DNA from: Bugula neritina
Taxonomy: Eukaryota; Bryozoa; Gymnolaemata; Cheilostomatida; Bugulidae
DNA: 64,000 nt
Assembly: GCA_964035545.1 (NCBI GenBank)
Contig: OZ037770.1
Span: 3,763,662-3,827,661, forward strand
Direction: 5' to 3'
Notes under the pieces: generated by a model
Seen by the model: the letters and a program-made list of their open reading frames with translations, nothing else
Told to the model about the DNA's origin: nothing
The model's database searches: none
Program-made: the position numbers and the translations under genes
In this document: one piece after another, positions 1-64,000 of the stretch
Position numbering within the stretch: position 1 is the stretch's first letter
How the letters are laid out: each line of letters starts with the position of its first letter

Positions 1-890
1 GTGATGGTCGCTGGGGTGTTTTCGTTTTTGGTCTTCCTAATTTTCGGCCGACAGGCCAGAAACCAAAAAGCAAGAACTGCCTGTTGGTGGGGCTCTTTAC
101 ATGTGACAAGATTAGCTCCCTGAACTCGGAGAAGATGGCTTCATCAACCACAAAGACCTTGCCCATGTGGCAACAGGCTATGTTCTGGTGGGCAGTATAT
201 ATTTCTGTTGGTATGAATACTCACCGCATGGTGAAATGCTGAGGGATCACGTGCAGTCTAAGTCTCCGGTGGATGGAAAACCTCCTTCTACACTACTCAC
301 CACACGTTCAGTCAATCCGGAGCCGTGTCTCACTGGTTGTCCAGTGCTGCTGCGAGGTGGACAGCCTGAGTAGCTTTAAGACCTGACTGTACTCCTCTAT
401 GCCATCAGGTTGGTTAGTGCTAGCTGTCCCACTACCTAGGATTGTCTGTTCCTTTCCCGCAGACTGTTGCAGGTCTACGGGGTGGAGGACATACTCATCT
501 GCAATGACACGGGGGCTGTAACCATCTGGGAAAAACCTTTTGGGCTGTTATTAACCATGCAAGGGTTCTGCAAAAAGTAAGATTAAATACGACTTCATCC
601 TGCATCTTCACAATTCATATTTGACTCTAAGAGAGAAGGCAGAGACCGATTGAGGCCAATCTCATTGTTGCAGAAATTTATCATTTGTTTGTATGGTGCC
701 CTCATACACACAGGTAGCTCAGTCATACCTAGAAAAGTTGTTAATCCCACCTCCTAATTTAGAAGGTAATCATGAAGAGGCTCCTCTTTGAGTTCTACCA
801 GAGCATCCTCACAGTCCACCAACTCAGTTTCAATTCAACTGATTGTTCACTGATTACTGTAAGGCGTGCTAGATTCCAAAGATAGAGGAT

Positions 891-3800
891 CTAGCCCAAA
901 AGAAATACCTGGCTGACTAGAGCTGGTGGTTTTTTGAGTAAATCTGATGCTGTGGCAATAGTCATCAAAAAAACATGTCTGTTCAATGTGGAGTCTTGAG
1001 TTGAAATGCCCGAACCGTGTGTTATCAGGTGTTCATCTGACAACCCTACGATTGCGCACTTTGGACTGATATTTTTCCAGAGCGCTCCACTCAATAAATG
1101 TGGTTGGGCAAGACATCCAGCACCCAGTAAGGTCAAACGAACTTGAGCTGAAGCTCATCTGACTGTCCACAACACCTAAGATAACTGATCAATCAAACCT
1201 CGTCTCCTACTCGTTAGGAAGTCACCCACCATTTACGGAGGAGACGTCCTCCAAGTCTCCTATCGGCGCCTTCTATTGATTCTCCTGCCAAACTTCATGG
1301 GCTGTACTTATCCTCTCTATCAGTTTCTCCATATACGTATGTAGTGGGTACTTGAGCACTGGAACATGGTATATCAGATGCGCGGGAACCCTGGTTTCTC
1401 TGGCAAGCATCAAAAGGTTCAGGGGCTTCTGTGTGCTAAAGTGGGGCATGCTGCGGTAGGCCCGCATGATTTGTGGCAGCACCGCATTCAATCCGTTTGA
1501 CTCCTGCTTAAGTTTAGGCTCATGAGGGCATCACGCGATATCCTGTTGTTGAGTTCCACAATTCCGTTCACTTGCAGATGATATAAATTCTTTGCTCCAG
1601 TTCACCCCCTTTATCTAGCAGAGGTAACCCATTAGTTGGGACTGAAACAGGGTACCCTGGTTTGTATGAATATTTTCTGGTAACCTAAAATAACAAAACA
1701 CATGTAGGTCCAGAGCCTTAGCCATTGTGGGGGCTGACGTGTCTTGAATAGCCTGTGCGTCTGCCCACTGGCTGAAGTGGTCTGTGAGAACCAGTACCCA
1801 GGTGTTATCTCTGTCAAATAACAGCATAGGACCGACTAAGTTTACCCCCGATTTTTGCCACAGTCGACAGGCATACAGCTGCGTTAACTAGTGTAGCCAA
1901 CTGAGGACCTGCTCCATGAGTCATTGGAAAGTTGCCGGGGCAGCCAATTATCCACATGACAGTACTCTCCAGTTTCACAGCCTATCAATCATGGGCAATG
2001 AATGCTGCCTGTTGCGTAGGGTCAGAACAGAGAGGTATTTGCCAGCACTCACTCAGCAAATCAAAGTACTCAAGTACTTGGTTCCTGCAAGGTATCCAAA
2101 AACTCATCTATCCGATGGAGGGAGTTAAAATCCTGGATAGTGACACAGTTGAGGCTGCGGTAGTTTACGCAGATCTTCTAACTGCCACCCTTCTTTTTGA
2201 CTAAAACTACTGGTGAGCTCTACGCAGTATGGGCTGGCTCAATTAGGTCCCGGTCAAAAAGGCTTAGCACCTGTCGACTCACCTCATTCTCCCTGCACTG
2301 TCGTTGAGTTGGCGGTTTTATGAGCACACTGTTTGCTGCCAAGGATATCTTGTGGCAGATGATTTTGGTCAACCCTGTGTCATTGCCTCTACAGTTGAAT
2401 ATGCTACTGTACTCCAGGAGTAGTTCAGCCAGTTCTTGGCACTCCGAGCATTTTTACAGCTTCCACAGGGTCGTTCATACAGGTAAGCAACATACTCCAG
2501 GGATTGCTCTCTGTCTAGTCTCTGGGCGCTGATCACTTTCTCCGATGCCAGCCCCACATCGGCTTCTTGGAAAAAAGTAGTACCTCCCCACAATTGCACC
2601 AGTCAGCAGTTTGATTGGTTTTGTGAAAGGGTTGATGCATTGCCCGAAAAGCTCCCCGACAACAGTCTAGCCGATTCAGGTTGTTTGTCAGTTGAATCTT
2701 CCTATACATCCCTTCCACCACTTCAAGCTCCGTAATCATCCTCCAGTTGACTGTTATAGTACCGTGCAGTCCTGTACTACCTGAACTCTGCTCACCAAGG
2801 GCTTGCCAAATTTGTTGACAAAGATGAGTTTTTTCCCAGCCGTCACCACCGCCGACATTTTAAAATTCATGTGACACTAGTGTTTTTTCAGGAATGGAAT
2901 GCCCAAGATGGCATCCTCCTTCAAGTAATTAAAGATGAAGGTCTTGGAGATCACCTGATCATAGACTGGTGTGGGTAGTGTAATGATGCCGTAGAACGGA
3001 AAGCCTGACCAGCCCACCTATGTCACCATGTGCACCTACATATGGCTCAATGCTAGCCCTCTCTCAAGCGCCAAGAGTGTCAAAGAGATGTCGACTCAAC
3101 ATTTTTATAGTGGACCTAGTATCCAGTAGGAAGGCTGCAGCTTTACCTGCAATCTTATGGAGTAGGAAGTAGCTGCCACCGTACGGCTGAGTGCTCCTGA
3201 AGCAGTCAGTGTCTGGTAGAGACACTTCTTGAATCCTTACGCCGGGCCTCCTCTTCGACTTCACGACATTGGAGACTTTCCGAGGTTTAGAGCGTAGCTT
3301 GGAGTCTTTTTCCGCAACTTTGTTGGGTAACTCCCGAAACCGGTTGCTGAGTGGCTAGGCAGAAGGTTCTGGTAGACTTTGCGGTCTTCTAGATCTTTGT
3401 AGTGCGTGCCATCCTAAGTCAAGAGACCCAATCCCAGTATTGAGTGTCCAGACAGGAAGTTTGTGCAGACCTCTCACCCCCCGAGATCTTTGAGGTGTCT
3501 GCCATTTGGCATCGCCAGGCTCCATTGGAATCCTTCTAAATGAGGCTGACTCTGGACCCACAGTTGGCGGAAGTTACCGCAGGTATCCGGTGTTTAGAAG
3601 CACCTTCTTTCACTGTTGGGCATTCTCACTGCATGTGTCCATTTGTCCCACACTCCCAACCAGTGAGTGGTGGCGACCTGATGGGGTCGTTCCATCACCA
3701 GGGCAAATGCCGATCAGCTTGAGTCTGAAGGCCCTTCATTGTATTCATCAACATAAGGAATTTTGTAGGGCCAGCGACACCGTGGTATCAGCCACGACTT

Positions 3801-3990
3801 GAAGTGCTGGCGTGGTGGGTCGGACCGCCTCCTGTCCTGTTTCTTTAGTTTGGTTAGCAGTTAATCTTTCCACTTGGTAATAGGCTTTTCCCATCTCTAA
3901 CGCTACTTCAATAGAGTCGACGTTAGATGCCAGTAAGTAGCGCTGCAGTCCTGCATAATTCAGTGCCCTTAAAATCAACTTATACGCCAT
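891..3990 (-). pseudogene. gag-pol remnants of the decayed Gypsy element (copy A)
   Basis: Minus-strand fragments in order: gag-like 3,990-3,355; an aspartic-protease-like stretch 3,264-3,064 in which a D-T-R triplet stands where D-T-G is usual; the pre-RT and RT N-terminal segment 2,739-1,933; integrase core 1,827-1,615 with a recognisable TDHFSQW motif; integrase C-terminal part 1,491-1,273 with AYRSMPH. Copy A has a frameshift near 2,530-2,600 where copy B keeps one 172-residue frame. The element is dead and uses no intact enzyme of its own. Confidence 0.8.
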
Positions 3991-4292
3991 GCTCCAGGCT
4001 ATTTCTTGTTTGTTTGGCTGTAAGCTATCAATGACAATTTCTTTATTTGGTAAACGTAATCCTGAAGAGATATCCTACGGTCTCTCTTGAAACTCTGGAG
4101 TTTTTCTCCAGCGTCTCGAGCGTTCATACCAAACCAAGTCCCTAAGGCCCAAAAAATATACGTGACCCATGCCGGGAGCTTGTCCGTTAAGCGGGTCCGG
4201 AGCTAGAGAGGTCACTATTTGGCAATTTTTGCAACATCCTCAAAATCATTTATGAAGTGCTTAAGACGCTCTCTTCAAAAGCGAGAAGAGGG

Positions 4293-5191
4293 TATCTTGA
4301 AATGTGTAGGAATAATTTTATTTAGATAGCAGTTTCCAAGAGTTGTTTTTGTCTGGCGAGCTCCGGCCATTGAATGGCTCTACACTGCAAGATCGTCTCT
4401 CTATATACTCTCAAAACATTTCTTCCAGAAGACTCTATCGACCTCCGACCGAAAATTGATCATGTCAGAGTCTCCAATCGGATGCCCGACACTACGACAT
4501 AACTAACATTGGTCCTGTCAGACGTGGCGCAGCTCCGACTCAATTGTCCAACACTCTGACATGCCTGATCTCAGACAAAGACCCTTTTTTAGCATAAAAA
4601 AATAAAAGAGAAAAACAAAAAATATGCCCAATCTCGGACAAAGGCCATTTCTTTTTATAGCATGAAAAAATATAAGAGAAGAAAAAAAGAATATCATTGC
4701 GCTAGGTTAAATAATAGTACAGTAATATACAGAAATATTGTAATAAGTTGTAATATACTGATCCACACTGTAATATACTGATACATGCTTTAATACACTG
4801 TAACATACTGTAACAGACTGTAATATGCTAAAAAATACTGCAATGCAACATAATACACTGCAATATACGACAATATAATGTAGTACACTGCAACAAACTG
4901 TCAGACAATGTAATATCTTGCTTAATTCTCTGTAAGAAACTGTAAGACACGTCAGTACAATGTAATAAACTGTAATATTATATAGTGTAATACATTATAA
5001 TAAACTGTAATAAACTGTAATAAACTGTAATAAACTGTAATAAACTGTAATAAACTATAATAAACTGTAATAAACAGTAATATACTGAAATATACTGAAA
5101 TATACACTAATACATTGTTATACACTGCAATACACTGTAATACACTGTAATACATTTTACTAGACAACTCCAAAACTCCTCAAACTATGCA
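4293..5191 (-). repeat. 5' LTR of decayed Gypsy element (copy A)
   Basis: The segment aligns with the 376-bp LTR at 40,494-40,869 at both ends but is about 900 bp long. The extra length is a tandem array at about 4,712-5,161. On the minus strand that array lies near the LTR 5' end, in the U3 side. Edges were set by comparison with the 40,494 LTR and are good to a few bases. Confidence 0.75.
4712..5161. repeat. About 10-bp tandem repeat inside the LTR
   Basis: Units close to TAATACACTG or TAATAAACTG are repeated about 40 times with drift. A run of near-identical AATAAACTGT units at 4,985-5,085 is longer than in copy B (46,377-46,430). The partner LTR at 40,494 has no such array. Confidence 0.85.
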
Positions 5192-6765
5192 CTTCTAATC
5201 ATTTTCCCCAGAACCATTAGAATCAGCAGCTATGCAGACTCAGCTACATATAATGTATGTGATATGTTGATCACATTTTGTATTATACTTGCATTTATAC
5301 AATGCACAACTTTGTGTAGCTATTAGTGACTGTGAGGCAGGTTCACTAGAAGTAAACTATAACTAAAATCTCATAAAGAGTTTATAATATTATATAAAAC
5401 CTTGAAACTTACTTGGCATGATTAGTGTGAGCTGTTGCTTGCAAGTTTCTACCTGCTATAGCTGATTACCAGCTGTCATCTGCTAATTGCCAGTTGCCTT
5501 GTGCTGATAGCCAGTTGCCATTTGCTAGTTTCTAGTTGTAGTTTCTACACCTCAATGATCCTTCAGCCTCAACTTGCAATGTTGAAGTAAAACTCAACTG
5601 CCTATTGATTTGTTACTCCTCCTGTTACTATGCAGCTATAACAAAACCTTATTTACTAACTAATGTTTATAATGAGTGCATAGCAATATACACAACAGCT
5701 ATTACTTTGTATTAGAAATTATCATTGTGCTCAGCTCCGCTATTGTGTATTTCATGGTATTGTTTAGATTTGCCAGTTCAAACAAAAAAATCTTTAAAAG
5801 CAGAATTAGTGATCAATAATTGTAATCAACGAGGAGCGCTGCATTTTGTTCTCTTTGTAAAGAAGTGATGCATTGATTAGAGTTAACGTAATAAAATTAA
5901 ATGTACATATAGTTAATTATTTGCTTTATTCTTTTACACTGTTTAAATAATTACAAATATTAGCAGTGCTATAAGATACAGTAGGTGAGAAAGTTACTAT
6001 ATAACACAGTGCACAGTGTGTGTAGAAGTTGTTACTGAAAGAAGTTACAGAGAAGTTTACTAAAAAGCTGCAAAGCCATTTACCTCTGCGTCAGCTTTCC
6101 ATGTAACTTGATGAGGGCCATCTACATTTCTGTCACAATTTATTTAAACTTGGCAAATAACTCTTTTAAAGATTACAACTAAAATTATGTTTCGGAATAT
6201 ATCATAAAAATAAAATCTGAACAATATGCATCCAATAGCCAATTATGTCTTTTCATTACAGTATTTCACAAACTTATTTTATATATTTCTGTTAATGTGA
6301 CATTCATTATAGTCAATAAACTGACTGTTGGTAAACTGTGCAGAGAGAATATTATAATAAATAATTTGTATAGTCAAACTTTACAACTTCATGAATAACT
6401 TATATATGATACTTGAGCTATTATTGAGTTACCAAGTATAAAGCAACATGAACAAGATGTGTTATATAATATTTTAGCAGCCATACTGTGTGTATTATTG
6501 TAGTTAATAATAATAATATGTTGGTATGTAGTACAATTATAAAGGAGTATTGAAATATAAGCCAGTGAGCATCTACCCTAACTTTTGTTTAACTTTGCCA
6601 GTTCAAACAAAAACCTTTTTTGAACTGGCAATGCACAATTATGTTAATATTAAATTGTGTTTTCACAGGAGAAAGACTATTGAACAAATTACATACCACT
6701 GCTTTTTTCCTTGTTCAGTTTGAATTGTTTGCAAAAACTGATTTAGAGCCAATTACACTGCTTGG

Positions 6766-6832
<67 letters not shown>

Positions 6833-7640
6833 GTGTGTTGTGTGTGTGTGTGTGTGTTGTGTGTTGTGTGTTGTGTGTGTGTTGTGTGTTGTGTGTTGTG
6901 TGTTATGTGTGTGTGTGAGTGTGTAAGTACCAAAAGTGTTTATTACAAGTAAAACTTTGCCTGCAATGTTAAGCCACACCCACTGATATCTACTATTACT
7001 ATAGATGAAATGTTATATTTGGGTTTATGTAGCAAAGGTGAATTATATTTTTTGCACTACTAATACTAAAACATATGAATGGCTGTCACACAAGAATAAT
7101 TTTATAAATAAAGCTAAAAGATATCAGCTTCTGCTACATAATAAATGTAGATGATATTTGTGATAATTGTATAACAATAAACTAACAATTATTTTGATAA
7201 CACAAATGCTCTGCTGTAATTCACATAAGAATAGTTAGCCTCCAGCAACACCTAAAGTGTTTCCAAAAAGAATATATTTAGAAAAGAGTTTGAGCGAGTC
7301 CGATTATAGAAGAAAAACAATGCACAACAAAAGTGATCATGAAAACTGTAATTAATTAACCCTGAAGCAATTCTTTGAGAGTTGTCTTCCTCAATTTTGC
7401 TGCGAAGAGCGGGACTTATGTTACCAAAATTCGACTTACAAATAGCCGATAAGCTACACGATGTTGAAAATGCCGTTTCAATAAAAGCTTTCCTGAATCC
7501 ATTTCGTACACTTCTACACTTATGCCAGTTATCAAAACATTGATTATAAAATAATAGTCAATAATTAAAGTGCTCCAGCATCCCATATTATTCTTGTTTA
7601 TTTTATGATCATAATTTTTCAGAACATGTCCGGTAACATT
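5192..7640. other. Non-coding spacer of the duplication, copy A
   Basis: No convincing gene was found. It contains four roughly 21-bp units around GCTAATTGCCAGTTGCC at 5,461-5,545, a long TG microsatellite, and an inverted pair TTGCCAGTTCAAA at about 5,772 and TTTGAACTGGCAA at about 6,620 that could be the ends of an 860-bp foldback element. The spacer is conserved in copy B at 46,552-49,040. Confidence 0.6.
6766..6924. repeat. (TG)n microsatellite, copy A
   Basis: A pure TG run followed by a compound TGTGT-TGTG section. The equivalent in copy B (48,131-48,306) is a longer, purer run. Open frames through it are artefacts of the repeat. Confidence 0.97.
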
Positions 7641-7649
7641 AATAATGCT

Positions 7650-8260
7650 CATATAATTGCTAATAGTACTACTAATTCTAATAGTATTTAGTATTAGTAA
7701 TACTAAATACTATTACTATTAGAATTACTAATACTAATAGTTACTACTTTTACTACTATTACTATAACTATAGTATAAGTATAACTACTAGTATTACTAT
7801 TAGTATTAGTAGTATTAGTATTACTAGTGGTAATTTACTAATTGCTAAAAGTAAATTGTTATTATTATTAGTATTAGTGTATTACTATTAATATTAGTGA
7901 TTACTATTACTATTAGTATCACTATTAAGTATTACTATTAGGCTTAGTAAAACTAAATTAGGTTAACAATTATTATTAAACCCAATTTGTAATTTAATAT
8001 CGTAATTATTATTATAACTATTATTAATAAAAGTTTCAATATTCATTAAACTCGAAAAATACAATGGATATACTAATCTTTGAAGTTGATAAATTTCAGT
8101 TTCAGTGTTAAACTAATACTATGAGTATGGTATTCATAGCGACTTATGCTATTCGTATTAGTATTACTATTATTATTACTCAATATTACTATTAGTATTA
8201 TTATTACTTATACTTATAGTGTTAGTGTTTTAGTATGGCTCATGTTGATAATAATATTAA
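7650..8260. repeat. TA-rich ACT/AGT trinucleotide tract
   Basis: A loose array of TAGTAT, TACTAT and AATACT words, including inverted stretches able to fold back. Copy B matches only as far as about 7,781; the duplication breakpoint falls in this tract. Confidence 0.75.
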
Positions 8261-9000
8261 AAGTGACTTCATGTTATACCCAATCACAATGATTATGAAT
8301 ATGATGGACAAACTTACAATGCTGATATGGTACTGCATTATGAATCTTTGGCTTATACTATTATATATGATGCTCATACACTTTGACTTACACTGATCCC
8401 TATTAATTATCATAATGATCACCAGTGATGATGTTATTGTTATTGGTTAGTGAGTTGCAAAGACTGATGAGTGAATGATTATTACGAATCAGTAGTATTT
8501 AATAGTTTATTGTTGTAATCATGTCGTCATTAACACAGCTACAATGCTTCATTACTGATCATACTATAGTAATGGTACTAATAATCTGATAGTAATAGTC
8601 GTAGAGCTAATCATAATCATGATGATGTGATATTATTAACTGATCACTGTGATTAGTTGAACTTAATAAATTTACATTCAATATTTACTGAAAAGCTGTT
8701 TGATGAAGATGTGTTCCTATTTTGTATGAACACTCACAATGACACTGTCTACTGTATTTGTCAGTTATATATCAGGTTTTCATTGAGATCACAATTTTGA
8801 AAATGACTCTAAATTGTTTTACTTCTGTCGCTATTACTATCATTTTATTATTGTACCTATTCTTTGCTTTGTTGAATATTAATATAGGTATCTATGCATT
8901 TGTAATCACTTTGATGAAATTAGAATTCAACAAAACTCATCATTGATTTAAAAATACCATTTACTTTTTAGGGATATGTGATGTAGTCTGCCATTGACTG

Positions 9001-12000
9001 ATGATGCTATCTGACAAGCTATGTCTCGGTCTGTTGGTGGCTGTGTGTCTTGTAGTGTACCAAGGAGCTCTCCACTGTGACTTTGTGTTTGATGATGTGT
9101 CTGCGGTTAAGGAAAATAAAGACCTCAGGCCAGACACCTCATATCTTAACTTGTTCTATAATGACTTCTGGGGCACTCCCATGAGTAAAGTATGTTGTTT
9201 ATTCTAGCCCTCATGTAGCTTATCAAAACGTTCAGTAAATGAGTTTATTTAATAATAGAGTTCCCTGATTGGTCAGCTGTATGTCTAACTAAGTTTTCAT
9301 GCAGATTCTGTTTGTTGCAATAATTTGGTTTTTCTTCAAGTTCATGAACTCAGCTCCTTGATAAAAGTAAGTTTGACTTGAGTTTATATAATAATATGTT
9401 TTAAATTCATCTCTTTGTATGCTTTTGTGGTAATAATTTAGTGTTTTATTTTGGTATTTGTTTATTTTGTGTCACCACTTTATTTTCTTAAATTACTCAA
9501 GCTGTTATGTTTATTGTTTTAGACTACACTAACTATACATTTATGTTTTTAGTTAATGATTAATCAATGTTAGTCTCAAAAACCTTTAAACCTTTTGAGT
9601 AAATACTTTTATGATTTTATGATAATATCAACAGTTCTCCGCATTCTAATTCTGAGATATTCCTTGTAGGAGAAAAGTCACAAATCCTATCGACCTCTAA
9701 CTGTACTCACTTTCCGATTGAATTACTGGTTTGGAGAACTGGAGCCGTATGGATATCATCTGCTCAACATCATTCTACACTCATTAGTCACTATCCAGTT
9801 TTATTGGTGAGCTCAGGCTATGTAAAGATATACTCAAGTATTGTATACTCTCAGGCTATGTAAAGATATACTCAAGTATTGTATATTCTCAGGCTATGTA
9901 AAGATATACTCAAGTATTGTATACTCTCAGGCTATGTAAAGATATACTCAAGTATTATATACTCTCAGGCTATGTAAAGATATACTCAAGTATTGTATAC
10001 TCTCAGGCTATGTAAAGATATACTCAAGTATTGTATATTCTCAGGCTATGTAAAGATATACTCAAGTATTGTATACTCTCAGGCTATGTAGAGATATACT
10101 CAAGTATTGTATACTCTCAGGCTATGTAAAGATATACTTAAGTATTGTATACTCTCAGGCTATGTAAAGATATACTCAAGTATTGTATACTCTCAGGCTA
10201 TGTAAAGATATACTCAAGTATTGTATACCCTCAGGCTATGTAAAGATATACTCAAGTATTGTATACTCTCAGGCTATGTAAAGATATACTCAAGTATTGT
10301 ATACTCTCAGGCTATGTAAAGATATACTCAAGTATTGTATACTCTCAGGCTATGTAAAGATATACTCAAGTATTGTATACTCTCAGGCTATGTAAAGATA
10401 TACTCAAGTATTGTATACTCTCAGGCTATGTAAAGATATACTCAAGTATTGTATATTCTCAGGCTATGTAAATATATACTCAAGTATTGTATACTCTCAG
10501 GCTATGTAAAGATATACTCAAGTATTGTATACACTCAGGCTATGTAAAGATATACTCAAGTATTGTATACTCTCAGGCTATGTAAAGATATACTCAAGTA
10601 TTGTATACTCTCAGGCTATGTAAAGATATACTCAAGTGCTGTGCGATGGCTAGCCTCTGCTCCTCACTCTTATTTGCCGTTCACCCGGTGCATGTTGAAG
10701 CTGTGACTGGAGTTGTGGGTCGGGCCGAATTACTTTCTGCCTCACTGGCTTTATTAGTCATGCTGGTATACGACAAGTCAGTCCGCAGCAAAGGAATTGC
10801 CAGTAAGTGTTTTGTCATTAGAGTTATCTCTCCTATTTTATTCTAATACAGAGCTTCCTCCATATCTCACTAAGCTGCAGGTCCTGAAACCTCAATTCAT
10901 GACATAGTAGAATACCAAGTTTAACTCATGGATCTGTTGAAGTCAGCCGTTTTGTCCCGATATACCTGTACATAAGGGACAAAACAGGGTCCAAGCTCTT
11001 CTAGTGAATTGTGGAAATCCGTGAGATATGGAGCCGTGAGATATGGAGGGAGCACTGTATTGTCATGCTGACACATGTCAATGAGGTCATCACTAATGTT
11101 TTAGAGACTAGGATTAGTCTAATTGATTTAATCATTTATTTAATTCTCTATTCAATGTAGTCCTTAGCTACATGAGTTTACTATTACAGCATGAGTCAGC
11201 TTTGTGTTCAGTTGAAATAGAGTTTTGTATTCTAAAGCAAAAAAAATTTCATGAGATATCAAATTTCTAAAGTACAATTTTTTTACCCGATGAAATATTT
11301 TTTGGAGTTGTTTTCTTTTTTTACCAACTGATCAATTTGTCTATCTACCAATATATTATTTTGTGTTTATTTCTACTTTGTGAATGGCGGATAAACAGTC
11401 TACTAGTAATCACTCTCCTGTATCTTCACTACTCTGCTACTTGTTAACTCTAAACCTTTCAGGTATATTTGGTTACCTGTGTACTGTACTGTTGCTGTTG
11501 GCTGCCACTCTGTGTAAGGAACAAGGCATCACCATATCTGCCGTCTGCCTGCTCTACGATCTATTTATAGTACAACAGGTAAAGAGTACCTGCATCTTGG
11601 TGTCATTCAATGCTTGAGTTACAACAGGGCTGTCCCAATAAAACATACACACTTAGACCAGAGTATTAGTGATGTTGATGTCAATGAACACGGATATGGC
11701 GTTGTGATGACATATTAACTTGTATTGTAGATGGTATTGAAAGATGTGTTGGATTTAGCAATGAAAGTGTTGACTTTGAAGTTGTCTTCCCTTTCCTCGT
11801 CACACAAGCAGCTGATATACAGAACTGTGTTCATGGTTACTTCAGTCATTCTGATTTTGATAGTTCGAGTTGGTGTCATGGGGGCACAACTACCTGTATT
11901 TACCACGTAAGTCTATAAGCAGCTCTGAGTTGGGGGTGACTGAGTGCAGTAGTTTGGGATTCTCAATTTTATAGTTGGCGGTTCCAACCTAAAGGCCTAG

Positions 12001-15000
12001 CCTCACGCTTGTGAGAATTACACGAAATTTTGTGACGATTTTGTGGATTATCCTCTCGTTAATACCAGCCACACACTCGTCGGACGAAAAAAATAATAAA
12101 TAGTCCGTGAAAAAGTCTCCATTGTCAAATAGAGAAACGAGGTAGAAATGAAATAATTACTGTTGCTAAATTTCTATTGACCAAGCAAAAAGTGTTTATC
12201 GTTGATTGTGATTTTTCGTTTATCGTCTTCGAAGATGATTTCGTTTGAATTCCCTCAAATTCTCCCGTATGAATGTTTTTTTTCGTGTTAAATAGACAAT
12301 TTCATATGATTCTCACGAGTGTGTGGCAAGGCCTTAGCCCCCCAACTGCAAACTACTGCACTCAGTTACCCAGTAAGCAGAGCTGCCTATAAAACCATCC
12401 GTGAGGTATAATGTTGCATTAATAGATATTGTTGCATGCAGGTGAAATTTCATTCCAAATTCTTATAAATTCAGCATTAAGTCTGCACTGTTGACGAATT
12501 CTTTTTAACAAAGTGTAATAGCTGATAATTATGTTTTGCGCCCTCAGCTACGTTGGAAAGTTTTGCAAAGTGACTTTATATTGTTTAGCCTGAGTGTCTG
12601 CTACTCCAGTCTTCTTACTTCTCGGGTGACGGTTTAGCAAACCTCATTTTCTAGACGTTTTGAGGAAATTAGTTTTTCAACCAATTTGCACTAATCAGTG
12701 ATTTCCAAATCAATACTTGATGCAAAAATTGTTGTGTAGTTTGGAAATTCAGTCATTTTATGTTATAGCCTCTGTTCTAAGCTTAGTTTGCAGAGTTTGG
12801 TAGATCTCAGACTTGCCTTATCATTAGTAATACACAGCTTTAAATGCTATACTTTCCTCATAATATTCTCCATTCTATTTATTTTGTAGATTTGATAACC
12901 CAGCTAGTAATGAGACAATTCCCTACAGACAACTGACTTACAACTATCTAGTAGCTGTTAACATGTGCTTGTTGGTATGCCCCGCCTACCTCTGCTGTGA
13001 TTGGTCAATGGGTACTGTGCCTGTCATACACTCCTTTCTAGACTATAGGAATGTGTGTACAGTTGCAGCATATATAGCAGTCTTCAGACTAGTCAAATAC
13101 TCCATTCAGTTCAGATCTACCTTCTCAGACAGGATATTTATGGTAAATAGCTCCTTATAGCTGAAAATATTCAACTTTTTGAAACTATCATGATATATTC
13201 GTGAAGTTGTCTTTCCTTAGTCTACACTGTTTCATCAGTATAGCTAATGATTAAACCATTGTCTATTGACTTGTATATTGTAGTCATTAGTGCTGATAGT
13301 ATTTCCATTTCTACCTGCCAGCAACCTGTTCTTCCCTGTCGGCTTTGTTATAGCTGAGAGAGTGCTTTATATACCTAGCTTAGGATACTGTCTTCTGATT
13401 GGCTCAGTATTCACCTACCTGTATAACCAACACAGGTAAATATGTTATGTGTGTGTGCATGCGTATATAATACACAATTTTGAAATTCTAATCTCCATAT
13501 TTAAAATCAATTTTTTGCATATTTTTAATTTCCCTTTTAATTAGGAAGGATATATATAAACTATTATTATAAATTGTTGTACTATATCATAGTTGTTATG
13601 GTATTATATTATATAACTACTTCTCTTGTAGACAGTCTATATACAGGTATATCCTAGCAGGGAGTTATCTTCTCCTCATTATCTCTGGTGTCATGAGAAC
13701 TGTGTCCAGGAATAAAGACTGGGAGAATGATTACTCATTATTCAACTCTGCCTTGAGGTTAGTTACATTCTATTATATAACATTCATTAGTACGAATTCT
13801 ATTACAATTATATATTATATAATTACATTGTTATATTAGAAATAATTAATTAATTAATTAAAACAATTTATTATAATATTATTTTATTATAATTTAGTTT
13901 GACATTGTTTTGTGACTTATTGTTGCAGCTGTAAACAGTAAGCTCCAGTAACTGATAATGTAAACAAACTACAAAGTAAATAGGTAGCTATGATGTCACA
14001 ATAAACTATAATAGTAATATAGAGTAGTATTGTATAGTAGTTGACAGGAAATGATGTAATAATGTAAGATGAGTCATCATGTTTAAGAGAGTTAAAAAGC
14101 TGAAATATGGATTCAAATTGTTCACTTAAGAATAGTTGAATTCAGAAACATTTTGTCTATTCTGAGTTGTAGTATTAACAGGGTCTAAGATTATTATATT
14201 ATATTGTATATACTGTAATGTTATAATATATTATTATATTATATATAATAGTATTTTATAGAAAACTTCTAGCAAAATGCTCATCAAATTTCAGCTATAC
14301 ATTAACCTAAACTCCAAGATTCCACATCTCATTGTTATATAAGCAATAGAATAAAGGTGCTGCTCATTGTTACTGACAGCTCGTGATATTCATTCTACTC
14401 AAAGCTAAATTTAGCTGCTACTCATTTAGTACACCTGCACCTGTAACATGGATGTCAACATGTTTTCATGACAAATCTTCTCATTCGATACGTTTAAATT
14501 TTAGATTTACTGAGCAGAATGCTAAAGCATGGAACAATGTGGGGCACTCTCTTGAATCGGAGGGAAAGTTTGAAGAAGCCTTGCATTATTTCTACAGAGC
14601 TGTTAGGTAGTTATCTTCTCTTACTTGTATCTGAGATGTTATTATAAAATAAGAGACATTGTACTGCTAGTCTTACACTCATTACAACAGCGTACAGCCG
14701 GATGATATTGGGTCACACATCAATGTAGGCAGAACACTGAAGGAACTGGGAGACAACTCTGGTGCTGAAGTTGCCCTTCGATCAGCCTTGAAGCTTCTCC
14801 CGCCCGTGAAGAAAGGTGATTCATTTAAGGATGCCAAACATGTTCCATTTTTATTGAAATTTTAGTTAGGTGACATGTTTAACATGTATATTATTGTGAT
14901 GTGTATTTTCTAGGAAAGTCTTACACTGCTAGAGTTGCCCCCTCTCATCTCAAAGTGTTTCTCACACTCGGAAATCTTATCTCCCAGATTGATTCTCGTT

Positions 15001-18000
15001 ACTCAGAGGCTGAAATGCTCTATAAGAGAGCTATCAGCATGAGACCTGAGTTTATTGACGTATGTTAAGTATACATAAGCATCTGTAAGCACCTATAAGC
15101 ATGGGAACTGTAAGCATATAAATATATTTCTGTGTAAAGGGAACCAGTTTTTTGTTGTTAGTCTATCTAGATTATCTTAAAGTTGCTTACTTTGGCCAGT
15201 TTCACTAACAAACAAGATTTTCCTGCAAGAAGTTTCCTTTCAAATGTCATAGCAGAGTATGTGTTTTGAAATACAGTGCACCTTCCATATTTCACGGATC
15301 CCACAGGAAACGAGCAGAGCTTGGACCGCTATTCTGTGGCTTATGTATGTGTGTAATGGGTAAATTCAACAGATTTGCAAGTTGAATCTGGTATTCTATT
15401 ATGTCAGAAATTGAGATTTTGTGACCCGCTGCTCAGTGAGATATGGAGGGAGCACTGTTTCGTGACGGCCATACTTTCTTCTAATTAAATGTGCTGCTTT
15501 CTGTGCCATTCTGTTACAATAAAAAAATACGATGTTTCATTCAGGCATATCTGAACTATGGTGAGTTGTTGATGAAAATGGCACGTAGGAAAGAAGCCTA
15601 AACCCTCTACAATAAGGCCTTAGTCTATGATAAGAGAAATGCTGACTTGTACTACAACCTAGGAGTTGTCTTCTTAGAGCTCAAGGATGCTAAGCAGGCT
15701 ATGAGTCACTTTGATTTGGCTCTCTCTATCCACCCCAAGCATCAGGTATGTTAAAGCAGCGTAACAGAGGCAGCGTAGGCAGGTAGGAAAATGAATTCAC
15801 CTACTGCTATGAGTTCTTTAATTTGATTTTTCTTTTATCAAAGTTAAGAGAAGCATTTGACTTGTAAGTTTGTTGTATCATGTGGAATCAGTTTATAGGA
15901 TTTTACTGGTGAGAGTTTGAGGGTTTTCTTGTTGCTGGTTGCTTCACTTGACAAATTTATAAGTTATTTTCTATTTAGTAATTTTATTTAATTAATTTTT
16001 CTTGTGTCCTCAGCTGGGAATTGTCATCTCGTGGTAACATCTTTTCGAGTCAAACTAATATAAAGTAGAAAGTATCTATATATAGTAACATGTTGCAGTT
16101 GGCTCTCTACAACTCAGCTCTACTCATCCAAGAGTCGGCCCAACAAGAACTTTACGGGGAGGGGCTGAGACGCCTCGATCTCCTCATTGAACTCGACCCT
16201 AAGGAACCCCGCAACTATTTTTCCGCCGCTCTGTTGGCCACCGACAGCCAGCAGTTTGCTTTAGCTGAAAGATATTTTGTTCAGTGTTTAGAGGTGAAAG
16301 ATTTCCTTCTAGTCTAGTCAAACGTCTTTCCGATGTTCTGACTTTTACCAACAAATTTTGCTCCGAAATAAAGGCGAAGGTTTCAAAAGATTTTGCGTGA
16401 ATAAAAGCCAGAATTTTTTCAACTGTTCCTCAGTTTTTGATTCTAAAGCTGATTTCAATTCCTTATATTTTGTGGTGTTCTCTTCCTCTAATGTTTTCTA
16501 CTTTCTCTTCAAAACTGTGTGAGATAAACTGAAGTTGCCTCCTCTTTTTCTCTAATGCTATTTCACAGGCTGATCCTAGTTTCAAGGGAGCGCTATTTAA
16601 CTTAGCCTTACTTCTAACAAACAGTTTGCAGCGGCCGTCGGACGCCATCCCCTACCTGAATAGAAATATCCAACTATATCCTGACCATGTTAAGAGTTAC
16701 CTTCTCCTGGGAGATATCGCCATAAATCATGAGAAAGACCTCCAACTGGCTGAACAGGTGACTTTCTGGTGTATATTTAGTATTTCAAGTCTCACTTCTC
16801 ACTTTTAGAGTTCAAATCAAAATTGAAAGGAAACTGGTGTAAAGAGCATGCCTTAGTTTTATTTATTTCTATTTATTAATAATTTGTGTTAAAATTAGAT
16901 GCAAAACAAGACTCATTAATGTTGATAATTAGACAGTGAGTAGAAAGTTGAACTGAATGGTTCTATAAGCAGCACGGAGTTGGGAGTGGCTGAATGCAGT
17001 AGTTTCTGTTCTCAAGTTGGGGTTGGAGTTGGGTGTTTCAATAAAGCAATAAACCCCAACTCTAAAGATAATTGTTAACTACTGCACTCCGTCACCCCCA
17101 ACTCAGAGTTGCTTATAGAACCATTCAGTTGCACTAGTTTACTTTGTATACATGATATTGTAAACTGCTTCCCTTAGTCTGTTGCATTTCATGTACAACT
17201 AAGTATTTAGAAATATTAACTAATGGATATGCCACATCTAATCTATGTAGGCGTCAGCTATTCAATATAAATCAATTAATTTATATAACTATACAGTTGT
17301 ATATGCATATTGCTATGTAATCAATAGTAGTAGTGTGAAGTACTGTATATAACAGTGTTGTACTGTGGGTAGTTAACCTATAGTATAATATAATAAGTAT
17401 TTCACATAGTAATATGAACTCTATTTAGTCTAGTGTCTAGCTATGTTCACCTTTCTTCTAATCAATAGTTCACCCACCTTTCCCTCAATAACTATAATTT
17501 GTAACTATAGATTTATTCAATATTGAGGATTTCGAAATTTAAGAGTTGTGTTCTTCTAAAGACAGTTATATTGTAGTTAATCACTATTACACAGAAATTA
17601 GCTGCCTTCACTATTAGAAGGATATTGGTTTTGTCATTTCTTTCATTTTTAAATATTTAATTTTTACTAGTTATAACTTTGTAATTATGTTTTGACTTTT
17701 ATTGACCTTCAGTGTTTCTATATAATATAATGTAATATAATACCATGTTATTATGACCATTATGTCATTATAATTATATATTAAAGAGTTAGTTATATAT
17801 AGTAACATAATCATAGCACACTATCCTATATATCACAGACCAAGGTTACATATTTGCATGTTCTTCACAACTTGGTAGTAAAATACTGCTAATTACAGGC
17901 AATTATTCAGACATTACTTTCACTACTCTTTCCCTGGTAACTATAATTAGCTATTTATTGTTAGTCTCCATCTTAGTGTAAGTAGTGTTTAGCTACTGTA

Positions 18001-19032
18001 GGTTATGGGTCTCTGCAGAGTTCAAAACTTCATGTTATTGATTGCTCATATAACAGTTTATTAGTTACATCTCTATTCACACTTCAATAGTTACATCCTT
18101 CTCACATGCTGCCTGCTGCCTTAGCTACTTCTGTCTTCATTTTCTAGCAGCTGCTTAACTTCATGAGATCTGCATCTCACTTTTGCAAAACCTTTGAACT
18201 TTCTCGTCATACTAAAATTTCAAAAAGGAAAAATTTGATTCAGAAACTTCATATCAATTTAAATTACAAACTTTATGTCGATATAAAATGAAAATTTGAT
18301 TTCATTTTGAATTACAAACTAGATTTCAATTTTGAATCAAATTAAAACTTTCACATATAAGCATTGAGCGATAAGTTACACCAGATAAAGAAACTGGTAT
18401 GCCTCAGTTTAAAGAGAATGTTATAGATAGAAACTGGGTCCCTTGTTATACTCAGGTTACCTCTAAACTTGTCAGCTTTGAGCAGTGGACCAACTATTCA
18501 ATTTAGACATTTCCTAATATTCAAAGTGATGAAAGTTATGTAAAATATTCTTTGATGTAGCATGTTGGTGCTATGCATAGGCCTTCCTTATGTAGACACT
18601 TATGTCACTAGTTTACGTTGTGATGTCACTAGTTTATGCTAACATGTCACTAGTTTATGTTGTGATGTCACCAGTTTATGTGGTGATGTCACTAGTTTAT
18701 GTGGTGATGTCACTAGTGTATGTTGTGATACTAGTTCATGTTGTAATGTCACTAGTCTATGTTATCATGTCACTAGTCAATGTGATGATGTCACTAGTGT
18801 ATATATAATGAAGTCACTTGTGTTGCAGTGTTTCTCTAAAGTTAAGAGTCTAGAACCCAGTAACATCCAGGGCCAACACAACCTCTGTGTAGTCTATGTG
18901 GAGAAGGGAGAGCTGGACCTAGCCGAATCTTGTCTTGCTGCCATCATGGCTGCCGCCCCCACTGAGCATTACGTTCAGCAGCACCTTGCCGTTGTCAGAC
19001 AGCGTCTGGCAGATAAACTAAGACCTACCTAG
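9001..19032 (+). CDS. TMTC3: TMTC3 (copy A), 15 coding exons, premature stop in exon 12
   Basis: Transmembrane and TPR protein of the ER O-mannosyltransferase TMTC family, which mannosylates cadherin domains. Exons: 9001-9189, 9670-9806, 10615-10802, 11463-11578, 11731-11906, 12890-13142, 13284-13435, 13632-13757, 14505-14606, 14691-14815, 14914-15059, 15545-15745, 16099-16293, 16569-16757, 18829-19032. All have GT-AG borders and agreeing phases, giving 2,499 nt (832 residues). Family motifs: [14 protein letters not shown] (exon 2), [19 protein letters not shown] (3), ATLCKEQGI (4), DWSMGTVP (6), [12 protein letters not shown] then AERVLYIPS (7). Exons 9-15 encode TPRs ending with [20 protein letters not shown]3 is the best paralogue by these words. 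Start: ATG ATG with an in-frame TGA just upstream (8,995). TAA at 15,599-15,601 (TCA in copy B) would cut the protein at 588 residues, losing the later TPRs. It could be a pseudogene, a null allele or a base error. Confidence 0.88.
9812..10614. repeat. 38-bp minisatellite forming TMTC3 intron 2, copy A
   Basis: Exactly 21 periods of 38 bp (798 bp) separate the first and last CTCAGG. Each unit contains CTCTCAG followed by GCTATGTAAAGATATACTCA, the 3' splice site and opening codons of exon 3. The intron (9,807-10,614) is little more than the donor GTGAGC plus the array. Units differ by a few substitutions. Confidence 0.95.
10847..11059. mobile_element. Tc1/mariner-like MITE in TMTC3 intron 3, copy A
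   Basis: Inverted ends TACAGWGCTYCCTCCATATC and the reverse, GATATGGAGGGAGCACTGTA, with TA at both borders. About 213 bp, no coding capacity. It is also present in copy B at 55,945-56,151, so it predates the duplication. A second family member lies in intron 11. Confidence 0.75.
11912..12392. mobile_element. Foldback MITE in TMTC3 intron 5, copy A, with nested element
   Basis: Inverted ends TCTATAAGCAGCTCTGAG and its complement near 12,370-12,392. The same family occurs in intron 14 of both copies. The interior is interrupted by another inverted-repeat element at 11,991-12,336 that copy B lacks (57,697-57,821). Confidence 0.7.
11991..12336. mobile_element. Nested inverted-repeat element, copy A only
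   Basis: About 346 bp with imperfect inverted ends (AAGGCCTAGCCTCAC on the left, GTGTGTGGCAAGGCCTT on the right), continuing through a GTGAGAAT/ATTCTCAC pair. The matching place in copy B is uninterrupted, giving an empty site. No clear target duplication was seen and there is no coding capacity. Confidence 0.65.
15272..15458. mobile_element. Tc1/mariner-like MITE in TMTC3 intron 11, copy A
   Basis: Left end TACAGTGCACCTTCCATAT and right end ATATGGAGGGAGCACTGTT, related to the intron 3 element. Present in copy B at 60,713-60,905, where the right border is a cleaner CACTGTA. Confidence 0.7.
16951..17130. mobile_element. Foldback MITE in TMTC3 intron 14, copy A
   Basis: Long inverted ends beginning AACTGAATGGTTCTATAAGC at both borders. 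Near-complete self-complementarity outside a central loop of about 60 bp. Shared with copy B at 62,399-62,560. Confidence 0.75.
18601..18808. repeat. 21-bp minisatellite next to TMTC3 exon 15, copy A
   Basis: About ten units of ATGTCACTAGTTTATGTTGT type. The array ends 20 bp before the 3' splice site of exon 15, and the splice-site flank GTCACTTGTGTTGCAG itself resembles a unit. The unit length is a multiple of three, so a repetitive open frame appears, but it is intronic. Confidence 0.85.
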
Positions 19033-19280
19033 TTATTTATTAGTCTATAGGGTAGTTATCTGGAATGTTATTATATTACTCTGTAAATCTACACTCAGTT
19101 ACTTATCAGGAGCATTAATCATGAATCTCATTAATTCTAGAATTTATTTTTGTAAAAACCTATTCTATACTGTTTGCTAGTGCTGAGCTGGTATCGTGGA
19201 TGTCTCAGGATTTATTTTGCTAAGCAGGGTATCATTCTAACTACTTGAATTATGATCTGTACATTCCTACTCTGTGATGA

Positions 19281-19286
19281 AATAAA
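19281..19286 (+). terminator. Poly(A) signal of TMTC3 copy A
   Basis: AATAAA about 250 bp after the TMTC3 stop codon. It lies beyond the end of homology with copy B, so B must use another signal. Confidence 0.5.
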
Positions 19287-19289
19287 ATA

Positions 19290-20930
19290 TATTTTGTAAA
19301 TTGACATGTTATCAGTTTTCACATCCTGTGCATGATCTGAATCTACCTCTGATTCATAATCACTGAAGAGGTCAATTTTTGTGAATAATTACCTCTAATA
19401 ATTCCAAACCATATGTTTATGGCTTGTGACTTGAAATTTACTCAAGTTGGACTCTGACATGACTTGTAACTACTTGATGGTCACCCATCCTAATAAATTT
19501 CACAGCATAATAAATTACAGTATAACTTAACACACCTGTAATATAGCAGTGCATTGAACTATAAATGCGATTTAGACTTAATTCTATATACAAACCATCT
19601 AAATTTTAGACTCAGTCTTATATTATATGCTAGTAGCTGTTGGGACTTCACATAAGCTACAAAAGCTTTTCCTTAATGCATTATAGCTTTTCACATATCA
19701 TCTCAGCTATGCCAGCTTTTTCCACAAATATTATAACTACTACACAAAAGCTAACTTTTTTCACTATAGTTTAAAAACCCAGAATTTCTACTTATCCATA
19801 CACTTGCGTCTCAAACTTGCAACTTATAACTTATGATATAACCTTTTTCACATTGCTATTTTCTTTCAGCCTGCAACGATAAATATTTCTATACACTTAA
19901 AACACAACACTGGTAAAGACTTGGTGTTATAATATACACAATTTATACTGAGTATTATATACAAGTTATAGACTTATGAAGAGGAAGCTACAGCTGTTAA
20001 CAACATATTGTCTATACCTCACATTGAGTCAAAATAAAGAAATCGAGGAGGTAACTCCCAAATAGGAAGATATGTAAAATTAGGATCGATATGTAAATGT
20101 AGGAGTTGTACTACTATGTGCCATTAAAAGAAAACTTGCCTTCTCATGATAAAAAGTCAAGAAAAATAAGAACCGCTGCTCGAACAAGTGAGTTGTTGGA
20201 GTGGTTTTGAGACTGACAGATATGATTGTTGTTTTTGGCGCTGTCGCCATCTTTCGGATTTCTAAGATTATTGTATTTTGCAATTGGCCCTCAGCCGTTG
20301 TAATATTGTACTTACTAAAGGAAAATTCTACATTTTTTGTTACTTTTGGTTTTATCGTTCTGTCTTTTTGTCTGAATCGGCTGCGCAGTTAGTTTTTGGT
20401 GTTACAATAATATATTGGTGTAGTGAATATTATTCAATTTGTTCATATTCTATTGTATGTTATTATTAACTTCTCTCTTTGTTTGTGATTGCATCGGTCT
20501 GTGTGCAGAACGTAGTCAATTCTAGTATCTCAAGGTTATTAAAAAGTAATTCCTGTGTTGATACCCATCTGATCTTAAAATAGTAATAGTTTTGGATAAC
20601 ATAAAAATCTGACATTTACATTCGCATAACCGCAGCTGAGCAGTAGTAGACCATGGTATTTTTGGTCTCACTGAACACTTTCCTTTGTCATACTCCGACA
20701 TAATAGTTGTAGTAGATATTAATATAGAGATTTGAACTATACTACTCAGTTTCACTACCCGATCCGACACCGCGGCTACAAACAAACATCTTAACCTTGG
20801 CTTTGCTTTGCGCTACTCTACATCGGCGCGTCATACATTACATCTGGAAGAGCATTAAAATGATAGAGTGGGCCTAAGTGACAACTATAACAATAATTGA
20901 CTCTTCACTTATTGCTACTCATAGCTACAT
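19290..20930. other. Intergenic, no gene recognised
   Basis: AT-rich sequence with short, unconvincing frames on both strands. No domain, repeat array or mobile element could be supported. Confidence 0.5.
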
Positions 20931-21103
20931 AAGTTGCATCTGTTAGTTAAGTTTTTAGTACGATTTACATATATTGATAATACTCCATTTGAAGTTAAAC
21001 TGTACTCTATTCTACAGTTTCACAGGGTACAACATCAACTTATTAACTTCAACCAAATATATAGAATTTCCTTACTAGTACAGACTGGTATACCTAAAAC
21101 CTT

Positions 21104-21307
21104 ATGTACTGCCAAGGAAAGATAATATCAGAAGTTGCTTTACAATGCAGTTCAACTTACAAGCAAAGGAGACAACTTCCAAAACTAAACAAAGAACTCT
21201 ACGATGAAATGCTATACTTATACCAATCAAACTATAATATCTTCAACCGATTAGAAAATCTTGCAAGAAGTGAGACAACTTTAAACATCTTCAGGACTAA
21301 AGTTTAG
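21104..21307 (+). CDS. Unrecognised small ORF
   Basis: A 67-codon frame opening with MYCQGKIISEV and ending in TTLNIFRTKV. The composition is protein-like (mixed charged and aromatic residues) and unlike the surrounding AT-rich noise, but no family is recognised. It may be an exon or a relic related to the frames at 21,901-22,580 on the same strand. No splice structure could be assigned. Confidence 0.2.
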   Translation: MYCQGKIISEVALQCSSTYKQRRQLPKLNKELYDEMLYLYQSNYNIFNRLENLARSETTLNIFRTKV

Positions 21308-21900
21308 TTAAATGAGTTTTAGATATTATATTTACTACTACTATAATAACTATTAGATTATATGGCATAATTTTTATTTTTAAACAATGAAAATTCAACA
21401 ATGAGCTGAAAATAAATGTTATGTAATAACTTAATGTGGTGAATTCCAAAGTACAAATTAGCTACACAGAATTAAAAATGGCTATTAGATTACTCATGCT
21501 AAATATATTATTTATCATGCATTTGGAACTTTGTGAGAAAAGTTCTGTAGTGTTCAGTGATGAGCACATCTTACTAGTTGTGTTCAGTTTTATTATTCAG
21601 TGCAGGTAAGATTTCACACAGCTTCTATATGCTTCTTTATACGTATATACTTCATATTTTATTATGTTAAATTTGTCCTAATAATTATGTTGTTTATGCA
21701 TGTGCAAATAGGTAACTTGACAGATTAATAGATATACATATACAACGGCACTCATTGAAGGGACAGTTACTACTATATATCAGCTTCTTTTTATTTTTCG
21801 TATTTTAATATGCTGTCATATTGCCTATATAAGAAATGGAAAATATATTTTGTTTAAATATTGTATCACTTTTTGATAAAGCCTGATCTGTTGCTTTTTT

Positions 21901-22316
21901 AGGGTTATCTTCTCAAAACAAAGATGCAGACATTCCAGAAGAATCTTCAAAATAGATAACTCAAGCCAGACATTAAAAGATTTTATCATATCCGGAGCAG
22001 AAAATCCACAAAATTCACCTGATAAGAAGAAATATGCGCCTCAACAAGCACATAGAAACTTGGTAAAGAAATTAGATAATGTCAGCCCGGAGATGCTAGA
22101 TGACGCAGAGGAAAAGTTAAAGGTAGCGAAAAACAAATTTAAAGAGTTGGAAGATGATATAAAACTTTTTGGCAACACTTGGGATAACTTATTTAACACA
22201 GATGAAGAGATTGTAGAAGGCTTCACAGATTACTTTGGCTCCTCAAGCTCAAAAGCTGCAAAGAATAAGCTAAACTTTGGAAACTCAAAACAACCAACGG
22301 ATATAGAACCGGTATA
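21901..22316 (+). CDS. Unrecognised putative exon, acidic and coiled-coil-like
   Basis: Preceded by a good polypyrimidine tract and AG (GCTTTTTTAG). The frame is then open for about 138 codons to TAA at 22,314-22,316. The C-terminal 85 residues run from MVKKLDNVSPEMLDDAEEK through a helix-like K/E-rich stretch to PTDIEPV. No known domain is recognised. The next frame (to 22,580) is offset by one base and could be its continuation after a frameshift. Either a lineage-specific gene or a decayed element protein. Confidence 0.3.
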
Positions 22317-22580
22317 AGACTTGAGACGACATCTACAGAGAAGAATGATTTGTTAACTCCACCGCTTGCCATTGAATTTGTATTTGAAAAAGATTGGAGG
22401 CCGTTTAATGTTTCTCCAGGTTCTTCTAACCTACATCAACATCTGCCCGAAGCTTCTCAAGATGTTTGGCCACCATTAGCATCTACCATTCCCTCAGTAG
22501 ACGTAAAAACACATGCACAGAAACATTGGTGGAGAGAGATCAAGGAGACAACAGCAGACAAAAACAAGAACAGCTATTGA
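22290..22580 (+). CDS. Unrecognised ORF, possibly frameshifted continuation of the previous one
   Basis: Open in a different frame from 21,901-22,316 and overlapping its end. It contains TPPLAIEFVFEKDWRPF and a serine/proline/histidine-rich middle, ending DKNKNSY then TGA. The two frames join if one base is gained or lost around 22,290-22,310. No family recognised. Confidence 0.25.
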   Translation, partial: TTNGYRTGIRLETTSTEKNDLLTPPLAIEFVFEKDWRPFNVSPGSSNLHQHLPEASQDVWPPLASTIPSVDVKTHAQKHWWREIKETTADKNKNSY

Positions 22581-23056
22581 GAAAGTCAGCCAAAGACAGA
22601 ATAATGAGACTGCTAACTTGTTCTTCTCTCCGCCCTTTGTCATCATAATCTTGTTCTATTAGTGACATCTGTATATGAATCTATACTGTACTCTCCTCCC
22701 ACTAGAGTTATTCCAGTTAGTTCTCGACCAATGTCTAATTATATGAAACAGCTGAACAAGCTATTTGTCTACTGCAGAAAACATCAACTTTATTATTTAA
22801 CTATATAAAGTATTTATATGTTACCTATCCATATCTTAGCTGTTTCATGTTTTTCTTACTATATATACCTCTATAAGTTTTTAGCTGTAGATAACTGACC
22901 ATATAATATTTGTCTCTAACTATGCTTTTTATGTTTGGAATTATTTGAAAAGTATAGTAATTGCCGAACGTCACCATGATAATTTCAAAATTAAGTAATA
23001 TATAAGCAGTTCTATAACATATATTATAATCACAATTATCAATGGGTACTCTAAAG

Positions 23057-23113
23057 CAGTGCTGTCCAACAAGCAGCCCCAGACTGAGTGTCACCCCTAG
23101 TCTACAGGCCTTA
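23057..23113. mobile_element. hAT-like element fragment
   Basis: CAGTGCTGTCCAACAAGCAG followed by a CCCC-rich stretch matches the left end of the hAT-like element at 56,719. Only the left about 57 bp are recognisable. Confidence 0.5.
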
Positions 23114-23899
23114 TAGAAAAGAGACAACAATAAGTGTTGCTGAAGATATTTCAAGTTAAATCATAGAAGAAAGCTTTTGGAAAGTTTTATTCCCAAAGTT
23201 ACTACACGCAAAGTCATTACTCTGCTATCTATAACATATACTCATATATGAACATGTGTTCCACTCTTACATGCAAGAGTTCAAGGGCAATAACATTCTC
23301 TGCACGTACGTACCTTACGATTGACTTTTTATTCAATATTTATTCGCTAAACTCTAGTCCTGAAAATCTTTAGAGTTGTCCCACTTTGTTGCAAGATTTT
23401 CTAGCTGGTTCAGGAAATTTTAGTTTGATTTGTATCAATCGAATTTCAATGCAGTATTCTTTGTTTAGTTTTAGAAGTCGTACTTTCAGTTACGAAGGGC
23501 TACTTTCATGTGACATGAGTACTTCAAAAATATTTTATAAGTAATTACATACTTGTTTTGTAATGCTATGTAAACAACTAGAAGCTGTTTTGCACATTCT
23601 ATTGCAATATTTTGGTACTTTATTAGCCTGCTTGAGAGATGAATAACTTGCAGATGTACATAAATAAAATTTGACAGATTTTATAATTGTTATTTTTAGA
23701 TTATAAACTTATTATTCTAGTCACCGGTTACTGAAGTTTAATGTCAACATGCCAATTGGAAATACTATACATTTTTACATCACTGTTATTTTTAGATTGT
23801 GGATCAATTTTTGTTGTCACGAATTACTGAAGTTGAATTCTATAAGACCTTGAAAACCATATAAAAGCAAACATTTTAACATAATATATTTGAATAAAG

Positions 23900-23905
23900 T
23901 TTATT
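23900..23905 (-). terminator. Possible poly(A) signal of the Roco gene
   Basis: TTTATT on the plus strand (AATAAA on the minus strand) about 420 bp past the stop codon at 24,328. It is the closest perfect hexamer I saw; use is inferred. Confidence 0.35.
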
Positions 23906-24327
23906 GATAAAATATGAACAGCAAAGTTTGATATACTAGCAAGCTAATTGATATAGTAATATTGATAACATGGCAGTTAAAACATGTGCTTGAGACTTAA
24001 CCTAGTCAGAACTTAGTGTCACATCAACATAGAAGGAATAATAAACTTGGCTAAATAAAAGGTGTGATATAAGTAGTGGTTGTTAGTGTTTAAAAAGTCA
24101 TAAAATCAACTGTTACAATATATTGATAATAAATATTATAACCTAACATTCTATATACTCTAGGTATAATTAAAATATAGTAGTTAAAAACCTATGCTAG
24201 ATAATATATGGCTGTCAAGTAATAGTAAACGCAAGTCACACAGACTCGCTCTTATATATTTGGAGTCAATAATCTTAAATAGTTAAATAAAGCTTTGTGT
24301 AGCTTCAAATTGGAGTTATGTACTGAG

Positions 24328-27300
24328 TTAGGGGTTGTCCTTTCTGTTAAACCCATCGAAGCCAGGAAAAAGGTAAAGTCTTTTACCATAAGGAAGAGTA
24401 TTCCAGATTACAATCAAATTTCCGTTTCTCTCTGAATCTTCATCTGCATAGAGTTTCTTCACTAGTTTAGTCTGCACCTGTAGAGTAAGTAATGACTAGT
24501 AAGATTGTTTATCAATTCACTGTTATAGCTGAGCCAAGATGTAAATATTGTATCCTACTTGTAACAAATATGAACAGCAAACACTTTGGGAATTGTCTAC
24601 CACCGTCTTATCATATAGCATATAGCAGTACAGTGGCACTAGTTATTAGCAAACTACAAGAACGTATATTGACAAGGAAAAGAAACTATAGAGCTAAAGA
24701 AATTGTAAGAACAAAAGCTACTAGTTAAACTAGAGAAAACTAGGAACGACGTTCTGTTACTAAAAATAGTAGATATCTTTTTTCAAAGGATAAAAGAGTT
24801 CCAACATAAAAATGGACAAAATGATATCATGAGAAATTATATTTTAATTTCTTAAATAAAATTGAAATATCAAAAAAGTTTGTGATTTTTAAACTCACAT
24901 GCTGAAAGAGAGTGTAGAGATCACGGTGACAGGCATGTTTGTAGATTGAAGATACTAGAGCTCTAATCATGGGAGATCCATACTCAGGATGTCTCTTTGA
25001 TGCTAAAATAAAATTGAATGCAGTCAAAATACAGGTCAAGAAAGACCAACTCTAACACGTTTTAGTTTTAGTGGAACATAATTTTAATCTCAAGTTTCTA
25101 GAAAATACTATCCTCATTTTGATGCTGCAATAAAAGTATATGTAGCTCAAATTCTGGTGTAGTCAGAGCAAGTTTAAATTTTTTTTATTTCTGTTTGGTT
25201 TTTAGCATTAGCAAGCAATATGGCTAGTACACGGAAAACCTTACATAACATGGTCAAATTAACTTTGAGAAACAAACTTTTAGATCAACAAAAACTGTAG
25301 CTGCACACCTAACAAACTAATGAATAACTTTCTCCTGCTATACTTACAGCAAACGTTACTCTTTAGAACAAGAAGATCATCTATATCCCGTACAGTTCTA
25401 CACTCTTCTATTCTAGGTTCTGATGGTGAGACTGGTCTAATAGGTCTTATTATGCTGGGTGATTCAGGATATACAATGTCATCATCATCAGGTTCAGGGT
25501 GTGTAGAAGAGACAGCTTCAGTTTCCTCTTCTTGAGCTGCTGCAAGACTTGATCTCTCTGGATTCGCCTCAATGTCTGCTGCAAGGCAAACATTACAAAT
25601 ATCTTAACTTTGTGAGCTGAACAATCTCAAGACACCCAGTTGCTCAAGCATCAAAACTGTGAATCAAGTTAAACTGCATATTGATTAGATGACTGGTCTC
25701 TGACAGAAAGTCTTCACTATTTCAACCATTGAACTAAACGTTCCAGTTTATACTACAAAACAACTACCTCCACTGCTGGCTTCTAGGAAGACAACTTTAG
25801 GTTTTCTCTTCATTCCATCGAAATACAAAGGAGTGAGTAAATCACACAGGTTAGTGAGGTTGACCTTCTTAAGGTCAGTTCCATAGATGCAGTTATCTTC
25901 CCCACCATGAGTCATGACAACCAGCATATGACATCCCAAGTCTTTGTGTATTTCTTTTTTCACCCCAGTCTTCACTGTAGACAGCATTTCCTGAAAGTTT
26001 GAAAATGTGTATATAACCAATGATATAAATTCACTTCACTTTAAGTTGTCAAATGACTGCTATTATAGATTTATGCAGTGCAAACAAAAACTTGTCTCAT
26101 CTATAACCTATCAAAAGACCCAACAGTGAAAAAAACTAACAAGCTCCAGAAAATTTAATGCAGCTTTAGAAAAATTTCAAAAACAATAACCAACATAAAA
26201 AATTCACTTTATTTTAAGTTGTCAAATGACTGTGATTCATGCAATGCAAACAAAACCTTTTCACATGAATCTACCTATCGAAAAACCAAACAGTGAAAAA
26301 AAAACCAACAAGCTCTAGAAATTTTGATGCAGTTGTAGAGAAATTCTAAGAACAATAAAAAAAACATAATTTAATGGATGTAAAAAATAGTTTTATTTTG
26401 TTAAAATATTTTACATGCTTCAAAAATATTTGATTAAAGGACAAAAAACATTATATATGAAAATTTACTTGATGGTCAAATAGTGTTCGCATTACCTTCA
26501 CCATAACAACATACCTCTGCTGTCAGGTCTGTGTGTGTCTCAACATCAAATTTGAGAGATTTCAACATGAGAGACATATTCTCAACATCAGCATCTGAAC
26601 CTTCCCTGCATAAGTCTGGTCTTTCAACAAAGTTCTTGTTGTTTATTATCAGAGCTTTCCCTCTCTCTCTGGTCATACTGAACGCCTGGATATTAATATA
26701 GTTAGAGTATCACATACAGCAGTGACACACATGAGCCAAAGTTGAGAGTACATAGATAGTGGCATGCTTTCAAAATAAATAGTAATAGTTAATTTAGCTC
26801 TCAAGATGCCATATATGGTGCCTCAAATTTCTAGGTCTGACAAAAAGCAGTAAAGCATTCTCTCAATTGCAAAATCAATTTTACATCTTTATGCTAAAAT
26901 TTAAATTTGTTACATTTTAGTTATAACATGAACTAAGCAAACTCTTGTTTAAGACACCAGTTGTCATTTTTCCAACAAAACATGTAAATAGTCCATTAAG
27001 TATGCTGGTTATTGTTACAAAAGTCATTCAGGATATTATTGAGGTTACAAAATAAGAGTTATTACACTGCATGACTATATGTTGTTGAAAATAGCTTATA
27101 TTTAACTTTAAGTTTTTACAAACCAAGCATGTATTTGCAAGGCTGTAGAATTGAATAAGGACAATTTACGGCTCTAATAAAATTTGTTTGCATATTACAC
27201 TTTACTGGCTCAAAATAGACCAATATCTATTTTATGTAAACAAAGTTTCTAAAACCAAACCATCTGCAAAACATTCACTTAGCTTACAGATACAATCGAT

Positions 27301-30300
27301 TGCAGTGGAAAATTATAGTAAAATCAACTTTAAGCTTAAAGGTCACAAAAGAAATCATACTATAAATTGTTTGCCCCACTAAGATTACTCTATGACCATA
27401 TATATATGGAGTTACTGGGAAATCTCAACCCTTCCTCCTAAGCAATTCCTCTGATCTCTTTCTACAATTCCTTCAGCTTTCAGGTTCTCTTAGCCTTTGA
27501 CCTCCTTAGGAGTACTGCTATACTGTTACTATTACTTTTTAATAAAGGTCAAAAGAGCCCACAAAAAATACATTCCCTCTTACTGGAATTCAAATAGTAG
27601 AAGTCTAGCTTTCAGGCGTGCTAGCAAGATAAACATTACACTACAAGGACTAATGAGTAATCTCCACACAACAAATGCCTTCTAATCATGACAACCAATT
27701 GAACCCAAACTAATAAAAACAGAGCAGAAACTATGGCTAAACCAAAACCTACAAGTATAGTAAAATGATAGAATTTGAAAATGTGCATGCATTTAGATCA
27801 ATTGATTTTCAGATCCAATTGAACAACTGCACATGACAATCTAGTAAAAGGAGTTTTTAGAAACCGAAATACTCTACTAGGTGGAGAAAGGAGAGCTGCT
27901 ATTACTTGTGTTCATCAACTAATAAATTCACCTTTTCAGTGTTTGAAAAGAGTTGTTTTATCCTTGAGTTGGTTGTTGGCTTTAGTTCAAGTTGTATTAA
28001 CTTCATGTCTTCCTCATTCTCTTCATCAGGGTACAGATTGTCATCATCTTCAGAGAGATCACTCAGATCATCATCATTTAACTCATCTACAGTCACATCA
28101 TTAGACAGATTATTGTCAACATTTGAAACCATAAACTACATACCTCGCTTAGACAGGAGAAGAAGCAATTAATTTTAAAAGTCACAATCAGATATGATTT
28201 GTAGGGAAATGTAGGGCAAAATTTGCAAAGCCTATAATTTTACCAATACTGCTGGTATAAAAAATGAGCTCTGTCTAAAAAATTCACCATTTGATTTGCT
28301 CTGCTCTCTTCGAACTTTGAGCTCAGAAAGAAAGTTCTTCAATTGATTTGTTTCTGTTTCAGAAAAAGTCTCACCTGAACAATACAGACAGAATTAGTAA
28401 CATCAAAACTAGATGAGAGGCATTAGAAGAATATGAGACATAATCAAAAGCTCATGTATCAAGTTTATATTTTATAAGTCAGCCTAGAAGTTCATTAGAA
28501 TAGCTGTGTAATTTGCTAATGTCCATCTAGCTGCTATTAAAATTCATCAGTGCCTGGAAAAATAGTGGATACGTTTTGATAGTGCAACAAACTATTTAAA
28601 AACATTTGGGCAAAGCAATCAAAAGTGAATCATAGTTGTAAACATACATGGATGAATTAGAGCACTGGGTATCTCTTCATCGTTACACAATATCTTTGAA
28701 GATCCATGACACTTCTTGACATTTGGTGGCAGTTGGTTTTTTAGAGAACGGAAACACCATTTAGGATGCAAAAGCTTTTTAGGGATAGAAACCCCCAGTA
28801 GCATGCAGTGACCACAGATGCAGGCAGTAACTGGTCGACTAGCGGTCCAAGTTACCATGACATGTCTGAGAATGTTGTTTGTGGCTGAAATGAGTTTTTC
28901 CCACATCCTGGAAATGTGAGGACCATCGGATGAAACATAGAGTAAAACTCTTCTAGATTCATAGTCATGTGTCAGCTGCGTGTATGTCTCATCTTGATAG
29001 ACAGTTGCTCCATTTCTCTTCACCTTCATTGTAGCAAACTCTTTAGAAAACAGTTCTAGCAAACCAACTGTCATTTGGTGGTAGACATGCAGCGGTAAAG
29101 CTAGGCCCTTAAACTTTATCTCAGTGTGAAGGACCATATCCTTTGGTGAGGTGTATGACACACCGTGATGTTCCTTAGCGAACTGAGGGATGATGAAGTA
29201 CGGTTCATGGACATCATTTTCCAGAGGGCCAAATAACAAACGGAATGTTCTAAGCAAGCAAATAGCAGTTTCAACATCATGGGAGCTTTTGAATAATGTT
29301 TCCTTTGCGATCAAATATGTTAGAAGAGATTTCATCATCAAGCCTGTTGTTTTGAAGCAATTCACAGACTCTTTAAACTCTTCTGTTTCAATTCTCAACC
29401 CTTCTTCGGAAATGTATGATTGGAAGTGATCAACTCTTTTCTGCCAGATCTCTGGGTCATGATGATACAAGACACATAGTAGTTTGGTAACTTCTGTGAT
29501 CTTGTGAAATATGTATGGTTTGAGTGCATCGATATTTTTATACCAGAGAACTTTACCGCAGTCGTGCATGTATGTGAGAATGGTATCTAGCTGATGTGGC
29601 TCTACTTCAATGCCTTCTTTTGTCAATTCCAACAGAATCAACCAGAAAGAGCTAAATGCTCCGGTCAAAGACAAAACTTTCTCATTCACTTCTTCCCAGA
29701 TCAATGGCAAAAGCTTAACAAAGTGCTGACTACTTAGAAGAAGCGAGCTCTTTATCATTTCAAACTCAGCATACTGGTCATCCTTTCCAATCTCATAAAC
29801 ATCTCCACTGGCAAAAACCTTTCCATTTGATGAATTGAAATGCTGTATTTTCGAGAAATTTTCATCTGAACTTTTCTCTTCATTGAGAACTTCTTTGCAA
29901 AGCTGTTCAGATATGCTAAGAAAGCTTTCTTTAAGCTGTTGAAACTGTTCACTCTGAAACTTATCCTTGTGTGTGAAGACAAGCTTAGGTGGGCCAAGAG
30001 ACGGATGGGCTAGATAGAGGTGAGACATGAAGTCAAAGGCCAACTTTCTGACAGCCTCTTTCTTTGTAAACTCATTTGAAATCTGGTCATACTGCTCCAT
30101 GTTGACTACAATTACCGGTACACAATTCTGTCTCAGTGTTAAATGGTATGTGATATGGTAGACCTCCTGGCCTCCCATATCTATGAGACGAAGAGTTGTA
30201 TCATCCACCTCCACCTCTTCTACATTGAACACTTTTGTGGTCTCATCATACTCTGCATTCGAACTTCTGTCAGTCAGAACTCTCTTCCTGTCAGTGCTTT

Positions 30301-33300
30301 GCAATGTTCGAATTAGACTGGTTTTACCTGCCATGGTGTTCCCCAACACTGCTACTGTAGCAAATGGCAGATTTCTACCAGCACCCTTAGCCAAATCTGT
30401 GTAGTAGTGTCGCACAGCATCTAATCCTCTCCTACAGACTTCTAGTGGAGGAGATGTAAGAGCATTGCAACCATGTATATGCAGTGTATGGAGACGTGTT
30501 AGCTGTAGCATCTCAGGGTTCAAAGATGTCATGGACTCATTGTACAATATATCAAGTGTTTGCAGATTACTCAATGCACACACTGAAGATGGTAGACTGG
30601 TGAACTTATTGTTTGATATGTCTAGTGTCTGCAACTTTTGTAGATTCTGTATCCTAATAATATATTATATATTCACATTATCAGCACATGCTAGAGGTAA
30701 GTGAGATATAATTATAGCTGTCATAAATCTACAATGATAGTAAAACTATTATACACAGAATGTAGATGTATACGACGTGGCAATGGCTAAAGTGACCTTA
30801 TTATATAAAACCCTTTAAAGTAGTATTAGTCTAGAAGTAACCGCCCGAAAAGTGCTCAAAAAATTGGGTTAATACACTTTACTAGGTGGCCACTCAAAAA
30901 AAGTTGTTTCTAGATCAATATTCTGTGTTGATTCTGAATCTACAAACTCTAGAATTCTATCTCTACCCAAACTCAAGTTATTGCAAAAAACAAATCGGCA
31001 TTTTGGATGGGTGATAGAAAAAAATGTGGATTGTGCAAAATAGTATCCAATTTTATCAAGCTATCTTGAAGAAAAAATATTTGTTGAAGTATCAAAAATA
31101 ACTGCCTCTTACTTAGAATTCTATGCTAATACTAAATTTAAAGACTGTAAGAGGCTATCTCAAATTATAACCAAGTTGTTTATATAAACATATATAGTCT
31201 AGAAGTAACCTCCCAAAAAGTGCTCAAAAAGTTGGCTTATTACACTTTACTAAATGGCCACTCAAAAAAAGTTGTTTTTAGATCAAAATTTTGTGCTGAT
31301 TCTGAATCTACAATTTTTAGAATTCTATCTCTACCCAAACTCTAGTTATTGCAAAAAACAAATCGACGTTTTAGATGGGTGATAAAAAGAAATGTAGATT
31401 GTGCAAAATAGTATCCAATTTTATCAAGCTATCTTGAAGAAAAAATATTTGCTGAAATATAAAAAATAATTGCCTCTTACTTAGAATTCTATGCTGATAT
31501 TGAATTTAAAAACTGCAAGACGCTATCTCAAATTAAAAATCAAGTTGTTTATATAAACACATGTGTTTGTTATGAATCGACATATTGCATGCGGCATAAG
31601 CATGCAGAATAATTGTATGACCAAGCTATTTATACAAAAATAAAAGCAAAGTCATGCTGATGTGTGAAAAAACTATATTTATAAAATCATTGTACAAAAT
31701 AAATGTTGAAATGAATAAATATTGAAATATTTTGAGCTCAGCCCAAGTGAACCATTTGCTAGTCTGTCGGTAGCCGTTAAACGTCTGCAAAAATCAACAA
31801 GATTCTGTAAAATTATTTAGAGGAACAGAAGCATGAAAGATTATCAAAATCAAATTGGTTGCAAGCAGCAAAATATATAACAAATGTCTAAAAATAGTGC
31901 TTTATTATAAAAAAGTATTCTCGCCATCATTGTCATTGCCATCAGTCTCATCAGCTCCTTCCCCAATATAGAGCTTCTTTTCAGACAATCCTTACATTGA
32001 CAAACATCAGTGCATGCACTGCATTTGAGATTTCTGACATCCACATCTTGATATGTTGCAGCTGGTCTTACAGGAGCAGTTTAAACTTTGCAATATACAT
32101 GTTCAGGTGCGAAAGCTTGAATCATCTACTTTATATTTATGTTGCCATGATTCTCAACAATCTTTTCATAATGTTCTGGGGTGGTGCATCAATATAAGCT
32201 GTTGTCACTCTTCTTCAAATAGCTGCCTGATAATTTGCTCTTTTTACATGCAAATTTAATTCATCTTTTGTTGGAGGCAAACTCTATTAAGTTATTTTAG
32301 ATGGTGAACGAAATACAGTGTATCATACATTATCTATATATTATATGGATTTCCTGCTCCATAAAGCTTATAGACAAATTGTTCTATTTCAGCCGCTGTA
32401 ATGGCTTACAGCTTAAAATACTTCCCAAGGTGTTCAAAGTTTCCCATACATTATGGATATTTTCTCAAAAAAGAGTAGGCTGTGCGATATCCTTTTTCAT
32501 AAAAAGCACTATAGTCAAATAAAAACCTGTTGAAGCATGAAATCTACTAAGTGCTGCACACAACTACGGTTTGGATTTACTTGCTGCAATGTTGACATCC
32601 AAATATCTAATATGATTATGGTTTCTTCCCAGATAGACGCTATTTTTATTTTGTTACCATATATATTAATATTACCTATATAACTGAGGAATTGATTGCT
32701 AATATGCTAATAGCTATATGTAGTAATACATTAATAATAGACACTATCTTTAATGAATACTTATTAGCAAAATATATTTTCAAACAACAGACAAGATGTA
32801 TAAAATAATATACAAAATTAATAAGTTAATGCAAATCAAAAGAATTTATTTATGTGTTAAATAACAAGCAATTAATCCAAGTTTATTTAAATATGCATAT
32901 GTTTCAATAATATTAAAATAAGTTGCACATGAAAATACATTTTACCAAAATAAATAACTAGCGTCTAAGTAGAAAATTTAGTCTAGCCTCTTTCTGGCAT
33001 GACACCATGATTACCACACCCGTGAAAAAATATAATTGGTAAGAAGGTGATGTTTTGCAAATAGCGAGACTTAGGATGAAAAGTTGAGATTTGATTATTA
33101 TACGTGAAATTATGATGTTTATAAGATATTTTGCATGTAAAAAAGTTTGTGTATCTGCTCCCTCATGATCTAATTGTAAGCATTTGAGTTGTGCTTTCTT
33201 AGGAATTCTACCATGTTTGGTAAAATTGTAGCTGAAAGCAGTTATTTTTGGTATGCATCAACTATAATAACAATATTGTTCTCTAATATATAATATTTTT

Positions 33301-36300
33301 ACTCCATGTTTCACACAAAAATGAACCAGTCTCAAACTCAGCTTATTTTAATTTGGGGATAAGAAATTATTATTTTTGTAACAAATGGCACACATGAAAA
33401 AAGTACATGCCTATGATCTTTGAATGAGGCAGCCCAAGATCATTTTTCTAATGCATGGGTGGTCTAAATATAACCATATAATATATTAAAAATTATAGGA
33501 AAGCTTTAGGGTATTTCTTCTGTAACTATAACTGAGATAAATTGGCTCTAGAGTCATTATATCAAGATAGTATAAAAATATGCATTCTAACCAATAGCAT
33601 TGTTTTAAAAACCAAATTGCTTATGTATAATATATAGTTCAGCTTAAATTTATTGGCAAAGCTCAATTATACATTTTTAAAATATTATCTTCCTGAGTCC
33701 AGATCAACCAGCTCATGCTTCTCATTACTTTTTTGTAAAAGTAGTTATTATAATAAAAATGGTGAAGAAAATCATTATCAGACACAACTTTACTTATAAT
33801 TCGCCTTTTTTATAGCCGATCAATAATAATGTTTGCCTTATAACTAATAAACCCATTCCTTTGCTTGTTTTCGTCCATATAATCCACTTATTTCAGATTT
33901 TTTCACAAGAAAATCACTAGAAATAAACTCAGAGAAGTGAAAAACACATCTATGATTAACTGCAAAAGTTTTTGCTTGTATATAATATAATAAACTAGCT
34001 TCAATAATTTCAAGATAATAAATTAAATATTATTTAATGGATTTGGACAAAGTTGTGGGGAAACAACTCCTGTAACATTTTAAAGAGTTTTGTGACTAAC
34101 CGGGTGGATAGAAAAATTTAAAGTTTTTATAGAAGAAAAGTGAAAAAAGTATCTATAACTATCAGCAAATTTATTTTGCTTATATAAAATAAAATAGCTT
34201 GAATAATTCCGAAATATTTAGCCAATTCACAAAAACATTAGGAGAAAACAACTCCTGATTAATTTTAAAAGTTTAAAGCGTTTTTGTGGCCAACTGGGTG
34301 CACAGAACAGTCTGGAGTTTTCACAGATTAATTAGGACCCTTCAAACTTTGTATTTCTAAAGAAATTGCGTGGCCACCCCTCAAAGTGTAATGAGTGAAA
34401 GATAATTGGAGGTTACTTCTAGACTATATGGGATATAATTGTAATTCTACAATTTTCATTTATTGATATTCTCACAATTTTCAAGTGTTATTTTTGATAT
34501 TTCAAATCATTTACAACACTACAATTACAATGAATTGGTAAAAGATATTAAAAAAGTAATTTAAGTGTCACAATTCATAATGCTTCCGTAGACAATGTTG
34601 TTTTATATAACATGTAGTTGAGTATAACTGCTTAGACTGATATTTTATTAGATATGTGTGGTATATATTATAAATATGTACTATATATAATACAGTTATA
34701 ATCAAACTATATAGAGGCAAAGTTATTATGCATGAGTCTGCATGAAGTATTACAGAAAGTATGCCAGAGAAAAACACAATACTCAGCATTACACTTTAAC
34801 AAACAATGCTAAGAAATACACATTAATAGTTGTTGAACAGAAAGTTCAATTTTTATCAACTTTGCTATATGATGAACTACAAGTTCAGGGTACTATTGCA
34901 CTGTCTTGCAAGGATATTACGTGTGCATTCTTTAAAGGACAGTTTTGTAAATTATAAGGGAAAGCGAATTATTGAACATATTATAGATATGAACAACTTG
35001 TTATGTATATACCATTTCTAGCTTTACAGAGGAGAGGTATGGACACTATAATGTAGTTTAATTGTGTTGACTATTTTGCTAAAAATTGTTTTAAATAGTA
35101 ACTCTATTGTGACACACAAACCTCTCAGGTGGAGTAGATAATTCACACTGCATCATATTCAACTCTTTAAGTGATGTGAGTGATGACACAACTTCTGGTA
35201 CTGTGTTGAGAGGATTGTCTTTTATGTATAGTTTTTCTAACTGAGTTAGCTGACATAGACTATAAACATACAGTGTTTGATATATTTAGTTTCGCCTATT
35301 CAGGATACAATTACTAGAGTTACTATAACTACCACATGATTATGAGGGATAAAAAACTATACTATCAATTTATTCCTTCATAATAGATCTATATAATGTA
35401 ACATACTATCATAACGCTTGACTACTAGGTAAAAGTATAACAGTTTATTATAATAGTACACAAGTATTCATTTTTAAACTCAGTGAATACTACGTAATAA
35501 ACTAGAAATTATTGCTTACTATTAATTACATTTTTATAGCACAACAATATATAATAGCATAAAACCTTAAAATTGCATTATTCCCAAATATTTTAAACCA
35601 TTGCATATATGTGTGTGTAACTTCAAAACATTGCACATCATATTTTTCAATTATACAATGGCATATACCATAATAACACTTGGTAAGCATATATAAAGTT
35701 GTCAAATAATGAATGTTTTAAACAATACAAAATCTGTGACAAACAAACCTCTTAGGTAGAGTAGATAATTCACAGCCTCCCAAATCCAACACTTTAAGTG
35801 ATGTGAATGATGACACAACTTCTGGTACTGTGTTGAGAAGATTATCTCCTATGTATAGTATCTCTAACTGAGTCAGCTGGCACAGACTGTAATATATAGT
35901 ATATGATATACATGTAGTCTGCATTACTATAATATTCTATACTATATTCACATTTTGTTTTCAACCAGATAAAACTATATACAACTCAACTACCAAGCAA
36001 CTTATTGTAGCATTGTACATGCAGAGCATGAGAAGTTAACAGTTTATTATAATAGTATACAAGTATTCAATTATTATATATACTCAGTGTGTGAATACTA
36101 ATCAACTATACAACTGCTTACTATTATTTACATTTTTATAGCACAAGAATATATTATAATGATATACCTCAAATTATGTTATTTTCACAATATTACAGAC
36201 CATATTTTATATAGAATTAATAAATTGCATTTCACATATTTTTCAATCATATAATGACATAACCTAATTGTACTTGGTGAGGAACTATTTTCTGATTTCA

Positions 36301-39300
36301 AGTATTAAATGTTTCAAACAATACAAAAACTGTGACAAACAAACCTCTTAGGGAGAGTAGATAATTCACAGCTACTCATATTCAACTCTTTAAGTGATGT
36401 GAGTGATGACACAACTTCTGGTACTGTGTTGAGAGGATTGTTTCCTATGTATAGTTTCTCTAACTGAGTCAGCTGACACAGACTATAAACATACAGTGTT
36501 TGATATATTTAGTTACACATATTATGCAGAGTACAATTACTAGAGTTACTATAACTAGCACATGATTATGAAGGATAAAAAACTATACTATCAATTTATT
36601 TCTTCATAACAGATCTATATAATGTAACATACTACCATAACGCTTGACTACTAGGTAAAAATATAACAGTTTATTATAATAGTACACAAGTATTTATTTT
36701 TAAACTCAGTGAATACTATAACTAATAAACTAGAAATTATTGCTTACTATTTATTACATTTTCATAGCACAGCAATATATAATGGCATATAACCTTAAAA
36801 TTGTGTTATTCCCACAACATTATAAACTATTGCATATATTATTTGTGTAACTTCAATACATTGCATTTCATATTTTTCAATTATATAATAATTGACATAC
36901 CGTAATAACACTTGGTATAAGCATATAAAGATGTCAATTATTGAAGGTTTCAAACAATAAAAAGAATTAGCAATACAAACCTCTCAGGTAGAGTAGATAA
37001 TTTACAGCCCCCCATTTGCAACTCTTTAAGTAATGTGAATGATGACACAACTTCTGGCACTGTGTTGAGAGGATTATATGCTATGCCTAGCGTCTCTAAC
37101 TGAGTCAGCTGACATAGACTGTAATATAAAGTGTATGATATATATGTAGTCCTCATTACTATAATATTTTATACTATATTCACATTTTGTTTTCAACCAG
37201 GTAAAACTATATACAACTTAGCTACCAAGCATCTTATTGCAGCATTGTACATGCAGAGCATGAGAAGTTAACAGTTTATTATAATAGTATACAAGTATTC
37301 AATTATTATATATACTCAGTGTGTGAATACTAATCAACTCTACAACTGCTTACTATTATTTACATTTTTATAGCACAACAATATATAATGACATACCTTA
37401 AATTACGTTATTTTCACAATATTACAGACCATATTTCATATAGAATTAATAAATTGCATTTCACATGTTTTTCAATCATATAATGACATAACCTAATTAT
37501 ACTTGGTAGGAAACTATTTCATGATTTCAAGTATTAAATGTTTCAAACAATACAAAAACTGTGACAAACAAACCTCTTAGGGAGAGTAGATAATTCACAG
37601 CTACTCATATACAACTCTTTAAGTGATGTGAGTGATGACACAACCTTTGGTACTATCTTGAGAGGATTCCAGCTTATGTCTAGTTTCTCTAACTTAGTCA
37701 GCTTACATAAACTGTAATATAAAGTGTGTAATATATGCATATATTACACACTTTATATTACAGTCTAGACTACATGTAGTCTCTTGTATCATATATTGAC
37801 ATATTCTGTACTCAGCTATAATGTAAAATATGTAGCAAACAATTTTGTTGAGACAGGGTAAGCAGCAAAAAAATGCTATTATGCCATGTTATAGGTGTAA
37901 TGGGTGCCCTGTGTATAATTGAGTGATTAGATGTATATGTATATAGACATCCTGTTTGTTTAATAGATAAGGGCTACTCTACAATGTAATGCTAATATAT
38001 AGTATGATTTATAATAATAAATGGTATAATTTGTTATAGCTAATCTGACACAAATTAGCATGTATTTAATACTCTGAAAATATTTTATTTTTAAGTATAT
38101 GGCTACATATAATATGCTTATATATATTATGTATTGCAAACAAAAACCTTCTGTATAATCCTGCATGTATACATGTACTGCAATAATATTATGTTACTTC
38201 TGTATTCAACTACATAAAACATGTTTTAATTTATGATAAGATGTGTAACACTACAGACAGTTTCCCACTGTCTAGTTTCTACAACTCGTTCAGCTGGTAG
38301 AGATACAATGTTATACATATTACTATAGCTTTATATAGTGCATGATTACATCATGAGTAAGAATAGACTTCAGCATTGACTCAGACACATACATCGTGGG
38401 TGATAATTATCACAACTAAACTCATTTAACATTTACACAGCTATCATAATAGATACTTACTTGTCTAGACTTGCTCTGTCAGTCAGGCCAGAAACACATA
38501 GACACAGGGCTTTACCAGCAACCTCTCCAATGTTGTTTGGAATATTCCCTATCAGTCTAAGATCTGTGATATGATAACTCCCAATTTCATGTTTCACCTC
38601 AGCAGCAGTATATGATTTGGTATTAGCATACATAGCATACTGTACATCCCACCAGTCTACAGGAGGCTGACCAGAATGTCTGAACCAGATTCTCATATTC
38701 TCTGTAACATCATACAGTGACAGTGTGATTATTACACTGTGCTAGCAGGTGATGTCTGTCATTCTGAAACCTGTTACATACATCTATTATTTGCTGTGTG
38801 TAAGACACTACAGCTATATATAGACATGCCTGGCTACTTTAGGTTCATGAAAGTAAAATCTGCAAATTTAAAATGATCTCTAATTCCCTGAAAACAACTG
38901 CTCTGTGTAAAATCTTTGAAATTATGCTGCTTCGGTTTCAATAAAGACCCTTTTAAATAATGTTGACATATATTATACATTGTATAAATATATAAAGACA
39001 TTTTAAAATCGATGAGTTTAAAGCAGACAAAAACACGCTGAATTATCATTTCACATCCAAGCATGCACAAAAAAGGTACAAATAGCAACATCAAGTTAAA
39101 AGTTTCTATATCCGACACTGCATACTTTCTACCCCATGAGTCACACAGCCAATGTTTACAGGATGATTCTAGAAACACATGGACTAGTATATAGTTAGAA
39201 CACTTTCTGATAGTGAGATATATAGAACTGATTATTTGAATGTTACTCATATTTTTACTATGGAAACAAGCAAACCATAGAAAAGTTTTTGAAAACTCTT

Positions 39301-39509
39301 GTCTCAATAGGTAAAACTTTTACTAGTCTTGCTAAAATGAGATTCATACCCATGCAGAGCTGGTTTTGTTCATACCTATATTCAAATAAATGCTAAGTAT
39401 TGTCTAAATACAAATAGTAACAACCAGTAGATAACTTTGGTTGAAAGCAAAACTTGTAACTTGGCTTTTCAACAAAAATTTATTAAAACAACTCACCATC
39501 TGTTGCCAT
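24328..39509 (-). CDS. Roco protein: LRR-Roc-COR with C-terminal caspase-like domain
   Basis: Fifteen exons (minus, high to low): 39509-39497, 38701-38461, 37711-37574, 37118-36981, 36482-36345, 35886-35749, 35259-35122, 30653-28648, 28374-28288, 28086-27906, 26677-26515, 25990-25768, 25578-25348, 25002-24899, 24477-24328. All have GT-AG borders and agreeing phases, giving 4,089 nt (1,362 residues). Order: about 85-residue unknown N-terminus; LRRs of about 23 residues (to ~375); Roc GTPase with P-loop GNTMAGKTS (419-427), switch DMGGQ (473-477) and THKD (542-545); COR (~650-880); acidic linker; caspase p20 from RGKALIINN with catalytic-type His (THGGED, His1155) but EASSG where QACRG is expected, so the nucleophile is Ser1199; p10 containing EYGSPMIRAL and ending LPYGKRLYLFPG. 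The start ATG has a good Kozak context; an ATG in exon 2 (38,696) is an alternative. Likely cytosolic signalling or immune scaffold (inference). Confidence 0.85.
26031..26370. repeat. About 170-bp tandem duplication in the p20 intron
   Basis: The block beginning TTCACTTTA near 26,031 recurs at about 26,205 with drift, sharing AAGTTGTCAAATGACTG, CAACAGTGAAAAA-type and AACAAGCTC words in order. It is non-coding and lies between the caspase exons at 25,990 and 26,515. Confidence 0.7.
30828..34425. mobile_element. 3.6-kb terminal-inverted-repeat element in a Roco intron
   Basis: Left end AGTCTAGAAGTAACC and right end GGTTACTTCTAGACT are inverted. The left end and following 368 bp are duplicated in tandem (30,828 and 31,196). 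The interior is AT-rich and lacks long frames. One minus-strand frame (32,044-31,850) has a cysteine cluster (CSAC, CQCKDC) that might be a zinc-finger relic. No transposase is recognised, so the superfamily is unassigned. It lies between the last LRR exon and the Roc exon. Confidence 0.6.
34568..35100. other. Intronic, no feature recognised
   Basis: AT-rich sequence between the inverted-repeat element and the most 3' of the tandem LRR exons. Only short unconvincing frames are present. Confidence 0.4.
35122..37711 (-). repeat. Tandem array of five 138-bp LRR exons
   Basis: Exons at 37711-37574, 37118-36981, 36482-36345, 35886-35749 and 35259-35122 are all exactly 138 bp and phase 2-2. Each encodes two LRRs of about 23 residues with the pattern LTQLExLxIxxNxLxxVP. 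Intron sequence is duplicated too: introns flanking exons 36,981 and 35,749 match each other, as do those by 36,345 and 35,122, so the copied unit is a two-exon block of about 1.23 kb. Confidence 0.9.
37711..37764. repeat. Perfect 54-bp palindrome at an LRR-exon 3' splice site
   Basis: Two 27-base arms, the left beginning ACTGTAATATAAAGTGTGTA, are exact reverse complements meeting at ATATGCATAT. On the minus strand one arm ends in TTACAG, the acceptor for the exon 37711-37574. Confidence 0.95.
38262..38312 (-). pseudogene. Relic LRR exon
   Basis: The stretch TAGTTTCTACAACTCGTTCA and the following CAGCTGGTAGAG match the acceptor-side part of the tandem LRR exons (TAGTTTCTCTAACTGAGTCA, CAGCTGACATAG). 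The rest of the exon is gone. It lies between exon 2 and the first intact LRR exon. Confidence 0.5.
39030..39135. repeat. Dispersed repeat, copy 1 of 2
   Basis: About 100 bp starting near ACGCTGAATTATCATTT recurs at 40,167-40,266 in the same orientation with small differences. It lies in Roco intron 1. It includes part of a minus-strand frame that is therefore unlikely to be a gene. Confidence 0.7.
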
Positions 39510-39714
39510 GGTTACTAAAGTTTTTACTGCTGATTTATTTCAATTCTGTAAATCTGAAGGTTGGTAGCTCCACCTGTACAACAGGTATAAAATAAAAAGT
39601 ATTATATAAATCATTGCTACATAGAATATACCAATGTACATGCCCATTTCTATAAGGAGTAGATGTATAATCAGTCAAGAAAAATAAACTTAAGTAAACC
39701 ATAGGTATTTACTT

Positions 39715-39965
39715 ATGTATGTATTTATGTATGTAGGTATTTAGGTATGTACGGAGTTAGGAATGTAATACGTCTATAGGTATGTATGTATTTATGTATG
39801 TATGTATTCATGTATGTAGGTATTTAGGTGTGTAGGTATTTAAGTATGCAGCTATGTGGGTATTTAGGAATGTATGTATTTAGGTATATGTATATATATT
39901 TAGGTGTGTATGTATTTAGGTATGTAGGTATTTAGGTATGTAGGTATCTGGGTGGGTATGTAAGT
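39715..39965. repeat. GTATGTAGGTATTTAG-type tandem repeat
   Basis: An imperfect array of GTATGTATTTAG and GGTATTTAGGTAT words upstream of the Roco start codon. Confidence 0.85.
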
Positions 39966-40493
39966 CTGCAAACTCTTACTGACACAGTATACAGCTGCCT
40001 ACTCGGTCACCTTAATTGTAGGAGGGAACTAGGTAACTCATCTGGCTGGACTGTGTGACAACAGATATGACTTTGAATCAATACTTTGTATATCTCTGTC
40101 TCACTGCAATATGAATAATTTACAAATTGTACTGAAGTCTTAAAATGAGTGTAATAAAAATATTCATACGCTGAATTATCATTTTATATCCATGCATGCA
40201 CAAAAAAAGTACAAATATCAAAATCAAGTTAAATCTTTCTATATCTGACACTGCATACTTCCTACCCTATAATCACTTTATATAATATTATATGCTCAAC
40301 TAACAATTGATGAAATTTGCAGACCTAAAAAATAATATGTTGGCTGCGATATTATATGTATCTGCCAATATTATGTACTTTAAATAGTAAACTATTTAAT
40401 AGTCAACAGTTAATTCTATACCAATTCTAATAATTTGGTCAATTTTGAACAATTAAGTAGAAAACATAACTCCTTGTATTATAGAGAAGAGAT
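39966..40493. other. Intergenic between Roco and the copy-B Gypsy element
   Basis: No gene seen. Contains the second copy of the dispersed repeat (40,167-40,266). Confidence 0.5.
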
Positions 40494-40869
40494 TGTCTTG
40501 AAATGTGTAGAAATAACTTTATTGTAGATAGCCATCTCTAAGAGTTGTATATATCCAGCAAGCTCCAGCTGTAGAATGACTCTAAACACTGCGAGCTTGC
40601 ACGCTTATAAACTCAGGAAACAATCCTTCCAGAAAATTCTACCAATCTTCGACCAAAAATAGGTCATGTCAAGTGTGCCGGAGTCTCCGATAGGATGCTG
40701 ACACTCTGACATGACCAATATTGGTCACGTCAGACATGTCGGAGGTTCGACATGCCTGGTCTCAGACGAAGACCGGTTTACAGCATACGAAATTAAAGTT
40801 GAGAAAAAAGTTAGGCTAAATAATAGTAAAGTTAAAGACAACTCCAAAAATTTCCCGACTCAACCTCCA
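40494..40869 (-). repeat. 3' LTR of decayed Gypsy element (copy B)
   Basis: 376 bp from TGTCTTGAAATGTGTAG to CAACCTCCA. It matches 45,673-46,551 at both ends and through the middle but lacks the 10-bp tandem array. The corresponding LTR of copy A lies beyond the left edge of the window. Confidence 0.75.
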
Positions 40870-42306
40870 TCGAAAAGTATCTTTTTTTGATAACTAGCAA
40901 AAATGACACACAGTGAAATGAAATGTATACAATAAAATATAATAAAATAACTAAAGTATATACACGTCACAATGCAAAGAAATGAAGTCACACATATATG
41001 TATAATAAAATAAAACCAAATACACAAGCTACTACCAAATTAAATAACAAATTAGGTGAGAATATTGTTCATACATATATACAATAGTACATAGCATTGT
41101 CGCCTCTCTCCATCGGCCGTATAAGCTGAGACACTTGGTCTACATGGGGGGCTACATCTGCTGCCATGGTAGCTTGATGTTTTTTGACTTCTTCCCCAGT
41201 GTTGTTGTTGTTGTTTGCTCGGGCACCGGACTGCCGTTCACCTGAGACAGAGTAGAGGTTGCCCGGCAGGCTAAAAACCCAAGAACAAAAGCTACCTGTT
41301 TGTGGGGTTCCCCACGTGTGGCAAGATCGAGTTGCAGAAGTCGAGGAATAAATGCTGACTGGGTGATGGTCGCTGGAATGTTTTCGTTTTTGGTCTTCCT
41401 AATTTTCGGCCGACAGGCCAGAAACCAAAAAGCAAGAACTGCCTGTTGGTGGGGCTCTCTACATGTGACAAGATTAGCTCCCTGAACTCGGAGAAGATGG
41501 CTTCATCAACCACAAACACCTTGCCCATGTGGCAACAGGCTATGTTCTGGTGGGCAGTATATATTTCTGTTGGTATGAATACTCACCGCATGGTGAAATG
41601 CTGAGGGATCACGTGCAGTCTAAGTCTCCGGTGGATGGAAAACCTCCTTCTACACTACTCACAACACGTTCAGTCAATCCGGAGTCGTGTCTCACTGGTT
41701 GTCCAGTGCTGCTGCGAGGTGGACAGCCTGAGTAGCTTTAAGACCTGACTGTACTCCTCTTTGCCATCAGGTTGGTTAGTGCTAGCTGTCCCACCACCTA
41801 GGATTGTCTGTTCCTTTCCCGCAGACTGTTGCAGGTCTACGGGGTGGAGGACATACTCATCTGCAATGACACGGGGGCTGTAACCATCTGGGAAAAATCT
41901 TTTGGGCTGTTATTAACCATGCAAGGGTTCTGCAAAAAGTAAGATTAAATACGACTTCATCCTGCATCTTCACAATTCATATTTGACTCTAAGAGAGAAG
42001 GCAGAGACCGATTGAGGCCAATCTCATTGTTGCAGAAATTTATCATTTGTTTGTATGGTGCCCTCATACACACAGGTAGCTCAGTCATACCTAGAAAAGT
42101 TGTTAATCCCACCTCCTAATTTAGAAGGTAATCATGAAGAGGCTCCTCTTTGAGTTCTACCAGAGCATCCTCACAGTCCACCAACTCAGTTTCAATTCAA
42201 CTGATTGTTCACTGATTACTGTAAGGCGTGCTAGATTCCAAAGATAGAGGATCTAGCCCAAAAGAAATACCTGGCTGACTAGAGCTGGTGGTTTTTTGAG
42301 TAAATC

Positions 42307-45300
42307 TCATGCTGTGGCAATAGTCATCAAAAAAACATGTCTGTTCAATGTGGAGTCTTGAGTTGAAATGCCCGAACCGTGTGTTATCAGGTGTTCATCT
42401 GACAACCCTACGATTGCGCACTTTGGACTGATATTTTTCCAGAGCGCTCCACTCAATAAATGTGGTTGGGCAAGACATCCAGCACCCAGTAAGGTCAAAC
42501 GAACTTGAGCTGAAGCTCATCTGACTGTCCACAACACCTAAGATAACTGATCAATCAAACCTCGTCTCCTACTCGTTAGGAAGTCACCCACCATTTACGG
42601 AGGAGACGTCCTCCAAGTCTCCTATCGGCGCCTTCTATTGATTCTCCTGCCAAACTTCATGGGCTGTACTTATCCTCTCTATCAGTTTCTCCATATACGT
42701 ATGTAGTGGGTACTTGAGCACTGGAACATGGTATATCAGATGCGCGGGAACCCTGGTTTCTCTGGCAAGCATCAAAAGGTTCAGGGGCTTCTGTGTGCTA
42801 AAGTGGGGCATGCTGCGGTAGGCCCGCATGATTTGTGGCAGCACCGCATTCAATCCGTTTGACTCCTGCTTAAGTTTAGGCTCATGAGGGCATCACGCGA
42901 TATCCTGTTGTTGAGTTCCACAATTCCGTTCACTTGCAGATGATATAAATTCTTTGCTCCAGTTCACCCCCTTTATCTAGCAGAGGTAACCCATTAGTTG
43001 GGACTGAAACAGGGTACCCTGGTTTGTATGAATATTTTCTGGTAACCTAAAATAACAAAACACATGTAGGTCCAGAGCCTTAGCCATTGTGGGGGCTGAC
43101 GTGTCTTGAATAGCCTGTGCGTCTGCCCACTGGCTGAAGTGGTCTGTGAGAACCAGTACCCAGGTGTTATCTCTGTCAAATAACAGCATAGGACCGACTA
43201 AGTTTACCCCCGATTTTTGCCACAGTCGACAGGCATACAGCTGCGTTAACTAGTGTAGCCAACTGAGGACCTGCTCCATGAGTCATTGGAAAGTTGCCGG
43301 GGCAGCCAATTATCCACATGACAGTACTCTCCAGTTTCACAGCCTATCAATCATGGGCAATGCATGCTGCCTGTTGCGTAGGGTCAGAACAGAGAGGTAT
43401 TTGCCAGCACTCACTCAGCAAATCAAAGTACTCAAGTACTTGGTTCCTGCAAGGTATCCAAAAACTCATCTATCCGATGGAGGGAGTTAAAATCCTGGAT
43501 AGTGACACTGTTGAGGCTGCGGTAGTTTACGCAGATCTTCTAACTGCCACCCTTCTTTTTGACTAAAACTACTGGTGAGCTCTACGCAGTATGGGCTGGC
43601 TCAATCAGGTCCCGGTCAAAAAGGCTTAGCACCTGTCGACTCACCTCATTCTCCCTGCACTGTCGTTGAGTTGGCGGTTTTATGAGCACACTGTTTGCTG
43701 CCAAGGATATCTTGTGGCAGATGATTTTGGTCAACCCTGTGTCATTGCCTCTACAGTTGAATATGCTATTGTACTCCAGGAGTAGTTCAGCCAGTTCTTG
43801 GCACTCCGAGCAATTTCTACAGCTTCCACAGTGTCGTTCATACAGGTAAGCAACATACTCCAGGATTGCTCCCCGTCTGTTCCCTGGGCGCTGGTCACTT
43901 TCTCCGATGCCAGCCCCACATCGGCCTCTTGGAAAAAGTAGTACCTCCCCACAATTGCACCAGTCAGCAGTTTGATTGGTTTTGTGAAAGGGTTGATGCA
44001 TTGCCCGAAAAGCTCCCCGACAACAGTCTAGCCGATTCAGGTTGTTTGTCAGTTGAATCTTCCTATACCTCTCTTCCACCACTTCAAGCTCCGTAATCAT
44101 CCTCCAGTTGACTGTTATGGTACCGTGCAGTCCTGTACTACCTAAACTCTGCTCACCAAAGGCTTGCCAAATTTGTTGACAAAGATGAGTTTTTTCCCAG
44201 CCGTCACCACCGCCAACATTTTAAAATTCATGTGACACTAGTGTTTTTTCAGGAATGGAATGCCCAAGATGGCATCCTCCTTCAAGTAATTAAAGATGAA
44301 GGTCTTGTAGATCACCTGATCATAGACTGGTGTAGGTAGTGTAATGATGCCGTAGAACGGAAAGCCTGACCAGCCCACCTATGTCACCTTGTGCACCTAC
44401 ATATGGCTCAATGCTAGCCCTCTCTCAAGCGCCAAGAGTGTTAAAGAGATGCCGACTCAACATTTTTATAGTGGACCTAATATCCAGTAGGAAGGCTGCA
44501 GCTTTACCTGCAATATTATGGAGTAGGAAGTAGCTGCCACCGTACGGCTGAGTGCTCCTGAAGCAGTCAGTGTCTGGCAGAGACACTTCTTGAGTCCTTA
44601 CGACGGGCCTCCTTTTCGACTTCACGACATTGGAGGCTTTCCGAGGTTTAGAGCGTAGCTTGGAGTCTTTTTCCGCAACTTTGTTGGGTAACTACCGGAA
44701 CCGGTTGCTGAGTGGCTAGGCAGAAGGTTCTGGTAGACTTTGCGGTTTTCTAGATCTTTGTAGTGCGTGCCATCCTAAGTCAAGAGACCCAATCCCAGTG
44801 TTGAGTGACCAGACAGGAAGTTTGTGCAGACCTCTCAGCCCCCGAGATCTTTGAGGTGTCTGCCATTTGGCATCGCCAGGCTCCATTGGAATCCTTCTAA
44901 ATGAGGCTGACTCTGGACCCACAGTTGGCGGAAGTTACCGCAGGTATCCGGTGTTTAGAAGCACCTTCTTTCACTGTTGGGCATTCTTACTGCATGTGTC
45001 CATTTGTCCCACACTCCCAACCAGTGAGTGGTGGCGACCTGATGGGGTCGTTCCAGGACCAGGGCAAATGCCGATCAGCTTGAGTCTGAAGGCCCTTCAT
45101 CGTATTCATCAACATAAGGAATTTTGTAGGGCCAGCGACACCGTGGTATCAGCCACGACTTGAAGTGCTGGCGTGGTGGGTCGGACCGCCTCCTGTCCTG
45201 TTTCTTTAGTTTGGTTAGCAGTTAATCTTTCCACTTGGTAATAGGCTTTTCCCATCTTTACCGCTACTTCAATAGAGTCGACGTTAGATGCCAGTAAGTA

Positions 45301-45351
45301 GCGCTGCAGTCCTGCATAATTCAGTGCCCTTAAAATCAACTTATACGCCAT
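42307..45351 (-). pseudogene. gag-pol remnants of the decayed Gypsy element (copy B)
   Basis: Same order and breaks as copy A: gag-like 45,351-44,716, protease-like 44,625-44,425, RT start 44,100-43,582 (one 172-residue frame ending DRDLIEPAHTA), integrase core 43,189-42,977, integrase C-terminal part 42,853-42,635. The RT C-terminal half and RNase H are absent. Lesions shared with copy A show it was already dead when duplicated. Confidence 0.8.
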
Positions 45352-45672
45352 GCTCCGGGCTATTTCTTGTTTGTTTGGCTGTAAGCTATCAATGACAATT
45401 TCTTTATTTGGTAAACAAAATCCTGAAGAGATATCCTACGGTCTCTCTTGAAACTCTGGAGTTTTTCTCCAGCGTCTCGAGCGTTCATACCAAACCAAGT
45501 CCCTAAGGCCCAAAAAATATACGTGACCCATGCCGGGATCTCGGCTATAATACTTGGGCTTGTCCGTTAAGCGGGTCCGGAGCTAGAGAGGTCACTATTT
45601 GGCAATTTTTGCAACATCCTCAAAATCATTTATGAAGTGCTTAAGACGCTCTCTTCAAAAGAGAGAAGAGGG

Positions 45673-46551
45673 TATCTTGAAATGTGTAGGAATAATTTTA
45701 TTTAGATAGCAGTTTCCAAGAGTTGTTTTTGTCTGGCGAGCTCCGGCCATTGAATGGCTCTACACTGCAAGATTGTCTCTCTATATACTCTCAAAACATT
45801 TCTTCCAGAAGACTCTATCGACCTTCGACCGAAAATTGATCATGTTGGAGTCTCCAATCGGATGCCCGACACTACGACATAACTAACATTGGTCCTGTCA
45901 GACGTGGCGCAGCTCCGACTCAATTGTCCAACACTCTGACATGCCTGATCTCAGACAAAGACCCTTTTTTAGCATAAAAAAATAAAAGAGAAAAACAAAG
46001 AATATGCCCAATCTCGGACAAAGGCCATTTCTTTTAGCATGAAAAAATATAAGAGAAGAAAAAAAGAATATCATTGCGCTAGGTTAAATAATAGTACAGT
46101 AATATACAGAAATATTGTAATAAGTTGTAATATACTGATCCACACTGTAATATACTGATACATGCTTTAATACACTGTAACATACTGTAACAGACTGTAA
46201 TATGCTAAAAAATACTGCAATGCAACATAATACACTGCAATATACGACAATATAATGTAGTACACTGCAACAAACTGTCAGACAATGTAATATAATCTTG
46301 CTTAATTCTCTGTAAGAAACTGTAAGACACGTCAGTACAATGTAATAAACTGTAATATTATATAGTGTAATACATTATAATAAACTGTAATAAACTGTAA
46401 TAAACTGTAATAAACTATAATAAACTGTAATAAACAGTAATATACTGAAATATACTGAAATATACACTAATACCTTGTTATACACTGCAATACCCTGTAA
46501 TACACTGTAATACATTTTACTAGACAACTCCAAAACTCCTCAAACTATGCA
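45673..46551 (-). repeat. 5' LTR of decayed Gypsy element (copy B) with tandem array
   Basis: The copy-B counterpart of 4,293-5,191. The 10-bp repeat array is at about 46,091-46,521 and is slightly shorter than in copy A. Confidence 0.75.
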
Positions 46552-49173
<2,622 letters not shown>

Positions 49174-49178
49174 TGTTG
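49174..49178 (+). repeat. Target site duplication, left
   Basis: TGTTG immediately before the left LTR, repeated at 54,624-54,628 after the right LTR. Five bases is usual for Ty3/Gypsy. Confidence 0.85.
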
Positions 49179-49465
49179 TGATGCATACTTATAGATAGTC
49201 TTACAATGGCATAACCTGACTAGCAGCTTAGTGCTGTAAAATATTTGTTTACCATTACATACACTCATATTCTTATTTGTGGTTTGTCATTCATCCTTAT
49301 GTAAACTGTTATTTTATTATTATTACCACATGAATAGTTGTCATTGCATTTACTTATTCCTGTTTTACTTGTTAGCCAGTTGCCTGCTAGTGCTTTATTA
49401 ATACAGACATACACTACACAGCTACTTCAATTTCATATTACCACAGCGAATCACAAAACATAACA
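49179..49465 (+). repeat. 5' LTR of young Gypsy element
   Basis: 287 bp from TGATGCATACTTATAG to AAAACATAACA, with TG...CA ends. Confidence 0.95.
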
Positions 49466-49467
49466 GT

Positions 49468-49484
49468 TGGTGTCAGAAGTGGGA
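49468..49484 (+). other. Primer binding site, tRNA-Leu type
   Basis: TGGTGTCAGAAGTGGGA lies 2 bp after the 5' LTR and is complementary to the 3' end of animal tRNA-Leu species (from memory of that tRNA family). Confidence 0.75.
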
Positions 49485-49500
49485 TACCATAGCTGATAAA

Positions 49501-50145
49501 ATGGAGGAACAGCTAGCTGGACTGATAGCTGCAATGCAAGCGCAACAGAAGCTTCAGATGGAACAATTTAATACAATGCTTGGACATTTAGCTAAAACTA
49601 GTAACACACAACCTGTTGCTACAACAGTGTCCGTCACTATTCCTAGATTTGAAATTTATGACAGAGAGAAGGAGTCCTGGGCTCAATATTTACAACGTCT
49701 TAAGCAACACTTCACTGTTTACCAGGTAACAGATGCAACTCAACAGCGAGCTTGCCTGCTCTCATGGGTTGGCTCAGAAACATATGAACTTCTCACCAAA
49801 CTTTTTGGACAAGAGGACATAACTTCTAAATCATTAAATGAGCTCACTGCAAAACTTAGTGAACACTTTGTGGAGAAGAAGCATGTGCAGGCAGCTAGAT
49901 ACGAATTCTATAATTGCAAGATGAAGCCAGAACAATCATACTCAGATTGGGCAGCTGACCTACGTGGAATTGCTCGCAACTGCAATTTTATATGCAAGAA
50001 AACCGGCTGTGGTGAAGCCTATGTTGATGAACAAATAAGAGATGTCATCATTAAAGAAACACCACACGCTGATGTACGCAGGCTCTGTTTACTAGAAACC
50101 GATCCCAGTCTAGACGATGTTCTAAAAAAGCTAATACTTTTATAA
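49501..50145 (+). CDS. gag: Gypsy Gag (capsid-like) protein
   Basis: 214 residues with retrotransposon-gag character: an N-terminal glutamine-rich helix, then a segment with KESWAQYLQRLKQHF and the YEFYNCKMKPEQSYSDWAADL region typical of capsid-like Gag of this clade. The zinc knuckle is not in this frame. It lies just downstream in the pol frame, so it is made only after frameshifting. The frame ends shortly after an AAAAAAG heptamer at 50,124. Confidence 0.85.
   Translation: MEEQLAGLIAAMQAQQKLQMEQFNTMLGHLAKTSNTQPVATTVSVTIPRFEIYDREKESWAQYLQRLKQHFTVYQVTDATQQRACLLSWVGSETYELLTKLFGQEDITSKSLNELTAKLSEHFVEKKHVQAARYEFYNCKMKPEQSYSDWAADLRGIARNCNFICKKTGCGEAYVDEQIRDVIIKETPHADVRRLCLLETDPSLDDVLKKLILL
50124..50130 (+). 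promoter_or_regulatory. Predicted -1 ribosomal frameshift heptamer
   Basis: In the gag frame the site reads A AAA AAG, a canonical X XXY YYZ slippery sequence. A -1 shift here enters the pol frame, which is open from before this point through 53,561. The gag stop follows 13 bp after the heptamer. No stimulatory structure was assessed. Confidence 0.65.
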
Positions 50146-50189
50146 CTACTGCTGAGACAGATAAAGTACTCAAAGGTGAACTGGCAGAG

Positions 50190-53100
50190 GTGACTACGCA
50201 CCAGATGTCTGCCTCCTATAAAGACAGACGCAAACCCACAAAACATTATGACAGCAGGGACAGCCCAGATTCTGGTAAGATAACTAAACTTAAATCTTGC
50301 CCGCAATGTTTTACACAGCATGACAGGAAACAATGCCCTCATAGAAATAAAAAATGTAATATGTGTCAGCGCATAGGACACATTAGTTCCGTGTGCCAAT
50401 CAAAACCCACTAATGCATCCAATTCAAGCAATGTAATTGATGAAACTACCAGCACCATTTACCAAGTGATTGAAAAAGCTAATAGCATGTATGAGCGTAA
50501 AGGTAAACAAATATGGCTGAATGCTTTGGTCAATGGAAAACAAGCTAAATTTCAATGGGATACAGGAGCCACTTGCTCAATGGTTGGTTTAGTAGGCTAT
50601 AAACAACTAGGGTCTCCCCCCTGTGAGCCTACTGACACTACACTACATGCATATGGAAATTCCTCGCTAAAGGTCAAGGGTCAATGTTTTGTTGATGTAC
50701 AACTGGCGCAAACTGTAAAAGAAAAACTAAGACTTCTAGTTGTTGATTCAAATGAAGGATCAAACCTTTTTGGCCTTGACTGGAGTGACGCTTTTGGTCT
50801 TTCACAGCAAGGGTTATCCGCTATAGTCCAAACAATACATACTAATTCCAAGAAACCCACCAATGACTATCTCCCGACATCAGACATTACAACCATTAAA
50901 AAACGCTACTCAGATGTATTCAAACCAGGCATTGGACACTGCAAATCACTAAAAGTTTCAATCCACACTAAACCAGATGCACAACCAGCTTTCTCTAAAC
51001 CTCGTAATATACCATATTCAACCCGACAGGCTACTAGGGCTGAGCTTGATCGATTAGTTTCAGAAGGCGTTCTCGAGCAAATAAATTTTAGTGACTGGGC
51101 AGCACCTATTGTGGTAGTTTCAAAGCCGTCAGGAAAAGTTCGAGTTTGTGGTGATTTTAAGCAGCTAAACCAGCGTATATCAATAGATCAGCACCCATTA
51201 CCAAAACTTGATGACTTGATGGAAAAACTGCGAGGTGGTGTTTACTTTTCAAAACTGGACCTGGCTGATGCATACCTTCAGTTAGAGCTAGATGACGAAG
51301 CCAAGAAATTGTGTGTGATTAATACGCCATTTGGTTTATATAGATACAATCGAATGTGTTTTGGCATCGCATCAAGTCCTGCACAATTTCAGCGATGCAT
51401 GGACTCTCTCACCGTAGAGCTTCCTGGTGTAGCTGCATACCTTGATGACCTCATCATCACTGGTAGCACAGTAGATGAACATTGGGCAAACCTTAACAGG
51501 CTGCTGGCAAAGTTACAAGAGCATGGTTTTCGCTTAAGATTGGACAAATGCGAATTTTTTAAAACTTCAGTGGAGTACCTGGGCCATGTCATTGACAAAG
51601 AAGGCAAGAGGCCCTCAGAGTCATCCATCGCTGCACTAAAACAACTGCCTATACCTCAAGACATTCAACAATTGAAAGCTTTTCTTGGAAAAATCACCTA
51701 CTATGGCCGATTTATATCAAATCTGGCTGACAAAGCAGCTCCCTTGTACAATCTCCTCAAAGATGGAGTTCCTTTCGCATGGACAAATGGTTGCCAACAA
51801 GCATTTACAGAGCTTAAGGAAGACGTCATTAATGCTACTAATCTGTCACACTACGACGAGTCACAAACCCTTGTGCTTGCAACTGATGCTTCCTCTTATG
51901 GCGTTGGTGCAGTTCTCTCACAACAAGATGCTGACGGTAATGAAATTCCTATTGCCTACAGCTCCAAAACTCTGACAGAGACCCAAAAGAAGTATTCTCA
52001 GATTGAACGAGAGGCACTTTCAATAATTTACGGTCTAACAAAATTTTGTCAATACCTTTATGGCCGAAAATTTATCTTAATAACAGACCATGAGCCTCTT
52101 GTGAGTATTTTCTCACCGCAGAAAAATATCCCTTCTACAACAGCTCAACGACTCCAGCGTTGGGCATTAACACTAAAGGCTTTCCAGTATGACATTGCCT
52201 ACAAAAAGACTTCTAAGCATGGTAATGCGGATGCCCTTTCACGGCTACCGCTAGGTATTGATGAGCAATTTGATGCTGCAGAGCATCAAGAAGATATGGA
52301 AGTATCACACACAATACGGGAAGAAATTCATGCATTTCCATTAGATTCAATGCAGATAAAAAGAGCAACCCAGAATGATGATACTCTTCAGAAAGTTGTC
52401 ACATGGATTCATGAGGGCTGGCCTAACAACAAACCTGCTGAGCCAGAGTTACAACTACTCTGGGCACAAAGGGAGTCTCTTGTCCTTCATGATAATATCG
52501 TACTCCTACAAAGAGACACAAACTCAAGAGTGGTAGTACCAAAAGCCCTGCAAACTAAAGTTCTAGAAACCCTGCACTCATCTCACTGGGGTGTAGTTAA
52601 AGTTAAACAGCTGGCTAGGCGCTATGTATGGTGGAGCTCTTTGAATGCAGACATTGAAAAACTCACAAAAGCTTGCGACGTTTGTAAACAACTCTCGGCT
52701 GCACCAACACAGTGCTTTACTGAATGGCCTAAAACTGAACACCCATGGGAACGTATTCATCTTGATTTTGCTGGGCCATTCAAAGACAAAATGTGGCTCA
52801 TATGCATTGATGCCCACTCCAAGTTTCCGTACATGGGGAAAATGGAAATTGGACAAACATCTGCCAAGCAGACTATTCAAGTCCTTAAAGACATTTTCAG
52901 CCTGGAGGGACTTCCTAACACTGTGGTCACTGATAATGGCCCACAATTCACCTCAAGTGATTTTGAGGCATTTTGTAAACAGCATGGCATCAGCCATATC
53001 ACATCTCCACCACATCATCCGCCATCAAATGGTGAGGCTGAACGTTTCGTACAGACTTTCAAAAAATCAGTTGAAAAGAATTGTGTGGGAGGAGTGCCTC

Positions 53101-53561
53101 TCACAGACAGTGTTAGACTAACACTTGCTACATACAGATCTCTGCCACACCCTGCTCTAGAATGGAAAACACCAGCTGAAGTCTTACATGGCCGTCAACC
53201 ACGCTGCCTGCTGTCTCTAATTAACCCCTCCAACAATCACAATTACCAAACAAAAAGTAACAACAACACATCATCCCAGTTTGCAGTCAATTCACTCATA
53301 TATGCCCGTAATTACTCATCTGGACCAAAGTGGGTGCCCGGTAAAATAATTCGTAGAGTTGGCAACACAATATTCTTAGTAGACACTGATAGAGGAATCT
53401 GGAAGAGACATTGTAACCAACTGCAAATTCGACTTGCAACTGAAAATATGCCAAATGATGAGAGCATAGCTGCTGAGCCAGCATCTGAGCATAGCCAGTA
53501 TCCCACCACTAGACGATATCCACAACGCATAAGAAAAGCTCCTGAAAGATATCAGCCATGA
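50190..53561 (+). CDS. pol: Gypsy Pol: zinc knuckle, protease, RT, RNase H, integrase
   Basis: 1,123 residues from the first ATG, though the frame is open upstream into gag. Domains in order: CCHC knuckle (CNMCQRIGHISSVC, ~68-81); aspartic protease with DTGAT (~124); reverse transcriptase with YLDD (~417); RNase H beginning TDASSYGVGAVLS (~565); integrase with an HHCC zinc-binding segment (ACDVCKQ) and core motifs LDFAGPF, TDNGPQF and GEAERFVQ holding the D-D-E residues. No internal stop, so potentially active. The C-terminus is close to the polypurine tract and 3' LTR, leaving no room for an env gene. Confidence 0.95.
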   Translation: MTTHQMSASYKDRRKPTKHYDSRDSPDSGKITKLKSCPQCFTQHDRKQCPHRNKKCNMCQRIGHISSVCQSKPTNASNSSNVIDETTSTIYQVIEKANSMYERKGKQIWLNALVNGKQAKFQWDTGATCSMVGLVGYKQLGSPPCEPTDTTLHAYGNSSLKVKGQCFVDVQLAQTVKEKLRLLVVDSNEGSNLFGLDWSDAFGLSQQGLSAIVQTIHTNSKKPTNDYLPTSDITTIKKRYSDVFKPGIGHCKSLKVSIHTKPDAQPAFSKPRNIPYSTRQATRAELDRLVSEGVLEQINFSDWAAPIVVVSKPSGKVRVCGDFKQLNQRISIDQHPLPKLDDLMEKLRGGVYFSKLDLADAYLQLELDDEAKKLCVINTPFGLYRYNRMCFGIASSPAQFQRCMDSLTVELPGVAAYLDDLIITGSTVDEHWANLNRLLAKLQEHGFRLRLDKCEFFKTSVEYLGHVIDKEGKRPSESSIAALKQLPIPQDIQQLKAFLGKITYYGRFISNLADKAAPLYNLLKDGVPFAWTNGCQQAFTELKEDVINATNLSHYDESQTLVLATDASSYGVGAVLSQQDADGNEIPIAYSSKTLTETQKKYSQIEREALSIIYGLTKFCQYLYGRKFILITDHEPLVSIFSPQKNIPSTTAQRLQRWALTLKAFQYDIAYKKTSKHGNADALSRLPLGIDEQFDAAEHQEDMEVSHTIREEIHAFPLDSMQIKRATQNDDTLQKVVTWIHEGWPNNKPAEPELQLLWAQRESLVLHDNIVLLQRDTNSRVVVPKALQTKVLETLHSSHWGVVKVKQLARRYVWWSSLNADIEKLTKACDVCKQLSAAPTQCFTEWPKTEHPWERIHLDFAGPFKDKMWLICIDAHSKFPYMGKMEIGQTSAKQTIQVLKDIFSLEGLPNTVVTDNGPQFTSSDFEAFCKQHGISHITSPPHHPPSNGEAERFVQTFKKSVEKNCVGGVPLTDSVRLTLATYRSLPHPALEWKTPAEVLHGRQPRCLLSLINPSNNHNYQTKSNNNTSSQFAVNSLIYARNYSSGPKWVPGKIIRRVGNTIFLVDTDRGIWKRHCNQLQIRLATENMPNDESIAAEPASEHSQYPTTRRYPQRIRKAPERYQP

Positions 53562-53566
53562 ATTGT

Positions 53567-53576
53567 GTGGGAGGAG
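53567..53576 (+). other. Polypurine tract
   Basis: GTGGGAGGAG abuts the TGATGCAT start of the 3' LTR. Confidence 0.75.
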
Positions 53577-54623
53577 TGATGCATACTTATAGATAGTCTT
53601 ACAATGGCATATCCTGACTAGCAGCTTAGTACCACAGGATAGTTAAGGGCATCCTCACTAAGAATATCATAAATTTCTCTCAAAATGTAGTTCGGGTTCT
53701 TGAATAATATTGCTCTGCGGGTGGCATGCGTGTTGCCTACTTGTAATTGTTTAGCCTAAGATTAAACTACAACCAATAAGCAGCAACCTTCGTTAGGGCT
53801 GCGTTATCTATCAACATTCCATTATTGGTGCTACATAAACAAAGTACAAAGCAAGCTATTCATTATAGCCTGCCAGCTAGCTAGCCTGTAATTATTATGT
53901 AGGCGCCAATATCTTCTCATCCCTACGTGCTCAGTGAAGCGTGAAGCGCTGCGCGCTGCTAGTTTCTTATGAGAAAATATGGCATTTTCAGTGTATAAAT
54001 CACCAATTTATGAGCAATCTAGCAGAGTTATTGAAAAAAGAAAAAAACTTACACTGGAGAAATATCTCAGGATTCCAGCAGTGCAATTTTTATTCAGATA
54101 TCATGCTTTGCTGCTGAGATATTTTACTGGTACTGAAAAGTCAGCTTTTCAGGCAAAATTGGCCAAAATTCGGTAGTTTTTTGTCTATAACTTCGCAAAA
54201 AAAATGAAAATTGAAATTTCCAAAAAACTTACACTGGAGAAAAAGAAGATCTACAACATAGTTTTTAAATTTTGACTCTAGCACAATTAGGTGAGATTTT
54301 ATTTTACTGGTACTGAATTCTTATATGATTACAATGCAAACCTCAGCAAGGCAGTTGCAGCTAAAAGGTTGCCTTTAACTATCCTGTGGTGCTGTAAAAT
54401 ATTTGTTTACCATTATATACACTCATATTCTTATTTGTGGTTTGTCATTCATCCTTATGTAAACTGTTATTTTATTATTATTACCACATGAATAGTTGTC
54501 ATTGCATTTACTTATTCCTGTTTTACTTGTTAGCCAGTTGCCTGCTAGTGCTTTATTGATACAGACATACACTACACAGCTACTTCAATTTCATATTACC
54601 ACAGCGAATCACAAAACATAACA
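53577..54623 (+). repeat. 3' LTR of young Gypsy element, interrupted
   Basis: It is 287 bp of LTR split by a 760-bp inverted-repeat insertion at 53,631-54,390. The flanking LTR parts add up to exactly the 5' LTR length. Confidence 0.95.
53631..54390. mobile_element. 760-bp non-autonomous inverted-repeat element inside the 3' LTR
   Basis: Ends ACCACAGGATAGTTAA and TTAACTATCCTGTGGT are perfect 16-bp inverted repeats, with weaker complementarity further in. The intact 5' LTR gives the empty site (TTAGT|GCTG), and at most a GT target duplication is possible. The interior has diverged direct repeats about 180 bp apart (AAACTTACACTGGAGAAA at ~54,045 and ~54,225; TTTTACTGGTACTGAA at ~54,121 and ~54,302). 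A 65-codon frame (53,979-54,176) overlaps these repeats and resembles no transposase. Confidence 0.85.
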
Positions 54624-54628
54624 TGTTG

Positions 54629-55268
54629 TGGGGGGTTTTACTAATTTTGAGTATTGTAAACTCACCGAATAATATATATAATATGGCCTTGGGGTGAGCT
54701 CGCGGTCGGTGTGCAGTTGCGGGTTTATAGCTTGGCTGCGAGGTAACTCCAGCTCCTGTCCGTCTGGTAAGGGTGAAGTTGAGACTCCGGGTTAGAGTAG
54801 TTGGCTGGTGGTGCTCCTCGGTCTATGGTCCTGAGCTAGCACTCACAAACGTACTCTAACACATTCTAATTAGGTAGCATACATTCTATATAACTATTCA
54901 CAATCGTTCTTCAATCTGTCTCAAGTCTCCCCATTCTCCCATTTGCACTAGGTTATATAGCTATCACACGCACACAAGCCACACCCACGCTATAAGTAAT
55001 ATTAATGTCAAACTTAGAGTTGTGCACCCCACACACATGCAACAACAAGAGATGACAACTACACATATTTATAATACTTATAAATCCAGATATAACATTC
55101 TCCGTCACAATAAAAATTTACAGTTCCACCTGTAAATACTTAACTAGGGGCATTGCGATTTAAGGATAAATATTGCAGTAACAAGGTCGAACTATTAGAT
55201 ATGTAACTACTGTAAATATAACTATTTTCATTGTGTGGATTAGATCTTGAATATAATAGGTTTTTTGT
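54629..55268. other. Block unique to copy B, upstream of truncated TMTC3
   Basis: About 640 bp with no match in copy A, less AT-rich in its first part (GGTGAGCTCGCGGTCGGTG). It starts TGTTGTGGGGGG and has ...CTCCGTCACA near 55,110, so it might hold a solo LTR, but no second LTR or target duplication was found. No exon replacing TMTC3 exons 1-2 was recognised. Confidence 0.5.
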
Positions 55269-55712
55269 TATACTCAAGTATTGTATACTCTCAGGCTATG
55301 TAGAGATATACTCAAGTATTGTATACTCTCAGGCTATGTAGAGATATACTCAAGTATTGTATACTCTCAGGCTATGTAAAGATATACTCAAGTATTGTAT
55401 ACTCTCAGGCTATGTAAAGATATACTCAAGTATTGTATACTCTCAGGCTATGTAAAGTTATACTCAAGTATTGTATACTCTCAGGCTATGTAAAGATATA
55501 CTCAAGTATTGTATACTCTCAGGCTATGTAAAGATATACTCAAGTATTGTATACTCTCAGGCTATGTAAAGATATACTCAAGTATTGTATACTCTCAGGC
55601 TATGTAAAGATATACTCAAGTATTGTATACTCTCAGGCTATGTAAAGATATACTAAAGTATTGTATACTCTCAGGCTATGTAAAGATATACTCAAGTATT
55701 GTATACTCTCAG
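55269..55712. repeat. 38-bp minisatellite, copy B
   Basis: Same unit as at 9,812-10,614. Eleven exact 38-bp periods lie between the first CTCAGG (55,290) and the one ending in the exon 3 acceptor (55,708). The left end of the array is the breakpoint of B with unrelated DNA. Confidence 0.95.
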
Positions 55713-55944
55713 GCTATGTAAAGATATACTCAAGTGCTGTGCGATGGCTAGCCTCAGCTCCTCACTCTTATTTGCCGTTCACCCGGTGCATGTTGAAGCT
55801 GTGACTGGCGTTGTGGGTCGGGCAGAATTACTTTCTGCCTCACTGGCTTTATTAGTCATGCTGGTATGCGACAAGTCAATTCACAGCAAAGGAATTGCCA
55901 GTAAGTGTTTTGCCATTAGAGTTATCTTTCCTATTTTATTCTAA

Positions 55945-56151
55945 TACAGTGCTCCCTCCATATCTCACTAAGCTGCGGGTCCTGAAACCTCAATTGTGAC
56001 ATAGTAGAATACCAGATTCAATTCATGGACCTGTTAAAGTCGGCCTTTTTGTCTCTATACACATATACATAAGCCACTAAACAGGGTTCAAGTCCTCGTG
56101 AATTGTGGAGATCCGTGAGATGGAGCCGTGAGATATGGAGGGAGCACTGTA
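55945..56151. mobile_element. Tc1/mariner-like MITE in TMTC3 intron 3, copy B
   Basis: TACAGTGCTCCCTCCATATC and inverted right end ending GGGAGCACTGTA, TA at both borders. Counterpart of 10,847-11,059. Confidence 0.75.
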
Positions 56152-56718
56152 TTGTCATGCTGACACATGTCAATGAGGTCATCACTAATGTTTTAGAGAC
56201 TAGGATCAGTCTAATTGATTTAATGATTTATTTAATTCTCTATTCAATGTAGTCTTTAGCTACATGAGTTTACTATTACAGCATGAGTCAGCTTTGTGTT
56301 CAGTTGAAATGGAGTTTTGTATTCTAAAACAAACAACAAAAATATTTCATGGGATAACAAATTTTTAAAGTACAAAATTTGTTATCCATGAAATATTTTT
56401 GGAGTTGTTTTCTATTTTACCAACTTATCATTTTGTCTATCTACCAATATATTTTGTGTTTATTTTCTACTTTGTGAATGGCAGATAAACAGTCTACTAG
56501 TAATCACTCTCCTGTATCTTCACTACTCTGCTACCTGTTAACTCTAATCCTTTCAGGTATATTTGGTTACCTGTGTACTGTACTGTTGCTGTTGGCTGCC
56601 ACTCTGTGTAAGGAACAAGGCATCACCATCTCTGCCGTCTGCCTGCTTTACGATCTATTTATAGTACAACAGGTAAGGAGTACCTGCACCTTGGTGTCAC
56701 TCAATGCTTGAGTTACAG

Positions 56719-57050
56719 CAGGGCTGTCCAACAGGCGGCCCCAGGGTCGGATGTGGCCCCCCAGCCTACATAGCTATGTGTGGCCCTCAAAAGCATCACA
56801 AATAAAGTTATATTTGAATGTGAGTTATGGGAAAACCGCACTTTGAATGTCCCATTTTTATATAAATTAAAAACATGCAGCCTGCACTAGTGATAAACAC
56901 TTTATTGTGTAATGATTTACAGGAATTTGGAATAAATTTATTAGAAAATTACTGATACTTTGGCTCCCCCAGCTCAAGCTATATTTACAATGTGGCCCTC
57001 ACTACCAGAGTATTCCCTTTCAGTGACTCTGAAAAGGTTAGACAACCCTT
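56719..57050. mobile_element. hAT-like non-autonomous element, copy B only
   Basis: Left end CAGGGCTGTCCAAC and right end GTTAGACAACCCTT are imperfect inverted repeats. They are flanked by 8-bp AGTTACAG and AATTACAG (one mismatch), the hAT hallmark. About 332 bp with no transposase. Copy A keeps only the flank plus the first 11 bases of the left end (11,628-11,640). Confidence 0.75.
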
Positions 57051-57696
57051 AATTACAGTTTAGTGATAAGTGATGACCTGTTTAGTAGTAACAAGTAGTT
57101 AATCAAAGTAGTCCAGGCTGCATCACCTAAACTTGTATCTATGGAAATGGTAGTGGATTCTAACCTACACTGTGGTTGCTATGGAAACTCATTATATACT
57201 ATAATTAGATCAACCAAGTATTCGAAAACATGCTGCTGTCAATTTTACATAATGCACATTTATACAGTTGATTTTGCCTTCCCATAACATAAAATGTACT
57301 TTTCTGGTTCACATAGTTTCTTTACTCAGTAAATCTTAGCCTTCTATCACAAAGTGCCGTCTTACAAATGACCTTCAAATTAAAATGTCCTTTAAATAGA
57401 ATATGTTAATAAAACGTTAATAAAACTTAGACCAGAGCATTAGTAATGTTGATGTTGATGAACACAGATATGGCATTGTGATGTCATATTAACTTGTATT
57501 GCAGATGGTATTGAAAGATGTGTTGGATTTAGCAAAGAAAGTGTTGACTTTGAAGCTGTCTTCCTTTTCCTCGTCACACACGCAGCTGATATACAGAACT
57601 GTGTTCATGGTTACTTCAGTCATTCTGATTTTGATACTCCGAGTTGGTGTCATGGGGGTACAACTACCTGTATTTACCACGTGAGTTATGAAATCG

Positions 57697-57821
57697 TCTA
57701 TAAACAGCTCCGAGTTGGAGGTGACTGAGTGCAGTTTCTCAATTTTAGAGTTTGGGGTTCTAACCCCCCCTCAACTCCAAAGTACTACACTCAGTTACCC
57801 AGTAAGCAGAGCTGCTTATAA
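57697..57821. mobile_element. Foldback MITE in TMTC3 intron 5, copy B
   Basis: The uninterrupted counterpart of 11,912-12,392: inverted ends TCTATAAACAGCTCCGAG and complement. Serves as the empty site for the nested element of copy A. Confidence 0.7.
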
Positions 57822-60712
57822 AACCATCCGTGAGATATAATGTTGGGTTAACAAATATTGTTTCATGTAAGTAAAATTTAATTCCCAATTCTTATAAATT
57901 TAGCATTAAGTTTGCACTGTTGATGAATTCTTTTTTTTTAACAAAGTGTAATATTTGATATGTTTTGCGCCCTCAGCTACGTTTGAAATTTTTGCAAAGT
58001 GACTTTATATTGTTTAGTCTGAGTATCTGTTGCTCCAGTCTTCTTATTTCTCGGGTGACGGTTTAGCAAACCTCATTTTTTAGATGTTTTGAGGATAATA
58101 ATTTTTCAACCACTTTGCGCTACTTATTGATTTCCAAATCAATACTTGATGCAAAAATTGGTCTGAAATTCGGTTATTTTGTGTTGAAGCCTCAGTTCTA
58201 ACCTTATTTTACAGAGTTTGGTAGATCTCAGACTTGCTTTATTATTAGTAATACAAAGCTTTAAATGCTATACTTTCCTCATAATATTCTCCCTTCTGTT
58301 TATTTTGTAGATTTGATAACCCAGCTAGTAATGAGACAATTCCGTACAGACAACTGACTTACAACTATCTAGTAGCTGTTAACATGTGCTTGTTGGTATG
58401 CCCCGCCTACCTCTGCTGTGATTGGTCAATGGGTACTGTGCCTGTCATACAGTCCCTTCTAGACTATAGGAATGTGTGTACAGTTGCAGCATATATAGCA
58501 GTCTTCAGACTAGTCAAATATTCCATTCAGTTCAGATCTACCTTCTCAGACAGGATGTTTATGGTGAATAGCTCCTTATAGCTGAAAATATTTAACTTTT
58601 TGAAACTATTATGACATCTTGGTGAAGTTGTCTTTCCTTAGCTTACATTGTTTCATCAGTATAGCTAATGATTAAACCATTGTCTATTGCCTTGTATATT
58701 GTAGTCATTAGTGCTGATAGTATTTCCATTTCTACCTGCCAGCAACCTGTTCTTCCCTGTCGGCTTTGTTATAGCCGAGAGAGTGCTTTATATACCTAGC
58801 TTAGGATACTGTCTTCTGATTGGCTCGGTATTCACCTACCTGTATAACCAACACGGGTAAATATGTTTTTGCGTGCATGTGCGTATATAATTACGATTTT
58901 GAAATTCTAATCTCCATATTTAAAAACAAATAATTTGCATATTTTTAACCTTCCTTTTGATTAGAAAGGAAATATATAAACTATTATTATAAATATTATT
59001 ATAAATTATTATTATAAACTGTTGTACTATATCATAGTTGTTATGGTATTATATTATATAACTACTTCTCTTGTAGACAGTCTATATACAGGTATATCCT
59101 AGCAGGGAGTTATCTTCTCCTCATTATCTCTGGTGCCATGAGAACTGTGTCCAGGAATAAAGACTGGGAGAATGATTACTCATTATTCAACTCTGCCTTG
59201 AGGTTAGTTACATTCTATTATAATATTCATTAGTACAAATTCTATTACATTTATATATTATATAATTGCATTGTTATATATTAGAAATAATTAATTATTT
59301 AATTAAAACAATTTATCATAATATTATTTTATTATAATTTAGTTTACCGTTATATTGTGACTTATTGTTGCAGCTGTAAACAGTAAACACCAGTAGCTGA
59401 TAATGTAAACAAACTACAAAGTCAATAGGTAGCTGTGAAGTCATGATAAACTATAGTAGTAATATAGAGTAATATTGTATAGTAGTTGACAGGAAATGAT
59501 GTAATAATGTAAGATGAGTCATCATGTTTAACAGAGTTGAAAAGCTAGATTCAACTTGTCCACTTAGGAATAGTTGAATTCAGAAATATTTTGTCTATTC
59601 TGAGTTGTAGTATTAACAAGGTCTAAGATTGTTATATTATATTGTATATACTGTAATGTTATAATATATTATTATATTATATATGATAGTATTTTATAGA
59701 AAACTTCTAGCAAAATGTTTAGCACTTCTCAGCTATCTTTTAACCTAAACTCCAAGGTTCTACGTATCTCACTGTTATATAAGCAACAGAATAAATGTGC
59801 TGCTCATTGTTACTGACAGCTTGTGATATTCATTCTACTCAAAGCTAAATTTAGCTGCTACTCATTTAGTACACCTGCACCTGTAACATGGCTGTCAACA
59901 TGTTTTCATGACAAATCTTCTCATTCGATACGTTTAAATTTTAGATTTACTGAGCAGAATGCTAAAGCGTGGAACAATGTCGGGCACTCTCTTGAATCGG
60001 AGGGAAAGTTTGAAGAAGCCTTGCACTATTTCTACAGCGCTGTTAGGTAGTTATCTTCTCTTACTTGTATCTGAGATGTTATTATAAAATAAGAGACATT
60101 GGATAGCTAGTCTTACAACCATTACAACAGAGTACAGCCGGATGATATTGGGTCACACATCAATGTAGGCAGAACACTGAAGGAACTTGGAGACAACTCT
60201 GGTGCTGAAGTTGCCCTTCGTTCAGCCTTGGAGCTTCTCCCGCCCGTGAAGAAAGGTGAGTCATTTAAGGATCGTATCAAATATATTTGATTGTTATTGA
60301 AATTTTAGTTAGGTGACACGTTTAACATGTATATTATTGTGATGTGTATTTTCTAGGAAAGTCTTACACTGCTAGAGTTGCCCCCTCACATCTCAAAGTG
60401 TTTCTCACACTCGGAAATCTCATCTCCCAGAATGCTTCTCGTTACTCAGAGGCTGAAATGCTCTATAAGAGAGCTATTAGCATGAGACCGCAGTTTATTG
60501 ACGTAGGTTCAGTATACATAAGCATCTATAAGCATCTATAAGCACGGAACTGTAAGCATATGAATATTTTTCTATGTAAAGGGAACCAGTTTCTGCTGTT
60601 AGTCTATCTCGATTATCTCAAAGTTGCTTACTTTGGCGAGTTTCACTAACAAACAAGATTTTCCTGCAAGAAGTTTCTTTTCAAATGTCATAGCAGAGTA
60701 TAAGTTTTGAAA

Positions 60713-60905
60713 TACAGTGCACCCTCCATATCTCACGGATTCTCATAGGGAAGGAGAAGAGCTTGGACCGCCATTTTGTGGCCTATGTGTGTAGGGACAA
60801 AATGGCTGAATTAAACAGATTCGCTAGTTGAATCTAGTATTCTATTATATTGGAAATTGAGGTTTTGGGACCTGCAGCTCAGTGAGATATGGAGGGAGCA
60901 CTGTA
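60713..60905. mobile_element. Tc1/mariner-like MITE in TMTC3 intron 11, copy B
   Basis: TACAGTGCACCCTCCATATC with inverted right end GATATGGAGGGAGCACTGTA. Counterpart of 15,272-15,458. Confidence 0.75.
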
Positions 60906-62398
60906 TTAGTGATGGCCATAAATTCTTCTAATTAAATGTGCTGCTTTTTGTACCATTCTGTTGAATTAAAACACTTCCGGTGTTTCATTCAGGCATATCT
61001 GAACTATGGTGAGTTGTTGATAAAAATGGGACGTAGGAAAGAAGCCTCAACCCTCTACAATAGGGCCTTAGTCTATGATAAGAGAAATGCTGACTTGTAC
61101 TACAACCTAGGAGTTGTCTTCTTAGAGCTCAAGGATGCTAAGCAGGCTATGAGTCACTTTGATTTGGCTCTCTCTATCCACTCCAAGCATCAGGTATGTT
61201 AAAGCAGCGTAACAGCGGCAGCGTAGGCAGGTAGAAAAATGAATTCACCAACTGATATGAGTTCTTTAATTTGATTTGTCTTTTATCAAAGTTTAGAGAA
61301 GCATTTGACTTGTAAGTTTGTTGTATTCTGTGGAATCAGTTTATAGGATTTTACTGGTGAGAGTTAGAGGGTTTTCTTGTTACTGGTTGCTTCACTTGAC
61401 AAATTTATAAGCTATTTTCTATTTAGCAATTTTATTTAATTAATATTTCTTATGCCCTCACCTGGGAATTGTCATCTCGTGGTAACATCTTTTTAAGTCA
61501 AACTAATATAAAGTAGAAAGTATCTATATATAGTAACATGTTACAGTTGGCTCTCTACAACTCAGCTCTACTCATCCAAGAGTCGGCCCAACAAGAACTT
61601 TACGAGGAGGGGCTAAGACGTCTCGATCTCCTCATTGAACTCGACCCTAAGGAACCCCGCAACTATTTCTCCGCCGCTCTGTTGGCCACCGACAGCCAGC
61701 AGTTTGCTTTGGCTGAAAGATATTTTATTCAGTGTTTAGAGGTGAGAGATTTCCCTCTAGTCTAGTCAAACGTCTTTCAGATATTTTGATTTTTACCAAC
61801 AAATTTTATTCCGAAATAAAGGCGAAGGTTTCAAAAAAAATTTGCGTGAATAAAAGCCAGAATTTCTTCAACTGTTCTTCAGTTTTTCATTCTAAAGCTG
61901 ATTTCAATTCCTTATAACTTGTGTTGTCCTCTTCCTCTAATGTTTTCTACTTTCTCTTCAAAATTGTGTCAGGTAAATGGAAATTGTCTCTTCGTTGACT
62001 CTAATGCTATTTCACAGGCTGATCCTAGTTTCAAGGGAGCGCTATTTAACTTAGCCTTACTTCTAACAAACAGTTTACAGCGGCCCTCTGACGCCATCCC
62101 CTACCTGAATAGAAATATCCAACTGTATCCTGATCATGTTAAGAGTTACCTTCTCCTGGGAGATATCGCCATAAATCATGAGAAAGACCTCCAACTGGCT
62201 GAACAGGTGACTTTCTGATGTATATTTAGTATTTCAAGTCTCCCTTCTCACTTTTAGAGTTCAAATCAAAATTGAAAATAAACTGGTGTAAAAAGCATGG
62301 CTTAGTTTTATTTATTTCTTTGTATTATTAATTTGTGTTAAACGTTAAAACAAAGCGAACTTGGTAATGTTGATAATTTGATAGCAATTAGAAAGTTG

Positions 62399-62560
62399 AA
62401 CTGAATGGTTCTATAAGCAGCTCCAAGTTGGGGGTCACAGAGTGCAATAGTTCCTGTGTTTGGAGTTAGCAGTTTCAATAAAGCAATAAACCCCAACTCT
62501 AAAGAGAACTGCTGCACTCAGTGACCCTCAACTCAGAGCTGCTTATAGAACCATTCAGTT
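62399..62560. mobile_element. Foldback MITE in TMTC3 intron 14, copy B
   Basis: Inverted ends AACTGAATGGTTCTATAAGC. Counterpart of 16,951-17,130. Confidence 0.75.
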
Positions 62561-63289
62561 GAACTAGTTTACTTTGTATACATGATATTATATACTGCTT
62601 CCTTTAGTGTGTTGCATTTCATGTACCACTAAGTATTTAGAAATATTTACTAATGAATATGCCACATCTAATCTCTTTCTGTCTTCATTTTCTAGTAACT
62701 GCCAGACTTTGTAACTCCATTTCACTTTTGCAAAGTCCTTGAAATCTCTTGTCATACTACCATTTAAAACAAAAATAATTTGATTCAAAAAATTGATGTC
62801 AATTTAAATTAAAAATTTGATTTCAGGTTGAATTAAAACCTTGATTTTGATTTAAATTAGAATTTTCACATATAAGCATTGAGCAATAAGCTACACCAGA
62901 TGTAGAAACTGGTATGCCTCAGTGTAAAGAGACTGTTATAGATAGAAACTGGGTCCCTTGTTATACTCAGGTTACCTCTAAACTTGTCAGCTCTGAGCAG
63001 TGGACCAACTATTCAATTTAGACATTTCCTAATATTCAAAGTGATGGAAGTTTTGTAAAATATTCTTTAGTGTAGTAAAATTATTGGTGTTTTGCATGGG
63101 CCTTCCTCAAGTAAACACTGATGTCACCAGTTTATGCTGTGATGTCACCAGTTTAGGCTGTGTTTTCTCCGATTTCTGTAGTATTTATATAATTAACTTA
63201 TGCATTACTTTCACTATAGAATAGAATAATCAAATAATGTAGTCATGTCAACAGTTTGCACAGTTGACGTTAGTTTATATTATTATGGT

Positions 63290-63412
63290 GTTACTAGTTT
63301 ATGTTGTGATGTCACTAGTTTATGTTGTGATGTCACTAGTCTATGTGGTTATGTCACTAGTGTATGTGGTGATGTCACTAGTTTACGTTGTGATGTCACT
63401 AGTGTATATATA
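63290..63412. repeat. 21-bp minisatellite next to TMTC3 exon 15, copy B
   Basis: About six units of the GATGTCACTAGTTTATGTTG type, with two stray units near 63,119-63,160 separated by unrelated sequence. Fewer units than copy A. Confidence 0.8.
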
Positions 63413-63637
63413 ATGAATTCACTTGTGTTGCAGTGTTTCTCCAAAGTAAAGAGTCTAGAACCCAGTAACATTCAGGGCCAACACAACCTCTGTGTAGTCT
63501 ATGTGGAGAAGGGAGAGCTGGACCTAGCCGAATCCTGTCTTGCTGCCATCATGGCTGCCGCCCCCACTGAGCATTACGTTCAGCAGCACCTTGCCATTGT
63601 CAGACAGCGTCTGGCAGATAAACTAAGACCTACCTAG

Positions 63638-64000
63638 TCATTTATTTGCAGTCTATAAAGTAGTTATCTGGAATGTTATTATATTACCCTGTAAATCTAC
63701 ACTCACTTATCAGGAGAATTAATCATGAATCTCATTAATTTTAGAATTTATTTTTGTACAAACCTATTCTACACTGTTTGCTAGTGCTGAGCTGGTATCG
63801 TGGATGTCTTAGCATTATCAGTACTGTTTCTTTAGCTTGGAGCTTTTGATGTTTTCAAATGTGTTCACTAAATACCAGAAGAACTCCTGTGTATTTTGAG
63901 GCTAAGTTACGTAGTGCTGAAAACAGCAATTACCTAAAATGTCAAGGACTTGTAATAGGCCCAAAGCGAAAGTTGTTACCAAATACTGTTACTGCTGCAG
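63638..64000. other. TMTC3 copy B 3' flank
   Basis: Matches the copy A 3' UTR to about 63,811 and then diverges completely. No further gene or poly(A) signal was convincingly seen before the window ends. Confidence 0.5.

Follow-up and report, generated by a model that had tools for sequence, protein, structure and literature searches.

Locus and gene model

The window analysed here is a stretch of 64,000 nucleotides on chromosome 6 of Bugula neritina (positions 3,763,662-3,827,661), a member of the Bryozoa and not a sponge, as an earlier note on this DNA had supposed. On its minus strand, between 39509 and 24328, a reading by splice sites and phase joined 15 exons in phase, with GT/AG at 14 of 14 introns and a coding length of 4,071 nt (1,356 codons plus stop). 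In the predicted 1,356-aa protein, leucine-rich repeats (LRRs) are followed by Roc, COR, a linker and the caspase parts p20 and p10, and the sequence thus reads as a Roco-caspase fusion in one gene. The exons are as follows:

Exon 1, 39497..39509 (-): start codon (MATD); splice sites and phase only
Exon 2, 38461..38701 (-): N-terminal segment ahead of the LRRs; splice sites and phase only
Exon 3, 37574..37711 (-): LRR exon, two 23-aa repeats, 138 nt, phase 2-2
Exon 4, 36981..37118 (-): LRR exon, 138 nt, phase 2-2
Exon 5, 36345..36482 (-): LRR exon, 138 nt, phase 2-2
Exon 6, 35749..35886 (-): LRR exon, 138 nt, phase 2-2
Exon 7, 35122..35259 (-): LRR exon, 138 nt, phase 2-2
Exon 8, 28648..30653 (-): last LRRs, Roc GTPase and COR, 2,006 nt, aa 315-983; Pfam Roc, fold, genomic copies, splice donor
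Exon 9, 28288..28374 (-): linker, phase 1-1; matched in loci L017 (64%) and L041 (77%)
Exon 10, 27932..28086 (-): acidic linker; phase, part matches Watersipora P0001
Exon 11, 26515..26685 (-): caspase p20, first half; Pfam and caspase alignment
Exon 12, 25768..25990 (-): second half of caspase p20; catalytic His present (MTHGGE), nucleophile Ser (LEASSG, codon AGC) in place of Cys
Exon 13, 25348..25578 (-): p20-p10 inter-subunit linker; matched only in close C6/C7 copies
Exon 14, 24899..25002 (-): caspase p10, first part (KRHPEYGS); Pfam, locus and Watersipora matches
Exon 15, 24328..24477 (-): caspase p10 end (TLPYGKRLYLFPG) and stop; phase, locus and Watersipora matches

For exons 1 and 2 and for the exact number of LRR exons, the basis is splice sites and phase only. 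The earlier note had described 15 exons in phase over 4,089 nt; the exons and their phases stand, whereas the length was 18 nt off at one junction. That junction, into p20, had been placed at 27906/26677, which was not adopted here since it would insert six residues relative to the alignment with the Watersipora subatra protein P0001 (see below). Instead, the last linker donor follows 27932 and p20 is entered through an acceptor at 26685, and P0001 spans this junction with one single-residue gap (RIKQLFSNTEKAFSMTRERG vs RVQNLFCSSE-VYRMTRVRG). The caspase exons do follow the COR exon through two linker exons (9 and 10) with agreeing phases, as claimed. Linker exon 10 was matched in many B. neritina loci, and exon 9 found no match in most other loci read besides L017 and L041.

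Elsewhere in the window, overlapping frames of 247 and 1,162 aa at 49402-53561 (+) contain, by eye, gag-like, zinc-knuckle, protease, reverse transcriptase and integrase-like stretches, and represent a putative Ty3/gypsy-like retrotransposon. A 212-aa open frame lies at 43582-44220 (-).

The LRR and Roc-COR part

In Pfam scans of the conceptual protein, a search that had been proposed before, Roc (31.7 bits, cut-off 27, aa 415-508) and Peptidase_C14 exceeded their cut-offs but COR-A did not (13.8 bits, cut-off 35.3); several LRR families were also over cut-off in the N-terminal part. The Roc sequence contains GNTMAGKT, DMGGQE and THKD, which we take to be its GTPase motifs. As the COR-A score was under the cut-off, the COR call rests on the predicted fold. 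A prediction for exon 8 from its single sequence was useless (pLDDT 35), and one made with 48 relatives was used instead (pLDDT 87.9). This model matches LRRK1/2 and the C. tepidum Roco; the closest solved folds are LRRK1/LRRK2 (8e05, 8fo9, 7lht), and CtRoco 6hlu matches with an E of 1.4e-21 over 708 alignment columns. In the modelled fold, therefore, COR follows Roc.

Neither a kinase domain nor a DED or CARD prodomain was detected in the window protein in a Pfam scan to E 0.1. NCBIfam returned only LRR and small-GTPase resemblances, all below cut-off, and the bacterial effector names in that scan are explained by common LRRs. When the LRR exons of the window gene were compared with each other, pN/pS was 0.89 (10 pairs), a value that, as a different measure, can be contrasted only roughly with the caspase dN/dS given below. 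By eye, the differences among these exons fall mostly at variable repeat positions.

The caspase domain

Peptidase_C14 was recognized with 110 bits (cut-off 21.4, E 1.7e-31) at aa 1072-1314, over profile positions 1-213 of 233, and both subunits of a caspase, p20 and p10, are accordingly predicted in the window protein. Among solved structures, p20 comes closest to a reconstructed ancestral effector caspase (E 1.2e-22); CED-3 and further animal caspases rank next. The domain had been called a complete caspase; this holds for p20, p10 and the catalytic His, but the Cys of QACRG is Ser in the window copy (LEASSG). As read from the sequence, the catalytic Cys-His pair is missing and the window copy cannot perform cysteine chemistry.

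The caspase S1 pocket is formed by two Arg and one Gln. At these positions, the p20 Arg aligns with caspases, the p10 Arg does so only within a stretch of non-significant score, and Gln is Glu. This Gln-to-Glu change in QACxG, beside the nucleophile, recurs in the majority of the 45 copies whose exon 12 was read, so that even Cys-bearing copies are no more than putative proteases.

The gene family in the B. neritina genome

The genome searched comprised 215,847,546 bases in 295 contigs, slightly under the published tzBugNeri2.1 assembly (GCA_964035545.1), which the available part of its description puts at 216,009,554 bases in 320 contigs (PMC11480708). Exon 8 gave at least 67 matching rows, corresponding to 66 copies as two rows represent one copy; with 66 of 159 candidates scored, this count is a lower bound. 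The earlier note had missed this family of at least 66 members and its signs of exon exchange between copies.

In 65 of the 66 Roc-COR copies, a same-strand match to caspase exon 12 was located less than 15 kb downstream, at a distance of 978-11,587 bp (median 1,602); the three pairs beyond 7 kb may be looser pairings. Within the same 15 kb, a caspase exon was found upstream in 2/66 copies and on the opposite strand in 0/66. The contrast between 65/66 and 0/66 excludes chance adjacency of Roc-COR and caspase. Another five Roc-COR exons, 44-93% identical, were read over their whole length, and each lies upstream of a same-strand caspase. In short flanking sequences, a caspase came after the end of COR in thirteen locus ids, and the linker was matched in 12 of the 13; because L004 overlaps L030, the ids stand for 12 places. 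The copies listed as L027 and L029 recur as L043 and L044. Of 26 locus rows, 25 retain the splice donor after COR (T|GT), equivalent to 22 different copies; the 26th row, L045, is unaligned at the COR end.

Exon 12 itself had 129 matches in the genome. Sixty of them were at least 53% identical, 48 with a scored Roc-COR upstream, and at least two of the 12 unpaired ones do have a Roc-COR outside the scored list (C4:21233087, which is L045, and C6:12868090, which is L010). The remaining 69 were distant (<47% identity), with 17 paired to a Roc-COR and 52 unpaired, and the latter may include ordinary caspases. In 16 of the 66 copies, mostly on C1, Roc-COR is 62-67% identical to that of the window gene and caspase exon 12 just 35-42%; one of them, L007, keeps Cys (HACSGS). 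A near Roc-COR is here combined with another class of caspase, which suggests an exchange of the whole effector.

Other observations were made on C1. Two more distant family members among the unpaired exon-12 matches, L008 and L009 (32.87 and 32.94 Mb), have a COR of approximately 32% identity and a caspase p20 of 34-36%, with the motif VVACRSG. The Roc-COR exon at C1:33884509-33886503 lies inside a 2,363-aa open frame, which greatly exceeds those of the other copies listed. Finally, a Hox-type homeodomain query found four Hox-like homeoboxes (best 92% identity) on one strand within 60 kb at C1:22636455-22695504, a set that would be unexpected in a sponge.

Nucleophile variants and selection on the caspase exons

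Of the 129 matches to exon 12, 45 were read at the nucleophile position, namely the best 30 and 15 more from C6 and C7 (59-72% identical). Cys was present in 35 (22 TGC, 13 TGT) and Ser in 10 (8 AGC, 2 TCC). Since AGC and TCC are each one base away from TGC and occur on different exon-12 types, Ser likely arose at least twice.

Nei-Gojobori estimates over exons 11, 12, 14 and 15, with exon 13 left out, gave a dN/dS of 0.10-0.36 for Ser copies (13 pairs) and 0.32-0.38 for Cys copies (3 pairs); these pairs lack independence, and the share of divergence that postdates the loss of Cys is obscured by exchange among copies. With values well under 1, the Ser-type caspase domain appears to be still conserved. 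Stop codons in exon 8 were found in 2/10 Ser copies vs 1/33 Cys copies (Fisher p 0.13), or in 3/10 (p 0.034) when the copy C6:3523992 is also counted, which has two Roc-COR matches in one 912-aa open frame and is split, not broken. Given these stops in their Roc-COR exons, part of the Ser copies may be genes in decay.

Probable exchange of exon 12 between copies

On C6 and C7, exon 12 occurs in two forms: type A, as in the window copy, and type B, which is three residues shorter (SLKPKP/SLKRKP). Exon 11 in the same copies is mostly 89-98% identical, with 80 and 86% in two. The two types were mapped onto a tree built from the Roc-COR of 13 rows, of which 11 were labelled, drawn from 31 C6/C7 copies of at least 71% identity. 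At least four changes, on starred branches, were needed, a number reached or undercut in 372 of 500 label shuffles, and the types are therefore no more clustered on the tree than shuffled labels. This mismatch points to an exchange of exon 12 between copies, by gene conversion or older shuffling.

Relatives in other species

A predicted protein of another bryozoan, W. subatra P0001 ('MFHAS1 homolog'), is 31% identical to the window protein over 1,231 alignment columns. The alignment takes in the linker and the caspase, whose nucleophile motif in P0001 is QACSG, with Cys kept. Protein searches yielded three matches among 3,423 candidates for region 380-720, 47 for alignment A1 (best 7,994 candidates scored) and none for region 760-1180. 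The only named animal relatives in the region 380-720 and A1 searches were two W. subatra predictions, which does not show that the architecture is bryozoan-only. Beyond P0001, P0003 and P0048, the A1 matches are 44 proteins of 382-735 aa whose source tags are jgi, lgn or ena; with roughly 36-62% of the query covered, they are silent on caspase presence and source animal. No report of a Roco-caspase protein was found among the papers listed by searches of a full-text literature collection, and no paper treating Roco together with Peptidase C14 was found in that collection, outside which lie most subscription papers and all preprints.

Proposed function and alternative explanations

Our reading of the architecture, family size, conserved order, occurrence in another bryozoan species, Cys and Ser variants and mismatch between exon 12 and the Roc-COR tree, all observed in sequence, is that the window gene probably belongs to a large bryozoan family of single-chain receptors made up of an LRR sensor, a Roc-COR switch, an acidic linker and a caspase, in which Roc-COR pairing sets caspase proximity and Ser copies act as non-cleaving partners. 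The family most likely represents immune receptors that act inside the cell and have expanded in number; the argument for immunity is its expansion and its LRR variability. The LRRs would bind a ligand, and the nucleotide state would alter Roc-COR pairing, which, across a flexible acidic linker in the same chain, would bring the caspase domains together or apart. Initiator caspases are comparably activated by adaptor-driven proximity. Cys-bearing members might then cleave after Asp and start cell death or an immune response, and the Ser-type window copy most likely serves as a non-cleaving partner, be it decoy, inhibitor or scaffold, pairing with Cys-bearing relatives via Roc-COR or the caspase dimer face.

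Two adjoining genes, a Roco and a caspase held together by co-duplication, would be compatible with W. subatra Roco model P0002, which is without a caspase, with a possible start codon (AFSM) inside exon 11 and with the three of 65 pairs more than 7 kb apart. We nevertheless regard separate genes as very unlikely, in view of the order and strand kept in 65/66 copies on seven chromosomes, the COR exon donor kept in 22 copies (25/26 rows), the matches to linker exon 10 in many loci and the prediction of P0001 as one protein in another species. Together with the 15 in-phase exons, the paralogues and P0001 bear out the single gene of LRR-Roc-COR-caspase order claimed before.

Even with a real fusion, the window copy and the other Ser copies could be decaying pseudo-enzymes without a role, as the loss of the catalytic Cys, the Roc-COR stops in 2/10 of them and the split match in a third would allow. 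This deserves some weight but is unlikely, as the frame of the window gene is open through all 15 exons, the dN/dS of Ser copies is well under 1 and the replacement is Ser both times (AGC, TCC). The caspase fold might also be an activity-neutral scaffold used for binding only, Cys copies included. The Q-to-E change beside the nucleophile in most copies read fits such a role, as does a parallel in bacterial vWA-MoxR ternary systems, where about 70% of effector-position caspases are said, in the available part of the source, to be catalytically inactive (PMC7159879); with Cys kept in 35/45 copies, and together with Q in P0001, we find this improbable.

Under the preferred receptor reading, a protease fold right behind COR would be a new output for a Roco switch. 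It would offer a direct test of Roc-COR pairing as a general control of effector proximity, still debated for LRRK2, and add a large and varied LRR receptor-like family to the Bryozoa, whose immunity is, to our knowledge, little described. More tentatively, LRR-RocCOR-caspase proteins might constitute a further Roco class, equipping bryozoans with 65 or more different intracellular receptors, with exon-12 exchange moving catalytic and non-catalytic caspase versions between near-identical receptors as a genomic on/off switch for killing, perhaps for defence or between-colony recognition.

Comparison with known systems

The window protein has the order LRR, Roc, COR in common with Roco group 1 (CtRoco, MbRoco2 and MFHAS1/MASL1, the last of which we take to be a member), but adds a caspase behind COR and has a COR-A below the Pfam cut-off. 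In the part of a Roco review available, three groups are distinguished by their added domains (none, a C-terminal kinase or, for DAPK1, a death domain together with a kinase at the N-terminus) and the dimerization of Roco proteins is described as dependent on COR and nucleotide; a C-terminal caspase falls outside these groups and is, as the earlier note held, non-standard (PMC6337361). LRRK1/LRRK2 of group 2 are the nearest solved folds of the LRR-Roc-COR exon, but the position of their kinase is taken by a protease fold. With animal caspases (C14A; caspase-3/6/7, CED-3), p20 aligns, including what are presumably the catalytic His and the p20 S1-pocket Arg, and p10 is recognized by Pfam; in contrast, Roc-COR stands in place of a DED/CARD prodomain and the nucleophile of the window copy is Ser.

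The bryozoan family can also be likened to the ROCO genes of brown algae, in which the shuffled exons reportedly code for LRRs. These genes undergo exon shuffling and have been proposed as candidate immune receptors, and a word count for that study gives 0 occurrences of 'caspase' (PMC11378527). The same architecture is found in W. subatra P0001, known only as a predicted protein, which differs from the window copy in keeping Cys where the latter has Ser.
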